From the NCBI RefSeq assembly GCF_000964465.1, contig NZ_BANH01000008.1, positions 1-64,000 on the forward strand: a stretch of DNA of 64,000 nucleotides, in the 5' to 3' direction. Below the pieces are notes generated by a model. The model was not told the DNA's origin. It did not search any database and was given only the letters and a program-made list of their open reading frames with translations. The translations under genes were made by a program, and so were the position numbers. Positions 1 through 64,000 of the stretch are shown piece by piece (position 1 is the first letter of the stretch; each line of letters opens with the position of its first letter). Source of the stretch: Gluconobacter thailandicus F149-1 = NBRC 100600 (GTDB lineage: Bacteria; Pseudomonadota; Alphaproteobacteria; Acetobacterales; Acetobacteraceae).

Positions 1-1
1 C

Positions 2-28
2 GCCGCAACCGTCATCTTCTGGCTATGA
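2..28 (+). pseudogene. Possible 3' end of an IS5-family transposase (window-edge fragment)
   Basis: An open frame enters from the window edge and ends AATVIFWL-stop. A hydrophobic, tryptophan-containing end of this kind is seen in some IS5-group transposases, and an IS5-like left end follows about 50 bases later. Only eight codons are visible, so this is a weak call that depends on sequence to the left. Confidence 0.2.
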
Positions 29-76
29 GTCCTGAGCCTAGAGTGGCTGGCGTCGTCCATTAATAGAAAGCTCTTT

Positions 77-205
77 GAGCCTGTCTGGAAAATCGGTCTG
101 ATGTGATTCAAACGCTGGGTGTGGACGCCAGAGCAGAGGGGCCGGATAGCCAGGATCCCCCGCAAGCCGAAACGCTCATCCGTGAATTTCCAAAAGGGTT
201 CTTAG
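77..205 (+). mobile_element. Putative IS5-family left-end remnant with truncated transposase start
   Basis: GAGCCTGTCTGGAAAA at 77-92 resembles the GAGCC-type terminal inverted repeats of IS5-family elements common in acetic acid bacteria. A short frame starting GTG at 119 reads VWTPEQRGRIARIPRKPK and stops at 203-205. VWTPEQRGR resembles the first residues of such transposases. No further transposase sequence follows, because the Lrp gene occupies 202 onward on the other strand. If real, this is a decayed or truncated end. Recognition is from memory only. Confidence 0.35.
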
Positions 206-657
206 AACAAGGGAAGTTCAGGGTCGGATTTTATTTCTTCCATGACAGTATAAGTATGGGTCTGACGCACTCCTGGCAGGCGAGTCAGGGTCTTTCCAAG
301 GAAATTTCGATACGCGGCCATGTCCTTGACCCGCGCTTTCACCAGATAATCAAAACCTCCCGCCACCATGTAGCATTCGCAGACCTGCGGAATGGTTTTC
401 AGAGCCTTCGAAAAAGACTCAAAAATATCGGGGCTGGTGCGATCCAGCGTCACCTGAATGAAGACCAGCAGCCCCAGATTGATGGTCTCTGGGTCGATGC
501 GCGCCATGTAGCCCCGAATAACGCCGTTTTGTTCCAGCTTACGGACGCGTTCAAGGGTGGCGGCGGGACTGAGATGGATCTGCCGGGAGAGATCCAGATT
601 TGTGATACGGCCGTCTTTCTGCAAAAGTCTCAGAATTCTGCGATCCATGTCGTCCAT
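202..657 (-). CDS. Lrp/AsnC-family transcriptional regulator (PutR-like)
   Basis: A 151-residue protein of normal Lrp/AsnC length. The N-terminal winged helix-turn-helix starts MDDMDRRILRLLQKDGR, with the family pattern LSPAATLERVRKLEQNGVI. The C-terminal RAM ligand-binding domain carries a typical ECYMVAGGFDYLVKARVKD segment. The start at 657 is chosen because MDDMDRR is the canonical beginning; the frame stays open to 774 but that extension has no family character. It is divergent from putA across an AT-rich gap of about 137 bases. In other alphaproteobacteria an Lrp-type activator next to putA (PutR) responds to proline, so the same role is inferred here. Confidence 0.9.
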   Translation of the reverse strand: MDDMDRRILRLLQKDGRITNLDLSRQIHLSPAATLERVRKLEQNGVIRGYMARIDPETINLGLLVFIQVTLDRTSPDIFESFSKALKTIPQVCECYMVAGGFDYLVKARVKDMAAYRNFLGKTLTRLPGVRQTHTYTVMEEIKSDPELPLF

Positions 658-793
658 TAGGAAACTGCCTGCAAATATAATTTTCCAAAAAATCAATATA
701 CCGAACTTAATTCGTTGTCTTTGGTAAAATACCATTCCCTGTTTCGTGAGCGTTTCAATATCTGGGAAGGACAATCAAACCAGCGGTACCCTC

Positions 794-3700
794 ATGACCA
801 CATCTTTTGCGTCGCTTGCTGCCACCGTTCCTTCGCGTTCCCTGCTGCGTCAGGCCATTACCGATCATATCCGTGTTCCGGAAGCGGGTCGTGTGGAAGT
901 GCTGTCCCGGGAGGCTGCACTCGATGAGAAGCAGGCTGTGCTGGCACGCCAGACAGCACGCCGTCTGGTTGAGGCGCTTCGCCAGTCCGGCAGTAGTGGT
1001 ATCGTGCAGGATCTGGTTCAGGAATATGATTTGTCGTCGCAGGAAGGTGTGGCGCTGATGTGCCTTGCCGAGGCCCTGCTGCGTATCCCCGATCTGCCAA
1101 CACGTGACGCTCTGATCCGTGACAAGATTGGAAGTGGCCAGTGGCACGAGCATATCAGTCGCAAGTCCTCCCTGTTCGTGAATGCCGCGACATGGGGGCT
1201 GGTTGTCTCTGGAAAAGTTTTGTCTGCGGAACAGACCAGAACGCTTCCAAGAAGCCTCAAAGGCCTGATTGGACGATGTGGTGAGCCTGTAATCCGCAGA
1301 GGTGTGGATCTGGCGATGCGCATGATGGGAGAGCAGTTTGTTACCGGTCAGACCATCGAAAATGCTCTAGAAAACAGCAAGCCTTTGGTCGCAAAGGGCT
1401 TCCGGTATTCCTACGATATGCTGGGTGAAGCTGCCACGACCATGGCGGACGCAGACCGGTATTACCGTGATTATGAACTGGCCATTCATGCGATTGGCAA
1501 AGCGGCAGCTGGCGCTGGTGTTTATCGGGGACCGGGAATCTCCGTCAAGCTTTCAGCTCTGCATCCGCGTTACAGCCGCCTTCAGAGAGACCGGGTTCTT
1601 GCGGAACTTGGACCACGTCTTACAGCACTCGCGCGTCTGGCCTGTCAGTACGATATCGGTTTCAATATTGATGCTGAAGAAACGGAACGGCTTGAGCTGT
1701 CGCTCGACCTTCTGGAAGCTCTGTGCCACGACGACGCCCTGAAGGACTGGAAGGGCATTGGTTTTGTGGTCCAAGCCTACCAGAAGCGCGCGCCGTTTGT
1801 TCTTGACTGGATCATCGACCTGGCCCGCCGGACAAATCATCGCCTGATGGTGCGTTTGGTAAAGGGTGCATACTGGGACAGCGAGATCAAACGGGCCCAG
1901 GTGGAAGGAATGGAGAATTTTCCACTTTTTACGCAGAAGGTTCACACAGACATCTCCTATATCGCCTGCGCCAAAAAGCTTCTGGCGGCCTCAGATGCTA
2001 TTTTCCCGCAGTTTGCGACCCATAATGCCCAGACGCTGGCAAGCATTCATGCCCTTGCCGACCCTGACTTCACCGTAGAGTCATATGAATTTCAGTGCCT
2101 GCACGGCATGGGGGAGACACTCTACAAGGAGGTTGTTGGCCCTGAGAAGCTGGACAGACCTGTCCGGGTTTACGCGCCTGTGGGGACGCATGAGACGCTG
2201 TTGGCTTACCTCGTGCGTCGCCTGCTGGAGAATGGAGCCAATTCGTCTTTCGTAAACCGTATTCAAGACCCGGCTATTTCGATCGAGGAACTGATCACGG
2301 ATCCGGTCACATTGGCTGCCAGCCTCCCTGCCGGTGCAATTCGGCTCCCTCTGGATATGTTCCAGCCCGAGCGCCAGAATTCTCGCGGGCTTGATCTTTC
2401 TGATGAAAATACCCTGAAAGCTCTTGGGCTGACACTGAGTATTCCAACGACTTTTGGCGCGCAGACAGGAGAGGCTATTACCAATCCCGCCAACAGGCAG
2501 GACAAGGTCGGCTTTATTCAGGCCACATCTGTTGAGGATGTGAAAGACGTGATCCGCAAAGCGCAGGACGGCTTTGAAGTCTGGAAGAACACGCCTGTTT
2601 CAGAGCGCGCGGCGTGTCTTGAAAAGGCTGCCAGCCATCTCGAAGACGATATGCCGCGTCTGATGGGGCTCATCATCCGGGAGGCGGGCAAGACTCTTGC
2701 GAATGCTGTCTCTGAAATCCGGGAAGCGGTCGATTTTCTGCGCTATTATGCTGCACAAATCCGACGTGACTTTGCTGACGGTACGGCTGTTCCGCTCGGG
2801 CCGGTGGTGTGTATCAGCCCGTGGAATTTCCCGCTTGCCATTTTTCTGGGACAGGTTTCCGCATCCCTCGCTGCCGGCAACAGTGTTCTCGCCAAGCCGG
2901 CTGAAGAAACGCCTCTGATTGCCAGGGAAGCGATCCGTTGTCTGCATGAATCTGGCGTCCCCGAAGCGGTCGTGCAGCTTGTGCAGGGGGGAGGTGACAT
3001 TGGAGCGGCGCTGGTCGCAGATCCACGGGTGACGGGCGTCCTGTTTACGGGGTCAACGGAAGTTGCCAAGCTGATCGAAAAGCAGCTTTCCCAACGCCTG
3101 AATCCGAATGGTTCGCCCGTCCCGCTGATTGCGGAAACGGGCGGCCAGAATGCTCTTGTCGTGGACAGTTCCGCCCTTTCCGAGCAGGTTGTTGCAGACG
3201 TTCTGTCGTCCGCTTTTGACAGTGCGGGGCAGCGCTGTAGTGCTCTGCGTGTGCTGTGCCTTCAGGACGACAGCGCAGATCGTGTCCTCACCATGCTCAA
3301 GGGCGCGATGGACGAACTGCGAACGGGTGATCCCTCACTGCCTGAGACGGATGTTGGCCCGGTCATCAGTGCTGAGGCGCAGGCTGGTATCCTGCGTCAT
3401 ATCGAGGAGCTGCGTGCGCGAGGTTTCAGAATTCATCAGTCACCGCTTGAGGCAGACTGTGAAAACGGAACCTTCGTCGCGCCGACACTGATTGAAATTG
3501 ACAGTCTTTCAGTTCTTCAGCGTGAAATCTTCGGCCCGGTTCTGCATGTTGTCCGCTACCAGCGGGATGAACTTCCGCAAGTGATGAAAAACATCCATGA
3601 CACGGGATATGCGCTGACATTTGGTGTCCATTCGCGGATTGATAAAACAATCGAGGATCTGAAAGCGGCATCTGACGCAGGCAATATCTACATCAATCGT

Positions 3701-4363
3701 AATCTTGTGGGTGCAGTGGTCGGTGTTCAGCCTTTCGGAGGGCACGGCCTTTCGGGAACCGGCCCCAAGGCAGGTGGACCGCTTTATCTGCGTCGTCTTC
3801 TCGCACATCGTCCCGAGATCAAAGGGTTTTCCAGACGGGATTTGCCGGTTGTTTTGAATGCCGCTGGCCAATGGCTCCGGGCAATCGTCCCCGACTTCCG
3901 GGCAAAAGCCAGTGTCGGAACGCTGCTGGGGGCTCAACTCACTCTTCCTGGACCTGTTGGCGAAGAAAACGTCTATACATTGACGGCGCGTGGGACAGTT
4001 CTCTGTGCAGGCCCGACACTTGAAGACGTGTGCCAACAGGTCACGGATGCTCTGACCGCTGGAAATGTCTGCGCTATTCCTGCAGAAATATGGCGTCGTT
4101 TGCCACCACCGCCAGTTGGGCTTCTGTCGCATGTCCTGCCGGTATCAGGCAGTACCCAGTGTGATATCGCGCTTTGCAACGGAGACGAGGCGATCAGGAA
4201 ACAGGTTCTGTCTGCGCTTCAGTCCGATCAGGGGCCTGTCGTATGTCTCCATACCCCTGACGAGCATGGTCACTATCCGATGGAATGGTTGGTGCAGGAA
4301 CGGGTTTGCAGCACTAATACAACGGCGGCAGGTGGTAACGCAGCGCTGATGGCGGTTGTCTGA
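794..4363 (+). CDS. putA: Bifunctional proline dehydrogenase / glutamate-semialdehyde dehydrogenase PutA
   Basis: About 1189 residues. It oxidises proline to pyrroline-5-carboxylate (FAD-dependent PRODH barrel, passing electrons to quinone) and then to glutamate (NAD-dependent dehydrogenase). The PRODH region (roughly residues 170-480) shows SVKLSALHPRYSRLQ and RLVKGAYWDSEIKRAQ. The aldehyde dehydrogenase region (about 550-1020) shows AETGGQNALVVD and the catalytic Cys815 in DSAGQRCSALR. A tail of about 170 residues follows the dehydrogenase, as in 'type B' PutA. There is no N-terminal ribbon-helix-helix DNA-binding domain, so unlike the E. coli protein it is not its own repressor, which fits the adjacent Lrp gene. 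ATG at 794 is preferred; GTG at 746 is an alternative in the same frame. Confidence 0.95.
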   Translation: MTTSFASLAATVPSRSLLRQAITDHIRVPEAGRVEVLSREAALDEKQAVLARQTARRLVEALRQSGSSGIVQDLVQEYDLSSQEGVALMCLAEALLRIPDLPTRDALIRDKIGSGQWHEHISRKSSLFVNAATWGLVVSGKVLSAEQTRTLPRSLKGLIGRCGEPVIRRGVDLAMRMMGEQFVTGQTIENALENSKPLVAKGFRYSYDMLGEAATTMADADRYYRDYELAIHAIGKAAAGAGVYRGPGISVKLSALHPRYSRLQRDRVLAELGPRLTALARLACQYDIGFNIDAEETERLELSLDLLEALCHDDALKDWKGIGFVVQAYQKRAPFVLDWIIDLARRTNHRLMVRLVKGAYWDSEIKRAQVEGMENFPLFTQKVHTDISYIACAKKLLAASDAIFPQFATHNAQTLASIHALADPDFTVESYEFQCLHGMGETLYKEVVGPEKLDRPVRVYAPVGTHETLLAYLVRRLLENGANSSFVNRIQDPAISIEELITDPVTLAASLPAGAIRLPLDMFQPERQNSRGLDLSDENTLKALGLTLSIPTTFGAQTGEAITNPANRQDKVGFIQATSVEDVKDVIRKAQDGFEVWKNTPVSERAACLEKAASHLEDDMPRLMGLIIREAGKTLANAVSEIREAVDFLRYYAAQIRRDFADGTAVPLGPVVCISPWNFPLAIFLGQVSASLAAGNSVLAKPAEETPLIAREAIRCLHESGVPEAVVQLVQGGGDIGAALVADPRVTGVLFTGSTEVAKLIEKQLSQRLNPNGSPVPLIAETGGQNALVVDSSALSEQVVADVLSSAFDSAGQRCSALRVLCLQDDSADRVLTMLKGAMDELRTGDPSLPETDVGPVISAEAQAGILRHIEELRARGFRIHQSPLEADCENGTFVAPTLIEIDSLSVLQREIFGPVLHVVRYQRDELPQVMKNIHDTGYALTFGVHSRIDKTIEDLKAASDAGNIYINRNLVGAVVGVQPFGGHGLSGTGPKAGGPLYLRRLLAHRPEIKGFSRRDLPVVLNAAGQWLRAIVPDFRAKASVGTLLGAQLTLPGPVGEENVYTLTARGTVLCAGPTLEDVCQQVTDALTAGNVCAIPAEIWRRLPPPPVGLLSHVLPVSGSTQCDIALCNGDEAIRKQVLSALQSDQGPVVCLHTPDEHGHYPMEWLVQERVCSTNTTAAGGNAALMAVV

Positions 4364-4671
4364 TCTTTTATAAGGTTTTACCCATTTTGGCCGGGAGACC
4401 CGTTTCTAATGCGGCCAAAGCGAAGCTGTCTGCACAATCCATCTGAAAAGCAACGCTCGACTTTGTCGTGAGGTCGGGCACATCACAAACAGGTCGATGG
4501 GGGCGAACTGCCCGCATATTGTGTATCAGGTGGCCAGGTGACTGTCTCCAGACGGTGATTGGATGTTCCCTGACGGTGCTGGTGCTGAGTATTCCCTACC
4601 TGCGGCTGCTTCTGTAAGAATCAGGGCCGTATCGAAAGTGTTGTTCGATAGATCCCCTGATCTTAAGGCCT
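4364..4671. other. Intergenic region between putA and the TetR gene
   Basis: 308 bases with no credible gene. An inverted repeat TTTGGCCG/CGGCCAAA (4386-4393 and 4412-4419, 18-base loop) lies 22 bases after the putA stop. It lacks a T-tract, so it is a weak terminator candidate at best. The right end holds the dyad described separately at 4621-4660. Nothing else is recognised. Confidence 0.6.
4621..4660. promoter_or_regulatory. Nested inverted repeat, likely TetR autoregulatory operator
   Basis: A perfect 21-base dyad TATCGAA-N7-TTCGATA (4630-4650) is enclosed by an outer pair TCAGGG (4621-4626) and CCCTGA (4655-4660). It ends 11 bases before the ATG of the TetR gene. Position and symmetry fit an autoregulatory TetR operator. 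It could also form a hairpin in the leader RNA. No second copy was seen upstream of the downstream M24 gene. Confidence 0.5.
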
Positions 4672-5316
4672 ATGACCGCTCCTTCACCTTCCAGTCTCCT
4701 GCTGCCCCGTCGGCGCACCCAAGCTGATCGGAGTGCTGCGACGCGCGCCAAAATTCTGGAGGCGACGGTCATGCTGTTGCAGACCCAAGGGTACGCGGCC
4801 ACAACCATCCAGCGCATTTCCAAGACGGCAAATGTCAGCCTTGGAGCTTTGCAGCATCATTTTCCAACCAAGTCGCAGGTTATGGCGACTGTTCTGCGCC
4901 ATTATGCACTCAAGCGCGCGCGGCTCTACCGGCGGGCACTGAGTATGCAGGCCACACCTGAGCAGCGTGTAGATGCCATGCTGGACACGATGTGGCGGCT
5001 GGTTACGGACGGGCCGGAATTTCTGGCGACAGTGGAAATTGAGCTGGCACGCCGGAGCGATCCTGATCTGGAAGCTGTGACGGCGCCCGTTCTTGAGCGC
5101 ATTGATCAGTTTATGACCCGCTGGCTTTCCGGGCAGCGTATGGCACCACCAGATCCGCGCTTTGTCGAACTGCGGCTGCTCAATTCGGCCTTGCTCCGAG
5201 GCTTGGCTGTCGAGCGCGCGCGTGGGGTGCCTGTGGAGAATCTGGCGCGTTCTTTCGAAGTGTGGCGCCAGTTTTCACGCACGGAGTTTCTGAGGATTGC
5301 GGCACGTCCGGCCTGA
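4672..5316 (+). CDS. TetR/AcrR-family transcriptional regulator
   Basis: 214 residues. The N-terminal helix-turn-helix begins around residue 20 (ATRAKILEATVMLLQTQGY) and contains TTIQRISKTANVSLGALQHHF, a clear TetR recognition-helix signature. The C-terminal ligand domain is not assignable. A TAAGG ribosome-binding sequence lies just before ATG 4672. It reads in the same direction as the M24-MFS-TonB receptor genes and is a candidate regulator of them as well as of itself; the only dyad seen is its own (4630-4650). Confidence 0.9.
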   Translation: MTAPSPSSLLLPRRRTQADRSAATRAKILEATVMLLQTQGYAATTIQRISKTANVSLGALQHHFPTKSQVMATVLRHYALKRARLYRRALSMQATPEQRVDAMLDTMWRLVTDGPEFLATVEIELARRSDPDLEAVTAPVLERIDQFMTRWLSGQRMAPPDPRFVELRLLNSALLRGLAVERARGVPVENLARSFEVWRQFSRTEFLRIAARPA

Positions 5317-5379
5317 AGACGCGGCGGATCACGAACAGTCTGTCTCCAAGAGGGTCATTGCAGATTTAGAATAATTTTC

Positions 5380-5408
5380 TTGACGCTTATAAAACAAGTA
5401 GGTTGTAT
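5380..5408 (+). promoter_or_regulatory. Possible sigma-70-type promoter before the M24 gene
   Basis: TTGACG (5380-5385), a 17-base spacer and TTGTAT (5403-5408) in an AT-rich stretch about 75 bases before ATG 5481. The -10 element is poor. The ACAA-N5-TTGT dyad (5394-5406) within it could be an operator. Tentative. Confidence 0.3.
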
Positions 5409-5480
5409 TGCTTTTATGTAGATTCACCAGCAGCTCACCCCGGAGGGAAGGCAGCTGGTTCCAGACAGATAGGGTCAAAC

Positions 5481-6635
5481 ATGACGATGCCGCCTCTCAC
5501 CGCTGCACAGGTTTCCGCGCCTGAGATCGCTGAACGTCATCGCCGGGTTCGTGAAAAGATGGAGCAGGCCGGCCTGACCGCCTATGTCTCTTTCGATCCG
5601 GATAATGTCTATTACCTGACGAATTTCGCGAATTTTGTACATGAACGCCCGTTCGTTCTGATTCTGACGATGACGGAAACGTTCTTCGTTGTGCCGGTTC
5701 TCGAAGTCCCGCATGTGCTGCGTCACAAGGTCGGAGATTTGACGCTTCTGGACTATGCTGAGTTTCCCGCAGTTGTCGGAAAACGCTGGTCTGACCGGTT
5801 TTCGGACGCTCTGCCCACACAGGGAACAGTCGGGATTGAAGGCGCCTGTCCAGCATATCTGCAAGCGCAGATCGGGAACCCGATTAAGCTTCTGAACATC
5901 ATTGACGAGATCCGTGAGGTCAAGTCAGCGCACGAAATATCGCGGATTGCCTGGACAAGTGACGTGATGACAAAAGCGCTGGCGATGATGTTAGGGCAAG
6001 TGAAGCCGGGTGTAATGGTCGCTCATGCCATTGGCGACGTAACGTCTTACTTTTATCAGCGCTGTCTGACGGAATCACCGCAGTATAATGTCATGTCCAG
6101 TCATGCGGCTGGTCTCATTCAGCCACCGGCTTTTACGGATGATCCGCATAACTTCTCCTGCCTGACTGCAACATGCGAGCCAGGCGGCCCGTTTCTGGGG
6201 CTGGTAGCTGGCAAGATCAACGGTTATGGCGCTGAAATCGAGCGGACGTTTTTCCTCAACAGCATTCCCGAAGATACAAAACGGCCTTTCGATACGATGA
6301 TGGAAATGCGCCTCAAGGCGTATGACATGCTCAAACCTGGCGCTATTGGTTCGGAAATTGATGCGGCCTGTCAGGCTATTGCTCATGCGGCAGGATACGA
6401 GACGCCCCTGCATCGCACCGGACATAGTTTTGGCGTGACAAGTCATGAAGCGCCGTTCCTGGCGCTGGGCGAAGACAACGTTATTCAGCCGGGCATGATT
6501 TTCAGTATCGAGCCAGGCATCTATCTGAACGGTAAAGGTGGTTATCGCCACTCAGATACGGTTCTGGTGACGGAAACCGGGTATGAAGTGCTCACGAAAT
6601 ATCCCGACAGAAAAGAAGACCTGATCGTCGGGTAA
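5481..6635 (+). CDS. M24-family hydrolase, creatinase / ectoine-hydrolase-like (metal ligands missing)
   Basis: 384 residues with the two-domain M24 'pita-bread' layout: a creatinase-type N-terminal domain (to about residue 150) and the catalytic fold after it. True M24 peptidases bind two metals through Asp, Asp, His, Glu, Glu. Here the expected positions read Val242 (in LVAGKINGYG), Glu252 (in AEIERTFF), His315 (GHSFGV), Glu344 (SIEPG) and Ser358 (GGYRHSDT). Three of five ligands are therefore changed. The ERT and GHSFGV pattern is that of creatinase, a metal-free C-N hydrolase, so an amidinohydrolase or ectoine-hydrolase (DoeA)-like role is more likely than aminopeptidase. ATG 5481 is preferred over the upstream TTG at 5403 because AGGG precedes it. 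The MFS transporter downstream may supply its substrate. Confidence 0.85.
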   Translation: MTMPPLTAAQVSAPEIAERHRRVREKMEQAGLTAYVSFDPDNVYYLTNFANFVHERPFVLILTMTETFFVVPVLEVPHVLRHKVGDLTLLDYAEFPAVVGKRWSDRFSDALPTQGTVGIEGACPAYLQAQIGNPIKLLNIIDEIREVKSAHEISRIAWTSDVMTKALAMMLGQVKPGVMVAHAIGDVTSYFYQRCLTESPQYNVMSSHAAGLIQPPAFTDDPHNFSCLTATCEPGGPFLGLVAGKINGYGAEIERTFFLNSIPEDTKRPFDTMMEMRLKAYDMLKPGAIGSEIDAACQAIAHAAGYETPLHRTGHSFGVTSHEAPFLALGEDNVIQPGMIFSIEPGIYLNGKGGYRHSDTVLVTETGYEVLTKYPDRKEDLIVG

Positions 6636-6768
6636 GCATTTCCGAAATATCGAAGCTCTTTACCGAGGTTCGTCTGTGTTGCCCTGTCGCCGTGAATATT
6701 CCGGGGCGTTCAGGGTAACCGGGCAGAACTGCGCTTCAACACTCTACATCGTTCCGGGATAGAAACAC

Positions 6769-8103
6769 ATGTCCATTGCAGACCGACTGGAGCGTCTCCC
6801 ATTCTCCAGCTTTCACTACAGGCTCCTGCTTCTCGGCGGTGCAGGATACTGCTTCGACGGGCTTGATGGCGCCATTCTCGCGTTCGTCATGCCCGCCCTG
6901 CAGCATGTATGGGGCCTGTCCATGGCCCAGCTCGGTCTCTTGGGGAGCGGAGCATTTTTTGGATATTTCATTGGCGCGTTGACGGCTGGGGCGGTCGCAG
7001 ACCGGTGGGGAAGGCGCTCTGTCATGATGTGGGCGCTTGCCTGCTATTGCGTTGGGTCTCTTATCTCGGCGCTGTGTGTTTCCTGGCATGGTTTTGTACT
7101 GGCGCGTGTTTTGTCTGGGATTGGAACGGGCGCTGAATCTGCCATTATCGCTCCTTATCTTTCGGAATTTGTACCGCGTCGATATCGCGGAATTTTCACT
7201 GGCGCACTGGCAGGGTTTTTCTCATTTGGATTTGTGGCTGCATCCTTGCTGGGCTACGCGCTGGTGCCGGGATCGGAAAATGGATGGCGTTGGGCAATAG
7301 GTTTGACGGCGTGTCCGGTGGTTATGCTGTTGTGGTGGCGCCGTGCGTTGCCGGAATCCCCACGATGGCTGCTGGCTACCGGACAAGGCGATACTGCTCA
7401 TGCTGTTCTTTGCAAGATTGAAAAGAACATTGGCGTCCTATCGCCATCCTATGAAGCTGAGTCAGTCCCATCCATTAAAACATCTTTTGCGGGACAATTT
7501 GTAGGGCTCTGGCGTGCCCAGCTATGGCGTATCACGGCGATGAGCTGGGTTCTGTGGCTGGCCGTCACGTTCAGCTATTATGCGTTTTTCTCCTGGTTGC
7601 CGACGCTGCTCATCGCACGTGGCTTCACCATTACGCATAGCTTCGGATTTTCTATTGCCATTTGTGTAGCGCAGATCCCCGGCTATTTCAGCGCTGGCTT
7701 CTGTAACGAATATTTCGGAAGAAAAACGACAATCGTGACGTATCTGGGGGCTGCCGTGATCAGCGCTGCCAGTATGGCGCTTGTGTCGTCATCGACAGGT
7801 ATCCTGATTGCAGGAATTTTGCTGTCATTTTTTATGAATGGCACGTTCGCCGGGGTTTATGCCTACACGCCCGAAATTTTCCCGACAGCCCTTCGTGCGA
7901 CGGGAATGGGAAGTGCATCAGCAATTGGTCGTATTGGGGCGATCGCTGCGCCACTTCTGATTGGAGCGCTGTATCCAAAGGCCGGATTTGCGGGCGTGTT
8001 CGGCATGACGGCTCTGATCCTTCTCTTCGGCGCATTGTCCATTCTGGTCTTTGGACCGTCGACCGTAAACCTCTCTCTCGAAGAGATCGAAAGCACGTAC
8101 TGA
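6769..8103 (+). CDS. MFS transporter, metabolite:H+ symporter type
   Basis: 444 residues with about twelve hydrophobic segments. It has the MFS motif A between helices 2 and 3 (GAVADRWGRRSVMM) and an N-terminal signature GGAGYCFDGLDGAILAFVMP that resembles the benzoate/niacin/organic-acid symporter branch. The central cytoplasmic loop lies around residues 215-245. It is 133 bases downstream of the creatinase-like hydrolase and upstream of a TonB receptor, so it is a candidate inner-membrane importer for that hydrolase's substrate. The substrate itself cannot be read from sequence. Confidence 0.88.
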   Translation: MSIADRLERLPFSSFHYRLLLLGGAGYCFDGLDGAILAFVMPALQHVWGLSMAQLGLLGSGAFFGYFIGALTAGAVADRWGRRSVMMWALACYCVGSLISALCVSWHGFVLARVLSGIGTGAESAIIAPYLSEFVPRRYRGIFTGALAGFFSFGFVAASLLGYALVPGSENGWRWAIGLTACPVVMLLWWRRALPESPRWLLATGQGDTAHAVLCKIEKNIGVLSPSYEAESVPSIKTSFAGQFVGLWRAQLWRITAMSWVLWLAVTFSYYAFFSWLPTLLIARGFTITHSFGFSIAICVAQIPGYFSAGFCNEYFGRKTTIVTYLGAAVISAASMALVSSSTGILIAGILLSFFMNGTFAGVYAYTPEIFPTALRATGMGSASAIGRIGAIAAPLLIGALYPKAGFAGVFGMTALILLFGALSILVFGPSTVNLSLEEIESTY

Positions 8104-8225
8104 GTTTCCAGAATTTTGCGGGATGCCTGGACTGATGAAGTCCGGATCCCGCCCTGAAATCCATCATGCACTTCGCATGGCTGCTACACCCTCTGATAGC
8201 CGGTGTTGTTCCGGGGAGACCTGAA

Positions 8226-10568
8226 ATGTTCCGATTAAACAATATTCTTCTGTGTACAACCGCATTGGTCCTGACGTTGCCAATAACGGCAGTTGCAGCC
8301 ACCACGATCGAAAAGAGCGGGCATGGAACGAAGGGGCGTGCTGCTGTCAGTCGCGCAGCGACTTCTCATGGTTCTTCTGCGGTTTCGCAAGCGCGCGTTC
8401 GACATGCAAACCCCTCTTCCGATCCGGAATCAATCCGGGTGTATCGAACAAAAAATGCCCTCGGACCGTTGGCGACACAGCATCAGGGTGTTTCTGTCAC
8501 CCATATTGATGCAACTGAACTCGCCCGACATCAGGTGACAGATGTGAAGGGGCTGATGAACCTGGCACCTAATTTGACTGTGCAGCCGCAGGGTTCAAGT
8601 TCTGCGGTAAACTTCACGTTGCGCGGTGTGGGGCTGAACGATTTTACCGCCAATAACACCCCATCGGTGATGACATACGTGGACGGCGTGGCGCTCCCCA
8701 TCGGATATATGGCCGGTGCGGCGATGTTCGATATGTCCGGCGTGGATGTGAACACTGGTCCGTCGGGTTTTACGCATGGTCAGACAGTCACTGCAGGTGA
8801 AATCAATATCAAGACGGCGGATCCGACGAAGACCTTCCATTACGGCGCATCCGAAGACATCGCGACGTATAATCGCAGCATTACCAATCTCTATGTGTCC
8901 GGGCCGCTGTCATCCAACGTCCAGTATCGTATCGCCGGTTTCACACAGCAGGGAGGTGGCTTTCAGAAGAACATCAATACCGGGCAATCCCTGGGAAACG
9001 CCAACAAAGGTGGTCTTCGTGCCAAGATTGCGTGGCAGCCGGATGACAAGACGAACATCGTCTTCAGTGGCAACTGGGTGCAGGATAATTCACAGGCGAT
9101 GGGCGCCTTCAATGTCCAGGATCTGGCACGCAATACACCTGCCTATCAGGACAATCTGAAAACGGGCTGGGGCTTTACGCCGGCATTTCTGAAGCTCACG
9201 GGGAATTCGGCAGGCACCAAGCCGTCCTACAACAACACGTTCTGGGGGGCGGGTATCAATTTCACCCGGTCTCTGGGGTTCGCTGACCTGAGCACGATTA
9301 CCGCGTTTCAGCAGATGTATGTGCATAATCTGATGGATCTGGATGGCACGGGCTACGCAATCTACGATGATGACGTCAATACGGATGCCAATCTGTTCTC
9401 ACAGGAGGTGAAGCTGGCATCCCACAATCCGCATGACCGGCTGCAATGGGATGTGGGCATGTACTATGACCGCACGCAGATGCATTCAGTGATTTACAAC
9501 GATTATACCGGTTCGGGCTCACGGCCTTACATCCAGCGCACGAGTTATAACCAGGACCAGCAGGCATTCAGCCAGTATGGCCATGTGCGTTTCACGGTTA
9601 CGAAACGGCTGCACGTGCGGGCCGGAATTACGCATGAGTCCGACGATCGTGACCTCTATAACATGCAGACGATGCGCTATAATACGGCTGTGTATCCGAC
9701 CCCGTACGACACTCATTATGGGCGGCGTGGCGCTCTGACAAACCAGTTTGCCGGGATGGGTGGACTTGAATATCAGGCGCTCGACAACCTGATGCTGTAT
9801 GGTTCAATCCGGAAAGGCTTCAAGCCAGGCGGATTTACAGCCAACAATACGGTTGTGGCCTCGCAGCTTACGCCCACCAAGCCTGAATCCCTGCTGGCTT
9901 ATGAGGTTGGTTTCAAGTCCGACTACTGGAATCACAAGCTGCGCGTGAATGGCAATGCGTTCTGGTATGATTATCATGGCCAGCAGGTCGCGGGGTTGGC
10001 GGTGGTGCCGAACTACGGCGTAGTCGGGCAGTACGTAAATATTTCCAAGAGCCGGATCTGGGGCGTGGAACTGGGCATTGATGCCAATCCCATTCCCGGG
10101 CTGTTGCTGCATCAGCACTTTGGTTATGAGCGCGGAAATTATGATGATTACAGCGCGATTGATACAACCGCTGTGGCGGCAACCTACGTCAAGACCGGCA
10201 AGCTGATGGCGCTTTATCGCAGCTATGCTGGTGTTGATATGGGTATTCCCAAGCTGACCCTGGAAGGATCGGCATCCTACAAGGCGAAGCTGGATGCACA
10301 TTGGACGCTCACGCCTTACATCGACTACAGCTATCGTGGGTCTCAGGTCGATGTTCCCGGGAACAACCTGTACCGGATGCCCGCATATTTCCTGATGAAT
10401 GTTGGTCTGACCTTTGCGCCGAAAAGTGGGAAATGGTCTGTCTCAGCCTATGCGAACAACGTTCTGGACCGTCATTATGATGTGACACGTCAGACAGGGT
10501 TGAACGGAATTTTTGGAATTCCGGGAACGCCCCGAATGGTTGGTGGCCGACTGCGGGTGGACCTCTGA
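8226..10568 (+). CDS. TonB-dependent outer-membrane receptor
   Basis: 780 residues. ATG 8226 follows GGGGAGA and starts a signal peptide (MFRLNNILLCTTALVLTLPITAVA). The plug domain has the LRGVG...YVDGVALP pattern, and a long Tyr/Trp/Asn-rich beta-barrel follows. The chain ends RVDL rather than the usual terminal aromatic residue. It belongs to the broad non-siderophore TonB receptor type. It probably works with the MFS transporter and M24 hydrolase just upstream; the ligand is unknown. No Fur-like site was seen upstream. Confidence 0.88.
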   Translation: MFRLNNILLCTTALVLTLPITAVAATTIEKSGHGTKGRAAVSRAATSHGSSAVSQARVRHANPSSDPESIRVYRTKNALGPLATQHQGVSVTHIDATELARHQVTDVKGLMNLAPNLTVQPQGSSSAVNFTLRGVGLNDFTANNTPSVMTYVDGVALPIGYMAGAAMFDMSGVDVNTGPSGFTHGQTVTAGEINIKTADPTKTFHYGASEDIATYNRSITNLYVSGPLSSNVQYRIAGFTQQGGGFQKNINTGQSLGNANKGGLRAKIAWQPDDKTNIVFSGNWVQDNSQAMGAFNVQDLARNTPAYQDNLKTGWGFTPAFLKLTGNSAGTKPSYNNTFWGAGINFTRSLGFADLSTITAFQQMYVHNLMDLDGTGYAIYDDDVNTDANLFSQEVKLASHNPHDRLQWDVGMYYDRTQMHSVIYNDYTGSGSRPYIQRTSYNQDQQAFSQYGHVRFTVTKRLHVRAGITHESDDRDLYNMQTMRYNTAVYPTPYDTHYGRRGALTNQFAGMGGLEYQALDNLMLYGSIRKGFKPGGFTANNTVVASQLTPTKPESLLAYEVGFKSDYWNHKLRVNGNAFWYDYHGQQVAGLAVVPNYGVVGQYVNISKSRIWGVELGIDANPIPGLLLHQHFGYERGNYDDYSAIDTTAVAATYVKTGKLMALYRSYAGVDMGIPKLTLEGSASYKAKLDAHWTLTPYIDYSYRGSQVDVPGNNLYRMPAYFLMNVGLTFAPKSGKWSVSAYANNVLDRHYDVTRQTGLNGIFGIPGTPRMVGGRLRVDL

Positions 10569-10627
10569 GATAGATTTCAGAAGTTTATTTCTAGCCAAGA
10601 AAAGTCAGATTTCTGAGGTTACGATAA

Positions 10628-10656
10628 AGCAGATAGCCAGAATTTGGCTATCTGCT
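10628..10656. terminator. Perfect 12-bp stem-loop, candidate transcription end
   Basis: AGCAGATAGCCA (10628-10639), a 5-base loop and TGGCTATCTGCT (10645-10656) pair perfectly. It lies 59 bases after the receptor stop and faces the leftward feo operon. There is no T-tract on either side, so it may be a Rho-assisted or RNA-stabilising hairpin rather than a classical terminator. Confidence 0.5.
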
Positions 10657-10727
10657 CTCGCGCTGCAGTTTCCGTGAAAAGTCATACCTGACATGCTGGC
10701 AATTCACTGAACGCATGCCGTCTGTCC

Positions 10728-10749
10728 AGAAAAGTGCAGAAACTTTTCT
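10728..10749 (-). terminator. Stem-loop after the feo operon
   Basis: AGAAAAGT (10728-10735) pairs with ACTTTTCT (10742-10749) across a 6-base loop, 12 bases beyond the stop of the last feo gene. On the minus strand the 3' arm contains TTTT. Weak but well-placed terminator candidate. Confidence 0.4.
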
Positions 10750-10760
10750 AGGGTTCGATT

Positions 10761-10952
10761 TCAGTGGCAGCCGCCGGACTTGCCACTACAAGCAGAACAG
10801 TTATCACAGCCTTTGGACGGTGCCTTGGCGGGAATATGGCTCTGGAGGCCCAGGGAGAGCTTCAGCCTTCCCCAGTTCGCCGGGAAAAGGCGTGTGTACC
10901 AGTAAAGCGCTGCAAGAGAGACCAGCAGCACGGCAATGATAGTCTCGATCAT
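10761..10952 (-). CDS. FeoB-associated Cys-rich membrane mini-protein
   Basis: 63 residues: one N-terminal transmembrane segment (MIETIIAVLLVSLAALYWY) and a cytoplasmic Cys-rich tail CDNCSACSGKSGGC. This architecture is typical of the small FeoB-associated proteins that sit where feoC is in enterobacteria. The ATG at 10952-10950 overlaps the feoB stop (TGATG), which indicates translational coupling. The role is thought to be support of Fe(II) transport by FeoB; the exact function is not established. Confidence 0.85.
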   Translation of the reverse strand: MIETIIAVLLVSLAALYWYTRLFPANWGRLKLSLGLQSHIPAKAPSKGCDNCSACSGKSGGCH

Positions 10953-12820
10953 CAGGCTTCTCCTGTGATGGCTTTGGTCAGATGGAAAACGACGAATGCG
11001 GCGAAATATGCCAACCCGAAAAGATAGGCGGTTGCACCTAGAACGATCTTCATCGATCGCGTTTCCCGGCGCATGACAGCCAGGGTGGAAATGCACTGGG
11101 GTGCGTAAACATACCACGCCAGAAGCGACAATGCAGTTGCAATGCTCCATTGGCTGGACAGGAGGGGAAGAAGCTTTTCGGGAGCTGCATCTTCGCTGAC
11201 GCCAAGAGCATAAACGGTCGCCAGCGCGCTCACTGCAACTTCACGGGCCACTAGGCCCGGAATGAGCGATACGCAGATCTGCCAGTTGAAACCGATTGGG
11301 GCGAAAATTGTCAGCATCAGATGGCCAATCCGTCCAGCCAGACTGTAATCAATGGCTGCGCCCGTAGCCCCTTGCGGGGGAAGCGGAAAGCTGGACAGTC
11401 CCCAGAGCAGAACATTCAGCGAAACGATGATTGTTCCAACGCGCGACAGGAACATGACCGCGCGCTGCCAGAGCCCTAACGCCAGACTTTTCAGGTTCGG
11501 GCGACGGTAGGGCGGCAGTTCCAGAAGCAGCGGATGCTCTTCAGATTTGACGCCACGCGTCATGATACGGGCTGCGATCACACCGCTCACAATGGCGACG
11601 GCATACAGCGCGAACAGGACCAGTCCCTGAAGCCCCAGAACTCCCAGAACGGTTTTGTGTGGAATAAATGCGCCAATCAGAAGCGTATAAACCGGCAGAC
11701 GTGCCGAACACGTCATCAATGGAGCGATCAGGATCGTTACCAGCCGGTCACGCGGGTTCTGAATGGTTCGGGCCGCCATAATGCCGGGAATGGCGCAGGC
11801 AAAGCTCGACAGCAGAGGAATGAAAGAGCGTCCGCTCAACCCGGCAAGAGCCATCAGGCGATCAAGTAGAAATGCGGCACGGGGCAGGTAGCCGGATTCC
11901 TCCAGCGCCAGAATCCAGAGGAAGAGGATCAGGATCTGTGGCAGAAAAACGATAACCATGCCTGCACCAGCAATGACGCCATCGGCCAGAAGGCTTTTCA
12001 AAACCCCGTCAGGCAATGGCCTGAGGAGCAGCTCGCCTAGCATGGTTATACCGCCTTCCAGAGCGTCCATGAGGGGCTGGGCCCATGCAAAAACGGTCTG
12101 GAACATGACGAACAGAACAACGAGCAGAATGACCGGCCCCCAGACGGGGTGCAGAAACCAGCGGTCAAGACGATCCACCAGCCTCTCCTGCCCTGCGGAG
12201 CGGTCTGTGACATAGGTCTGGATCAGTCGGCGTACTTCAGCGTGAAGATCCGCACCTGATGGCGAGGGGGCGGGAGGTGGTGGGACAGGGCGATCCAAGG
12301 CCTCCAGGAGGGGTTGAACACCCTGTTTATGCAGGCTGATAACAGGAATAATGGGCATGCCCAAATCGCGCTCAAGTCCTGCAATGTCGATGGACATGCC
12401 GTTACGTTTGGCTTCGTCCATCATGTTGAGGGCAACAATGATGGGGACGCCAAGCTCCCGGAGTTCCAGCAGAAAACGCAGGTGCAGGCGAAGATTGGTC
12501 GCAGAGACAACGCCAATCAGAAGCTGGGGGCGTGTCTCCGTACGATGCCGACCAAGGCAGACATCTCGCGTGACATCTTCATCAGGGCTGGTGGAGGAAA
12601 GGCTGTAGGCTCCCGGAAGGTCCAGAACACGGATAGAGCGGCCCTGCGGGGTGGAGAAGAACCCTTCTTTCCGCTCAACAGTCACACCAGCGTAGTTCGC
12701 GACTTTCTGGCGGCTGCCAGTTAACTGGTTGAACAGTGAAGTTTTGCCGCAGTTGGGATTTCCTACCAACGCGATGTGCAGCGTGGAGTCTGCCTGAAGC
12801 GACGGTGTCGGAGAGGCCAT
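10952..12820 (-). CDS. feoB: Ferrous iron transporter FeoB
   Basis: 622 residues, compact for the family. The N-terminal cytosolic G domain has G1 GNPNCGKTS, the switch region NYAGVTVERKEG, G3 DLPGAYSL and G4 NMMDE. A C-terminal polytopic region with Gate motifs follows (about eight to ten hydrophobic segments from residue 220). It imports Fe(II) across the inner membrane. It is preceded by feoA (8-base gap) and followed by the Cys-rich mini-protein with overlapping stop and start. It probably responds to iron through the Fur-like site upstream of feoA. Confidence 0.95.
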   Translation of the reverse strand: MASPTPSLQADSTLHIALVGNPNCGKTSLFNQLTGSRQKVANYAGVTVERKEGFFSTPQGRSIRVLDLPGAYSLSSTSPDEDVTRDVCLGRHRTETRPQLLIGVVSATNLRLHLRFLLELRELGVPIIVALNMMDEAKRNGMSIDIAGLERDLGMPIIPVISLHKQGVQPLLEALDRPVPPPPAPSPSGADLHAEVRRLIQTYVTDRSAGQERLVDRLDRWFLHPVWGPVILLVVLFVMFQTVFAWAQPLMDALEGGITMLGELLLRPLPDGVLKSLLADGVIAGAGMVIVFLPQILILFLWILALEESGYLPRAAFLLDRLMALAGLSGRSFIPLLSSFACAIPGIMAARTIQNPRDRLVTILIAPLMTCSARLPVYTLLIGAFIPHKTVLGVLGLQGLVLFALYAVAIVSGVIAARIMTRGVKSEEHPLLLELPPYRRPNLKSLALGLWQRAVMFLSRVGTIIVSLNVLLWGLSSFPLPPQGATGAAIDYSLAGRIGHLMLTIFAPIGFNWQICVSLIPGLVAREVAVSALATVYALGVSEDAAPEKLLPLLSSQWSIATALSLLAWYVYAPQCISTLAVMRRETRSMKIVLGATAYLFGLAYFAAFVVFHLTKAITGEA

Positions 12821-12828
12821 GGTACGTG

Positions 12829-13080
12829 TCAGACGGGTCGTCGGAGAACGATCCGGGCGGCTTCCCCTTTACGAAGGGCAAAGCGGGAGGTTCCGAGAGT
12901 GACAGCAATAGGATCTGCGCCGACTGGCCCGGTCGCGACGATTTTGACACTTTCGCCAGGGACAAAGCCGAGTTCACACAGGCGCGCACTGATCGGATCA
13001 GCCGCAGTCCGCTCTTCAACCCGATCAATAATGGCGTAATTCCCCTTGGGGAGCGTATCCAGATACCACATCAGCTTCAT
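12829..13080 (-). CDS. feoA: Ferrous iron transport protein FeoA
   Basis: 83 residues forming a single SH3-like FeoA domain, with RLCELGFVPGESVKIV and the C-terminal FALRKGEAARIVL. FeoA is a small cytosolic partner required for FeoB activity. First gene of the leftward feoA-feoB-small protein operon. Confidence 0.93.
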   Translation of the reverse strand: MKLMWYLDTLPKGNYAIIDRVEERTAADPISARLCELGFVPGESVKIVATGPVGADPIAVTLGTSRFALRKGEAARIVLRRPV

Positions 13081-13160
13081 ATCCCAGTGCGTACCAGCGC
13101 TCTTCAGGAGAGGCTGACTGCACTCTAGATAGGCTCATCGGGCAAAGTCGGGAAGAGAGA

Positions 13161-13179
13161 GATGAGAATTAATTGCATC
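13161..13179 (-). promoter_or_regulatory. Fur-box-like sequence upstream of feoA
   Basis: GATGAGAATTAATTGCATC, 81 bases before the feoA start. The outer arms GATG/CATC are symmetric and about half of the positions match the classical 19-base Fur consensus. It is a plausible iron-responsive operator by position but weak by sequence. Confidence 0.35.
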
Positions 13180-13298
13180 CACATCTTCCTTTTTAAGATC
13201 TGACCGCAGTTTCTCTGGACTTTTTAATGGGAAGGAAGAGAGTTTGATTGAGGTGACAGGGCGTGTTGCCTTTTCCGGCATGGCCGTAAGGAACGCAG

Positions 13299-13313
13299 GG
13301 GTGCTATGCACCC
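13299..13313. promoter_or_regulatory. Palindrome upstream of csoR, candidate autoregulatory site
   Basis: GGGTGC-TAT-GCACCC, perfect 6-base arms, ending 30 bases before ATG 13344. G-tract-flanked dyads are used by CsoR/RcnR-family repressors. The arrangement differs from the ATACC dyads at 17272 and 21729, so this may be a distinct site class or another factor's site. Confidence 0.45.
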
Positions 13314-13343
13314 TACGGCATGACCGCAGAGGAGCTGTGTCCC

Positions 13344-13697
13344 ATGAGTATTGTAACAACAAACGATGACGAACTTCCGACAGAAGGGTGTGTTCACTGT
13401 GCCACCAGTGAGACAGCGGGAGAAAAGCGCGTTGAACAGCCGCAGAAAAAGGCACTTCTGAACCGTATTCGCCGCATTGAAGGCCAGGTTGGTGGCGTTC
13501 TGAACATGATTCAGGATGACCGTTACTGCGTGGATATTCTGACGCAGATTTCCGCCATCAAGTCTGCACTGGACGGTGTCTCCATCCAGATTCTGTCCAC
13601 GCATGCCAATGGGTGCGTCAGAAAAGCTGTGCAGGAGGATGGGGGCGAAGAGGCGATTGACGAGCTTTTGCAGGTCGTACGCCGGATGATGCGCTGA
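13344..13697 (+). CDS. csoR: CsoR-type copper-sensing repressor
   Basis: 117 residues, an all-helical DUF156 (CsoR/RcnR/FrmR) fold with RIRRIEGQVGGVLNMIQDDRYCVDIL cut at the usual positions. The Cu(I) ligand set is readable: Cys62, His87 (25 residues later) and Cys91 (4 later), the same spacing as Cys36/His61/Cys65 in M. tuberculosis CsoR. An N-terminal extension of about 35 residues contains a further CVHC. It probably represses the adjacent copper genes until Cu(I) binds. ATG 13344 is preferred; an ATG at 13320 is possible. Confidence 0.9.
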   Translation: MSIVTTNDDELPTEGCVHCATSETAGEKRVEQPQKKALLNRIRRIEGQVGGVLNMIQDDRYCVDILTQISAIKSALDGVSIQILSTHANGCVRKAVQEDGGEEAIDELLQVVRRMMR

Positions 13698-13722
13698 CGC
13701 CTCTTCTTTTTTGAGAAAAGGT

Positions 13723-13998
13723 TTAGCGGTCCTGTGTGGCGTCGGGGGCTGGGCCAGGTGTGGACTCCATGCTCATGGCCTGACACGCCTTAAGCTGCTG
13801 CTGCATTTTTGGCGAAAGCGGCTTGTTCTGCTTTTTCGATGTTTCAAGACGATCGCAGAGCTCCATCTGCTGATCCATGTTCAGGCCTGCAAGCGGGTCA
13901 GCCGGCGTTGTTGAGGACGGCTTGGGCGTTGATGCGGGGGCAGCCTGGGCTGCTGTTGCAAAGAGCAGGGCTGCAAGAGCGGAGAGGGTTTTTGTCAT
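13723..13998 (-). CDS. Small periplasmic protein of the copper operon
   Basis: 91 residues with a clear signal peptide (MTKTLSALAALLFATAAQA). The mature chain is short and Pro/Ser/Thr-rich with a helical core carrying two cysteines (MELCDRLE and LKACQAM) and several methionines. No family is recognised. It starts 27 bases after copB, with GGAG before the ATG, so it is the last gene of the leftward copper operon. The paired Cys and Met suggest periplasmic copper handling, but that is inference. Confidence 0.75.
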   Translation of the reverse strand: MTKTLSALAALLFATAAQAAPASTPKPSSTTPADPLAGLNMDQQMELCDRLETSKKQNKPLSPKMQQQLKACQAMSMESTPGPAPDATQDR

Positions 13999-14025
13999 GA
14001 TGAAAACTCCAGAAAGATATGAAAA

Positions 14026-14799
14026 TCAGAACCAGCTTCTGATACCGAGGCTGAAGCGGACCGAACCGGGCTTTTCGCCCTGATCGCGCACAATCCTGCG
14101 GGCCTGCGTCAGATGGCCGGAATAGGTGACGCCCACATAAGGGGCGAATTTGCGCCAGAGTTCGTAACGCAGCCGTAGACCGGCATCCACGTCCGACAGG
14201 CCAGCACCTGCCAGTCGGGACGAATCTGACTTTGTGTAAAGATTGAACTCGGCCTGAGGCTGGAGGATGAGCCGGTTGGTCAGCAGAAAGTCATAAGACC
14301 CCTCGACGCGTGCGCCAAAGCGTCCCCGATCGCTGACATAGCCTGTGGCCTGAAACTCGAACTGGTAAAGGGCCAGCCCCTGTATGCCGAAGGCGCCCCA
14401 GGTCCGCGTGGGGCCATCATCCAGATCGACGCGGACGCCGCCCTGAAGGTTCCAGTAAGTCGAAATGGCGCGGCTGTAGAGAATGTCCTGCTGGCCGTCG
14501 CTCAGGCGCCCTTTTTCAAGGGTGCCTTCTGACTTGATCCAGAGGCGGTCATAATCCGTGCCATACCAGACTTCACCATCCCAGCGGAAATCAGTGCCAG
14601 ATGGTGCGTAACGCCCTTCGGCCTGTTCAAGAATACCGTGGAACCAGCTGCTCTGGTCCATCATGACGGGCATGATATTGCCAAGATGCGTGACGGCTCC
14701 TGGAACAGGCGCGTCTGCGGCCTGATATTGCGGGCTGTCTTTCGCATGCGCTGTCCCAGCCCCAACAAGGAACAGCACTGTTGCCAACACGGCTCTCAT
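14026..14799 (-). CDS. copB: Copper resistance outer-membrane protein CopB/PcoB
   Basis: 257 residues: a signal peptide (MRAVLATVLFLVGAGTAHA), then a beta-barrel with the PcoB-type run FRWDGEVWYGTDYDRLW near the N-terminus, ending in a terminal aromatic (IRSWF). It lacks the long Met-rich N-terminal region of some homologues. ATG 14799-14797 overlaps the copA stop (ATGA), so translation is coupled. It probably exports or sequesters copper at the outer membrane together with the multicopper oxidase. Confidence 0.92.
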   Translation of the reverse strand: MRAVLATVLFLVGAGTAHAKDSPQYQAADAPVPGAVTHLGNIMPVMMDQSSWFHGILEQAEGRYAPSGTDFRWDGEVWYGTDYDRLWIKSEGTLEKGRLSDGQQDILYSRAISTYWNLQGGVRVDLDDGPTRTWGAFGIQGLALYQFEFQATGYVSDRGRFGARVEGSYDFLLTNRLILQPQAEFNLYTKSDSSRLAGAGLSDVDAGLRLRYELWRKFAPYVGVTYSGHLTQARRIVRDQGEKPGSVRFSLGIRSWF

Positions 14800-16580
14800 G
14801 ACACCACCACGGTACGGAACATGCCAAGATCCATGTGGTACAGTAGGTGACAGTGATAGGCCCACATGCCGGGGACATCCGCTGTGACAAGATAGCTCAT
14901 GCGGGACCCAGGCTGGGAAATGATGGTGTGCTTGTAAGGGCGGTATTCTCCCTGGCCGTTCTCCAGTTCGCTCCAGAGGCCATGCAGATGGATCGGGTGT
15001 TCCATCATCGTGTCGTTGATTAATGTGAAACGGACACGTTCGCCCTTTTTCAGTTTGATCGGCCCGGATTCCGAGAATTTCCTGCCATTGAAGCCCCAGA
15101 TATAGCGCTCCATATTGCCGGTCAGGTGCAGGATGATTTCCCGTGAGGGTGGGCGCGGGTCTGCGCCGGGCCGTGTGGCACGAAGCTGTTTATAGTTCAG
15201 GACACGACGGCCGTTATTCTCCAGTCCGTCCCCTGGGCTGCCTGTTCGGTCCATGGGCATCATGGCGACGTTCTGGTTCTCTACGTTGATGGGAGGTGGC
15301 CCCGGATCGTCCACTTCCATTTGCGGCATGGCCATGTGCCCCATATGGCTCATGTCCATACCTGCCATGTGCATGTGGTCCATCCCCTTCATGTCCATGC
15401 CGGACATGGACATGTGATCCATGCTTTCGCCCGGCTTCATTTCTCCCATGCCCATATCCACCATGGTGCGGACAGGGCGGGGGTCCATGGGCGGGATCAG
15501 ACTGCTCATGCCGACGCGAGGGGCCAGTGTTCCGCGGGCAAAGCCTGTGCGATCCTCGCTCTGGGCAAAGATTGTGTACGCGCGGTCTTCCTTTGGCTGC
15601 ACGATGACGTCATAGGTTTCCGCTACCCCGATCCGGAATTCATCGACCGGAACCGGCTCGACATCGTTTCCATCCGCCTGAACGACCAGCATCTCGAGAC
15701 CCGGAATACGGACGTCAAACAGCGTCATGGTGGCGCCATTGATGAACCGCAGACGCACGCGCTCGCCGGGGCGGAACAGACCGTTCCAGTTCATGTCCGG
15801 GGCATGGCCGTTGAGCGTATAGGTGTAAATGGCGCCGGAGACGTCCGCGATGTCGGTCGCCGCCATGTTCATCCGGGACCAGGCGAGCCTGTCTTTCAGT
15901 GCGGCCATGGCGCTTCCGGCTTCCCGGGCTTCTTTCGGGAAGGACGCAGCCGTGCGTTGGCGGAAGACGTAATAATCGTCCTGCATTTTGAGATTGTTCA
16001 CGATGTCATGGGGCATGACATCGGTCCATTCCCCCAGAAAGACGACATAATCCCGGTCACAGACATTTGGGTCAGGACGGATTGGGTCAATGACGATTGC
16101 GCCATACAGGCCCATCGCTTCCTGCATGTTGGAATGGCTGTGATACCAGTATGTGCCACTCTGATGCAGACGAAAGCGATAGGTGAAGGTTTCGCCGGGT
16201 GGGATGCCCGCAAAACTCAGGCCGGGTACGCCGTCCATATTCGCTGGTACTCGAATTCCGTGCCAGTGGATCGAGGTTGTTTCATCCAGCATATTCCGGA
16301 CATTCAGAGTGACGGTCTCACCCTGTTTCCAGCGCAGGATGGGACCAGGGACAGTGCCGCCAATGCTGGGCGCATGCATGGATTTTCCATCCAGGGAAAC
16401 ATGCGTGCGGCTGACCTCCAGGTCCCATGTATTGGACGGCATTGCGGGCAGGCAGCCGGAAGACGGGCGACCTTCGGCTTTTGCCTGTTGAGGCAGGGCG
16501 CTCAGGCAGGCCCCGGCGCCAAGACTTGTGACGAAGCGACGACGCGTCAAACCGCGTGCGAGACTGGAAAAACTGTGCAT
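14796..16580 (-). CDS. copA: Multicopper oxidase CopA (copper resistance)
   Basis: 594 residues. A Tat-type signal (RRRFVTSLGAGA) exports the folded enzyme. All four copper-ligand blocks are visible: HWHGIRVP, YWYHSHS, HPIHLHG and AYHCHLLYHMD, the last ending in a type-1 Met-like ligand context. Around residues 385-430 there is a Met/His-rich insert (repeats such as MDHMSMSGMDMKGMDHM), typical of PcoA/CopA, which binds Cu(I) for oxidation to Cu(II). It lies in an operon with copB and is preceded by a His-rich small protein. The P-type ATPase at 21809 shares the name CopA but is a different protein. Confidence 0.95.
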   Translation of the reverse strand: MHSFSSLARGLTRRRFVTSLGAGACLSALPQQAKAEGRPSSGCLPAMPSNTWDLEVSRTHVSLDGKSMHAPSIGGTVPGPILRWKQGETVTLNVRNMLDETTSIHWHGIRVPANMDGVPGLSFAGIPPGETFTYRFRLHQSGTYWYHSHSNMQEAMGLYGAIVIDPIRPDPNVCDRDYVVFLGEWTDVMPHDIVNNLKMQDDYYVFRQRTAASFPKEAREAGSAMAALKDRLAWSRMNMAATDIADVSGAIYTYTLNGHAPDMNWNGLFRPGERVRLRFINGATMTLFDVRIPGLEMLVVQADGNDVEPVPVDEFRIGVAETYDVIVQPKEDRAYTIFAQSEDRTGFARGTLAPRVGMSSLIPPMDPRPVRTMVDMGMGEMKPGESMDHMSMSGMDMKGMDHMHMAGMDMSHMGHMAMPQMEVDDPGPPPINVENQNVAMMPMDRTGSPGDGLENNGRRVLNYKQLRATRPGADPRPPSREIILHLTGNMERYIWGFNGRKFSESGPIKLKKGERVRFTLINDTMMEHPIHLHGLWSELENGQGEYRPYKHTIISQPGSRMSYLVTADVPGMWAYHCHLLYHMDLGMFRTVVVS

Positions 16581-16664
16581 GTGCTGAAAACCGGGAAACG
16601 GTGCAGGAAAGCCGCAGCGTATTCAGACCCATGACAGGCCCGCACGCTTACGGATCGGGACGTT

Positions 16665-17066
16665 TCAGGACAGCTGCGATTTGGGGGGAGGGGGGGTGGG
16701 GATCCAGTCTGTGCCAGACAGGGACGGATGGCCAGACTGAACGAAGCGCCCGGAAATGGCGATCTGAGTGGAAAGCGGCGTCAAATGTGCAAGCGCCAGT
16801 GCGGGCTCTGCTGACGTCGCATGAATATGGCAGCAGCCTTGCCCGTGACTGTCATGATGATGGGGCGAAGCCTCTGACGTCATGTTCTGCATGTCATGCT
16901 GGGCACAACTGACGGAAGCGGATTGTGTCATGGATGTACAGTGATCCATGGTCATGGTGTGTGCTCGGGTTGCGGCATGAGCCGGAAATGCACCAGCCAT
17001 CACTCCGATCTGCATCAGCAGACAGGCGATCAGACCAAGCCATCTCCGGGTATGCGTTCTGAGCAT
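16665..17066 (-). CDS. His/Met-rich small exported protein (CopL/DUF2946-like)
   Basis: 133 residues. It begins MLRTHTRRWLGLIACLLMQIG as a signal or anchor, followed by a metal-binding-looking region with MTMDHCTSM, HHHDSHGQGCCHIH and several further Cys, and a proline-rich end (TPPPPKSQLS). It resembles the short CopL or DUF2946 proteins that precede copAB in other proteobacteria, which are linked to copper-dependent expression or binding. ATG 17066 follows AGGG and is preferred; the open frame extends to 17195 without family character. First gene of the leftward operon. Confidence 0.75.
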   Translation of the reverse strand: MLRTHTRRWLGLIACLLMQIGVMAGAFPAHAATRAHTMTMDHCTSMTQSASVSCAQHDMQNMTSEASPHHHDSHGQGCCHIHATSAEPALALAHLTPLSTQIAISGRFVQSGHPSLSGTDWIPTPPPPKSQLS

Positions 17067-17271
17067 CTCAGATCCCTGTTCCAGACAGACAGCCGATTTC
17101 TTCTGTCTGCTTTGTGGCTCGATCCTATACCGGGGCAGGGAATAAATGGAAGAGCGATTTCTGGTGAGAGGTGTTTTTGATGGATACCCGCCCACCGTAT
17201 ATAAATTTTAATTCGTTCCATTAACGATTTTAATTTCAAAACTCTCTCTGAATTGCCTAAGGAAAAAGTAC

Positions 17272-17288
17272 ATACCCAAAGGGGGTAT
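17272..17288 (+). promoter_or_regulatory. CsoR-type operator overlapping the copZ -10 element
   Basis: ATACCC-N5-GGGTAT, perfect 6-base arms over 17 bases. The right arm runs into a consensus TATAAT (17286-17291), 48 bases before the copZ ATG. A repressor here would block polymerase. It matches, as far as I recall, the dyad used by CsoR at copZA promoters. It also lies in the shared region with the leftward copper operon. Confidence 0.65.
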
Positions 17289-17291
17289 AAT
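17286..17291 (+). promoter_or_regulatory. -10 element of the copZ promoter
   Basis: TATAAT, a perfect -10 hexamer overlapping the operator above. No good -35 hexamer lies at 16-18 bases upstream. Confidence 0.5.
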
Positions 17292-17339
17292 GGAATCGCA
17301 GAATTCCAAGAATGTTTGGGTATCGGGGGCAAAGAAGTC

Positions 17340-17552
17340 ATGACACAGACAGCACATCTGACGGTTGAGGGAATGTCTTGTGAAGGATGTGCGAAGCGTC
17401 TTCGAGAGGCGCTGGAGGGTGTCGATGGTGTTTCCGCCGTGGCTGTCGTTCTGGATGGTGGCCAGGTGACGATTGCCTATGATCCGACTGTTACAACCGT
17501 GGCAGGTTTGCGCGAAGCCGTTGAAGAGACAGGCTTTGATGCAGTTCCATAG
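17340..17552 (+). CDS. copZ: Heavy-metal-associated copper chaperone (CopZ-like)
   Basis: 70 residues, a single HMA domain with the metal site GMSCEGCAKR (Cys-X2-Cys) and the usual babbab length. It carries Cu(I) in the cytosol, most likely to the CopA ATPase encoded further downstream. ATG 17340 follows GGGGGCAAAGAAG. It is divergent from the copper oxidase operon. Confidence 0.92.
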   Translation: MTQTAHLTVEGMSCEGCAKRLREALEGVDGVSAVAVVLDGGQVTIAYDPTVTTVAGLREAVEETGFDAVP

Positions 17553-17700
17553 CGCGCGTCTGCCTTCTCATTCCTGAGGGCGCGCGATAGACAGGCATCC
17601 GGTTCAACAGGTGAAACCAGTACCGGGTGTCATGTCGCAGAATAATATTCTTAAAGTGAAACAGATCATGCGGCAGTCTTATCATTTCTGGGCGGGTTTC

Positions 17701-20028
17701 ATGACACATCACAGCGTAAACACGCTGCGGCGGTCCGCTCTTTTCTCTGTTTCCGGTTCAGCCCTGATTTGCGGAACCTTGGTGATGGGGGGTATTCCCG
17801 ATGCACAGGCCTCAGAGTTTGGTGAAAAGGGCCGTCAGAAAGTGTCCCGCTGCCATGATGTTCAGGGGGCAGGTTCCAAAATTGCACAGACGTGCAGGAA
17901 GGCCTCTGCTCTTCCTGCACTCTCCCAGCCTTCGACTCCCAGCCCCTCAGGAAATGATGACGAGACGTCCGTTGTGAGTGGTGGCACGGAAAATCTGCGC
18001 GTCTATGGAACGTCCCGCTCCTATACGGCTCCGGCTGTGGAAGCCTGGGGGAAAACGCCTGTTGCCCTCAAGGATATTCCGCACTCGATTTCCGTAATCA
18101 CACAGCAGCGGATGGAAGATTCCAACATGCTGACGATGACGGACGCCATGCGTCAGATCAACGGTATCCGTGTTCTCCCAGGATCGACGGCCAATAGCAA
18201 TTTCTATTCACGCGGCTATCAACTCACCACCTCGATTGATGAAACGCCCAATGCGGCGGGAACACTAAACAACGCAAGTTTTGATCTTTCCATGTATGAG
18301 AGGATCGAAGTCATGCGTGGGTCAGCCGGCCTGCTGCAAGGCGCGGGCGGGGCTGGCGGCGTGGTCAATCAGGTTACGAAGAAGCCCGGGAAGGATTTCG
18401 CGGCAAGCGGAAATGCGACGGTTGGCAGCTTTAATAATTACCGCGCGGATATGGATCTGACTATTCCGCTGAACCACTCCAAAACACTGCGTTTCCGTAC
18501 GGCCGATCTCTTTCAGGATAACGATTACTTCTACAAATATGCCCATAACCGAAGCTGGCAGGCTTACGGTGTTCTGGAATGGGATATAACGCCGTCCACC
18601 ACGTTTCTGGTCTCTCATGCAGCGCAGAAACAAAACATTGACGCACCGTATTACGGATTGCCAGTCACAACGACACGTACCCTCTGGTATGGGGGCAGGG
18701 ATGCAAATCCAACGCCACCCTGGGGATATAGTGATTACATGACCCAGCAGACGATTGCGTCTCTGACGCAGAAGCTCTGGGGAGACTGGGCGCTCACAGC
18801 TCGTGGGACTTTTTATGACCAGAATTACAACACGTCATATAATGCTCCTGACACTCTTCCGAATGCGCGGACGGGCCTGACAAGTTATGTGGATGGTGGG
18901 ACCTTCCCCAATCGCGGAACCAATACGTCCCGGTCAGCCGATGTTTATGCCACAGGTAGTTTCCGGCTTCTGCACCGCACGCATCACCTGCTTCTGGGTT
19001 TCAATTACAACGCCTATAATACGCATGTTGGGTATGGTGCTGTTACGTCGGATACGGAGTATTCTGATGTCAGCATTAATAATACGGCGGTTGTGAAGGC
19101 GCCCCCTGCGGGCAGCATCACCTATAATGCTGCGGATGGTGCGGAAGGAGCGGATGACAACGCCTATCAGTGGGGGTTCTACGGACAGCTTCGGCTTCAA
19201 GTGATCCGCCATCTGTCCCTGATTCTTGGCGGACGTGTATCGCGCTTTTCCGAAAAAACGCGAGTTTCCAGTCCTTCTCCGGAAGGACCATGGAAGACGA
19301 CCGCCAATATTCACGGTCAGCTTACGCCCTATCTGGGGACGGTCTATCAGATCACACCCAACCTTTCCTGGTACGCCAGCTATGCCAGTATTTTCACACC
19401 TTCTGTCGGGCGTCTGACCTACAATGGGGACGGCCTGACGCCGCAGCAGGGCAATCAGGTCGAGACAGGTTTCAAGGGTGAGTATTTCCACGGTCGCCTG
19501 AATTTTTCGACTGCACTTTTCCGCATGGAAAGTGTCAATCAGCCCGTTCAGGATCCCGATCACACAAACTTTTACATCACGACTGGCCCTATTCGCCGGC
19601 AGGGCTGGGAAGCGCAGGTTGATGGGCAGATCATGCCGGGGCTCGATGTGTCTGTTGGATACACATATCTGGATACCAAGGTTTCCAACCCGAAAGTTTC
19701 CGATTTCGGGGGCGTTTTTTCACCGCATCACATGTTCAAATCCTGGGTGCATTACAATGCACAGCAGGGCCGTCTGAAAGGGCTGAGTTTTGGTGTTGGA
19801 CTGGATGCATACAGCAACCTCAGGGGCAGTTATGCGACGACAGTTCAAGGGGGGTACATGACGCTCGACAGCGTTGTCGGATATCGCTTTAACAAACATC
19901 TTAAGCTTCAGCTTAATACCTACAACCTGACCAACCGCTATTATTATGAACGTGCCAGTGGCGTCTGGCGGCTCAATTTCCCGGCCGCTCCCCGCAGTTT
20001 CATGGCAACGCTTCGTGGCACGTACTGA
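17701..20028 (+). CDS. TonB-dependent siderophore-type receptor (FhuE/FpvA-like)
   Basis: About 775 residues. The signal peptide from ATG 17701 runs to DAQA. The plug reads IPHSISVITQQRMED, with the TonB siderophore-receptor pattern YERIEVMRGSAGLL and GAGGVVNQVTKKP. The barrel ends in the FhuE-like form RYYYERASGVWR and PRSFMATLRGTY. Earlier in-frame starts at 17611 and 17668 cannot be excluded. It sits inside the copper locus, between copZ and the copper ATPase, and its 3' end overlaps the next gene, so the ligand could be a copper- or iron-chelate. No Fur-like site was seen upstream. Confidence 0.88.
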   Translation: MTHHSVNTLRRSALFSVSGSALICGTLVMGGIPDAQASEFGEKGRQKVSRCHDVQGAGSKIAQTCRKASALPALSQPSTPSPSGNDDETSVVSGGTENLRVYGTSRSYTAPAVEAWGKTPVALKDIPHSISVITQQRMEDSNMLTMTDAMRQINGIRVLPGSTANSNFYSRGYQLTTSIDETPNAAGTLNNASFDLSMYERIEVMRGSAGLLQGAGGAGGVVNQVTKKPGKDFAASGNATVGSFNNYRADMDLTIPLNHSKTLRFRTADLFQDNDYFYKYAHNRSWQAYGVLEWDITPSTTFLVSHAAQKQNIDAPYYGLPVTTTRTLWYGGRDANPTPPWGYSDYMTQQTIASLTQKLWGDWALTARGTFYDQNYNTSYNAPDTLPNARTGLTSYVDGGTFPNRGTNTSRSADVYATGSFRLLHRTHHLLLGFNYNAYNTHVGYGAVTSDTEYSDVSINNTAVVKAPPAGSITYNAADGAEGADDNAYQWGFYGQLRLQVIRHLSLILGGRVSRFSEKTRVSSPSPEGPWKTTANIHGQLTPYLGTVYQITPNLSWYASYASIFTPSVGRLTYNGDGLTPQQGNQVETGFKGEYFHGRLNFSTALFRMESVNQPVQDPDHTNFYITTGPIRRQGWEAQVDGQIMPGLDVSVGYTYLDTKVSNPKVSDFGGVFSPHHMFKSWVHYNAQQGRLKGLSFGVGLDAYSNLRGSYATTVQGGYMTLDSVVGYRFNKHLKLQLNTYNLTNRYYYERASGVWRLNFPAAPRSFMATLRGTY

Positions 20029-21739
20029 AGACCCGCCCCCCCAGCATTCCCTTTCGGACTGGAGGGTTCTTCTCCCCTACTGGCGATCAGAAGATCGGTG
20101 GAAAGCACTGGGGCTTCTGGGGGGAATTATCGGTCTGTCGTTTCTGGATGTGCAGGTTGCTGTCTGGTTCGGGAAATGGGACCAGACGTTTTTCGATACG
20201 ATGTTCGCGTATAAAGTCGAAGCCTGTATCGCGCTTATTCCGATCTATCTCATGATGATGGGGTTGAGTGCGGGGATGCGCGTCATCCAGCAATACATGA
20301 CGCAGGTTCTCTCCATGCGCTGGCGTCTGTGGAACACGCGGGTCTATCTGCGAAAATACCTGTCCGATGATGCGTATTATCATCTGGAACATGGAGAAAA
20401 CCGGGCCGATAACCCCGATCAGCGTATCGCGGATGATCTGGCGCAGATGACGGTCTGGACATTACGGCTCGGTCTGGACGCCATCCAGGCGGTCACGACT
20501 TTTCTGTCGTTCGCGGTTGTCCTCTGGACGATTGGCGGCACGTTGTCTTTTGTCTGGCAAGGCTGGCACATCGTCGTTCCGGGCTACATGTTTTTCGGGA
20601 CGACATTTTCCATTCTGCTGATTTCTCTGGTTCTGGAAAAAGCAGGTGGCCCGCTCGTCAGTGCCAATTATCGCCAGCAGCATTATGATGCCGATCTGCG
20701 TGCGGCTCTGCTGGATGTGCGCCGGAATTCGGAACAGATTGCTTTTTATGGTGGTGAAGGTGCAGAGCATTTCCGGCTTTCGGAATGTCTGCACCATATT
20801 GCGACCAACTGGCGCAGCGTGATGACGTATACGTGGCGTGCCAATACCGTGGTCGAGCTTTATACGGGCGGGATCAATATCGTCCTGTGGGCATTGCTGA
20901 TCCCGAAGCTTCTGGCGCATACGCTGACGTTTGGTCTGTATTCCCGAATCAATTCGGCGTTCATGAATGTGCGCAGAAGCCTGCAATGGTTCATCGAAAA
21001 CTATACGGATCTGGCCACTCTACGCTCCATCCTTCAGCGTCTGAGTGAATTCGAGCGTGTTGTGACGGGACGCCCCGAAGGTGGGATTGTCCGTACACCG
21101 GTGGAGCAGGGGCAAATCGAGATCAGGGATCTGGTTCTTGATCGCGCCGATGGATCGCGGATTGCTACTGTTGGGGATCTGACAATCCCAACGGGGGCGC
21201 GTCTGATAATCGGGGGCGCGTCCGGAGCGGGAAAGAGTACGCTTCTACGAGCATTGGCGGGGCTTTGGACCTGCGGGGCGGGAAGTGTTTCCTTTAACAT
21301 GCGCGAAGCCATGTTTCTGCCGCAACGAAGTTACGTTCCTACGGGGACGCTTCGGCAGGCCCTCAGCTATCCGGCTACGCCTGATCGATATGAACGGGAT
21401 GCGTGTGAGACTGCTCTGGAGGCCGCTAATCTGGGAGACCTCGTGTCAAAGCTGGACCGCGAAGCTGCATGGAGTGACGTGCTTTCCCCTGGCGAGCAGC
21501 AGCGTCTGGCCTTTGCCCGTGTTTTTCTGACCAGGCCTGCGATGCTCTTTCTGGATGAAGCAACATCAGCGCTCGATGAAGACAATGAGGCGCTTCTTTA
21601 TACGCGCCTTCTTGCGCTTTTGCCGGACGTGACCCTCATGAGTGTGGCGCATCATTCAGGCCTGAAGCGATTTCATGACCGGGAAGCTGTTCTTTCCCAG
21701 CAGGGCATGACGATTCAGGTTCTTCATAATACCATATAG
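19946..21739 (+). CDS. YddA/BclA-like ABC transporter (fused permease and ATPase)
   Basis: 597 residues. The N-terminal membrane domain has about six segments and the ABC_membrane_2 signature NPDQRIADDL (roughly residues 155-165). The ATPase has Walker A GGASGAGKST, signature LSPGEQQR and Walker B MLFLDEATSALD. This half-transporter type includes YddA, BclA and the SbmA/BacA-related peptide or vitamin B12 carriers, and works as a homodimer. The first ATG (19946) lies 83 bases inside the receptor gene; GTG 20015 also lies inside it, so the two genes overlap whichever is used. With the receptor it forms an outer-plus-inner-membrane pair. Its direction cannot be told from sequence. Confidence 0.85.
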   Translation: MNVPVASGGSISRPLPAVSWQRFVARTEDPPPQHSLSDWRVLLPYWRSEDRWKALGLLGGIIGLSFLDVQVAVWFGKWDQTFFDTMFAYKVEACIALIPIYLMMMGLSAGMRVIQQYMTQVLSMRWRLWNTRVYLRKYLSDDAYYHLEHGENRADNPDQRIADDLAQMTVWTLRLGLDAIQAVTTFLSFAVVLWTIGGTLSFVWQGWHIVVPGYMFFGTTFSILLISLVLEKAGGPLVSANYRQQHYDADLRAALLDVRRNSEQIAFYGGEGAEHFRLSECLHHIATNWRSVMTYTWRANTVVELYTGGINIVLWALLIPKLLAHTLTFGLYSRINSAFMNVRRSLQWFIENYTDLATLRSILQRLSEFERVVTGRPEGGIVRTPVEQGQIEIRDLVLDRADGSRIATVGDLTIPTGARLIIGGASGAGKSTLLRALAGLWTCGAGSVSFNMREAMFLPQRSYVPTGTLRQALSYPATPDRYERDACETALEAANLGDLVSKLDREAAWSDVLSPGEQQRLAFARVFLTRPAMLFLDEATSALDEDNEALLYTRLLALLPDVTLMSVAHHSGLKRFHDREAVLSQQGMTIQVLHNTI

Positions 21740-21745
21740 GGGTAT
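21729..21745 (+). promoter_or_regulatory. CsoR-type operator before the copper ATPase, overlapping the upstream stop codon
   Basis: ATACC-N7-GGTAT, 17 bases like the copZ site, embedding the TAG stop (21737-21739) of the ABC transporter gene and followed by TATATT (21743-21748), a likely -10. It lies 63 bases before ATG 21809. It suggests separate copper-controlled transcription of the ATPase. Confidence 0.55.
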
Positions 21746-21808
21746 ATTCCTCTTTCGTTTTCCGGAGCCGCTGGTTTCGCGACTCTCGCCAGCTCAGGAG
21801 ATGTTCAG

Positions 21809-24184
21809 ATGGTCCAGACAATAAGTTTTCCAGTTGGTGGGATGACTTGCGCAGCCTGTGCTGCGAGAATCGAAAAAGTGCTAAACCGGCAGAGCGGTGT
21901 TCATGCGACTGTCAACTTTGCTTCCGAGCGGGCTCAGGTTGATCTGGACGGACCGGAAGCAAATGCTGGAAATGTTGTCGCTGCTGTTCGTAAGGCCGGT
22001 TTCTCTGTTGACGAACAGAGTGTGGATTTCGCGATTACTGGCATGACCTGTGCAGCCTGCGCGGCGCGGATTGAGAAAGTGCTGAGCCGTATGCCCTCCG
22101 TTCAGGGCAGCGTGAATTATGCGGCTGAACGCGCTCATGTCACCTATATTCCTGGCATTGTTACCCCGGAAGATCTGGCGGCCAAGATTACGAAAGCGGG
22201 TTTCGGAGCGACCCGTCTTGATGACGGTCAGCGTGAAGATCCGAAAGCAAAGCGTGAGGCCGTCTGGCGGAAAGAGCGTAACCGCTTCCTGCTGACGTTT
22301 ATTCTGGCTCTGCCGCTCTTCGTTGAAATGTTCGGGATGCTGCTGGGGCGAATGGAAACCGTGCCGGTGGCCGTGCAGTTTGTCAGTGCCACACTGGTGC
22401 AGTTCGTCTGCGGAGCGCATCTGTATCGCCGAGCCTGGAATGCGGTGCGTGGCGGATCGGCGAATATGGATGTGCTGGTCGTTCTTGGAACGAGCATTGC
22501 GTATCTGTTCAGCGCGATTGTCGTCCTGTTCCGTCTGGATCAGCCGGTTTATTTTGAAGCCAGTGGCGCGATCATTACCCTGATTTCGCTGGGCAAGCTG
22601 ATGGAGACGCGTGCCAAGGTCCGCACGAGTGCCGGGATCGAAAGCCTGCTTCAGCTTCAACCACAGACTGCGCATGTAGAACGTGATGGCGTTCTGGTTG
22701 ATCGGGCGGTAGCGGATATGCATGTCGGAGACGTGTTTGTTGTCCGACCCGGTGAGAGCATCCCGGTGGATGGAACTGTTCTCGACGGATCTTCGGACGT
22801 CAACGAAGCCATGCTGACCGGCGAAAGCGTACCGTCTCTGAAACAGACCGGAAGTGACGTCTTTGGCGGCACGATCAATGCGAATGGCGTGCTGCGGGTC
22901 CAGGCGACAGGTGTGGGTTCTGATACGGCGCTGGCGCGGATTGTGCGTATGGTCGAGCAGGCGCAGGGGTCGAAAGCCAATGTGCAACGGCTTGCGGATC
23001 GTGTGTCCGGGATCTTCGTTCCGGCAGTCGTGGCGTTTGCTGTTGTGACGTTCCTGATCGGCTGGCTTGTGACGGGGTCTGCAACGTGGAGCCTGGTTTC
23101 AGCAGTCTCCGTGCTGGTGATTGCCTGTCCTTGCTCGCTGGGGCTTGCGACCCCGACGGCCATTATGGTGGGCACCGGGCGAGGCGCGCAGAACGGGATT
23201 CTGTTCCGGAATGCTGATGCGCTGGAACGTGCTGAAAAACTTTCAACGATCATTCTCGACAAGACCGGAACGCTGACGCAGGGGCGACCTGGTGTGAGTT
23301 GTCTGCACCCTGTTGATGGAGTGTCAGTGGAGCGCCTGCTGGCAGTAGCCGCGTCGCTGGAACAGAATTCCGAGCATCCGCTCGCCCGTGCGATTGTGGA
23401 TCATGGGGCTGCGCACCACGCGACAATTCTGAGCGTTGACGGGTTCAAGGCCGTGCCAGGTCTGGGCGTTGAAGCCCAACTTGAAGGTGAGCCTGCGTTG
23501 CTCGGTTCTCCCCGTTATCTCGCCGAAGCCGGATATGACCTGACGGCCTTGCCGGTGGATGCTCTGGAAAGCGAGGGGCAGACGGTCATTGCTGTTGCGA
23601 CGGGCGGGCAGCTTCTGGGCATTATTGCTCTGGGAGACAACCTGCGGCCTGATGCTGTTTCGACGGTTGCGGCCCTCAAGGCGCGTGGCATCAAGGTTGT
23701 CATGCTGACGGGCGATAATGAGCGGACCGCCGCAGTTGTGGCGCGGCAGGTCGGTGTGGATGATTATCTGGCTGGCGTCCTGCCACAGCATAAGGCGGAA
23801 GGTGTGGCACGCTACCGGGCTGAGGGGCGAGTCGTCGGGATGGTCGGGGACGGCGTCAATGATGCGCCGGCGCTGGCTGCTGCGGATGTCGGTTTTGCCA
23901 TTGGTGCAGGATCGGCTGTTGCACTTGATACGGCTGATGTCGTGCTGATGAAGAGCGAACTGACAAGCGTTCTGGATGCGATTTCCCTGTCTCGTGCGAC
24001 GCTTTCCAAGATCCGTCAGAACCTCTTCTTCGCGTTCATTTACAACCTTCTGGGTCTGCCTTTGGCGGCTTTGGGAATGTTGAACCCGATTGTCGCGGGG
24101 GCCGCCATGGCGATGAGCTCGGTCTCGGTCGTAAGTAATTCGCTTCTTCTCAACCGTTGGAAGCCTGAAGCAAAGCGCTCCTAG
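21809..24184 (+). CDS. copA: Cu(I)-translocating P1B-type ATPase CopA
   Basis: 791 residues. It has two N-terminal HMA domains (GMTCAACAAR, Cys14/17 and Cys81/84), then eight transmembrane segments with the Cu(I) transport motif CPC at 440-442 (ACPCSLGLATPTA), phosphorylation at Asp484 in DKTGTLTQG, HP in EHPLARA, and the hinge MVGDGVNDAPAL. It pumps Cu(I) from cytosol to periplasm, where the multicopper oxidase acts. Its own CsoR-type dyad lies upstream. The last codons converge with the hydrolase gene: the two stop codons share CTAG at 24181-24184. Confidence 0.96.
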   Translation: MVQTISFPVGGMTCAACAARIEKVLNRQSGVHATVNFASERAQVDLDGPEANAGNVVAAVRKAGFSVDEQSVDFAITGMTCAACAARIEKVLSRMPSVQGSVNYAAERAHVTYIPGIVTPEDLAAKITKAGFGATRLDDGQREDPKAKREAVWRKERNRFLLTFILALPLFVEMFGMLLGRMETVPVAVQFVSATLVQFVCGAHLYRRAWNAVRGGSANMDVLVVLGTSIAYLFSAIVVLFRLDQPVYFEASGAIITLISLGKLMETRAKVRTSAGIESLLQLQPQTAHVERDGVLVDRAVADMHVGDVFVVRPGESIPVDGTVLDGSSDVNEAMLTGESVPSLKQTGSDVFGGTINANGVLRVQATGVGSDTALARIVRMVEQAQGSKANVQRLADRVSGIFVPAVVAFAVVTFLIGWLVTGSATWSLVSAVSVLVIACPCSLGLATPTAIMVGTGRGAQNGILFRNADALERAEKLSTIILDKTGTLTQGRPGVSCLHPVDGVSVERLLAVAASLEQNSEHPLARAIVDHGAAHHATILSVDGFKAVPGLGVEAQLEGEPALLGSPRYLAEAGYDLTALPVDALESEGQTVIAVATGGQLLGIIALGDNLRPDAVSTVAALKARGIKVVMLTGDNERTAAVVARQVGVDDYLAGVLPQHKAEGVARYRAEGRVVGMVGDGVNDAPALAAADVGFAIGAGSAVALDTADVVLMKSELTSVLDAISLSRATLSKIRQNLFFAFIYNLLGLPLAALGMLNPIVAGAAMAMSSVSVVSNSLLLNRWKPEAKRS

Positions 24185-24852
24185 GACGTCTGAAGGCGGC
24201 GTTGAACGAAGGACACAAGGGTCTTGGCGCCGTGGCTCCAGAGACCCAGGAAGTCATCGCTGCCGACATGCCCGGTGAGGCCGGCATCCGTGAATTCGGC
24301 CTGCCAATGGTTGGCCAGGATCCGAGCGCGTTCGCTGGAAAGCCATGGATCATTCCGGCTGGCCATCAGGGCCATTGGAACAGGCGACGGGGCTTCTGGT
24401 AAGGGCGCGAAAGCGCGGATGCGGGCGGCTTCCGGGTGCGCTGTATGTTCGATATCTGCTGGTGCCACAAGAAAGGCTCCTGCGATTTTGGACGTATCAT
24501 GGTGTGCAAGCCAACGGGCCGTCAGAACTGCACCCAGACTGTGTGCAATCAGAAGAACGGGCTTTTCTGCCTGCTGGATTGCGTTTGTCAGGGCTGCGTC
24601 CCAGTCTTCGGGTGTTGGGTTTTCCCAGTCCGTCTGGTGAAGGCGGGAGAGGCCGAATGCGCTCTCCCAGCGTGTCTGCCAGTGATGTGGGCCGGAATTG
24701 AAAAGTCCGGGGACGAGCAGCGGCGTGAAGTGTTCTTTGATGCGGTGAAATTCAGCGGCCAGAACCGTTTCTTCGGAAGAGCGCTGAAAGGAAAGCGCGC
24801 GGGCACTTGCCGTAAGGTCCAGAGCGGTAGCGCGGCCGGAAAAAAGATTCAT
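24181..24852 (-). CDS. RBBP9/YdeN-family alpha/beta hydrolase
   Basis: 223 residues. The family pattern includes PGLFNSGPHHWQTRWE near residue 48, the nucleophile elbow IAHSLGAVLTARW, an acid region ASRNDPWLS and the late histidine GHVGSDDFLGLW. These small serine hydrolases have unclear substrates. The N-terminal 40 residues are atypical and a later start is possible. An ACAAC-N11-GTTGT dyad lies about 90 bases upstream, matching the one upstream of cysK. Confidence 0.85.
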   Translation of the reverse strand: MNLFSGRATALDLTASARALSFQRSSEETVLAAEFHRIKEHFTPLLVPGLFNSGPHHWQTRWESAFGLSRLHQTDWENPTPEDWDAALTNAIQQAEKPVLLIAHSLGAVLTARWLAHHDTSKIAGAFLVAPADIEHTAHPEAARIRAFAPLPEAPSPVPMALMASRNDPWLSSERARILANHWQAEFTDAGLTGHVGSDDFLGLWSHGAKTLVSFVQRRLQTS

Positions 24853-24941
24853 GCCCGTGATCTCCAGAAGCCTGACCGGACGATTCCCGATCAGGATTGA
24901 ATGTCTGGATTAATAACGAACATAGATCAGTATTAAATAAA

Positions 24942-24962
24942 ACAACTATATTATAATGTTGT
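24942..24962. promoter_or_regulatory. ACAAC-N11-GTTGT dyad, copy 1 (before the hydrolase, at the cysK stop)
   Basis: Within AATAAAACAAC-N8-AATGTTGT (24936-24962 and onward), an AT-rich dyad whose right end touches the TAA stop of cysK (24964-24962). It shares 11 bases on the left and 8 on the right with copy 2 at 26012. Likely operator for the leftward hydrolase gene. Confidence 0.5.
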
Positions 24963-25957
24963 TATGCCAGCCCGTCGAAAAGCTGTGTGGAGAGATAGCG
25001 CTCCGCAAAGGAGGGCGCGATCACGACAATGGTCTTGCCGCGGCTTGAGGCCTTCTTGGCCAGAGACATCCCTGCATAAAGGGCTGCACCGGAGGAAATC
25101 CCGATGGGGATACCTTCAACGGCGGCACAGAGCCGAGCCGTCGTCAGGGATTCCTGCTCCGAAACTTCAATGACGCTGTCGAGCGCGCGGAGATCCAGAG
25201 TGTCCGGTTGGAAGCCCGGTCCAATGCCCTGAATGCCGTGCGGACCGGGTTCGTCGCCATGCAGAACCGCACTTTCCCGGGGCTCCACACCAATGACCTT
25301 GATGGCCTTGCTGAATTTTTTCAGACCGTGCGCAATGCCGGACGCCGTGCCACCGGTACCAAGACCGGCAACAACCATATCCACTTGTCCGGCAGTATCA
25401 TTCCAGATTTCGAGCGCTGTAGTCTGCTCATGAACAGCAGGGTTGGCGTCGTTCTCGAACTGGCTCGGCATCCAGGCGTCCGGAAGTGTTTCCATCAGTT
25501 CTTCCGCGCGACGGATGGCACCAGCCATGCCATCATTGGCGGGAGTGAGTTCTGTTGTCGCACCCATCAGGCGCAGCATCTTCCGACGCTCGGTAGAGGC
25601 ACTTTCCGGCATGGTGACGATCAGGCGGTAGCCTAGCGCCACGGCGGCAAAAGCAAGGGAAATGCCTGTATTGCCGGAGGTTGGTTCAATAAGAACGGTC
25701 CGGCCTGGTGTAATGAGGCCCCGTGTTTCCGCGTCTCGCAGCATGGCAACGCCGATGCGGTCTTTGACAGAGCCGAGCGGGTTGAAAAATTCAAGCTTGA
25801 GAAGCAGCCGTCCGTGCAGCTTTTCCTGCTCGGTCAGACGGGGGAGGGCGACGAGCGGCGTGCCCCCGACAGTTTCCAGAAAGGAGTTGTAAACTCTGCC
25901 ACGTGGAGCGGCATAACCTTCAAACGGAGCGGGGGAAGACACGACCTTTTTGTTCAT
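24962..25957 (-). CDS. cysK: Cysteine synthase A
   Basis: 331 residues, fold-type II PLP enzyme making cysteine from O-acetylserine and sulfide. The PLP lysine is Lys65 in GSVKDRIGVAM. The phosphate/substrate loops PTSGNTGISLAFA and GLGTGGTASGIAHGLK are intact, and the C-terminal GISSGAAL binds the cofactor. It is monocistronic: cysE is not adjacent. A strongly symmetric AT-rich dyad lies 55 bases upstream. Confidence 0.93.
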   Translation of the reverse strand: MNKKVVSSPAPFEGYAAPRGRVYNSFLETVGGTPLVALPRLTEQEKLHGRLLLKLEFFNPLGSVKDRIGVAMLRDAETRGLITPGRTVLIEPTSGNTGISLAFAAVALGYRLIVTMPESASTERRKMLRLMGATTELTPANDGMAGAIRRAEELMETLPDAWMPSQFENDANPAVHEQTTALEIWNDTAGQVDMVVAGLGTGGTASGIAHGLKKFSKAIKVIGVEPRESAVLHGDEPGPHGIQGIGPGFQPDTLDLRALDSVIEVSEQESLTTARLCAAVEGIPIGISSGAALYAGMSLAKKASSRGKTIVVIAPSFAERYLSTQLFDGLA

Positions 25958-26011
25958 GGCATTTCTGTATCACAGGACTTGAAAAAGGGCAGACTGGAAT
26001 TTCTCAATAAA

Positions 26012-26032
26012 ACAACGATAACGTAATGTTGT
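26012..26032. promoter_or_regulatory. ACAAC-N11-GTTGT dyad, copy 2 (before cysK)
   Basis: Within AATAAAACAAC-N8-AATGTTGT starting at 26006. Spacing and flanks match copy 1. It lies 55 bases before the cysK start. The regulator is unknown; a sulfur-responsive LysR- or Rrf2-type factor is a guess. Confidence 0.5.
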
Positions 26033-26267
26033 ATAAAACATTTCTATCGTAAATATTCATTGTTAAAAGTTGTATATTGACGCTCAGATCCTTTCCTGCC
26101 TAATAGGGGGCGTCATCGACCTCCATAAGAAGGGCATCTCCATGATGTGTCGAATGTGTAGCTGGCAGCCGTCGTGCTGCCGTGTTTCCGCCGCCCGGAA
26201 ACCCCTTTCCCTATTTCCGTAATTTCCCGACAGCACAGACATGTCGGGCACCTGAAGGTTCGACATC

Positions 26268-26462
26268 ATGCTTGGTTCTACGGTTATCGAAATCAACGGT
26301 ATTTTTCTTGGCGTTGCCATTCTTGTCAGCACGACGGGCGCACGCCGGTTCTATGCAGCCCATGAAAGCGTTCGCGCGCTGCATAATGAAACAGTGGCGG
26401 ATCTTTCTGCCCTGCGGCGACGTGTTGCCCAGCACGCCCGGACTGTTTTGAAGCCGATCTGA
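26268..26462 (+). CDS. Small hypothetical membrane-anchored protein
   Basis: 64 residues. One N-terminal hydrophobic segment (VIEINGIFLGVAILVSTTGA) is followed by a basic amphipathic helix (VRALHNETVADLSALRRRVAQHARTVL). GAAGG lies about 10 bases before the ATG. It occupies an otherwise empty stretch between cysK and an ABC operon. No family recognised; real gene status rests on the ribosome site and the membrane-helix pattern. Confidence 0.5.
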   Translation: MLGSTVIEINGIFLGVAILVSTTGARRFYAAHESVRALHNETVADLSALRRRVAQHARTVLKPI

Positions 26463-26505
26463 AACTTATACCTCACGTTTCTTCCCTCACGGCTCTTCTC
26501 TTCCC

Positions 26506-26541
26506 TGAACTGTCAGCTAGAACGGAATCCTGAACAGTTCA
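26506..26541 (+). promoter_or_regulatory. Inverted repeat immediately before the ABC operon
   Basis: TGAACTGT (26506-26513) and ACAGTTCA (26534-26541) form perfect 8-base arms. The right copy is itself a palindrome TGAAC-A-GTTCA (26531-26541). It ends 4 bases before ATG 26546, so it would mask that start's ribosome site or act as an operator. Confidence 0.45.
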
Positions 26542-26545
26542 TCGG

Positions 26546-27532
26546 ATGGGAGTGCGCGTGGGGGAAAACGGTTTTTTGCGAATGGTCCGTGCCCTTTCGG
26601 TGAAGAGGGACGTCATCTTCGCCATAGCGGCACTGGGGCTTGTTGTTCTGGCAAGCCTGTGCGCGCCCCTTTATGCGCGTATGGCTGGCGTGGACCCGTT
26701 TTCTTCCAACGTTGCCGGGACGACCGTGCGTCATGGGCAGACGCTCGACCTGATGCAGCCCAATGACAATCCGCTTCACCTTGGTCTGACCCCACTGGGG
26801 CCGGACTGGTCTGCGAGTGCCTATAGTCTGGGTGCAGATTCTCAGGGACGGGATGTGGCGTCGCGCCTTCTTTATGGGGGGCGAAGTTCCCTTCTGATCG
26901 CGTCCGCCGCGGCGTTTTTGTGTCTGTGTCTATCGGGCAGTATCGGGATCTGTGCAGGATATTTTGGGGGATGGGTGGATATTCTGCTGTCCCGGCTTCT
27001 GGATATTCTCTGGGCGATTCCGGTTTATCTGTTCGCTATTTCCCTTTCCGTTGTTACGGTCGGCCACGGGATTCATTTGGGGTTCGTGACGCTTGGTGCT
27101 GACAGCTTCCTGATTCCCATCGGCATTATTGCGCTGGTCTATGTGCCTTATGCCGCCCGTCCGTTGCGTGCTCGTGTCCTGAGTTTATCACGGGCCGAGT
27201 TTGTGATGGCAGCGCGGGGAATGGGGGCGTCTGATTTTCGTATTCTCCGACGTGAAATCCTGCCCAATCTGGCGCCGTCCATGGTTGTTCTGGCACCTTT
27301 GGTCATGGCGCTCTGCCTTTTGGCGGAATCGGCATTGTCGTTCCTGTCGCTCGGTGTTCAGGCACCATCGGCTTCTTGGGGAACATTGATTCAGGACGGC
27401 GAAGGGCTGCTCTATACGCGCCCGATTGTGGCGATTGCTCCAGGTGTTGCCATCGTCATTACCGTGCTGGCCCTGAACATTCTGGGAAATGCCCTGCGCG
27501 ATTATCTGGACCCGAAGGGAGCCGGACGATGA
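26546..27532 (+). CDS. Peptide/nickel-type ABC transporter permease (OppC/DppC-like)
   Basis: 328 residues. An N-terminal membrane helix and a long periplasmic stretch (about residues 45-95) contain the OppC landmark LGADSQGRDVASRLLYGGR. Five more helices follow, with the EAA loop around ARGMGASDFRILRREILPNL. It pairs with the OppB-type permease whose ATG overlaps its stop (ATGA). The start is uncertain: ATG 26546 sits next to the inverted repeat, while GTG 26558 with GGGAG before it and ATG 26582 are possible. Order C-B-D-F is unusual, since B normally comes first. Confidence 0.88.
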   Translation: MGVRVGENGFLRMVRALSVKRDVIFAIAALGLVVLASLCAPLYARMAGVDPFSSNVAGTTVRHGQTLDLMQPNDNPLHLGLTPLGPDWSASAYSLGADSQGRDVASRLLYGGRSSLLIASAAAFLCLCLSGSIGICAGYFGGWVDILLSRLLDILWAIPVYLFAISLSVVTVGHGIHLGFVTLGADSFLIPIGIIALVYVPYAARPLRARVLSLSRAEFVMAARGMGASDFRILRREILPNLAPSMVVLAPLVMALCLLAESALSFLSLGVQAPSASWGTLIQDGEGLLYTRPIVAIAPGVAIVITVLALNILGNALRDYLDPKGAGR

Positions 27533-28512
27533 TCGCAGCGCTTCTGTCCCGTATCGGCCAGATGGCTCTCGTCATTTTCGGTATTTCCGTTCTGGTATTT
27601 TGCATTTTCTTTGCCACGCCGGGGGCAGATCCGACGGCACGCATCGCCGGGCGTGGAGCGAGCCCCCAGGTTATGGAACGCGTGCGGGCGGAATACGGGT
27701 TCGATCGGCCGTTGCCTGTTCAGTATGTGCGCATGATGGAGAAGCTGTTCGTCAGCCGCGATCTGACGTCTTTCGTCAATCACGGTCAGAAGGTCGTGCC
27801 GGAAGTCGCTTCTGCCGCTCCCGTGACGCTGTCTTTAGTGGTCTGGGCAGCGTTCTTCTGGGTAGCTGGATCTTTGGGAATTGGAATTGTCTCCGCTGTA
27901 ATGCGTGATAGCTGGGTGGACCGGTTTCTGATGGTGCTGGGGCTGATTGGCTTGTCCATGCCGGTCTTCTGGCTGGGCGAGGTCGTGAATCTGTTCACGC
28001 AGAGCCGCTGGCATGACACCTGGATGTTCCGCTGGGTGCCACCATTGGGCTATGTGCCGCTCACGGAAAACCCGCTCGGTTGGGCGCGATCTTTGCTTTT
28101 GCCGTCTCTGACACTCGCTGTGTCTTTTATGGGATTATACGCGCGCATCCTTCGTTCGGAACTGCTGTCCGCCATGGGTGAGGACTCTATTCGTACCGCT
28201 CGGGCCAAGGGGGCAGGACCTGCTCGTGTCTGGCTGTGGCACGGGCTGCGTTTGTCGTGGTTAAGCTATGTGTCGCTCTTCGGGCTGGATTTTGCACAGC
28301 TGCTTGGCGGTGGCGCACTCCTGACGGAAGTTGTGTTTGCCCTGCCGGGCGTGGGGCGATTGACCTATCAGGCCCTCGCTACCCTCGATCTGCCGCTCAT
28401 CATGGCAACGGTCATGTACGCCGCGATCTTTGTCGTGATTGCGAACGCGCTGGTGGACGGGATTTATACGTTGCTCGATCCGCGCATTCGGGAGGGGCAA
28501 CATGGGCGCTGA
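27529..28512 (+). CDS. Peptide/nickel-type ABC transporter permease (OppB/DppB-like)
   Basis: 327 residues, six membrane helices. The N-terminal family pattern is ISVLVFCIFFATPGADPTARI and the EAA loop reads RTARAKGAGPARVWLWHGLR. It forms the heterodimeric pore with the preceding permease. Start at ATG 27529 overlaps the upstream stop, and the stop overlaps the next start by 11 bases. Confidence 0.9.
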   Translation: MIAALLSRIGQMALVIFGISVLVFCIFFATPGADPTARIAGRGASPQVMERVRAEYGFDRPLPVQYVRMMEKLFVSRDLTSFVNHGQKVVPEVASAAPVTLSLVVWAAFFWVAGSLGIGIVSAVMRDSWVDRFLMVLGLIGLSMPVFWLGEVVNLFTQSRWHDTWMFRWVPPLGYVPLTENPLGWARSLLLPSLTLAVSFMGLYARILRSELLSAMGEDSIRTARAKGAGPARVWLWHGLRLSWLSYVSLFGLDFAQLLGGGALLTEVVFALPGVGRLTYQALATLDLPLIMATVMYAAIFVVIANALVDGIYTLLDPRIREGQHGR

Positions 28513-29455
28513 TTCCTTGCTCGATATTCAGAACCTGAAGTTGGATCTGCCGGATGGCCGACGCCTTCTGGAAGGCGTGTCCTTTCAGGTGCAGGCCGGT
28601 GAGGCGTTGGGTGTGGTCGGGGAATCCGGTTCCGGAAAAAGTCTGACGGCAATGAGTGTCATGGGGCTTTTGCCCGGCCTTCGAGCGTCTGGTCAGATCG
28701 TGTTTGCCGGACAGGATCTTGTCGGTCTGCCTGACAAATCCATGCGCAAGCTGCGTGGCGCAGGGATTGCCATGATCTTTCAGGACCCCATGACGGCTTT
28801 TCTACCCGTCCGTTCCATCGGGGCGCAGATTGATGAGCAGATTCGGCTGCATCAGCCTCTGAGTCGACGCGAAGCGCGCGCCCGGACGGTGCAGCTTCTG
28901 GGGCGAATGGGCGTGCCCGACCCGGTAATGGCGGCCAAGCGCTATCCCCACCAGCTTTCAGGGGGGCTGCGGCAGCGTGCGATGATTGCCATGGCGCTGT
29001 CCTGTTCTCCCGATTTGCTGATTGCGGATGAGCCCACAACGGCCCTCGATGTGACGGTGCAGGCCCAGATCCTGACGCTTTTGCGGGAAATCCGGGATGA
29101 GGGCGCAGGCGTGATGCTGATTACCCATGACATGGGCGTGGTCGCGCAGGCCTGCACGCATGTTGCGGTGATGTATTCCGGGCTGGTGGTGGAGCGTGGT
29201 CCGGTGCGGGATGTTCTCGACCGTCCACTGCATCCTTATACACAGGCTCTCCTAGCCGCCATCCCACCCTTGGAAGGGCCAAGGCCTGAGCGGCTTCCAA
29301 CCATTCCCGGACAGCCACCCACCCCGGAAAATCGACCGTCCGGCTGTGTATTTGCCCCGCGATGTAGCTTTGTGCGGCCAGACTGTGCAGTCCGTCCGGC
29401 ATTGATCGAAACAGAGGAAGGGCGGCGCGTGGCATGTGTCCTGTACGCAGCATGA
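28502..29455 (+). CDS. Peptide ABC transporter ATP-binding protein (OppD/DppD-like)
   Basis: 317 residues. Walker [10 protein letters not shown]-loop FQDPMTAF, signature LSGGLRQR, Walker [13 protein letters not shown], and the C-terminal oligopeptide-type extension with Cys-rich [15 protein letters not shown]. The start follows GGGAGGGGCAAC. It couples ATP hydrolysis to the two upstream permeases. Its stop overlaps the next ATG (ATGA). Confidence 0.92.
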
Positions 29456-30387
29456 GTGTTCTTCTTGAAGCCCGGAGGCTTGAGAAACAATACAGACTGG
29501 GCGGTGGCCGTGTGCTGCACGCTGTTTCGGATGTATCGCTTCAGGTGCATCGGGGGGAGGCTCTGGCGCTTGTCGGGGAATCCGGCTGTGGCAAGTCGTC
29601 TCTCGGGCGTACGCTGATTGGTCTGACCCATCCCACCTCGGGCGAGGTTCTGTTTGACGGACAACGGATTTCTGGTCTGTCAGACCGTGCATTGCGCCCG
29701 TGGCGTGCCCGGATGCAGATGGTCTTTCAGGACTCCTCTGCGGCCTTTAATCCCCGCCGAACGGTAGGGGAGTCTCTCGCCGAACCCCTCCGGATTCATG
29801 GTCGCAAGAACATTCGCGCCCGCGTTGATGACTTGCTGGATCAGGTGGGACTGGCCCGCTCGGTGGCCGACCGATACCCACACGAATTTTCTGGTGGCCA
29901 ACGTCAGCGTTTGAATATCGCCCGTGCGCTCGTATTGGGGCCGGATCTTCTGGTTGCGGACGAGCCTGTCTCCGCGCTTGATGTTTCGGTTCAGGCGCAG
30001 ATCGTAAATTTGTTCCGGGATCTGCGTGCGTCGCTGGGCGTGGCGTGCGTCTTTATTTCCCATGATCTGTCCGTTGTCCGACAGATGGCGGACCGGATTG
30101 CTGTCATGTATCTGGGCAGCATCGTGGAAGAAGGGGACGGACTGGAGGTTCTGGATCGTCCGGCTCACCCTTACACAAAGGCTCTTCTGGATGCTGTTCC
30201 GCGCCCGGATCGTCCGTTGCCGCCGCCGTTAAAAGGCGATGTTCCCAGCCCGGTCAATCCGCCGTCAGGATGTCGCTTCCACACACGATGCCCGATCGCG
30301 CAGCCAAAATGTGCGACGGACCGCCCCAGTCTCCAGCCTTGTGGAACGGGGCGGCGCGTAGCGTGTCATTATCCGCTAGTGGCCTGA
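29452..30387 (+). CDS. Peptide ABC transporter ATP-binding protein (OppF/DppF-like)
   Basis: 311 residues. Walker A GESGCGKSS, Q-loop FQDSSAAFNPRRTV, signature FSGGQRQR, Walker B LLVADEPVSALD and a Cys-containing tail GCRFHTRCPIAQPKC. Second ATPase of the operon. No periplasmic binding protein is encoded next to these four genes, so it must be elsewhere. Ends 3 bases from the convergent LysE gene. Confidence 0.92.
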   Translation: MSVLLEARRLEKQYRLGGGRVLHAVSDVSLQVHRGEALALVGESGCGKSSLGRTLIGLTHPTSGEVLFDGQRISGLSDRALRPWRARMQMVFQDSSAAFNPRRTVGESLAEPLRIHGRKNIRARVDDLLDQVGLARSVADRYPHEFSGGQRQRLNIARALVLGPDLLVADEPVSALDVSVQAQIVNLFRDLRASLGVACVFISHDLSVVRQMADRIAVMYLGSIVEEGDGLEVLDRPAHPYTKALLDAVPRPDRPLPPPLKGDVPSPVNPPSGCRFHTRCPIAQPKCATDRPSLQPCGTGRRVACHYPLVA

Positions 30388-30390
30388 GTG

Positions 30391-31005
30391 TCAGTGTGAC
30401 GCTGTTTCGAACGCCAGCGGATAGAGGGACGCCACCAGAAGCAGGGCCATCGTGTAATTGAAGCTTTTCAGCAGCAGGGGGCGATGCAGCCAGCGTCTCA
30501 TGCCTGCGCCAAATCCGGCCCAGAGTGCCACGGACGGAAAGTTCACGAGGCCACAGATCAGACCAGCAATGGCGAGGTTGAAGAAGAACCCTTCCTTGGG
30601 CACGTATGCTGCAATGATTCCCACAGCCATGACCCAGGCTTTCGGGTTGACCCACTGAAAGCCGACAGCCTGCAGAAAGGTGATCGGCTGACCCCTGCCA
30701 TTGGCGTCTGGTGTGGAAGACGACATGGCAATCTTCCAGGCCAGCCAGAGCAGGTAGGCCGCGCTCGCATATTTCAGAGCCACATAGAACCATGGTGCAT
30801 GTTCAAACAGGCTTCCCAGGCCCAGCCCGAGCAGAACCACCATCACGACGAAGCCGAGTGCCACGCCTAGCATATGCGGAATGGTTTTCCGAAAGCCATG
30901 TGTCAGCCCTGAAGAGGCCAGCATCATGTTGTTCGGTCCGGGCGTTACGGAGGCGACAAACGTGAAGAGAACGAGCGGCGCGAAAGCCTGCCAGTAAGTC
31001 GGCAT
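30391..31005 (-). CDS. LysE/RhtB-family amino acid exporter
   Basis: 204 residues, six membrane helices, with the family pattern TPGPNNMMLASSGLTHGFRKTIPHMLGVALG cut across residues 22-51. These carriers export amino acids or their analogues. ATG 31005 is preferred: the frame reaches 31119 but the extra part is not LysE-like and would cover the regulatory repeats. It is divergent from a MocR-type regulator, a common pairing. Confidence 0.9.
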   Translation of the reverse strand: MPTYWQAFAPLVLFTFVASVTPGPNNMMLASSGLTHGFRKTIPHMLGVALGFVVMVVLLGLGLGSLFEHAPWFYVALKYASAAYLLWLAWKIAMSSSTPDANGRGQPITFLQAVGFQWVNPKAWVMAVGIIAAYVPKEGFFFNLAIAGLICGLVNFPSVALWAGFGAGMRRWLHRPLLLKSFNYTMALLLVASLYPLAFETASH

Positions 31006-31056
31006 GACGGAATTTCCTGTTGCAGACGGGATCGTCCTGCGCACTATGGCAGTTGC

Positions 31057-31107
31057 TACCGGAACAGTACCGGTACAATCTGGTAGCATTCTTTCAGACT
31101 GTACCGG
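31057..31107. promoter_or_regulatory. Three TACCGG direct repeats between lysE-type and MocR genes
   Basis: TACCGG at 31057-31062, 31068-31073 and 31102-31107, with start-to-start distances of 11 and 34 bases (about one and three helical turns). The third overlaps the MocR ribosome-binding region. Spaced direct repeats are typical of MocR/GntR-aminotransferase regulators. Likely operator for both divergent genes. Confidence 0.55.
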
Positions 31108-31117
31108 AGGTTTGACC

Positions 31118-32563
31118 ATGCCAGTTTCCGTTGCGCCATCCGGAATTCTGCCGGTTTGGAAGCCCGTTCGTGGGGCAGACAGAACCCTGGTCGAACAGCT
31201 TGAAGCCGAGCTGGCAGGGCGGATCGACGCGCATATGCTCAGGCCGGGCAGTCGCCTGCCGTCGGTCCGTAAAATGGCAGAAAGCGCGGGTTTGAGCCGC
31301 TATACGGTGATAGAGGCTTATGAACGTCTTCAGGCCCGAGGGTTGATCCTGTCCCGGCCGGGTGCCGGATACTTCGTGCGGCCACCTGTGGAACTTCCGG
31401 TGGTGGCAGAAGCTGTCGTGCAGAAGCAGACAGAGCCCTCCCGGCTTAATGTGACATGGCTCCTGCGTGAAATGTTTGGAACCGGAACGTCCGTAAAGCT
31501 CACAGCGGCATCAGGTGTTTTGCCGCCGCACTGGCTGGATGCTGATCTTGTGGCGGGTGCCATCCGGGCTAGTGCCCGTTCAGATGTCGAGGGGCTTCTG
31601 CACTATGGTCATCCGCAGGGGAGCTCGCAGTTGCGTAAACACATCGCTGCGATGTTGGGTGCACAAGGCATAGCGGCGCATCCGGATCATCATCTGATGA
31701 CAACGGCAGGTGTGACCCACGCAATAGATCTTGTGCTCCGGATGATGGTTCAGCCGGGTGACACAGTTCTGGTCGAAGACCCCGGATGGCCTCTGATTTT
31801 CGGGCGTCTTGCCGCTTACGGCGCGCGGATTATCAGTGTTCCCAGGCGGCGGGAAGGTCCGGATCTGGCGATGCTGGAGCAGTTGGCTGCGGAGCATCGT
31901 CCGAAGCTCTTTCTGATCAACAGTGTGGTCCATAACCCGACGGGCTACACGTTGGGAGCCGCCGCTGCACATGATGTGCTTCGTCTCGCCGAGAAGCATG
32001 ATTTCATGATTCTGGAAGACGATACTTACGCGGATTTCTATGATGGAACAGCCATTCGTCTTGCCTCCATGGACCGTCTGCAACGCGTCATTCTCGTCAC
32101 CGGGTATGCCAAAACGCTGGCAGCCGGACTGAGGGTTGGCGTTCTGGCTGCGAGGCCGGATCTGGTGGCCCGTCTGATTGATCTCAAGCTTCTGGCAGGT
32201 CTCTGTACGCCGCAACTTGGAGAAAACGTCATGACACGTTTGCTCAGGGAAGGGCATTACGGGCGGCATCTGCTGAGGCTCCGGCAAAAGGTCAATCAGG
32301 CGCGGCAGAAGTGCGTTGATGCGCTGATGGCCTGTGGCCTGAACGTACCGTATCTGCCACCGGCGGGAATTTTTGTCTGGGCGGATTGTGGGCAAGATTC
32401 AGAAGCGGTGGCGCGCGCTGCGTCTGAGGCTGGGATGCTGCTGGCGCCTGGGACGCTTTTCTCATCCACGCAGGCACCGTCCACCATGTTGCGCTTTACG
32501 GTGAGTGCTGTGGAGCAGGCAGAACTCTGGCCAGCCTTGGCGTCCCTTCTCAGAAGGACATAA
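31118..32563 (+). CDS. MocR-family PLP-dependent regulator (GntR HTH + aminotransferase domain)
   Basis: 481 residues. The N-terminal GntR winged helix (residues ~15-85) has LPSVRKMAESAGLSRYTVIEAYERL. A fold-type I aminotransferase-like domain follows, with a PLP lysine in VTGYAKTLAAGLRVG and ILEDDTYADFYDG. Such proteins sense PLP or amino acids and control a divergent transporter or enzyme; here the target is probably the LysE exporter. Start follows GGAGG. Confidence 0.93.
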   Translation: MPVSVAPSGILPVWKPVRGADRTLVEQLEAELAGRIDAHMLRPGSRLPSVRKMAESAGLSRYTVIEAYERLQARGLILSRPGAGYFVRPPVELPVVAEAVVQKQTEPSRLNVTWLLREMFGTGTSVKLTAASGVLPPHWLDADLVAGAIRASARSDVEGLLHYGHPQGSSQLRKHIAAMLGAQGIAAHPDHHLMTTAGVTHAIDLVLRMMVQPGDTVLVEDPGWPLIFGRLAAYGARIISVPRRREGPDLAMLEQLAAEHRPKLFLINSVVHNPTGYTLGAAAAHDVLRLAEKHDFMILEDDTYADFYDGTAIRLASMDRLQRVILVTGYAKTLAAGLRVGVLAARPDLVARLIDLKLLAGLCTPQLGENVMTRLLREGHYGRHLLRLRQKVNQARQKCVDALMACGLNVPYLPPAGIFVWADCGQDSEAVARAASEAGMLLAPGTLFSSTQAPSTMLRFTVSAVEQAELWPALASLLRRT

Positions 32564-32688
32564 TTTTCCATGTTGCGAAATTGCAACGGATGGCACTGCA
32601 GAGTCAGAAATCATACGATATAAAATTGACACACTAAGAATAAAAACTTTCCAATGCCGGGTCTGATATCCAATGAAACGGAATCCCA

Positions 32689-35091
32689 ATGCCCCGAGCA
32701 TCTCGGCTTCTTCTGTCCGGCGTTGCTCTGGCTGGTCTGATTGCAGGCTCTGCCAGCGCGGCTATCCAGAACCCCCGGCATCATCACGCGACCACGACAA
32801 AAAAAGTATCTCCTCAGTCAAAAACGACTGCGAGCCGGCCTAAGCCGTCCGTCCAATCGGGATCGGAAGCCGTGACTGTTCGGGCGCATCGGAGTGGACC
32901 GCATAGTGCGGTGGAAGTTATCAACCGCCAGACGCTGGACCATTTCGTCGCGGGTACAAGTCCGATGCAGGTGCTGGCCCTGACCACGCCGGGCGCTAAT
33001 TTTGCATCCGATGATGCTTTCGGTCTCGATACTGTGGCGAATACGCTCTATGTGCGCGGCTTCAATCAGACCCAGCTCGGCGTTTCCCTGGACGGTATTC
33101 CGATGGGCGGCCAAGGCTTTCATAACTGGAACGGCCTTGGCGTTGACCAGATGGAAATTCAGGAAAATATCGAGAGCTTGACTATGTCTCAGGGGGCGGG
33201 AGCACTGGATACACCGTCTGCACAGACCCTCGGTGGGGCGATTACGTTCACCTCCAGTGATCCGGAAAACAAGGCTGGTGGCCGTATCAGCCAGCTCTTC
33301 GGCAGCAACCACGGTTTTCGCACATTTGCGCGGGCTGACAGTGGTGTGCTGAATGCAAGCGGGACGAAATTTTATGCCGCTTATGCCCGCACAGCACAGG
33401 ATCTTTGGAAAGGCTACGGAGATCAGCAGGAGCAGCAGGCCAATTTCAAGCTGGTGCAACCTGTTGGAGACCGCGGCAAGATTACAGCCATTTTCGATTA
33501 TTCAAATTTCGAGCAATACAATTACCTCAGCCTGACCAAAAACATGTGGCAGAAGATGGGGCGTAATACGACCTATCTCAAACCGAATTATGAACTGGCC
33601 AAGGAATACGCGACCTACGCCCAGAATGGCGGTGTCCCGAGCAATCTGGAAGGCATTCTGTCCAATGATGAAATTGGCGATTACGCCTATGACGGAACCC
33701 AGACACAGCGGAATTACATGTCTGCCATTACGGGAGATTTTAAGCTTTTCCCGAATGTGGATTCCAGGACGATTGCTTACGCGCATGTTTCGAACGGCGA
33801 TTACAGTGCGACCAATCCGTTCCTGACGTCGCCCACCTCTCAGGTTCCGATGGTCATGGAAACCGGGCATCCGGATGTGCGGCGACTAGGGTTTGTGCAG
33901 AATTTCGATATTCAGGCCGGCCATCATAACGATATCAAGACGGGTATCTGGTACGAGAACGACCGCTTTAATTACCCGATGGAAATGTATGAGGATGGGG
34001 TGGATAAACCACATTCGTCCATTTCAAACTTCAAGAACGGTACAAAGTGGTGGGAAGACTCTTTCAATACCAATACCTTCCAGTTCTACCTGCAGGACAC
34101 ATACCATATTCTTCCTGAAATGACGGTGACAGCCGGGTTCAGGTCTCTTCTTCAGACGACCCATGGTGGTACCAGCATTGATAATTCGAGCACGCTTTCA
34201 GACTGGGGCGTTTATTACAGCCATCCAGCATCCGGAAGCCTGACGGCTGCCAATGCGTTTCTGCCGCATTTCAATTTCGATTATCATTTCCTGAACCAGC
34301 ACGAAGTCTATTTCGACATTGCCGAGAACATGCGCGCCTATGACTATGGCGCGCAGAGTGGAAGCGGAAATGCCTGGGGTGGGTTGGGGAATTCCAATAA
34401 TTCTGCACAGTCTGTTTTTAACGCAAACCAGAAGACGCTGCGTCCGGAGCGGACGTGGAATTACGTTGTCGGGTATCGCTTTAACTCGCACTTCTTTTCC
34501 GGCAGTGCGGATTTTTATCATACGGATTATTATAACCGGCTGGCTGGTATCACGAGCGGCTCAACGGGGAATACCTACAGCGCCTTCATGAATGTGGGTC
34601 ATGAAACCATGAATGGGGCCGATGTTGCGGGTACGATCCGGCCCTTTTCCGGATTGGCTATTACCAACAGTTTCAGTTGGAACAACGCAACCTATGAAAA
34701 TTCAAGACTGCCCTATAATGGTAGTTACATCAGTATCAAGGGAAATCATCAGGTCTATTATCCGAAGTTCATGTACAAGGCGAACGTAACATATACGTGG
34801 AAGCGTGCGACGTTCAATTTCAATACGACTTATACCAGTGCGCGTTACATGACTTATACAAACGACGAGAAAATTCCCGCATACTGGACCTCTAATCTTA
34901 CTGCGACGTATGATTTCGGAAAAATCGGGTTTGTTCAGAACTTCCAGACGTCTTTTGGTGTCACGAACCTGTTCAATCAGGATTATATTGGTGGCGTATA
35001 TGGCGCCGCTTCTGTCTCCGGGGACGACAATGCAAATCTGTTCGTCGCTGCTCCCCGACAGTTTTTCGGGACCGTCTCAGCAAAGTTCTGA
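32689..35091 (+). CDS. TonB-dependent outer-membrane receptor
   Basis: 800 residues: a signal peptide (MPRASRLLLSGVALAGLIAGSASA), a short His/Lys-rich linker, the plug domain with YVRGFNQTQLGVSLDGIPMG and LGGAITFTSSDP, and a long barrel ending FFGTVSAKF with the terminal Phe expected of outer-membrane proteins. Substrate unknown. It ends at a strong terminator, so it is transcriptionally separate from the xdh operon. TTGACA at 32626-32631 may be a -35 element, but no clear -10 follows. Confidence 0.9.
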   Translation: MPRASRLLLSGVALAGLIAGSASAAIQNPRHHHATTTKKVSPQSKTTASRPKPSVQSGSEAVTVRAHRSGPHSAVEVINRQTLDHFVAGTSPMQVLALTTPGANFASDDAFGLDTVANTLYVRGFNQTQLGVSLDGIPMGGQGFHNWNGLGVDQMEIQENIESLTMSQGAGALDTPSAQTLGGAITFTSSDPENKAGGRISQLFGSNHGFRTFARADSGVLNASGTKFYAAYARTAQDLWKGYGDQQEQQANFKLVQPVGDRGKITAIFDYSNFEQYNYLSLTKNMWQKMGRNTTYLKPNYELAKEYATYAQNGGVPSNLEGILSNDEIGDYAYDGTQTQRNYMSAITGDFKLFPNVDSRTIAYAHVSNGDYSATNPFLTSPTSQVPMVMETGHPDVRRLGFVQNFDIQAGHHNDIKTGIWYENDRFNYPMEMYEDGVDKPHSSISNFKNGTKWWEDSFNTNTFQFYLQDTYHILPEMTVTAGFRSLLQTTHGGTSIDNSSTLSDWGVYYSHPASGSLTAANAFLPHFNFDYHFLNQHEVYFDIAENMRAYDYGAQSGSGNAWGGLGNSNNSAQSVFNANQKTLRPERTWNYVVGYRFNSHFFSGSADFYHTDYYNRLAGITSGSTGNTYSAFMNVGHETMNGADVAGTIRPFSGLAITNSFSWNNATYENSRLPYNGSYISIKGNHQVYYPKFMYKANVTYTWKRATFNFNTTYTSARYMTYTNDEKIPAYWTSNLTATYDFGKIGFVQNFQTSFGVTNLFNQDYIGGVYGAASVSGDDNANLFVAAPRQFFGTVSAKF

Positions 35092-35117
35092 TTTTTCTGT
35101 TGCAAGAACCCCGCAAA

Positions 35118-35145
35118 CACCCGGCCATCGTGCCGGGTGTTTTTA
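35118..35145 (+). terminator. Rho-independent terminator after the TonB receptor
   Basis: ACACCCGGC (35118-35126), a 6-base loop and GCCGGGTGT (35133-35141) form a perfect 9-base stem followed by a T run (35141-35145). Confidence 0.9.
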
Positions 35146-35358
35146 TATTGTGACTTTCGATTGAGTGCGCTCTCGAAAAAGCAACGCATCATGCGTATCT
35201 TGGTACTGGACGGCAACGCCCGCGATAGTGCACGAGTCTGCTAGTCTTCCCCTTTCCATATCCGGGATTCCCCGCTTTTTTCAGGGTCGCATTTTGCCAG
35301 TCCATCCAGAATTCTTTCTTTTGTCAGTGCAGGTTTCGCGTTCAGGGAGGCAGATGTG

Positions 35359-36819
35359 ATGAGACAGGCCGTTCAGTTCTATCTTGGTGACGAACGCTGT
35401 GCGCTGACCGGCATCTCTCCGACGCTGACGCTGCTGGACTGGCTGCGTGAGCGTGGCCGGACCGGAACAAAAGAGGGCTGCAACGAAGGGGACTGCGGTG
35501 CCTGTACGGTTCTGGTTGTGCGTCTGGAGCAGGGCAGGCTGGTCTGGCGTGCAGTCAATGCGTGCATCCAGTTCGTGAGCATGCTGGATGGGGCGCAGGT
35601 CTATACGATTGAAGATCTCGGTACGCCGGATGCGCCACATCCGGTTCAGGCCGCAATGGTAGAGCAGCATGGCTCCCAGTGCGGTTTCTGTACGCCCGGT
35701 TTCGTTATGTCCATGGCGGCCTATCGCAAGACGCCGGGCGCGACGGATGATGACGCGAAGATTGATGATGCACTGGCGGGAAATCTGTGTCGCTGCACAG
35801 GATACGCCCCCATCGTGCGCGCCATGAAGCAGTCCATGACTGCGGGGCCTGATCGTTTTGATGCACAGGTTCAGATCATTTCAGAGCGTCTGGTTGAACT
35901 GAATGATGGTGAAACCGTGCAGCTTTCCGGTCCGGAAGGCACGCTGACGGTACCGGGAAATGTGGATGTTCTGGCTGAAACATTGCAACAGAACCCTGAC
36001 GCCACCATCGTTGCAGGGGCTACGGATGTTGGCCTGTGGGTAACGAAAGGCATGCGGCAGCTTCGGCATGTCGTGGCCATTGGCCGTGTGCCAGAACTTC
36101 GCCGGATGGAACGAACAGCGCAAGGTCTCACGATCGGAGCCGCCGTGACGTATCAGGAAGCGCAACCCCGCATTGCAGAGCTGCTGCCGGATGCAGGCGA
36201 AATGATCCGTCGTCTTGGTTCAACGCAGGTTCGCAATAGCGCGACGGTGTGTGGAAATATTGCGAACGGCTCCCCGATTGGTGATGGACCACCGATGTTT
36301 ATTGCCGCCGGGGCCACGCTTCATCTGCGTCTGGGTAATGAGCGTCGTTCTTTGCCGCTGGAATCCTATTTCATTGCTTATGGAAAACAGGATCGTCGTC
36401 CGGGTGAATTCGTGGAAGGCGTGACCATTCCGGTTCCTCCGCAGAATGCGCAGTTCCGGGCCTACAAGATTTCCAAACGCTTCGATCAGGATATTTCCGC
36501 TGTTCTGGGGGCCTTCATGATGGAGCGGAATGCTGACGGCATCATCACGTCCGTGCGTCTGGCTTATGGCGGCATGGCAGCAACCCCTAAGCGGGCCGAA
36601 CAGGCGGAAGCCGCGCTGCTGGGACGTGCTTGGAATGAAGAGGCACTTGAAGCGGCACGTGCTGCTATCGCACAGGACTTCACGCCACTGACCGACATGC
36701 GTGCGACGGACTGGTACCGCCGCACGGTTGCGGCCAACCTGTTAACGCGTTTCTTTGAAGAAACAACCGGTGGCCCGCAGGCGCGCCTGGCTCGAACCGG
36801 AGGACTGGCCCATGTCTGA
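35359..36819 (+). CDS. xdhA: Xanthine dehydrogenase small subunit (2Fe-2S and FAD)
   Basis: 486 residues. Two [2Fe-2S] clusters: plant-type GCNEGDCGACTV and the second set QCGFCTPGF...GNLCRCTGYAP. The FAD domain follows from about residue 190 (IVAGATDVGLWV, then TVCGNIANGSPIGD). It passes electrons from the molybdenum subunit to NAD+. ATG 35359 is chosen because GGGAGG lies 8 bases before it. Its stop overlaps the next start. Confidence 0.95.
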   Translation: MRQAVQFYLGDERCALTGISPTLTLLDWLRERGRTGTKEGCNEGDCGACTVLVVRLEQGRLVWRAVNACIQFVSMLDGAQVYTIEDLGTPDAPHPVQAAMVEQHGSQCGFCTPGFVMSMAAYRKTPGATDDDAKIDDALAGNLCRCTGYAPIVRAMKQSMTAGPDRFDAQVQIISERLVELNDGETVQLSGPEGTLTVPGNVDVLAETLQQNPDATIVAGATDVGLWVTKGMRQLRHVVAIGRVPELRRMERTAQGLTIGAAVTYQEAQPRIAELLPDAGEMIRRLGSTQVRNSATVCGNIANGSPIGDGPPMFIAAGATLHLRLGNERRSLPLESYFIAYGKQDRRPGEFVEGVTIPVPPQNAQFRAYKISKRFDQDISAVLGAFMMERNADGIITSVRLAYGGMAATPKRAEQAEAALLGRAWNEEALEAARAAIAQDFTPLTDMRATDWYRRTVAANLLTRFFEETTGGPQARLARTGGLAHV

Positions 36820-39139
36820 GGTTCGCAAGACGCTGGTTCAGGGTGCTGCATCAACCAGCATGAAGCATGAAAGCGCGATGCTGCATGTGACAGGGCGCGC
36901 AAATTACATCGACGACATGCCTGAGCCGAAAGGCATGTTGCATGTTGTTCCGGGGCTGAGCACCAAGGCTCATGCGCGGATCGTCTCCATGGATCTGACC
37001 GCCGTACGGTCTGCACCGGGCGTGGTCCGTGTTCTGACGGCCGAGGATGTTCCGGGCGAAAACGAGATCAGCCCGGTTCATGCTCATGATGAGCCCCTGC
37101 TGGCCACGGATCATGTCTATTACTGGGGGCAGCCCATGTTCGCCGTGGTGGCGACCTCCCGTCAGGCTGCCCGTCAGGCCGTCCGGCTTGCGAAGATCGA
37201 GTATGAAGAAAAGCCTGCCGTCCTGAACGTCGCTCAGGCGCGGGAAGCTGGTGGCGATCTGGTCTGGCGCCCGCTGGTCATGAAACGCGGTGATGTGGAT
37301 ACCGGGTTGTCTGCTGCGCCGCGTCGTCTGTCTGGCCGTATTACGATGGGCGGGCAGGAGCATTTCTATCTTGAAGGGCAGGCCGCTCTGGCTCAGCCGG
37401 GTGAGGCTGGGGAAATGCGTGTCTGGTCGTCCACGCAGCATCCATCTGAAACGCAGCACCTGGTCGCCTGCGTTCTGGGCCGGCCGCACCACCTTGTTAC
37501 GACAGAAGTGCGCCGGATGGGCGGGGGCTTCGGTGGTAAGGAAACACAAGCCAATGCTGCGGCCTGTCTGGCGGCCATTGCGGCTGATCTGACCGGCCAG
37601 GCTGCCAAGATGCGCCTGGACCGTGATGACGACATGATGATGACCGGCAAGCGGCATGATTTCGTCGTCGATTATGATGTCGGTTTCACGGATGACGGCG
37701 ACATTCTGGCAGTCGATATGGTTCTGGCCGCCCGCTGTGGCTGGTCCGCCGATCTGTCCGGTCCTGTCGTGGATCGTGCGCTGTTTCATGCAGACAACGC
37801 GTATTTCTATCCGGATGTGCGGTTTCGTTCCGAGCCACTTCGAACCAACACGCAGTCCAATACGGCCTATCGAGGGTTCGGTGGCCCGCAGGGTATTGTC
37901 GCGGCAGAGCGCGTGATCGAAGAAGTTGCATTTGCGACGGGACTTGATCCGGTTACGGTGCGGCTGCGCAATTTCTATGGAACGACAGATCGGAACATCA
38001 CGCCGTATCACATGACGGTGGAAGATTCGATCAGCCGGGAAATCGTTACGGAACTGGTGCGACGCTGTGATTATGCCAAGCGCAAGGAAGAAATCCGCGC
38101 TTTCAATAAAACCAGCCGTTACATCAAGCGCGGGATTGCTCTGACGCCGGTAAAATTCGGCATTTCTTTCACGGCGACACACTACAATCAGGCTGGTGCA
38201 CTGGTTCATGTCTATACGGATGGTTCCGTGCAGGTGAACCATGGCGGGACCGAAATGGGGCAGGGTCTGCACACGAAAATGGTGCAGATTGCCATGCGTG
38301 AGTTCGGGCTGACGTCCGACCGGGTCCGCATTACTGCCACCACAACTGGCAAGGTTCCCAACACATCCGCAACGGCTGCGTCTTCCGGGGCGGATCTGAA
38401 CGGCATGGCAGTTCTGGATGCCATTACCAAGATCAAGCGTCGCATGATCGCGTTTGCTGCCGAGAAGTGGAATGTCGCTGAGGAAGACGTGCAGTTCCTG
38501 CCTGATGGCGTGCATGTCGGGTCAGACGTCATGACCTTTCAGCAACTGGCCTGGCAGGTTTATTTCGCCCGTATTTCCCTGTCTTCCAACGGGTTTTACA
38601 AAACGCCCAAGATTTCCTGGGATCCGGCAACAGGGCGGGGACGTCCGTTCTATTACTTCGCTTATGGCGCGGCCTGTGCGGAAGTGTCCGTTGATCTGCT
38701 GACGGGTGAGAACACCATGGACCGCGTGGATATTCTCCATGACGCCGGGCAGTCCCTGAATCCGGATATTGATGTCGGGCAGATCGAAGGGGGCTTCGTG
38801 CAAGGCGCGGGCTGGCTGACAATGGAAGAGCTGGTCTGGGATCCCGCTGGTCGTTTGCGGACACATGCACCCAGCACCTACAAGATCCCGGCCTGTTCCG
38901 ATCGTCCGCGTATTTTCAACGTGGAGCTGCTTGAGAACATGCCGAACCGGGAGGAGACGATTTTCCGGTCCAAGGCGGTAGGAGAGCCACCGTTTGTGCA
39001 TGGTGTGGCCGTCCTTCAGGCCATTTCAGATGCTCTCGCCAGCCTGAATGACTACAAGACCTGTCCGCAGCTTGATGCGCCCGCCACGCCGGAACAGGTT
39101 TTGCGTACTGCCATGAGCCTGCGTGGCGAGATCGACTGA
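36812..39139 (+). CDS. xdhB: Xanthine dehydrogenase molybdopterin subunit
   Basis: 775 residues. Molybdopterin-binding motifs GGGFGGKETQ, AYRGFGGPQG and the catalytic glutamate region KAVGEPPFVHG are intact. It oxidises hypoxanthine to xanthine to urate in purine catabolism. ATG 36812 follows GGAGG and overlaps the xdhA stop by 8 bases. It is followed directly by xdhC. Confidence 0.95.
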   Translation: MSEVRKTLVQGAASTSMKHESAMLHVTGRANYIDDMPEPKGMLHVVPGLSTKAHARIVSMDLTAVRSAPGVVRVLTAEDVPGENEISPVHAHDEPLLATDHVYYWGQPMFAVVATSRQAARQAVRLAKIEYEEKPAVLNVAQAREAGGDLVWRPLVMKRGDVDTGLSAAPRRLSGRITMGGQEHFYLEGQAALAQPGEAGEMRVWSSTQHPSETQHLVACVLGRPHHLVTTEVRRMGGGFGGKETQANAAACLAAIAADLTGQAAKMRLDRDDDMMMTGKRHDFVVDYDVGFTDDGDILAVDMVLAARCGWSADLSGPVVDRALFHADNAYFYPDVRFRSEPLRTNTQSNTAYRGFGGPQGIVAAERVIEEVAFATGLDPVTVRLRNFYGTTDRNITPYHMTVEDSISREIVTELVRRCDYAKRKEEIRAFNKTSRYIKRGIALTPVKFGISFTATHYNQAGALVHVYTDGSVQVNHGGTEMGQGLHTKMVQIAMREFGLTSDRVRITATTTGKVPNTSATAASSGADLNGMAVLDAITKIKRRMIAFAAEKWNVAEEDVQFLPDGVHVGSDVMTFQQLAWQVYFARISLSSNGFYKTPKISWDPATGRGRPFYYFAYGAACAEVSVDLLTGENTMDRVDILHDAGQSLNPDIDVGQIEGGFVQGAGWLTMEELVWDPAGRLRTHAPSTYKIPACSDRPRIFNVELLENMPNREETIFRSKAVGEPPFVHGVAVLQAISDALASLNDYKTCPQLDAPATPEQVLRTAMSLRGEID

Positions 39140-39141
39140 CC

Positions 39142-39933
39142 ATGCTGGAAGCCATCCGCCGCTGGCGTGATGCGGGGGAGGCGGTGGCCAGGATCACGGT
39201 TCTGGTTGCCAAGGGATCCACCCCGCGTGAAGCCGGGGCCTACATGCTGGTGACGTCGCGCGAGCAGGTTGGGACGATTGGCGGCGGCCGTCTGGAGTGG
39301 GACTGCATGGCAGAGGCCCGTACTCTTTTGACGGAGCGCGGAGGTCGTCTTGAGCGGCATATTCCATTGGGGCCGGCCATCAACCAGTGTTGTGGCGGTG
39401 CAGTCACCGTCAGTATCGAGCGTGTCGTGGACATGGGTGCGCTTGAGCGCGAGGCGTGGACAGAGCGGGAAGGGCTGCCTCAGTTGATCCTGTTCGGGGC
39501 AGGGCATGTCGGGCGGGCTCTGGCAAAGTCTCTTGCACTGTTGCCGTTAAGGCTCGTTTGGGTTGATGCACGGCAGGATGAATTCGGGCCGGTTCCGCCA
39601 ACTGTTGACGCGCAGGTTACGTCTGACTGGGAGTCCATTCTTGAGGCGACGCCTGCCGGGTCTGGCGTTCTGGTTCTGACACAGAGCCATACGCTGGATG
39701 CGCTGATTACGGGCGCAGCACTGGCACGAAACGATTTGCGATACGTGGGTCTGATTGGCTCACGGACGAAGCGCAAGCGTTTTGAAAGCGCTTTCCGGGC
39801 GATCGACATTCCGCAGGAGCAGATTGATAAGCTGGTCTGCCCGATCGGGGATTTCGGCGTTCGGGACAAAAGACCTGAAATGATTGCGGCCTTCGTGACA
39901 GCAGAAATTGCAGCCCGGTTTCTTGGAGAGTGA
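39142..39933 (+). CDS. xdhC: Molybdenum cofactor insertion/sulfuration chaperone XdhC
   Basis: 263 residues. The N-terminal XdhC/CoxI region has VAKGSTPREAGAYM and GTIGGGRLEWD. The C-terminal Rossmann region has ILFGAGHVGRALAKSL and GLIGSRTKRKRFE. It binds and protects the Moco and delivers it to xdhB. Two bases separate it from xdhB. Confidence 0.93.
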   Translation: MLEAIRRWRDAGEAVARITVLVAKGSTPREAGAYMLVTSREQVGTIGGGRLEWDCMAEARTLLTERGGRLERHIPLGPAINQCCGGAVTVSIERVVDMGALEREAWTEREGLPQLILFGAGHVGRALAKSLALLPLRLVWVDARQDEFGPVPPTVDAQVTSDWESILEATPAGSGVLVLTQSHTLDALITGAALARNDLRYVGLIGSRTKRKRFESAFRAIDIPQEQIDKLVCPIGDFGVRDKRPEMIAAFVTAEIAARFLGE

Positions 39934-40049
39934 GTTTCCTCGGCGGATGGGAATCGCACGTGTAACGGAAGCTTGCAAAATAGTATTGATTCTCAGGTTT
40001 CGGAACCCATCATATTCATTAATATCGGCAGTTTTCTGCGGGTTAAAAT

Positions 40050-40067
40050 CATCACGATCTTGTGATG
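40050..40067. promoter_or_regulatory. Palindrome upstream of the secreted glycosidase
   Basis: CATCAC-N6-GTGATG, perfect 6-base arms, 46 bases before ATG 40114. The half-sites are the reverse order of a CRP box (TGTGA-N6-TCACA), so it is not a CRP site. Candidate operator for an unknown regulator. Confidence 0.4.
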
Positions 40068-40113
40068 TAACACCACATTCAAGTGATACGTCGTCTGCGC
40101 TTATGGTGACCAT

Positions 40114-41655
40114 ATGAGCACTGACTTTCGGATGCAGCCTGCGCCAGGCAGCAGGTTTCTCTCGACAGCACGACGTGCAGGACAACGGTTCTGTGCTTCC
40201 TCCTCCCGTCTTCTCCGAACTGGAGCGATGGCAGGGGTTGTGCATTTTGCCCTCTCTTCAGGAACTGCGCTTGCCGCGAATACCGGTCCTGTTCAGGCAG
40301 CCAATCCGGCCGCGCTGACCAAAACCGATCAGGCTTTCGTGGAAGACCTGGAGCACCGGACGTTCCAATGGTTCTGGGACATGGCCAATCCTAAGAACGG
40401 ACTGGTACCGGATCGCTCACCGCTTCCCAATGGTGCGGCCAGCATTGCCAGTGTGGGGTTTGGGCTTACGGCTTATGGCATCGGTGCTGAACGCGGCTAT
40501 GTTACACGCGATCAGGCCATTGATCGTACCCTGACAACGCTGAGGTTTCTCATCAATCTGCCGCAGAACGACAAGGCTTCAGGTGCTTCCGGCTACAAGG
40601 GATTTTTCTATCACTTCCTTGATCCGAATACGGGCCTGCGTGTTGCGGACTGGTCTGAACTTTCGAGCGTAGACACAACGCTTCTGATGGGCGGCGTTCT
40701 GTTCGCACAGTCCTACTATGATCAGGACAACGCGAAAGAAAAAGAAATCCGCGATATTGCGGACCGTCTGTATCGCCGGATCGACTGGACATGGATGAAA
40801 GCCCATGGCCCTTGGCTCAGCATGGGCTGGTCTCCGCCGAACAACTTCATCACGACGGACTGGAAAGGCTACAATGAAGGTCTGATCATCTACCTTCTGG
40901 CTATCGCTTCTCCGACGCATCCTCTTCCCGCTGACACATGGAAGACCTGGACTGCAACTTATGACGGACAGTGGGGTGACTTCCAGGGACATCAGCTCCT
41001 GAATTTCGCGCCGATGTTTGGTCATCAGTACAGTGAATCCTGGATCGATTTCCGCGGCATTCAGGATGACTTCAATCGCAAGCATAATGATGATTATTTC
41101 CAGAACGGACGTGAAGCCGTGTATGCGCAGCGCGCCTATGCACAGGCCAATCCGGGCGACTGGAAAGATTACGGTGAGAATATCTGGGGTCTGACGGCCT
41201 GTGACGGCCCGGGTGATGCCCATCAGGATTACAACGGTAAGCCCCGTCATTATCTGGCGTACAGTGCGCGTGGGGCCGGACGGGATTACATTCTGGATGA
41301 CGGCACCATTGCTCCGACTGCGGCCGGTGGGTCCATCGCCTTTGCACCGGAAATTGCGCTTCCAGCTCTGGAAGAAATGCGCAAGCGTTATGGAAGCCGG
41401 ATCTATAACCAGTATGGCTTCCTGGATTCCTTCAATCCGTCCTTCAAGGACAAGAACGACTACTGGGTGGACGGGCAGCAGCTCGGGATTGATCAGGGGC
41501 CTATTCTGCTGATGCTGGAAAACTGGCGCAGCGGCTTTGTATGGGACGTGATGAAAAAGAACCCATACCTGCGCGATGGTCTGGAACGCGCAGGATTTCA
41601 GGGCGGATGGCTCAGCGAGAAGACCGCGTCCAGCAAGAGCGATCGCCCGCTGTAA
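40114..41655 (+). CDS. Secreted PF10091 'glucoamylase'-family glycosidase (GH144-like)
   Basis: 513 residues. A long N-terminal region ends in a hydrophobic export segment (MAGVVHFALSSGTALAA, residues ~39-55). The catalytic all-alpha barrel contains TFQWFWDMANPKNGLVPDR, SVGFGLTAYGIGAERGY and the end motif DQGPILLMLENWRSG. This family is often labelled glucoamylase, but characterised members include endo-beta-1,2-glucanases (GH144), so cyclic or linear beta-1,2-glucan is a better guess than starch. Start could be shorter. The glg genes lie beside it, in opposite orientation. Confidence 0.8.
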   Translation: MSTDFRMQPAPGSRFLSTARRAGQRFCASSSRLLRTGAMAGVVHFALSSGTALAANTGPVQAANPAALTKTDQAFVEDLEHRTFQWFWDMANPKNGLVPDRSPLPNGAASIASVGFGLTAYGIGAERGYVTRDQAIDRTLTTLRFLINLPQNDKASGASGYKGFFYHFLDPNTGLRVADWSELSSVDTTLLMGGVLFAQSYYDQDNAKEKEIRDIADRLYRRIDWTWMKAHGPWLSMGWSPPNNFITTDWKGYNEGLIIYLLAIASPTHPLPADTWKTWTATYDGQWGDFQGHQLLNFAPMFGHQYSESWIDFRGIQDDFNRKHNDDYFQNGREAVYAQRAYAQANPGDWKDYGENIWGLTACDGPGDAHQDYNGKPRHYLAYSARGAGRDYILDDGTIAPTAAGGSIAFAPEIALPALEEMRKRYGSRIYNQYGFLDSFNPSFKDKNDYWVDGQQLGIDQGPILLMLENWRSGFVWDVMKKNPYLRDGLERAGFQGGWLSEKTASSKSDRPL

Positions 41656-41669
41656 GGACGATCCTCTTT

Positions 41670-43427
41670 TTAAAGAGGGCGATCCAGTCCTGCGACCAGA
41701 CTCCCCGCTGGAAGTTTTCCGGGGTGGCGGTTCAGGACTGTCTCGTAGAACACCGTTTCGGGGTCTGTAAAAGCAACGCCCTCTTTTCCAAGATTGACGG
41801 CAATGGTTAGCAGACTACCATTTGCCAGCGTCCAGCGTGCAACAACAGCCTTGTCTCCCAGAATATCGGCTCCGGCACTGTAGGCACCTTTCAGATAGGG
41901 TGTGATTTTCGAGTGCCGAAGTGACAGGAGTTCCCGTGTCATTGCCAGCCATGCCTGCCCTGAGGGGCCTTCACGCTGGAGCCGGTCCGGTTTGGACAGT
42001 CTGAAGGTTTTTGGATCTATGGGACTAGGAAGTGTCTTGAGGATTTCCGGGTCTGTCAGGTTGCAGTACTCCGCAAACTGCTCTTCGCGCCCGAGAACGA
42101 CTTTCTGACCGATTTCGCCATGAAAATCTGAAAAGAAATAGAATGGTGTTGTGGAACCCCATTCTTCCCCAAGGAAAAGCATCGGCGTCATGGGGCAAAG
42201 CAGAAGCAGGGCATATGCCGCGCGAAAGGCAGAGGGGTCCGAAAGGGTAATCAACCGCTCTCCAAGAGGGCGATTGCCGATCTGATCATGGTTCTGGAGA
42301 AACGTAACGAACTTGGTGGGGGAAAGATCGCTGCTGGGTGTGCCGCGCGGCTTCTTGCGCGGGGGGAAATATTCGCCCTGCCAGGCTAATCCTTCCGTTA
42401 GAACCCGCTTGAGAAGGCCGGTTGTTTCCGTATGGAAGGGCAGAAAAAATCCCTTGTCTTCACCGCTGAGCATGACGGTGAGGGTGTGATGCCAGTCCTC
42501 GCACCATTGTCCCGAATAACCGTCACGCAGCAGTCCTGCATCGTTGTTTTCGTTCTCAAGAATGAGATGGACATGACGTCCTTTTTCGATGGTTTTGTGG
42601 ATACGGCTCTGGAGTTTATAGAACCATTTCCGATCCGTAATGGCCCATGCCGCGTCGATCCGTAGTCCGTCGAAACGATATTCCATCAGCCAGTACAAAG
42701 CATTGTCGATGAAGAAGTCGGCAACGAGCGGATTATGGAAATCAATGCCATCGCCCCACGGCGTATCATAGCGCGGGTCAAAGAAGCCTTTGGCGTATTC
42801 CAGAAGGTAATTTCCGTCGGGGCCGAAGTGATTATAGACCACATCCAGAAAGACCATCAGGCCCAGTGAATGGGCATGATCGATCAGGTCCTTGAGGTCA
42901 TCCGGGGACCCATAGGCCGGTGTTGGCGCATAAACGAGAACACCGTCATAACCCCAGTTCCAGTGCCCGCTGAAACTGTTGACGGGCATGAACTGAACGG
43001 TTGTGATGCCAAGGTCGGCCAGTTCCTGAAGGCGGCCTTTCATACCTTCGTAATTGCCTTCAAGACCGAGATGCGTCTCGTAAATGATCGTCTCTTCCCA
43101 GGGGCGCCCCTTCCAGTCCGGATGTTTCCAGTCATATGATTCCGGGTCCAGAACCTCGCTGCGTCCATGCACGCCATCGGGCTGAAAACGGCTGGCAGGG
43201 TCTGGAACCGTTATTTCATCCCGAACCCTGTAGAAGTATCTGGCCCCTGCGCCACAGGGAACGTCCGCTGTAAATGTTCCGTCTGGATGGCGGCGCATTG
43301 TGACGGGCGCAAGGTCTTCCACCTCAACCACGACCCTGTCACAAGACGGTGCCCAGAGCGTGAAACGCGTACGATCCGGAGCGATGAGGTCCGCACCGAA
43401 GCGGTTCCTGAACCTGAATGAAGGCAT
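41670..43427 (-). CDS. treZ: Malto-oligosyltrehalose trehalohydrolase
   Basis: 585 residues, GH13. An N-terminal beta domain is followed by the barrel with DVVYNHFGPDGNYL, FDGLRIDAAWAI, LILENENND and FLQNHDQIGN; the ENEN/HDQIG pattern separates TreZ from branching enzyme. It releases trehalose from maltooligosyl-trehalose. Its partner TreY (synthase) is not in the window. It is the last gene of glgA-glgB-treZ, 18 bases after glgB. Confidence 0.93.
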   Translation of the reverse strand: MPSFRFRNRFGADLIAPDRTRFTLWAPSCDRVVVEVEDLAPVTMRRHPDGTFTADVPCGAGARYFYRVRDEITVPDPASRFQPDGVHGRSEVLDPESYDWKHPDWKGRPWEETIIYETHLGLEGNYEGMKGRLQELADLGITTVQFMPVNSFSGHWNWGYDGVLVYAPTPAYGSPDDLKDLIDHAHSLGLMVFLDVVYNHFGPDGNYLLEYAKGFFDPRYDTPWGDGIDFHNPLVADFFIDNALYWLMEYRFDGLRIDAAWAITDRKWFYKLQSRIHKTIEKGRHVHLILENENNDAGLLRDGYSGQWCEDWHHTLTVMLSGEDKGFFLPFHTETTGLLKRVLTEGLAWQGEYFPPRKKPRGTPSSDLSPTKFVTFLQNHDQIGNRPLGERLITLSDPSAFRAAYALLLLCPMTPMLFLGEEWGSTTPFYFFSDFHGEIGQKVVLGREEQFAEYCNLTDPEILKTLPSPIDPKTFRLSKPDRLQREGPSGQAWLAMTRELLSLRHSKITPYLKGAYSAGADILGDKAVVARWTLANGSLLTIAVNLGKEGVAFTDPETVFYETVLNRHPGKLPAGSLVAGLDRPL

Positions 43428-43445
43428 GGGGATAGACCCTTTTTC

Positions 43446-45647
43446 TCAGGAGGCGGGAGAAAGATAGAGAACGGCCAGTGGCGGCAGTGTCAGAACGACG
43501 GACTGTGCCATGCCATGAGCGGGAATATCCTGCGCATGGACCTGTCCCTGATTGCCAAGATTGCTGCCACCGAGGGCTTGTGCATCGGTATTGAGCAATT
43601 CCCGCCATACACCGCCCCACGGAACGCCAATGCGGTAGTCCATGCGAGGGACTGGTGTCATGTTTCCGACAACCAGAACTGGTGGCGATCCGGGAGCCTG
43701 TCTGAGCCATGCAAAAACAGCGTTCTGGGTGTCATCCGCGATGATCCACCGAAAACCTTCGTAGCTGTCCTCAAGGGCGTGGAGGGCTGGTAGGTGCCGA
43801 TAAAGTCTGTTCAGAGAGCTGATCGTGTCATGAACACCGCGCCCGTAATGGTCGGACAGTCGATACCAGGCGAGTTCTCCTTCGTGATCCCATTCCTGTG
43901 GCTGGGCGAGTTCCCCTCCCATGAACAGGAGTTTGCGGCCCGGATAGGCCCACATCAGGGCGTAAAACGCACGAAGATTGGCGTGTTTTTGCCACTCATC
44001 CCCGGGCATCTTGGCCAGAAGGGATCCTTTTCCATGAACAACCTCATCATGGGAAAGGGGCAAAATAAAGCGCTCAGAATAGGCGTAAACCATGCCGAAT
44101 GTGAGGTCCGAGGGATGGTATCCCCGCCAGAGCGGATCGCGCTCCATATAGCGCAGCGTGTCATGCATCCACCCCATGTTCCACTTGTAATCGAACCCGA
44201 GACCACCTGTCCGCGCTGGTGCGGTTACACCGGGCCAGGACGTTGATTCCTCAGCAATCAGGAGTGTGTCCGGGTGCAGGCCATGAAGTGTTTCAGAGAG
44301 ATGGTGCAGGAAATTGACGGCTTCGAGATTTTCGCGGCCACCATGAATGTTGGGGCGCCATTCTCCATTTTTGCGGCTGTAGTCCCGATATAACATGGAC
44401 GCGACGGCATCGACGCGCAGACCGTCGATATGGAACTGTTCCAACCAGTGAAGAGCGCTGCCTGCCAGAAAACCGCAGACCTCATTGCGTCCATAATTGT
44501 AAATTAGCGTGTGCCAATCCTGATGATAGCCTTCCTGCGGGTCGGCATGTTCGTACAGATGTGTCCCATCGAACTGGCTGAGACCGTGCTGATCGGCCGG
44601 GAAATGCGCAGGAACCCAGTCAATAATGACGCCCAGACCTGCCTGATGGCACCGATCCACAAACCGCGCGAATTGCGCACGCGATCCATGGCGCACCGTC
44701 GGGGCATAGAGGCTCAGCGGCTGGTATCCCCAGGAGCCGGAATAGGGATATTCCGCTATCGGAAGGAGTTCCAGATGTGTAAAGCCCAGTTCCTGAAGAT
44801 ACGGGATGAGCGTATCCCCCAGTTCATCCCAACTGATGATTTCATGACCGTGCTGCGGGTGGCGCCAGGAAGGGGCATGAATTTCATAGATTGAAAGAGG
44901 GGCCGTACTGGCCTGCCGAATATGGCGAGCGGTCATCCAGTCGTCATCATGCCACTCGAACGCATCAGGGGGAGCAATAACGGAGGCGTTTGCAGGCGGC
45001 AGTTCGGCGGCCTTTGCGTAAGGATCAGCCTTGGCAGGAAGCACTTTTCCGGAATGGGATACTATTTCGTATTTGTATCGTTCTCCGGCCTGCACGCCAG
45101 GAATGAAAAGTTCCCAGACGCCTGATCCGTGACGGAGACGCATGCAGTGTCTTCGGCCATCCCAGATGTTGAAATCACCAACAACAGAAACACGTCGGGC
45201 ATTGGGTGCCCAGACTGCAAAGCGAACGCCTGACACACCATCCACAGTCATCGGGATGGCGCCCATCATACGGTCAATCTGCTGATGCTTTCCCTCCGAA
45301 AACAGATAAAGATCCATGTCTCCGAGCAGCAGATCAAAGCTGTAGGGATCATGAGTTTCCTGCCAGGCGTCTGCCCAGCGGATGCGAAGATGATACCGCG
45401 CCGAACGCGGCAGTGTTGCCGAGTACAGCCCACGGTCATCAATGCGGCGCATGATTTTTTCAATGGTTTGCCCGGACGACTGCTCCATCATCAGATGAAC
45501 TTCCACGGCATCAGGATAGAAGACCCTGACAATGTCCTGCCGATTGTCACGGTGCCGTCCCAACAGTGCGAAAGGGTCTCCGCACTGGCCATTCATAAGA
45601 GCGTCAATCATGGATTGCAGTGCAGAATTGACCGTACGAGCGAGCAT
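43446..45647 (-). CDS. glgB: 1,4-alpha-glucan branching enzyme
   Basis: 733 residues. An N-terminal CBM48-type domain (VWAPNARRVSVVGDFN) precedes the GH13 barrel with DWVPAHF, GLRVDAVASMLYRDY, LIAEESTSWPG and LPLSHDEVVHGKGS. It transfers alpha-1,4 chains to alpha-1,6 branches in glycogen. It lies between glgA (11-base gap) and treZ (18-base gap). Confidence 0.96.
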   Translation of the reverse strand: MLARTVNSALQSMIDALMNGQCGDPFALLGRHRDNRQDIVRVFYPDAVEVHLMMEQSSGQTIEKIMRRIDDRGLYSATLPRSARYHLRIRWADAWQETHDPYSFDLLLGDMDLYLFSEGKHQQIDRMMGAIPMTVDGVSGVRFAVWAPNARRVSVVGDFNIWDGRRHCMRLRHGSGVWELFIPGVQAGERYKYEIVSHSGKVLPAKADPYAKAAELPPANASVIAPPDAFEWHDDDWMTARHIRQASTAPLSIYEIHAPSWRHPQHGHEIISWDELGDTLIPYLQELGFTHLELLPIAEYPYSGSWGYQPLSLYAPTVRHGSRAQFARFVDRCHQAGLGVIIDWVPAHFPADQHGLSQFDGTHLYEHADPQEGYHQDWHTLIYNYGRNEVCGFLAGSALHWLEQFHIDGLRVDAVASMLYRDYSRKNGEWRPNIHGGRENLEAVNFLHHLSETLHGLHPDTLLIAEESTSWPGVTAPARTGGLGFDYKWNMGWMHDTLRYMERDPLWRGYHPSDLTFGMVYAYSERFILPLSHDEVVHGKGSLLAKMPGDEWQKHANLRAFYALMWAYPGRKLLFMGGELAQPQEWDHEGELAWYRLSDHYGRGVHDTISSLNRLYRHLPALHALEDSYEGFRWIIADDTQNAVFAWLRQAPGSPPVLVVGNMTPVPRMDYRIGVPWGGVWRELLNTDAQALGGSNLGNQGQVHAQDIPAHGMAQSVVLTLPPLAVLYLSPAS

Positions 45648-45658
45648 AGAGGAGACTT

Positions 45659-47299
45659 TCAGGGGCGGGTGCCTGTACGCGGTGGAAATGGAACAAGAGA
45701 CGACGTCGTCGTACCCGCTGCCGAGCGGGGCATACGGGCAACCTGGCGCGACAGGCGCGGACGGGCTGAGTTGGGATCGGCGCGCCTTGGAGCGATGTCA
45801 GTACCGGTATCGGTCATGATTGTTTCGTATCCGGACATTTCCTGGAGAAGCTGCGCATATTGAGCGGCTTTTCCATTCCATGAGACATCATGCAGTGCAC
45901 CGTTGCGCTGCATCCGTGCCCAGACGGCTTTCTGGCGAAACAGTGTCTGAGCCCGGCGAATGGCGAGATACAGCATGTCTTCCGTCGTCGGGGAGAACAG
46001 AATGCCGTTCGCCACGCCTTCCGAGACCGCAGCGGAATTTGCATCAATGATTGTATCGCTCAGACCTCCAACGCGTGCCGCAATGGGAATTGATCCGTAA
46101 CGGAGCGCGTGAAACTGCGTCAGCCCGCAGGGTTCGAAACGCGACGGAATCAGCGAGGCGTCCACCGCAGAATGCAGCCGGTGCCCAAGCGTTTCGCTGT
46201 AACGGAGATGACAGACGAAGTTGTCAGGGTAGCGGCTCCGAAGAGCTGCAAACTCCTGCATGATGGTTGCATCGCCTGTTCCCACGACTGCGAGCTGGAT
46301 ATTCTCCTGAAACAGGCGTGGCGCCACACGTGCGAGAAGATCAGCGCCTTTCTGGGTTGTGAGGCGACTGACCATCCCCAGCAACAGGGCATCTGCTTTC
46401 TGGGGAAGGCCAAATTCCGCCTGAAAGACACGCTTGTTAGCCCTGCGCGCCATGATGTCTCCGACGGCATAGGGGAAAAAGACAGACGAATCTGTCATGG
46501 GGTTCCATTCGTGAAGATCCACGCCATTCAGGATGCCCGTGAGAACGCTCGAACGCGCACGGAGCACGCCATCCAGGCCCATGCCTTCTTCCGGGGTCTG
46601 GATTTCTTCGACATAGGTTGGAGAGACACTGATCAGCCTGTCTGAGAGCTGAAGCGCGCCTTTCATGAAGCTGATCTGACCATGATATTCGATCTGCTCG
46701 GGCGTGAAAGACGCGTCAGGCAGGCCAAATAGATGGAGCATCTCTCGTGGATACAGCCCCTGAAACGCCAGATTGTGGATGACATGTGCAACTGGCGGGG
46801 TAGGTTTCTCCATATAATGCAGATAGGGAGCCACAAGTCCGGCGTGCCAGTCATGAGTCAGAACGGCATCAGGTTGCCATTCAGGCAGTAGGCCCGTGGC
46901 AATCAGCGCGGCAACGCGGCACAGAACGGCATAACGGATGCCGTTATCGCTCCAGGGCTGTCCGGAGGAATCAAGATAGGGGTTTCCTGGCCGGTCATAC
47001 AGTTCGGGTACATCAAGGGCGTACACGGTGTTGCTGTCTGCTCGTCCGTGCCAGACCGTAACAGTATGCCCAAGAACGTTATCAATCCGGGCCGTTTGTA
47101 TTTTGCCGGACAGGGCGCGAAGAACAGAGGGATAGCCGGGCAGAAGGGTCCGTGTGCAGACGGCATGTTTTTCAAGCGCGGGGGGCAGGGAGCCAACGAC
47201 GTCTCCCAGTCCTCCGGTTTTGACGAAGGGATACATCTCTGCAGCGACCGACAGGAGCTGTAACTCCCGTTTTGTCGGAACGGGCGTATTCTTGAGCAT
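45659..47299 (-). CDS. glgA: Glycogen synthase
   Basis: 546 residues, GT5. The ADP-glucose site is KTGGLGDVVGSLP near residue 27 and the C-terminal site is PSRFEPCGLTQFHALRYG. It extends alpha-1,4 chains with ADP-glucose. glgC, which makes ADP-glucose, is not in this window. The last ~60 residues are an extra, Pro/Arg-rich tail. First gene of the leftward operon, divergent from glgX. Confidence 0.95.
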   Translation of the reverse strand: MLKNTPVPTKRELQLLSVAAEMYPFVKTGGLGDVVGSLPPALEKHAVCTRTLLPGYPSVLRALSGKIQTARIDNVLGHTVTVWHGRADSNTVYALDVPELYDRPGNPYLDSSGQPWSDNGIRYAVLCRVAALIATGLLPEWQPDAVLTHDWHAGLVAPYLHYMEKPTPPVAHVIHNLAFQGLYPREMLHLFGLPDASFTPEQIEYHGQISFMKGALQLSDRLISVSPTYVEEIQTPEEGMGLDGVLRARSSVLTGILNGVDLHEWNPMTDSSVFFPYAVGDIMARRANKRVFQAEFGLPQKADALLLGMVSRLTTQKGADLLARVAPRLFQENIQLAVVGTGDATIMQEFAALRSRYPDNFVCHLRYSETLGHRLHSAVDASLIPSRFEPCGLTQFHALRYGSIPIAARVGGLSDTIIDANSAAVSEGVANGILFSPTTEDMLYLAIRRAQTLFRQKAVWARMQRNGALHDVSWNGKAAQYAQLLQEMSGYETIMTDTGTDIAPRRADPNSARPRLSRQVARMPRSAAGTTTSSLVPFPPRTGTRP

Positions 47300-47416
47300 T
47301 GCACACCCCCCTCTTGCTGTCCGACCCGTTTATTCGCGGACGTTCGCTGATTTTGGCTTTCTGATGGCACAACGCCTGACAGGGTGTGTTGGAACCGGCA
47401 TCACGGATAAGTTATC

Positions 47417-47431
47417 GCCTCTTGCAGAGGC
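47417..47431. promoter_or_regulatory. Palindrome between divergent glgA and glgX
   Basis: GCCTCT-TGC-AGAGGC, perfect 6-base arms, followed by TCTTT. It lies between the divergent glg transcription units, about 85 bases before the glgX ATG. It may be an operator or a weak hairpin. Confidence 0.35.
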
Positions 47432-47515
47432 TCTTTCCGCGTTACTGGTTTGAAGGCTGCGCGGCTCTGCCAGGGGGCAGGAAAACCGGCTCGCGTCTTT
47501 TCTGGAACAATAAGT

Positions 47516-49669
47516 ATGAGCAGTTCGCGCCAGAAGGGATTACAGGAAGGAAGCCCCAACCGTCTGGGGGCCATGTTTGAAAATGACGGTGTCAATTTCG
47601 CAGTCTTTTCAGCGCATGCAAAAGCGGTTGAAGTCTGCCTTTTCGAGGATGACGGTGTAAGGGAAACAGATCGGATCCGCCTTCCGGAATACACCGATCA
47701 TGTTTTTCATGGCTGGGTTCCGGACCTCAAACCCGGACAGCTTTACGGGTACAGGGTTCACGGTCCTTACGAGCCTGATGAAGGGCATCGTTTCAATCCG
47801 AACAAACTGTTGCTTGATCCTTACGCTCGAGCGTTTCAGGGAGATCTGAAATGGGATCCTTCCCTTTTTGGTTATGAATTGGGGCACGCAGACAAGGATC
47901 TGAGTTTTAGCGCTACGGACAGTGCGCCTTTTGTGCCGAAAGCGATCATTATCGATCCAACGCCTCAGCTTTTCGACCATCCGAATACGTCATGGACTGA
48001 TACGGTCATCTACGAAATGCATGTCAGGGGTTATACGAAACTGCACCCGGATGTGCCGGAAAAACTTCGCGGAACATATGCCGGTCTTTCCAACCCGGAA
48101 CTGTTGAAAAGCATTCGGGAACTGGGTGTAACAGCGGTCGAGTTCCTGCCGGTGCAGAGTTTCGTCAATAGTAAGTTTCTGGCGGATAAGGGCCTGAGCA
48201 ACTACTGGGGATACAATACAATCGGCTTTTTTTCACCGGAAAGCCATTACGCATCCGATCCGTATAGCGCTACGCAGGAATTTCGTGCTCTGGTTCGGGC
48301 CTGTCACGAGGTTGGTCTCGAAGTCATTCTGGATGTTGTTTACAACCATACGGCGGAAGGAAACGAGCTTGGGCCAACGCTCTCTTTCCGTGGTCTGGAT
48401 AATATTTCCTATTATCGTCTGATGCCCGATAGTAAAAGACATTACATAAACGAAACGGGTACTGGAAATACATTCAGCCTGACCCATCTGAATTGCATCC
48501 GGTTCGTGGCGGATAGCCTGCGATACTGGGTTGAAGAAATGGGTGTTGATGGGTTCAGATTTGATCTTGCAACGATATTGGCGCGTGAAGAAGACGGCTT
48601 CCATAATGATTCCACGTTTCTTCGCGTCTGCCAGCAGGACCCCATACTGTCTCACGTCAAACTGATTGCCGAACCTTGGGATGTGGGGCCGGGAGGTTAT
48701 CAGGTCGGGAATTTCCCGCCGGGCTGGGCGGAATGGAATGATGTATTCCGCGATACGACACGCGATTTCTGGCGAGGGAAAGCCAAATCGGCAGAACTGG
48801 CGCCCAGACTGCTTGCCAGCCCTGACCGGTTTAACCACAGCGGGCGTCGCACATGGGCCTGCGTGAATTTCGTCACGGCTCACGATGGTTTTACGTTGAT
48901 GGATTGCGTGTCCTATAATGAACGCCATAACGAAGCGAATGGCGAAGACGGGAAAGATGGTTCGCCAGACAACCGGTCTTACAACTACGGTGTGGAGGGC
49001 CCAACGGACGATCCTGACATCAATGCCGTTCGCTGGCGTCAGTGCCGGAATATGCTGTCTACTCTGCTTTTGTCTCAAGGAACGCCGATGATTGTGGCGG
49101 GAGATGAGTTTGGTCGCACGCAGCAGGGCAATAACAACGCCTATTGTCAGGATAGTGAAATTTCCTGGCTGCACTGGGACATCAGCGACGAGGGAAGGCG
49201 CCTTCAGTCTTTTGTAAAACGCCTGACCGAACTGCGGCATCGCTATCCGATCCTGCACCGCAGTCGCTTCCTTACGGAGGCTTACAACAAGGAACTGGAC
49301 GTTCAGGAGCTAAGCTGGGTCACGGCAACCGGTGGGCTGATGATGCCGGAAGACTGGCAGCACGATCAGTGTTTTGGGCTCATGATAGATGGTCGCAGTC
49401 AGAGAAGCGGCATTGTGAGGCGGGGCTCGGATGCAACGGTCCTGATTGTCTTCAATGGATGGAAAGATTCCGTTCCTTTTATTCTGCCAGAAACAAACGA
49501 GGGTCGCTGGAAGCTTCTGCTGGATACAAACCAGCCGGATGCGGGAGCGGAAATCGAAAAAGAGGTCTTCGAGCAGAAGTTCGAATACACCGTCACAGGC
49601 CATTCCGTACTTTTGCTGGAACTGATCTGCCGCGATGAAGGAGAATGCAGGGACGGGGGCGCAAACTAG
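47516..49669 (+). CDS. glgX: Glycogen debranching enzyme
   Basis: 717 residues. CBM48-type start (NRLGAMFENDGVNFAVFSAHA) and GH13 motifs DVVYNHTAEGNELGP, GVDGFRFDLATIL, LIAEPWDVGPGG and TAHDGFTLMD. It hydrolyses alpha-1,6 branches of limit dextrin during glycogen breakdown. ATG 47516 is preferred over TTG 47450. Confidence 0.94.
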   Translation: MSSSRQKGLQEGSPNRLGAMFENDGVNFAVFSAHAKAVEVCLFEDDGVRETDRIRLPEYTDHVFHGWVPDLKPGQLYGYRVHGPYEPDEGHRFNPNKLLLDPYARAFQGDLKWDPSLFGYELGHADKDLSFSATDSAPFVPKAIIIDPTPQLFDHPNTSWTDTVIYEMHVRGYTKLHPDVPEKLRGTYAGLSNPELLKSIRELGVTAVEFLPVQSFVNSKFLADKGLSNYWGYNTIGFFSPESHYASDPYSATQEFRALVRACHEVGLEVILDVVYNHTAEGNELGPTLSFRGLDNISYYRLMPDSKRHYINETGTGNTFSLTHLNCIRFVADSLRYWVEEMGVDGFRFDLATILAREEDGFHNDSTFLRVCQQDPILSHVKLIAEPWDVGPGGYQVGNFPPGWAEWNDVFRDTTRDFWRGKAKSAELAPRLLASPDRFNHSGRRTWACVNFVTAHDGFTLMDCVSYNERHNEANGEDGKDGSPDNRSYNYGVEGPTDDPDINAVRWRQCRNMLSTLLLSQGTPMIVAGDEFGRTQQGNNNAYCQDSEISWLHWDISDEGRRLQSFVKRLTELRHRYPILHRSRFLTEAYNKELDVQELSWVTATGGLMMPEDWQHDQCFGLMIDGRSQRSGIVRRGSDATVLIVFNGWKDSVPFILPETNEGRWKLLLDTNQPDAGAEIEKEVFEQKFEYTVTGHSVLLLELICRDEGECRDGGAN

Positions 49670-49736
49670 GTCGGTGTTGCATCTGCGGCGCTCCTCGCGA
49701 ACAATGGCTCAACCTGTCAAAGGAAAGGAACATTTT

Positions 49737-49925
49737 ATGCGTCTCATTCTGGCACTGCTATTGCCATGGCTTCAGTTCTTCACCATTGGGCGTCCGTTCG
49801 CGGGGATTATCTGCCTGTTCCTTCAGGTGACGGTCATCGGGTGGATTCCGGCGGCAATCTGGTCCGTCTATGCACTCAGCCAGTATCGAACTGACCAGAA
49901 AATCTCCGCTGCCCGACGCGGTTGA
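49737..49925 (+). CDS. Pmp3/YqaE-like small membrane protein
   Basis: 62 residues, two hydrophobic segments in the PMP3 arrangement (MRLILALLLPWLQFFTIGRP and GIICLFLQVTVIGWIPAAIW), ending in a charged tail. Family members are stress-related membrane proteins of unclear mechanism. The frame opens at 49635, but ATG 49737 has AAAGGAAAGGAA before it and gives the normal length. Confidence 0.8.
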   Translation: MRLILALLLPWLQFFTIGRPFAGIICLFLQVTVIGWIPAAIWSVYALSQYRTDQKISAARRG

Positions 49926-49937
49926 GCCTGAAAACAG

Positions 49938-49970
49938 AAAAACCCGGGTCCAGTCAGGGCCCGGGTTTTT
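49938..49970. terminator. Bidirectional Rho-independent terminator
   Basis: AAAAACCCGGG (49938-49948) pairs with CCCGGGTTTTT (49960-49970) over 11 bases. It is T-rich on both strands and lies between the convergent Pmp3-like and SDR genes. Confidence 0.92.
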
Positions 49971-49991
49971 CAGTCGCGCTGCCTGCGGGCT

Positions 49992-50786
49992 TCAGATCGT
50001 ATCGACCGTGCCGCCGTCCACACGCAATGCCGCACCTGTTGTCGCAGACGCGAGGGGAGAGACCGCATAGACGACCATATTCGCCACCTCATCTACAGTT
50101 GCCATGCGCTGAAGAATGTTGCTGGGTCTATGCTTCTTCACAAAATCCGATGCCAGTTCGGTAACAGGCTGGGTGCTGTCCGGATTCTGGGCTTTCAGCA
50201 TGGCTTCAACGCCTTCCGATAATGTCGGTCCGGGCAGGATCGAATTGACGGTGACATTCGTGCCGGACATGTCCTTGGCCAGTCCACGGGCCAGCCCCAG
50301 CATGGCCGTCTTGCTAACGCCGTAATCAATCATTTCAACGGGAATATTGAGGGCGGATTCAGACGCAATGAACAGAACGCGTCCCCAGTTACGCTCTTTC
50401 ATTCCCGGCATATAGGCTCGTGCAAGACGCACGCCGGAAAAGAGATTGATTTCAAAGAGCTTCTGCCAGCTTTCATCCGTCGTTTTGAAGAAATTGTTTG
50501 GGCCGAAAATACCGGCATTGTTGATGAGAATGTCCACCTGACTTTCTGCAGAGACAAGGGCATCGCAGCCTTCTGCCGTACCGACATCCGCAACCACACT
50601 GCGAAAGCTGCCACCGGGAACATGTGCGCGCAAAGTTTCCAGTGCTCCATCAAGAGTGTCCTGTTTGCGGCCATTGATAATAACCGTAGCATCGGCTTCT
50701 GCCAGGCGGCGGGCAATGGCCAGACCAATTCCGCCGGTGGAGCCGGTCACGAGGGCGGTGCGGCCGCTCAGATCAATACCCAGCAT
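49992..50786 (-). CDS. Short-chain dehydrogenase/reductase
   Basis: 264 residues, classical SDR. NAD(P)-binding TGSTGGIGLAIA at about residue 12, NAG motif LINNAGIF, catalytic Ser (IASESAL), and Tyr/Lys in DYGVSKTAM. Substrate not assignable. ATG 50786 is the family start; the upstream open frame is not SDR-like. It is divergent from the large histidine kinase. Confidence 0.9.
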   Translation of the reverse strand: MLGIDLSGRTALVTGSTGGIGLAIARRLAEADATVIINGRKQDTLDGALETLRAHVPGGSFRSVVADVGTAEGCDALVSAESQVDILINNAGIFGPNNFFKTTDESWQKLFEINLFSGVRLARAYMPGMKERNWGRVLFIASESALNIPVEMIDYGVSKTAMLGLARGLAKDMSGTNVTVNSILPGPTLSEGVEAMLKAQNPDSTQPVTELASDFVKKHRPSNILQRMATVDEVANMVVYAVSPLASATTGAALRVDGGTVDTI

Positions 50787-50960
50787 GATGCGATATCCTT
50801 TAGGTGAAATGTTTGTGAAGGTGAAAACGCCTGATACCGTGCAAAGTCGCACCAGCGTTCTGCAAAAGAGCGCATACGGTAGCGGGACGAGCCGCTGCAG
50901 AGATGCTATGCTGAATAATAGTACTGTCTCGTTATTGGGCAGAGGGTGACCGGGGAATGC

Positions 50961-53900
50961 ATGATGAGCAGCGAAGAAGGACGACTGGCCGACGAAGAAG
51001 AACTTCTGTCTTCGGAAATGCGCCAGACCCGCTCGGCTTTTCAGTCCTCCTCCATCAACCATTGTCTTATGCTCGCCGCTACTCTTGGCGGAGGGGCTGC
51101 TGTTCTTGTGGCTCAGGCGCAAGCGCAGGAATGGATCCTCGCATCTGCTGGTGATGCCCGTCTTCTAGAGGCCCTGACCTCGTCCCGGAAAGCTCCTTCA
51201 ATCTGTCGGCTGTCTGTTCATACGGGCTCACCGGAAGTGTGGTTGTGCGTCCGCCAGACAGGTGAGGGGCTGGAGAGCGTGCGGGCATTGTGTGAGCAGT
51301 ATGCCCGGGATATTTTCAGGCCCGAGCCGGATCTTTCCCCTGTTGTCATGGCAGATCAGCTCAGGAGGCTGGAGCGCCGCATCAAACGCATGGCCGAAGC
51401 TGCGGAGATGGGTTTTTTCCGTGCCAGCCTTGTGAAACGCGTTGTTACCGGTGATGAGCGTTTTGCGATGATCTGGGGGCTCTCACCCGCTCAAACGGCC
51501 ATGGGCGTACCGCTGGAAGATTTTTACAGCCACCTTCATCCTGAAGACCGGAAAGCTTACGAAACCGTGGCAGAGGAAGAACTCCGCCAGGAAGGAAGCT
51601 GCGAGTTTCGGTTTCGCATTATCGTGTCTCACGAGCATGGACCAACCATGGTTCGGCATCTGCTCATGCGGGCATGGATGGACGACGATCAAATAGTTGG
51701 TGACGATCTGTCCTGCGTTGGCGTCATCGTCGATCTGTCAAATGCTACTATGACAGCGGAAGCCTTGCGGTCCAGTGAGGCTTTTACCCGCCTGCTTCTT
51801 TCCAGTTCCCCAGACTGTATTCACATTCTGGACCGCGAAGGCTGCATCCGTTTCGTCAACGAAGGCGGCATCCGCGCCATGGAACTGGATAGTCCGATCA
51901 TTCTGCACGGTATTCCGTGGGTTGATCTGTGGCGGTCGCAGGCGCGAGCCCGCGCGGTACTGGCCGTAAATGCCGCCATCGCTGGTGAGACAGGGCGTTT
52001 CCAGGGATATGCCATGACAATGCGTGGCAATCGTCGTTTCTGGGATGTCGCCATCACCCCCGTCTTTGATGAAGATGGAGAGGTCCAGAAGCTGCTGGCC
52101 ATCGGGCGTGATCTGACAGAGGTGAACCAGTCTGCGGTACGGCTCAAGCTTGCCCTGGACGCCGGAGCGATTGCGGGAACCTGGGTCTGGGATGACAACT
52201 CCGGCCTTGTGATCGGTGATGCCCGGTTGGCAGAAACACTGGGTCTGGATGCCAAGGCTCTTCAACAGGGTGTGCCAGTCACGGCATTCTATGAAGCCAT
52301 CGAGCCGGAAGATCAGGCGCGTGTCGCGGAGACAATCGCGAATTCCGTACGTGTTGGCGGGAAATGTGAATTCGAATTCCGTGTTCAAACACCGTCCGGC
52401 GTGCGCTGGTTTGAAGGAAACGGGCGCTGTGACCTGAACGAAGAGCGCCGGGCAATCCGCTTTACTGGCATTGTGTTCGATATTGACCAGAGTAAACGGC
52501 AGTCCCTCCGCCAGACAGCTCTTGTCGAGCTTGGAGATCGTCTGCGCGCGCTTGAGAATGCCGACGAAATGGAAGGTGTGGCGGCCCAGATCCTGTGCCG
52601 GGAACTGAACGTGACCTGCGCAGCTTACGGGACTGTTGATGAAGCCGGAACCGGATTGCTGATCGGCGCGATGCGTACGGTCAGTCTGGGTAAAGGCACC
52701 AACGTGCATCAGCAGGCGTCCATCCGGGGATTCCATGCTTTCCGTGACTATGGAGAGTACGGTCCGTTGCTGGCCCGCGGCCGGACAGTTGCCATATCCG
52801 ACGTGCAGGAGGATCCGCTGACGGCGGCCCACACGGAACGGTTCGCACTTATGAATATTCGTGCGGTGATGAATGTTCCGCTTTTCAAGTTCGGGCGTCT
52901 TGTTGGTGTCATGTGCGTCCATTCCTCCGTTCCGCATGTCTGGGCGGAGGAGGAAATCGTTTTTACGCGTGCTGTCGCGGACCGTACTCATGCTGCCATG
53001 CGTCAGGCCAAAACGCAGCAGCAGCTCCGGGAAATGAACGTGATGCTGGAAGAGCGGATCCGCCAGCGGACGCGGGAACGTGACCGGTTATGGACGATCG
53101 CCAAGGATCTGTTCGTCATCATCAGCCGCAATGGGTATTACCTTGCTGTCAGCCCCTCCTGGTTGCGCGCACTGGGTTACGCGCAGGAAGGGCTGGTTGG
53201 ACTGCGGATTGATGCGCTGTGTCATCCCGACGATCAGGCGGCCGTCCGGGACGCTTTTGATCGGGCTCATCACGGTTCACCCTGGTCTGATCTTGGGCTG
53301 GACGTCCGTATGCTTCATCGCAACGGTACCTGGCGGATCTACAACTGGAACTTCAATAATGAAGGCGACAGTATCTATGGCGTAGGGCGTGACATTACCG
53401 AGCGTAACGACCTTGAGGAGCAGCTTCGCCAGTCTCAGAAAATGGAGGCTGTCGGGCAACTGACGGGCGGTCTGGCGCACGACTTCAATAATCTTCTCGC
53501 AGGGATCGGGGGCAGTCTCGAACTGCTGGATATGCGTCTGTCACAAGGCCGGACGACTGGCCTGGAACGCTATATCGGAGCCTCGCAGGAAGCCGTCCGC
53601 CGGGCTTCATCCCTGACGCATCGTCTGCTGGCATTTTCACGCCGTCAGCCGCTCGATCCTGTACCGACAGACGTCAATGAACTGGTAAGCGGGTTGGAAG
53701 CCCTGTTGCAGGGAAGTGTCGGGCCGGCCATTTCCCTCGATTTCCAGCTGGCATCCAGAATTTGGACAACGCGGATTGACCCCAACCAGCTTGAAAACGC
53801 CATTTTGAATATCTGTATCAATGCGCGTGATGCCATGCAGGAAAAGGGCAATCAGCTCCGGATTTCGACCAGTAATTCCACCTTGGGAGGTGGGGCTGCG

Positions 53901-54593
53901 CATGAATTCGGCGTGCCGCCCGGGGACTATGTGCTGCTTCAGGTTGAAGATGACGGGTGTGGCATGTCCGACGAAACAGCCAAACGGGCTTTTGATCCCT
54001 TCTTCACAACCAAGCCCCAAGGTAAGGGTACGGGTCTTGGGCTCAGCATGATCTATGGATTTGCCCGTCAGTCCGGCGGTGGGGTGTCCATCCGGTCCCA
54101 TCTCGGCGAGGGAACCTCCGTCAGTCTCTTTCTGCCGAGATATGATGGGCCGGCTGAGTTGATACCTGCCGTCGAAAATACTCCCGTGACGGAACCGGGC
54201 GGTTCACCCTGGCTGGCCGGAAAGCTGGTCATGATCGTGGATGACGAAGACGCTGTCCGGCTGATTGTGAGTGACGTGGTCGCGGAGCTGGGCGCCAGGG
54301 TCCTGATGGCTGAAGATGCCATTTCAGCGATGGACTTGACGGATCGTCTGCCGACCGTTCAGCCAGATGTGATGATTACGGATATTGGCATGCCAGGCGG
54401 GATGAACGGGCGGCAGCTTGCGATCCTGATGCGGGAAAAATTTCCGGGTTTGAAAGTCCTGTTCATAACCGGATATGCTGAGCAGAATATTCTGGACGAA
54501 GGACTGCTGGAGCCGGGATGCGCGCTGCTGGTCAAACCGTTCAGCACTGATGCACTGAGCCGCAAGCTCTATCATCTGCTTGAACAGGTCTGA
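50961..54593 (+). CDS. Hybrid sensor histidine kinase (PAS-GAF-PAS-HK-REC)
   Basis: 1210 residues, no evident transmembrane anchor beyond a short hydrophobic stretch near residue 45. Three PAS-like regions (about 140-510), GAF (516-680), a fourth PAS (710-816), HisKA with the phospho-His840 in GGLAHDFNNLL, an ATPase domain with DDGCGMSD and GKGTGLGLSM, and a receiver (1090-1208) with acceptor Asp1141 in MITDIGMPG. Multiple sensor modules suggest a cytosolic redox, light or metabolite sensor. The response partner is not adjacent. Confidence 0.92.
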   Translation: MMSSEEGRLADEEELLSSEMRQTRSAFQSSSINHCLMLAATLGGGAAVLVAQAQAQEWILASAGDARLLEALTSSRKAPSICRLSVHTGSPEVWLCVRQTGEGLESVRALCEQYARDIFRPEPDLSPVVMADQLRRLERRIKRMAEAAEMGFFRASLVKRVVTGDERFAMIWGLSPAQTAMGVPLEDFYSHLHPEDRKAYETVAEEELRQEGSCEFRFRIIVSHEHGPTMVRHLLMRAWMDDDQIVGDDLSCVGVIVDLSNATMTAEALRSSEAFTRLLLSSSPDCIHILDREGCIRFVNEGGIRAMELDSPIILHGIPWVDLWRSQARARAVLAVNAAIAGETGRFQGYAMTMRGNRRFWDVAITPVFDEDGEVQKLLAIGRDLTEVNQSAVRLKLALDAGAIAGTWVWDDNSGLVIGDARLAETLGLDAKALQQGVPVTAFYEAIEPEDQARVAETIANSVRVGGKCEFEFRVQTPSGVRWFEGNGRCDLNEERRAIRFTGIVFDIDQSKRQSLRQTALVELGDRLRALENADEMEGVAAQILCRELNVTCAAYGTVDEAGTGLLIGAMRTVSLGKGTNVHQQASIRGFHAFRDYGEYGPLLARGRTVAISDVQEDPLTAAHTERFALMNIRAVMNVPLFKFGRLVGVMCVHSSVPHVWAEEEIVFTRAVADRTHAAMRQAKTQQQLREMNVMLEERIRQRTRERDRLWTIAKDLFVIISRNGYYLAVSPSWLRALGYAQEGLVGLRIDALCHPDDQAAVRDAFDRAHHGSPWSDLGLDVRMLHRNGTWRIYNWNFNNEGDSIYGVGRDITERNDLEEQLRQSQKMEAVGQLTGGLAHDFNNLLAGIGGSLELLDMRLSQGRTTGLERYIGASQEAVRRASSLTHRLLAFSRRQPLDPVPTDVNELVSGLEALLQGSVGPAISLDFQLASRIWTTRIDPNQLENAILNICINARDAMQEKGNQLRISTSNSTLGGGAAHEFGVPPGDYVLLQVEDDGCGMSDETAKRAFDPFFTTKPQGKGTGLGLSMIYGFARQSGGGVSIRSHLGEGTSVSLFLPRYDGPAELIPAVENTPVTEPGGSPWLAGKLVMIVDDEDAVRLIVSDVVAELGARVLMAEDAISAMDLTDRLPTVQPDVMITDIGMPGGMNGRQLAILMREKFPGLKVLFITGYAEQNILDEGLLEPGCALLVKPFSTDALSRKLYHLLEQV

Positions 54594-54652
54594 ACCGGTA
54601 TCGGTAAGGCGGCGTTCGGCAGAGAGCATTGATACTCGGCGAGGAGCTTTTC

Positions 54653-55492
54653 ATGACTGATCCGGTTTCCTACATGGACAACCAGACGCGTATCACTCTC
54701 AACGATGGGCGCGTTATTCCACAGCTTGGTCTGGGTGTCTGGAAGACACCCCCTGAGGAGACGGCACATGTCGTTCGGGAGGCGGTAAAGCTCGGCTACC
54801 ACTCTGTTGATACGGCTCGGCTTTATCAGAACGAGGGTGGCGTTGGCGAAGGCCTTGTCGGTTCCCCGGAAGTGTTTGTCACGACGAAAGTCTGGAATGA
54901 CGAACAGGGATACGACAAGACAATCCGCGCTTATGAAGAGAGCTGTCGCCTGCTGAAGCGCCCGGTTCTGGACATGTATCTCATTCACTGGCCCATGCCG
55001 GAACAGGGACAGTATGTCGAGACGTGGAAAGCACTTGTTGCGTTGCAGAAAGAGGGGCGCGTCAAGTCCATCGGTGTGTCGAATTTCGAGCCTGAGCACC
55101 TGGCGCGCATCATGGATGCAACGGGTGTAGTTCCGGCGGTCAATCAGATTGAGCTTCATCCGTTCTTTCAGCAGAAGGCGGTTCGGGCCTTCAACGAGCA
55201 GCATAATATCCGTACGGAAGCGTGGCGTCCGCTAGGGAAGGGGCAACTGCTTGAGAATGCGACGATTGGCGCGATCGCCCGGCATGTTGGACGTACGCCA
55301 GCGCAGGTCATCATTCGCTGGCATCTGCAAAGCGGGTTCATCGTGATTCCGAAATCCGCAAATCTTAAGCGTTTGGCCGAAAACCTGGATGTTTTCGATT
55401 TCTCGCTTGATGAGGCTGATATGGCCGCCATTACGGCCCTTGATCGTGAAAACGGGCGGATGGGCGCGCATCCCATGACAGCGCATTTCTGA
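54653..55492 (+). CDS. Aldo/keto reductase, 2,5-diketo-gluconate-reductase-like
   Basis: 279 residues. It has the AKR start ITLNDGRVIPQLGLGVWK and the catalytic set Asp/Tyr in VDTARLYQNE, Lys in VTTKVWN and His in YLIHWPMP. NADPH-binding residues lie in IPKSANLKRL. The usual SPL motif reads AWRPLGKG, with Arg at the Ser position. It may reduce 2,5-diketogluconate or other ketones, which fits a ketogluconate-making organism but is not proven. Start follows GAGGAG. Confidence 0.9.
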   Translation: MTDPVSYMDNQTRITLNDGRVIPQLGLGVWKTPPEETAHVVREAVKLGYHSVDTARLYQNEGGVGEGLVGSPEVFVTTKVWNDEQGYDKTIRAYEESCRLLKRPVLDMYLIHWPMPEQGQYVETWKALVALQKEGRVKSIGVSNFEPEHLARIMDATGVVPAVNQIELHPFFQQKAVRAFNEQHNIRTEAWRPLGKGQLLENATIGAIARHVGRTPAQVIIRWHLQSGFIVIPKSANLKRLAENLDVFDFSLDEADMAAITALDRENGRMGAHPMTAHF

Positions 55493-55584
55493 AGCAGGGC
55501 CTGCTGTTCAGGTTCTGGTGACGACCAGGGTTCTCCTGTAAGGGTGCCGGAACCAAGGATTCCGACGATGGCAGGAGAGTTGTC

Positions 55585-56058
55585 ATGACGATACTGAATG
55601 AGCAGGACTTTCGCCGGGCCATGTCCCATTTCGCGACGGGTGTGGCTGTTGTGACAGCCAAGGGAAGCGAAGGCGAGCAAGGGGCGACCATCAGCGCCCT
55701 GACATCTGTTTCCCTAGACCCGCTGCTGCTGCTGATCTGCCTGCATCGTGGCAGCTCGACTTACAAGGCGATTGCTGAGGCAGGCCGTTTCGGTCTCAGC
55801 ATTCTGAACAACAGCCATAAGGACGTGGCCATGCTGTTCGCCAGCCGCACGGCAGACAAATTTGGATCAGACGTTGTGGTACGGGCAGAAGATGGTACGG
55901 CTTTCATTGATGGCGCACTGGTACAGATGCATTGTGAGCTTGTGGAGACGTTCCAGGGTGGCACACATGCGCTCTTCATGGCGCGTCCAACCAGCATCAC
56001 CGTCCGGGATGAAGCACCGCTTCTGTACTTCCAGGGACAGCTGGGGGTTGAGGCGTAA
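55585..56058 (+). CDS. Flavin reductase family protein
   Basis: 157 residues, split-barrel FMN-binding fold with FATGVAVVTAKG, SLDPLLLLICL and a late ALFMARPTSI. These use NAD(P)H to reduce free flavin for monooxygenases or as a general flavin pool. AGGAGAG lies before ATG 55585. Separate transcription from the reductase upstream is possible. Confidence 0.9.
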   Translation: MTILNEQDFRRAMSHFATGVAVVTAKGSEGEQGATISALTSVSLDPLLLLICLHRGSSTYKAIAEAGRFGLSILNNSHKDVAMLFASRTADKFGSDVVVRAEDGTAFIDGALVQMHCELVETFQGGTHALFMARPTSITVRDEAPLLYFQGQLGVEA

Positions 56059-56159
56059 GCAGGCGTTTCCGTCTGGTTACAATGCGGTGCCGTAGGCAAT
56101 GATTTGAAAAGTGATGGAAATTACGAAGATTTTTCGGAATTTCCTGCTTTTCATTTGTT

Positions 56160-56178
56160 GAGAATAATTATCATTAGT
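56160..56178 (+). promoter_or_regulatory. Fur box before the siderophore-receptor operon
   Basis: GAGAATAATTATCATTAGT agrees with the 19-base Fur consensus at about 14 positions. It lies 34 bases before the GTG start at 56213, well placed for iron repression. Confidence 0.8.
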
Positions 56179-56212
56179 GTTATCTCACCGCTCGCTTTTC
56201 GGAGATTTCGCG

Positions 56213-58429
56213 GTGCGGGTACGGTCGTGTCTTATTCCCTGTGCAACAGTGTTGCTTGGGCTGCCTTCGGGGCCGGTCTTTGCGCAGGAGCCGGAACAGG
56301 ACCCTCCACGGCACCAGCCGCATGCCCATGAAGGTCAGTCACATCAGGGGCTGCCACACCCGGCCGAGCATACCGGAAGGGAAATCCATTCCTCTGCCAG
56401 GGCTGGTGAAGAGCACCTTCAGGTGCGCGCCAACCGATTGGGGCTGCTCGCCGCAGGTGGAAATGCGGCTACCAAGACCTCGACCGCTCTTGAAGATGTT
56501 CCGCAAAATCTGACCGTCATTACGCAGGCCCGCATGACAATGCTGAACGCCCGGAGTATCGGGGAAGCGGTCCGGTATGCGGCTGGTGTGTCTGATTACG
56601 GCTCCAAGGACGATCCCCGTGGCTATTTTGGTACGATCCGTGGCTTCGCTCCGGATATTTACCTTGATGGAACACGGACTCCCGACGCCACGACTTCCTT
56701 TTCCTACAGCATTGAGCCGTGGGGCCTTGAGGAAATGGATGTTCTGCGGGGAGCCTCGTCTGCGCTGTATGGTTCGGGGCAACTGGGCGGGATCATCAAT
56801 GCTGTCAGCAAACGCCCTCGGCTGAACCTGCAGAATCAGGTGACGTTCCAGACCGGGTCTTACAACCGTGTTCAGGGCGCAGCAGATGTCGGGGGAACGC
56901 TCAATGCCTCCAGGACACTTCTGTGGCGCTTCAATGGACTGATCCGGAAATCGGACACGTATGCCAGGAATATCAAGAACAACGAGATCTATGTTGCGCC
57001 TTCGGTAAGCTGGCGTCCTGACAGCAAGACGGATTTTACGATCCTTGCCAGTTATGAGCAGGTCGATGGCGGGTCCACGTCGCAGTTTCTTCCCGCGGAC
57101 GGAACGCTGTATGCAAGCCCGTATGGATATATTGCACGCAATTTCCTGAACAGTGATGCGGACTTCGACGTCTATTCAAAGCGTCAGGCGTCCATCGGAT
57201 ACAGCTTTACACGTCAGCTAACGCCAAACTGGACCCTCAGCCAGAATATGCGTTATGCGCATATTGATGCCTCCTACCGATACGTGACGGCTGTTGCCCT
57301 GTCTGCGGACCAGAGAACCCTGAGGCGTCAGGCTCTGCTGCAATCTTCGAATTATAACAACGTCACGCTCGACACGCGTTCTGATCTGAAGTTCAGGACC
57401 GGGCCTGTTCATCATGAACTTCTCACCGGCGTGGATTTTCGCAGTGACTTCATGGCGTTCCGTCGTGGGCAGAAGACGGCGCCCTCTCTCGACCTGTATA
57501 ATCCGGTTTATAACCCGGTTTCCTGGCCAGCTTACGGCACCACGACCAATACCAACGAAACAGAGACCCAAACGGGTCTTTACGCGCAGGAACAGGCTGA
57601 CTGGCACCGTTTCTACCTGACGCTCTCCGGGCGTGAAGATTTTACGCAAAGTCTCACCGTCAATAATCGTACGGGGGAGCAGACGCCGCAGCACAACAAT
57701 GCATTCACGGGGCGTGTCGGGCTGCTTTACAAATCCTCCATCGGTCTGGCTCCTTATGTGTCTTACGCAACGTCCTTCCAGCCGCAGGTTGGTACGACGC
57801 GTGAGAACGCAGCGTTCGTACCAACGCGGGGACGACAGATCGAGGCAGGTCTGAAATACAAGCCCCCGCATGGCACGCCCTGGGGTGAAGACTTCATGCT
57901 GACGGCTGATGTCTTCAATCTGGTCGAAACCAACGTTCTGACCACAGACCCCACGGATTCCACCTATGATATCCAGACGGGCGAGCAGAGAACGCGCGGG
58001 TTTGAGGCTGAAGCGGTCGGGCGACTGCCTTACAGGATCGATATTCTGGCGTCTTTCACATCTCAGGATCCCCGGATTACGAAGACGACCGTTGCGGCTC
58101 AGAAAAACCAGCGCCCGGTTGTGATCCCGTCCCATATGGCGTCCCTGTTCCTGAAGCGGGATTTCCATCTCACCAGAAACTGGGTGACGGGTCTGGGCGG
58201 CGGCGTGCGCTACACAGGCAACACGGCAGGGGCACTTCCAGCAACCTTTACGGTTCCAAGCCAGCTTGTCTGGGATTTGCAGGCACATCTGGATTACGAG
58301 CGCTTCGGAATTCAGTTCAACGGCACCAACATCACAAACCGCCGCTATGTTGCCGCCTGTACGCGGTCGGTCGCTTGTGCCTGGGCGCCGGGGCGGGCAG
58401 TCTTCCTCACCCTTTCTTATCGTTGGTAA
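56213..58429 (+). CDS. TonB-dependent siderophore receptor
   Basis: About 738 residues. GTG 56213 follows GGAGA and begins VRVRSCLIPCATVLLGLPSGPVFA, a signal peptide. A His-rich linker follows, then a plug with VPQNLTVITQARM and GLEEMDVLRGASSALYGSG, the siderophore-receptor signature. The barrel ends AVFLTLSYRW with a terminal Trp. Preceded by a good Fur box, and first gene of an operon ending in a PepSY protein. Confidence 0.92.
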   Translation: MRVRSCLIPCATVLLGLPSGPVFAQEPEQDPPRHQPHAHEGQSHQGLPHPAEHTGREIHSSARAGEEHLQVRANRLGLLAAGGNAATKTSTALEDVPQNLTVITQARMTMLNARSIGEAVRYAAGVSDYGSKDDPRGYFGTIRGFAPDIYLDGTRTPDATTSFSYSIEPWGLEEMDVLRGASSALYGSGQLGGIINAVSKRPRLNLQNQVTFQTGSYNRVQGAADVGGTLNASRTLLWRFNGLIRKSDTYARNIKNNEIYVAPSVSWRPDSKTDFTILASYEQVDGGSTSQFLPADGTLYASPYGYIARNFLNSDADFDVYSKRQASIGYSFTRQLTPNWTLSQNMRYAHIDASYRYVTAVALSADQRTLRRQALLQSSNYNNVTLDTRSDLKFRTGPVHHELLTGVDFRSDFMAFRRGQKTAPSLDLYNPVYNPVSWPAYGTTTNTNETETQTGLYAQEQADWHRFYLTLSGREDFTQSLTVNNRTGEQTPQHNNAFTGRVGLLYKSSIGLAPYVSYATSFQPQVGTTRENAAFVPTRGRQIEAGLKYKPPHGTPWGEDFMLTADVFNLVETNVLTTDPTDSTYDIQTGEQRTRGFEAEAVGRLPYRIDILASFTSQDPRITKTTVAAQKNQRPVVIPSHMASLFLKRDFHLTRNWVTGLGGGVRYTGNTAGALPATFTVPSQLVWDLQAHLDYERFGIQFNGTNITNRRYVAACTRSVACAWAPGRAVFLTLSYRW

Positions 58430-58436
58430 GTGGCCA

Positions 58437-58709
58437 GTGGTGTTTGAGCTCTTTTCTGTATTCCTGACGGTTCTGGCGGCCGGGCTGTTCTATCTGTCCG
58501 TGCCATCCCAGTGTCTGTTGCGTCGCTCTCTTGCGCCACGCAAAAGCTTGCTGCCGGGACTGCTTTGCCTGCTGTTTGCAGTGGGAGTCATGAGTCTGAA
58601 AATGCAGTTTCTGACTTCACTGATGGCTGTGGGCACGGTGCTGATGCTGGCCTGCATTCTATTGCCTCTCATGCTGGCATTCGTCAGGCCGCAGGGGCGT
58701 CTCTCGTGA
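58437..58709 (+). CDS. Small membrane protein of iron-uptake operon (DUF3325-like)
   Basis: About 90 residues, three hydrophobic segments (ELFSVFLTVLAAGLFYL, SLLPGLLCLLFAVGVMSL and LMAVGTVLMLACILLPLML). It resembles the short DUF3325-type proteins found in TonB receptor-PepSY operons. Start is one of two GTGs at 58437/58440, 7-10 bases after the receptor stop. The stop overlaps the next start (GTGA). Confidence 0.7.
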   Translation: MVFELFSVFLTVLAAGLFYLSVPSQCLLRRSLAPRKSLLPGLLCLLFAVGVMSLKMQFLTSLMAVGTVLMLACILLPLMLAFVRPQGRLS

Positions 58710-59014
58710 GTGACGTCGCACCGGGCAAGTCTCTTGATGGCACCGGCTGGATCGGAAAGGTGCTGGCCGGGTTGATACTTGGTGCGGTTCTGGCAATCGG
58801 GCTGATGGGTATATTGGGCCTGCTGTTTCATGCCGACGCCCAACTCAAGACAGCCACGTCCCAGATCCTGCGCTGGTTTCCCGGACCGGTCTGGGGCCTC
58901 ATCGTGGCATTTTCATTCCTGTTTCATACCTCCCGGCAGGCGTGGCTGGCACTCGCTGTCATCAACGGTGTGGTGTGGGCGCTGTTTTTCCTTCTGCATG
59001 GCATCATGGCATGA
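58706..59014 (+). CDS. Small iron-uptake membrane protein
   Basis: 102 residues, three hydrophobic segments (KVLAGLILGAVLAIGLMGIL, GPVWGLIVAFSFLFHTSR and AWLALAVINGVVWALFFLL). Similar small proteins (some annotated DUF3649 or 'iron transporter') precede PepSY proteins in other Acetobacteraceae; I do not recognise the family firmly. GTG 58706 overlaps the upstream stop and the TGA overlaps the next ATG. Confidence 0.7.
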   Translation: MSDVAPGKSLDGTGWIGKVLAGLILGAVLAIGLMGILGLLFHADAQLKTATSQILRWFPGPVWGLIVAFSFLFHTSRQAWLALAVINGVVWALFFLLHGIMA

Positions 59015-60567
59015 AGATTCGCGGCGATATTGTTCGGCTTTATCGGAACGTTCATAGCTGGGCTGGCATTACGGCAGGACTTTTTCTGTTCATCGCCTTT
59101 TATGCTGGTGGCATGACGATGTTCGAACTGCCACTGGGAAACTGGGCGTCCCGCACGTCCGCTCTGCCAGCGCCGGTTCCGGCCGAACGTTTGTCCGAAC
59201 TGGTGCAGAAGGCGCAGGCGGCTGATCCGACGGTGGCGACCAACCATACCGTGGTTCTGCACCCCAATGAGACGAGCCCCTCCAGCCTTATGTGGACTGT
59301 CTCGGCAGACAGGGATCATGGGCCCGCTCGCACGGTATATGCAGGGCTGGCCGCTGATGGCGCGCTTGTTACCCAGACGAGAACACCGTCTCAGGTGGGA
59401 TATTTCCTGAATATCCTGCACCAGAGAATTGGCCTTCCCCTGAACCGGGAATATGGGCGCCTCATTATGGGGATCGTGGCCCTTCTATATGCCGTGGCCC
59501 TCGTATCAGGCACGATTGTTCTGCTTCCGTCCCTGATCCGTAACCTCTTTGCCTTAAGGTTGACGGAAAATCTGCGCCGCGTCTGGCTGGATTTTCATAC
59601 GCTACTGGGTTTCTGTTCTCTGCCATTTCACATTGTGATGGCCGCAACAGCCGCTGGGTTCGCATTTCATCAGCCCATCATGGCGCTGGAAAAAAACCTG
59701 TTTTTCCCAGCTGCGCCAACACATCTGGCTCAGAAGGATAAACCTCACCACGGTCAAAACCCGCAGGCACTCCTTGAACCGATGGCGATTGTGGATGCTT
59801 TCCGCACACAGGTTCCTGGCCTTGAGCCGGATGCCCTGGCCTATTCCAGTCGAGGGGGGAAACTGTCTCTGCATGTGATGGTCCACGACACGGCTGAAGT
59901 CGCCCGTCGGCCTGATGGCGGGTATGGTGAGGTGAATCCCTATACCGGGCGTCTGACCTCGACTGATTTTCTGCCCGGTCATCAGACGCCAGCATTTCAG
60001 GTTCTGACAGTGATTTACGCTCTTCACTTCGGAACATTCGGTGGATTGCTGATCCGGTGGGGGTATGCCGTTCTGGGCTTTGGCGGAGCGTTTCTCTTTT
60101 ATTCGGGAAACCAGCTCTGGCTCTCATCGCGCAGGCGTCGTGAGCGATCGGCAGGTCTGACGGAAGACAGCTTCGGGACGCGCTTCCTTTCCATTCTGAC
60201 AACGGGCTGCATGATCGGTTGCATCAGCGGTGTCTCTGCTGTTCTGGCTGCTACGCCGCTGCTTCCTGAAGGGGGGCACTACCAGACGGTCGAGGCGCTG
60301 TTTTATGCGGTTTTCTTCAGTTGCGTCATGGTCGCGGTCTGTCTGGGGGGAGCCAGAAGCCTGCGCCCGCTTCTGGCTGTGGCAGGAGTGCTGACCCTTC
60401 TGATCCCATTGACGGACATGATGAGATGTCTGGCATCGGGCGCCGTCACATCTCTGGCTTTAAGTGTGGACGGTGTGGCGCTCGTTTATGGTGTAGTTCT
60501 TGTGATGCTGGCCTTGAGAAAAGGCCAGCGTCAGACGCCTGCAGCAGGCGTTGCTGTCACGCCATAA
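59011..60567 (+). CDS. PepSY-domain membrane protein (siderophore reductase-like)
   Basis: 518 residues. N-terminal family pattern RNVHSWAGITAGLFLFIAFYAGGMTMFE, several membrane helices, and conserved LDFHTLLGFCSLPFH-type His pairs. PepSY/PiuB proteins are thought to reduce ferric siderophores in the periplasm or at the inner membrane. ATG 59011 overlaps the upstream stop (ATGA). The last codons overlap the convergent acetyltransferase gene by 11 bases. Confidence 0.88.
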   Translation: MKIRGDIVRLYRNVHSWAGITAGLFLFIAFYAGGMTMFELPLGNWASRTSALPAPVPAERLSELVQKAQAADPTVATNHTVVLHPNETSPSSLMWTVSADRDHGPARTVYAGLAADGALVTQTRTPSQVGYFLNILHQRIGLPLNREYGRLIMGIVALLYAVALVSGTIVLLPSLIRNLFALRLTENLRRVWLDFHTLLGFCSLPFHIVMAATAAGFAFHQPIMALEKNLFFPAAPTHLAQKDKPHHGQNPQALLEPMAIVDAFRTQVPGLEPDALAYSSRGGKLSLHVMVHDTAEVARRPDGGYGEVNPYTGRLTSTDFLPGHQTPAFQVLTVIYALHFGTFGGLLIRWGYAVLGFGGAFLFYSGNQLWLSSRRRRERSAGLTEDSFGTRFLSILTTGCMIGCISGVSAVLAATPLLPEGGHYQTVEALFYAVFFSCVMVAVCLGGARSLRPLLAVAGVLTLLIPLTDMMRCLASGAVTSLALSVDGVALVYGVVLVMLALRKGQRQTPAAGVAVTP

Positions 60568-61372
60568 AGGCGGGAAGGCTCCATGCCTCCACTGCCATAC
60601 TGACGGCCTGAGCCACCGGGAACAGACGTGACGGCGCCGAGCCGACATGGCCATGTTTCAGTATGGCATGCCCGTCCAGCTTTGCCCCGACGGCCGGGAA
60701 ACGGTCCACGTCCGTCTGTGGCATGCGAAACCGGACCCAGCGACGTTCATCATCGACCCGAATGGCAGTCCCGTCTTCAAAAGTGGGGCCTTGCGGATTG
60801 GATAAACGTTCCGCCAGATGAAGCGTCGTGCAGGTTTCCCAACCTGTCCCAATCATCAGGACATGTGCACCGATCCCGTTCAGGACTGCGAGCGGCGAGA
60901 CGGCTCCAAACGGATCTTCAAGAGGCTGGCTGGACAGGATTTCAACCGCCCGAGGGCCGTGGGCCGTAAAGGAGACCTGCGGATGGAGACTTCGGCGTGT
61001 CCCCGGCCAGGTACGGAAAACTTCTGCCACAGTCCCCACACCGCGTGTGGGTGTCAGGTGCGGATTGAAAGCGGGCATGCTGGCCCGGATGGTATCCCAC
61101 CAGCTCTCCGGAACGGGAGGTTCGCACCAGCCGGAGGGATCACTGAGTTCCGAGGACTGGGCCGGCATAACAATCGTACCTTCCGGTCCCACAACCTGAA
61201 GCAGAGCCTCGATAACGCTTCTGGGCCCACCACACACCCAGCCGATCCGGCTCATGGCGGTATGGACCAGAACGGTCATCCCGGGTTCAACGCCCAGCCG
61301 TCTGAAATCGACCATGAGGCGTGCCTGTGTGACAGGTCCGCCCGAACGGGCAATGGCAGCCGCTTCCGTCAT
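60557..61372 (-). CDS. AAC(3)-family acetyltransferase-like protein
   Basis: 271 residues with the aminoglycoside 3-N-acetyltransferase fold: LVHTAMSRIGWVCGG, GTIVMPAQ, HPQVSFTAHG and DPFGAVSPLAVL. Chromosomal members need not give resistance and may act on other amines. It starts 3 bases after queF, with which it probably forms an operon. Confidence 0.85.
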   Translation of the reverse strand: MTEAAAIARSGGPVTQARLMVDFRRLGVEPGMTVLVHTAMSRIGWVCGGPRSVIEALLQVVGPEGTIVMPAQSSELSDPSGWCEPPVPESWWDTIRASMPAFNPHLTPTRGVGTVAEVFRTWPGTRRSLHPQVSFTAHGPRAVEILSSQPLEDPFGAVSPLAVLNGIGAHVLMIGTGWETCTTLHLAERLSNPQGPTFEDGTAIRVDDERRWVRFRMPQTDVDRFPAVGAKLDGHAILKHGHVGSAPSRLFPVAQAVSMAVEAWSLPAFMA

Positions 61373-61375
61373 GCC

Positions 61376-61864
61376 TCAGCCGCGACCCCGGTAGCCCGGA
61401 ACATCCTGTGACGGAATCCATACGCCTGCAGGCGGCTCGCCCGTCTGCCAGAACACGTCGATCGGGATGCCGCCGCGCGGATACCAGTAGGCCCCGATCC
61501 GCAGCCATTCCGGATCAAGCAGTTCGACCAGACGCTTTGCGATGGCGACCGAGCAGTCTTCATGGAACGCGCCATGATTACGGAAGCTGGTGAGATACAG
61601 CTTGAGAGACTTGCTTTCCACGATCCATTGGCTCGGGATGTAGTCAATCACGAGATGCGCAAAGTCCGGCTGGCCTGTGACCGGGCAGAGGGACGTGAAT
61701 TCCGGTGCCGTGAAACGGACAACGTATTTGCGGCCCTGATGCGGAGAGGGGACGCGTTCCAGAACGGCTTCTTCGGGGCAGCTTGCTGCAGGCGTATTGC
61801 GGCCAAGCTGGCTCAGGGCGTCTGTTCCTGGCGCTGAAGGCCCGGTCGGGGTGGTGTCGGACAT
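61376..61864 (-). CDS. queF: NADPH-dependent 7-cyano-7-deazaguanine reductase QueF
   Basis: 162 residues, the short unimodular type. Catalytic Cys60 and Asp67 lie in [11 protein letters not shown]; the NADPH/QueF motif is ESKSLKLYL. It reduces preQ0 to preQ1 for the queuosine modification of tRNA. ATG 61864 (MSDTT) is preferred to an upstream ATG at 61882. Confidence 0.93.
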
Positions 61865-62034
61865 GATGGATTCTACTCGCAAAAGACTATGTTTTCTGAT
61901 GATTTGGACCAGCTTCAGTCCACGCTCAAGTCGTGATTTATGCGAAAAGACTGCGACAGAGTTTGCATATTCGCGGGATTCGGTGCAGAAGACGGCGCAA
62001 ATTCTTATCTTCGATGCACCGTCTGGAAGACCAC

Positions 62035-63855
62035 ATGGAAATCCGTAACATCGCCATCATCGCGCACGTCGATCATGGCAAAACCACGCTGGTTGACGCG
62101 CTCCTCAAGCAGTCCGGCTCTTTCCGCGAGAACCAGCACGTTGCTGATCGCGCGATGGACAGCAATGATCTCGAACGCGAGCGTGGCATCACCATTCTCG
62201 CCAAGTGCACGTCCGTTGTCTGGAAAGACTCGCGTATCAACATCATTGATACGCCGGGCCATGCTGACTTCGGTGGCGAAGTCGAGCGTATCCTGAGCAT
62301 GGTGGATGGCGCGATCATCCTTGTGGACGCCGCTGAAGGCGCTCTTCCGCAGACGAAGTTCGTTCTGGGCAAGGCTCTGGCCCGTGGTATCCGTCCGATC
62401 GTGGTCGTGAACAAGATCGACCGTAGCGATGCGCGTCCGGACGAAGTGCACGAAGAAATCTTCGATCTGTTTGCGTCCCTCGGCGCTGACGAGCACCAGC
62501 TCGACTTCCCGATGCTGTACGCTTCCGGCCGTCAGGGCTGGGCTGATCTTGAGCTGGACGGACCGAAGAAGGACCTGTCCCCGCTGTTCGATCTGGTTCT
62601 GCGCCACGTCCCGACGCCAAACGTCGACAAGGACGCGCCTTTCGGCATGGTTGCAACCATCCTTGAGAGCGACAACTTCCTTGGCCGTATCCTGACGGGT
62701 CGTATCGATCAGGGTCGTGCGAAGGTGAACATGCCGGTTCGCGTTCTGCGTCCGGATGGTTCCGTTGTCGAAAGCGGCCGTCTGACGAAGCTGTTGTCTT
62801 TCCGCGGTCTGGATCGCGTGCCGGTGGATGAAGCCGAAGCCGGTGACATCGTGGCCGTTGCAGGTCTGTCCGAAGCAACGATTCCTGACACGATCGCTGA
62901 TCCGTCCATCACCGAGCCGCTCCCGTCCCGCCCGGTTGATCCGCCGACCCTGTCCATGACCTTCCGTATCAACGATGGTCCGCTGGGTGGCCGTGAAGGC
63001 AAGAAGGTCACGTCCCGTCAGATCCGTGACCGTCTCTTCAAGGAAACCGAAGGCAACGTGGCCATCAAGGTGACGGAAAGCCCGGAAAGCGAAGCGTTTG
63101 AAGTTGCCGGCCGTGGCGAACTTCAGCTGGGCGTTCTGATTGAAACGATGCGTCGTGAAGGCTTCGAGCTGACGATCGGTCGTCCGCGCGTGCTCTTCCG
63201 TGAAAACGAAGAGACCGGCGAGCGTGAAGAGCCGTTCGAAGAAGTTCTGGTCGACGTGGACGAGCCGTATTCCGGCGTCGTTGTTGAGAAGATGTCCCTG
63301 CGTAAGGGCGTGATGCAGGATATGCGTCCGTCCGGTGGTGGTAAGGTCCGTCTGACGTTCCTGATCCCGTCGCGTGGCCTGATCGGCTATCATGGCGAGT
63401 TCCTGACCGACACGCGCGGTACGGGCCTCATGAACCGTCTGTTCCACGGCTATCTGCCATATGTTGGCACGATCGAAGGCCGTCGCAACGGCTCCCTGAT
63501 CTCTGCTGAAGATGGTCAGACGACGCAGTATGCGCTGTTCGCCCTTCAGGATCGTGGCACGATGTTCGTTGACGCTGGCGAAAAGATCTACACAGGCATG
63601 ATCCTGGGTGAGCATTCCCGCGAGAACGATCTGGACATCAATGCGGTCCGTGAAAAGAAGCTCACCAACATGCGTGCATCCGGCAAGGATGAAGCCCTGC
63701 TTCTGACGCCGCCGCGCCGCATGAGCCTTGAGCAGGCCATCGCCTACATCGAAGACGATGAACTGGTTGAAGTAACGCCATCTGCCATTCGTATCCGTAA
63801 GCGTTATCTGGATCCGAACGAGCGTAAGCGCGCTTCCAAGAGCCGCGAAAGCTGA
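62035..63855 (+). CDS. typA: Ribosome-associated GTPase TypA/BipA
   Basis: 606 residues. Translational GTPase with G1 [10 protein letters not shown]2 in [11 protein letters not shown]3 [11 protein letters not shown] and G4 NKIDR, followed by EF-G-like domains and the TypA-specific C-terminus ([19 protein letters not shown]). It acts in ribosome assembly and stress adaptation. Codon use is strongly biased (CGT, CTG), as in highly expressed genes. ATG 62035 follows GGAAGA. Confidence 0.96.
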
Positions 63856-63886
63856 TCTTTTCCCATAAGGGAACAGATCCTGAAGA

Positions 63887-63920
63887 ACGCGCACCGGATG
63901 TCCGGTGCGCGTTTTTTTTT
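63887..63920 (+). terminator. Rho-independent terminator of typA
   Basis: ACGCGCACCGGA and TCCGGTGCGCGT form a perfect 12-base stem (63887-63898 and 63901-63912) followed by a run of T to 63920. Confidence 0.95.
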
Positions 63921-63950
63921 GTGCCTGAGAGTCGAGGGGAAGAATTCAGG

Positions 63951-63968
63951 AAGTCCCCGTCGGGACTT
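63951..63968. repeat. 7-bp stem-loop near the right edge
   Basis: AAGTCCC-CGTC-GGGACTT. No T-tract follows. It may belong to a gene beyond the window; no gene is supported in 63921-64000. Confidence 0.4.
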
Positions 63969-64000
63969 TGGCAGAATTGAGGCGTATTTGCGAAGACACG

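Follow-up and report, generated by a model that had tools for sequence, protein, structure and literature searches.

Copper-gene linkage of a copZ-receptor-ABC transporter cassette in Gluconobacter and related genera, with a possible role in copper uptake

The entry of copper into bacteria is far less understood than the pumping of copper out of the cell. Among the closest described systems, CruR of Bordetella has been proven to sense copper and turns off a copper-importing TonB-dependent receptor when copper is present (PMC9426467, PMC12914433). In Escherichia coli, yddA-yddB-pqqL form one transcript that encodes the YddA ABC transporter and a TonB-dependent receptor (PMC3855560). The function of YddA-type transporters is listed as unknown, Rv1819c of Mycobacterium tuberculosis is an importer, and microcin J25 is cited in the same paper as using the TonB pathway and then SbmA (PMC13316013). 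Copper-importing receptors and receptor-YddA pairs are both already known. Yersiniabactin, a metallophore that also binds Cu(II), is imported by the TonB-dependent receptor FyuA together with the exporter-fold ABC proteins YbtP and YbtQ.

The window analyzed in this work is a stretch of 64 kb (64,000 nucleotides) of the Gluconobacter thailandicus genome. It contains a block in which csoR reads rightward, the genes for CopB, a multicopper oxidase and a small Cys/His-rich protein read leftward, and copZ, the receptor, the ABC transporter and copA again read rightward. The block comprises the following features:

13320..13697, + strand: csoR, copper-sensing repressor (Trns_repr_metal, E 4.8e-30)
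14026..14865, - strand: copB, outer-membrane copper resistance protein (PF05275, E 1.6e-75)
14796..16580, - strand: CopA-type multicopper oxidase (TIGR01480, 801.7 bits)
16665..17066, - strand: small exported Cys/His-rich protein, head of the oxidase-copB operon (frame conserved in Gluconobacter relatives)
17127..17143, no strand: CsoR-like dyad, 9/10 (conserved in the alignment of relatives; probably serves the leftward operon)
17184..17200, no strand: CsoR-like dyad, 9/10 (site of the perfect dyad in the other Gluconobacter clade)
17272..17288, no strand: perfect CsoR-like dyad ATACCCAAAGGGGGTAT (overlaps the TATAAT of copZ)
17340..17552, + strand: module-specific copper chaperone CopZ (MSCEGC; HMA, E 1.6e-17)
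17701..20028, + strand: TonB-dependent receptor, siderophore type (TIGR01783; frame open from 17611)
20015..21739, + strand: YddA/BclA-type half-ABC transporter, membrane domain plus ATPase (frame open from ATG 19946)
21729..21745, no strand: perfect CsoR-like dyad ATACCATATAGGGGTAT (spans the ABC stop codon, 5' of copA, overlaps TATATT)
21809..24184, + strand: Cu(I) P1B-ATPase CopA (TIGR01511, 596.6 bits)

Profile matches confirmed the order and strands given by the sequence-only reading of this DNA, which had placed copZ, the receptor, the ABC transporter and the CopA ATPase in one rightward row. The nearest named relatives over the ABC protein are G. frateurii (93%), G. japonicus (90%) and G. 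cerinus (82%). The CsoR sequence follows the pattern C-x24-H-x3-C (RYC...THANGC), a Cys/His/Cys spacing that matches the known Cu(I) ligands of CsoR. For the small Cys/His-rich protein the start was chosen by eye, ahead of a signal peptide. This protein had no match in Pfam; its layout is like that of DUF2946/CruR proteins, but without a clear CXXC-RAPP pair. The feoB and feoA genes (window 10952-13080) adjoin csoR and are retained there in most Gluconobacter species, iron and copper genes forming one common neighborhood in this genus.

The receptor start is most likely best set at ATG 17701, because this codon is aligned in the Gluconobacter relatives and is followed by a signal peptide. This choice leaves a gap of 148 nt between copZ and the receptor, in which no terminator-like site was found. 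The ABC gene overlaps the receptor gene, as had been proposed, but the proposed extent of up to 83 nt, which derives from ATG 19946, is probably too long: the ABC gene most likely starts at GTG 20015, so that the conserved overlap would measure 14 nt. A GTG occupies this place in 27 of 27 intact copies, a conservation imposed in part by the C-terminal codons of the receptor, whereas ATG 19946 is ACG in about half of the intact copies. ACG is unable to start a gene. The GTG start is thus favored mainly because the ATG is lost, rather than because GTG is present. Similarity over the first 24 residues of the ABC protein was rejected as support for the ATG start, since the receptor codons in the overlap account for it and ACG often replaces the ATG.

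The receptor belongs to the siderophore-type family TIGR01783 (295.5 bits against a cut-off of 223.5) and matches both PF07715 and PF00593, with no domains beyond plug and barrel. FptA is the closest solved relative (1xkw, E 1.5e-90), and the nearest solved relatives as a group, FptA, FpvA, FauA and FhuE, are iron-siderophore receptors. OprC is recognized by a Met/Cys copper site with a plug Cys; the OprC-type copper receptor family (TIGR01778) is absent from the 23 families matching the receptor, and no Cys is invariant across receptor orthologues. The CrtA type is defined by the CrtA sequence cluster with an invariant His358 and binding-site residues; the receptor has only a distant match (E 4e-17, against 1.6e-90 for FptA) to PDB chain 9rvq, a TonB-dependent receptor of 732 aa that we take to be possibly CrtA. 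Met/His conservation in the receptor showed no copper-site signal that would set it apart from ordinary siderophore receptors. The ABC protein combines an ABC_membrane_2/SbmA_BacA membrane domain with a fused, intact ABC ATPase, as is diagnostic of the YddA/BclA type (PF06472 141.8, PF05992 82.3 and PF00005 68.7 bits). All of its ATPase motifs are intact (Walker A GASGAGKS, LSPGEQQR, LFLDE, SVAHH), and its best solved match is Rv1819c (6tqe, residues 102-583, E 4e-70). On this sequence evidence its family is YddA/BclA-type, an assignment that makes no choice between YddA and BclA. AlphaFold runs on six-sequence alignments gave a pLDDT of 24 for the receptor and 42 for the ABC protein, and these models were unusable.

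Perfect ATACC-N7-GGTAT sites occur only twice in the 64 kb, at 17272 and 21729, and 30 Markov-chain shuffles of the window gave 0 perfect dyads. Lying before copZ and before copA, these two sites bear out the earlier observation of matching ATACC-type dyads at both flanking copper genes. Genome-wide, there was no enrichment (4 sites versus 5 for the reversed control), and the argument from the dyads therefore rests on positional conservation: relatives hold a dyad in the same intervals although the surrounding sequence differs. Only the frateurii-japonicus-cerinus clade has a perfect dyad near copA; in the other Gluconobacter clade a degenerate copA-side dyad occupies the same place, with the cassette present or missing. 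Since the copA-side dyad is kept without the cassette, copA probably has its own control element. A csoR gene encoding Cys-His-Cys ligands nearby and palindromic dyads over promoters are the sequence marks of a CsoR regulon; both are present in the window, and from them we infer CsoR control of the cassette in Gluconobacter.

The receptor-ABC pair was found in 31 genomes of four genera. It is present in 16 of 26 Gluconobacter species, always at this site (one pair decayed, one split by a contig end), in Gluconacetobacter sacchari (L070), in 10 of 49 species of a genus denoted g31 and in all four species of a genus denoted g73. Receptor orthologues are restricted to 4 of the 102 genera of the family, with 0 in 384 other genomes sampled in the class, and every receptor orthologue seen was accompanied by the ABC gene. 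Other, generic YddA-like genes of the family, at about 35-39% identity, had no match to this receptor beside them, and plasmid searches with two related loci gave no matches. Nine of the ten Gluconobacter species without the pair also lack the module copZ, while G314 retains copZ, followed by approximately 1 kb of DNA that reads as IS-like and then by copA. Decay of the cassette was also seen as frame breaks in G306, G350 and G810 (loci L101:7347-10756, L116:10883-12660, L125:1934-5760 and L105:8593-9683, G314 included). Between the two Gluconobacter clades (L046 and L093-L100 versus L066-L069), the receptor and ABC protein are about 63-72% identical, less than the 79% of CopA, and the two clades stay apart in the receptor tree; there is a hint that the receptor and ABC genes may have been replaced through transfer at the same site.

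Each of the 31 copies adjoins a copper gene. Such retention contradicts one of the outcomes that had been named in advance as fatal to the earlier idea, namely, absence of the pairing in relatives and insertion by chance. The gene directly 5' of the pair is copZ in 21 copies, a CruR-type leader (DUF2946, CXXC…R[A/G]PP) in nine, and a decayed copZ in one. In Gluconobacter, copZ lies 5' and copA 3' of the pair, the decayed copZ being that of G316. In G. sacchari, copZ is followed by a second perfect dyad and then by the receptor and ABC genes, with copA inverted; copper control is thus no mere hitch-hiker on copA. The first lineage of g31 (five species) has the order copZ-receptor-ABC with no dyad before copZ, and copA is convergent wherever the contig extends to it. 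In L120 (4808-7799), the module copZ directly follows bc1-complex genes, namely those for cytochrome b, cytochrome c1 and the Rieske protein, and in L121 the cassette likewise lies directly behind cytochrome bc1 genes, as judged by the same reading-frame run; the arrangement may connect the cassette with respiration.

In the second g31 lineage (five species) and in g73 (four), a DUF2946 frame with CXXC and RAPP or RGPP stands directly before the receptor, and a copZ was not found. A CruR leader directly 5' of the receptor, the mark of a CrtA-type operon, thus occurs in nine g31/g73 genomes but not in the window or elsewhere in Gluconobacter, where copZ sits instead. Because DUF2946 is rare, with at most five matches per genome across 49 g31 species, the presence of CruR leaders before the receptor in nine of nine cases is not chance. 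The ABC tree separates the two control types by a single change, the receptor tree by two. The surroundings of the g31 and g73 copies yielded no feo genes. In g73 (L049:11049-14719, L050:5350-8999, L052:5406-10339), CruR, receptor and ABC genes are followed by an FAD-dependent (DAO) oxidase and a penicillin-amidase family enzyme, with a beta-lactamase-family protein in addition in L052; these enzymes may act on the imported ligand, or they may just be neighbors. The description of the pair as enclosed in a copper regulon consequently fits Gluconobacter and G. sacchari and does not extend to the copZ/bc1 or CruR contexts of g31 and the CruR context of g73.

In each of the 26 Gluconobacter genomes a copZ-like gene lies at a different place, with 42-51% identity to the module copZ. 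The module gene comes as an additional copy in 15 of the 16 genomes with the pair and in 1 of the 10 without it, the latter having IS-like DNA in place of the pair (Fisher p 3e-5, with species treated as independent though related). Moreover, the module CopZs of three genera group in a single clade that is distinct from the core CopZs of Gluconobacter (support 100/98). This separate clade and the co-inheritance define copZ-receptor-ABC as the unit, with copA and the oxidase genes as neighbors. The copA gene adjoins the oxidase-copB genes also in Gluconobacter species without the cassette, and is inverted in G. sacchari and in g31 copies where visible. A fixed four-gene operon of copZ, receptor, ABC and copA was rejected for these reasons, copA having its own element with or without the cassette; judged by gene order, copA is a neighbor outside it. 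The search for this conserved order, suggested with the sequence-only reading, recovered copZ directly before the receptor-ABC pair in 21 of 31 copies, but not copA as a fixed member.

With confidence slightly above even, we read copZ-receptor-ABC as a three-gene copper-import cassette, presumably co-transcribed and, in Gluconobacter, under CsoR. The TonB-dependent receptor would bind a small chelate, probably copper-loaded, and bring it into the periplasm; a homodimer of the YddA/BclA-type ABC protein would use ATP hydrolysis to move the chelate to the cytoplasm, in the way that Rv1819c imports cobalamin; and the dedicated CopZ would accept the released Cu(I) and deliver it, perhaps to CsoR or, in the supply of cuproenzymes such as quinol oxidase, to CopA. 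A receptor combined with an importer in the inner membrane and a cytosolic copper chaperone of its own suggests a copper-bearing molecule carried to the cytoplasm, with its copper passed to CopZ. TonB-dependent receptors of the siderophore class import, and import is the direction favored by the precedents for this receptor and for YddA-type ABC proteins. The lack of an OprC match or invariant Cys in the receptor and its iron-siderophore relatives count against this reading, and no chelate or ligand-biosynthesis gene was identified in the block. The earlier view of the receptor and ABC protein as one copper-tied unit, rather than plain copper efflux, is supported in part, its firm component being the conservation and constant copper linkage. 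The peptide nature of the ligand and its identity as a chalkophore, both suggested with that view, gained no support.

The expected signs of control are more difficult to reconcile. CsoR frees promoters at high copper, and CruR acts oppositely; the same cassette would thus be copper-induced in one context and copper-repressed in the other, and high copper is an odd time for an importer. Either the sign differs by genus, or CsoR control in Gluconobacter serves iron relief, ligand recovery or an importer kept in step with chaperone and efflux. Because of this conflict, a quarter of the weight stays with an iron explanation, unlikely as we consider it, in which the receptor and ABC protein import a ferric (xeno)siderophore and CsoR induces them because Fe-S clusters suffer and iron uptake is blocked when copper is in excess. 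Copper excess does fit CsoR-type induction, the closest solved receptors bind iron siderophores, and feoA/feoB adjoin csoR in the conserved Gluconobacter neighborhood. However, nine genomes have the genes under CruR, expected to switch them off with copper, feo genes were not seen near the g31 and g73 copies, and it is hard to see what a private copper chaperone would contribute to iron uptake.

We regard as improbable a role in detoxification or metallophore cycling, where the ABC protein sends out a ligand for copper or a drug-like peptide and the receptor takes the ligand back once loaded, or where the pair imports a protective ligand in copper excess. The CsoR dyads and the copA/oxidase/copB neighborhood would suit it, the direction of exporter-fold half-ABC proteins is hard to tell from sequence, and one report examines E. 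coli YddA as a putative multidrug exporter (PMC9728188); against this, the block holds no ligand biosynthesis genes, the nearest solved relative Rv1819c is an importer, and the CruR context suits scarcity rather than excess. Very improbable is that the pair handles an unrelated nutrient and merely shares its location with copper genes, for although three promoter contexts (CsoR dyad, bc1 genes, CruR) indicate that the cassette moves, each move ends beside copZ or CruR, with 31 of 31 copies copper-linked.

In the open-access literature searched, we did not find this combination with a private CopZ and a change of regulator between genera, nor any study of this locus in work on Gluconobacter CsoR or copper TonB-dependent receptors; that literature likewise yielded no complete copper route that crosses the two membranes and includes a dedicated chaperone. 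Returning to the copper-import reading, we tentatively propose, at somewhat less than even confidence, a self-contained Gram-negative copper-uptake cassette of receptor, ABC importer and private chaperone that takes up a copper-carrying molecule under CsoR dyads or CruR leaders, depending on the genus. One transporter set would then answer to CsoR in one genus and to CruR in another, and the cassette indicates a possible cargo for YddA-type transporters. With three genes, it is short and deletable, occurs in industrial Gluconobacter, and has natural relatives without it.

The cassette can be compared with several known systems. FptA is the closest solved receptor by sequence, but its operon serves pyochelin, with another inner-membrane route and no known copper genes. 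The FyuA-YbtP/YbtQ system has a heterodimeric ABC transporter of another subfamily, is iron-regulated and comes with biosynthesis genes. On a Burkholderia glumae plasmid (L113:1641-7770), receptor, TonB, ExbB, ExbD and YddA-type ABC genes lie in one run with an Lrp/AsnC regulator gene ahead. Rv1819c resembles the ABC protein as its best solved match and as an ATP-driven importer, but it has no outer-membrane receptor partner and its substrates are cobalamin and other hydrophilic compounds. In contrast to the cassette, yddA-yddB-pqqL is reported to be Fur-linked, has a protease in place of the copper chaperone and no copper gene, and places the ABC gene before the receptor. CrtA (BfrG), from the cruR-crtA-pepSY operon of Bordetella pertussis, is a receptor of a different subfamily and usually pairs with a PepSY_TM protein rather than an ABC transporter, and, unlike for the cassette, no dedicated CopZ has been described. 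The CrtA operon is headed by a DUF2946 copper-sensing leader, a likeness that holds for the g31 and g73 copies and not for Gluconobacter, and what CrtA has in common with the proposed cassette is a TonB-dependent receptor, import of chelated copper and a link to respiration (PMC9426467, PMC12914433).
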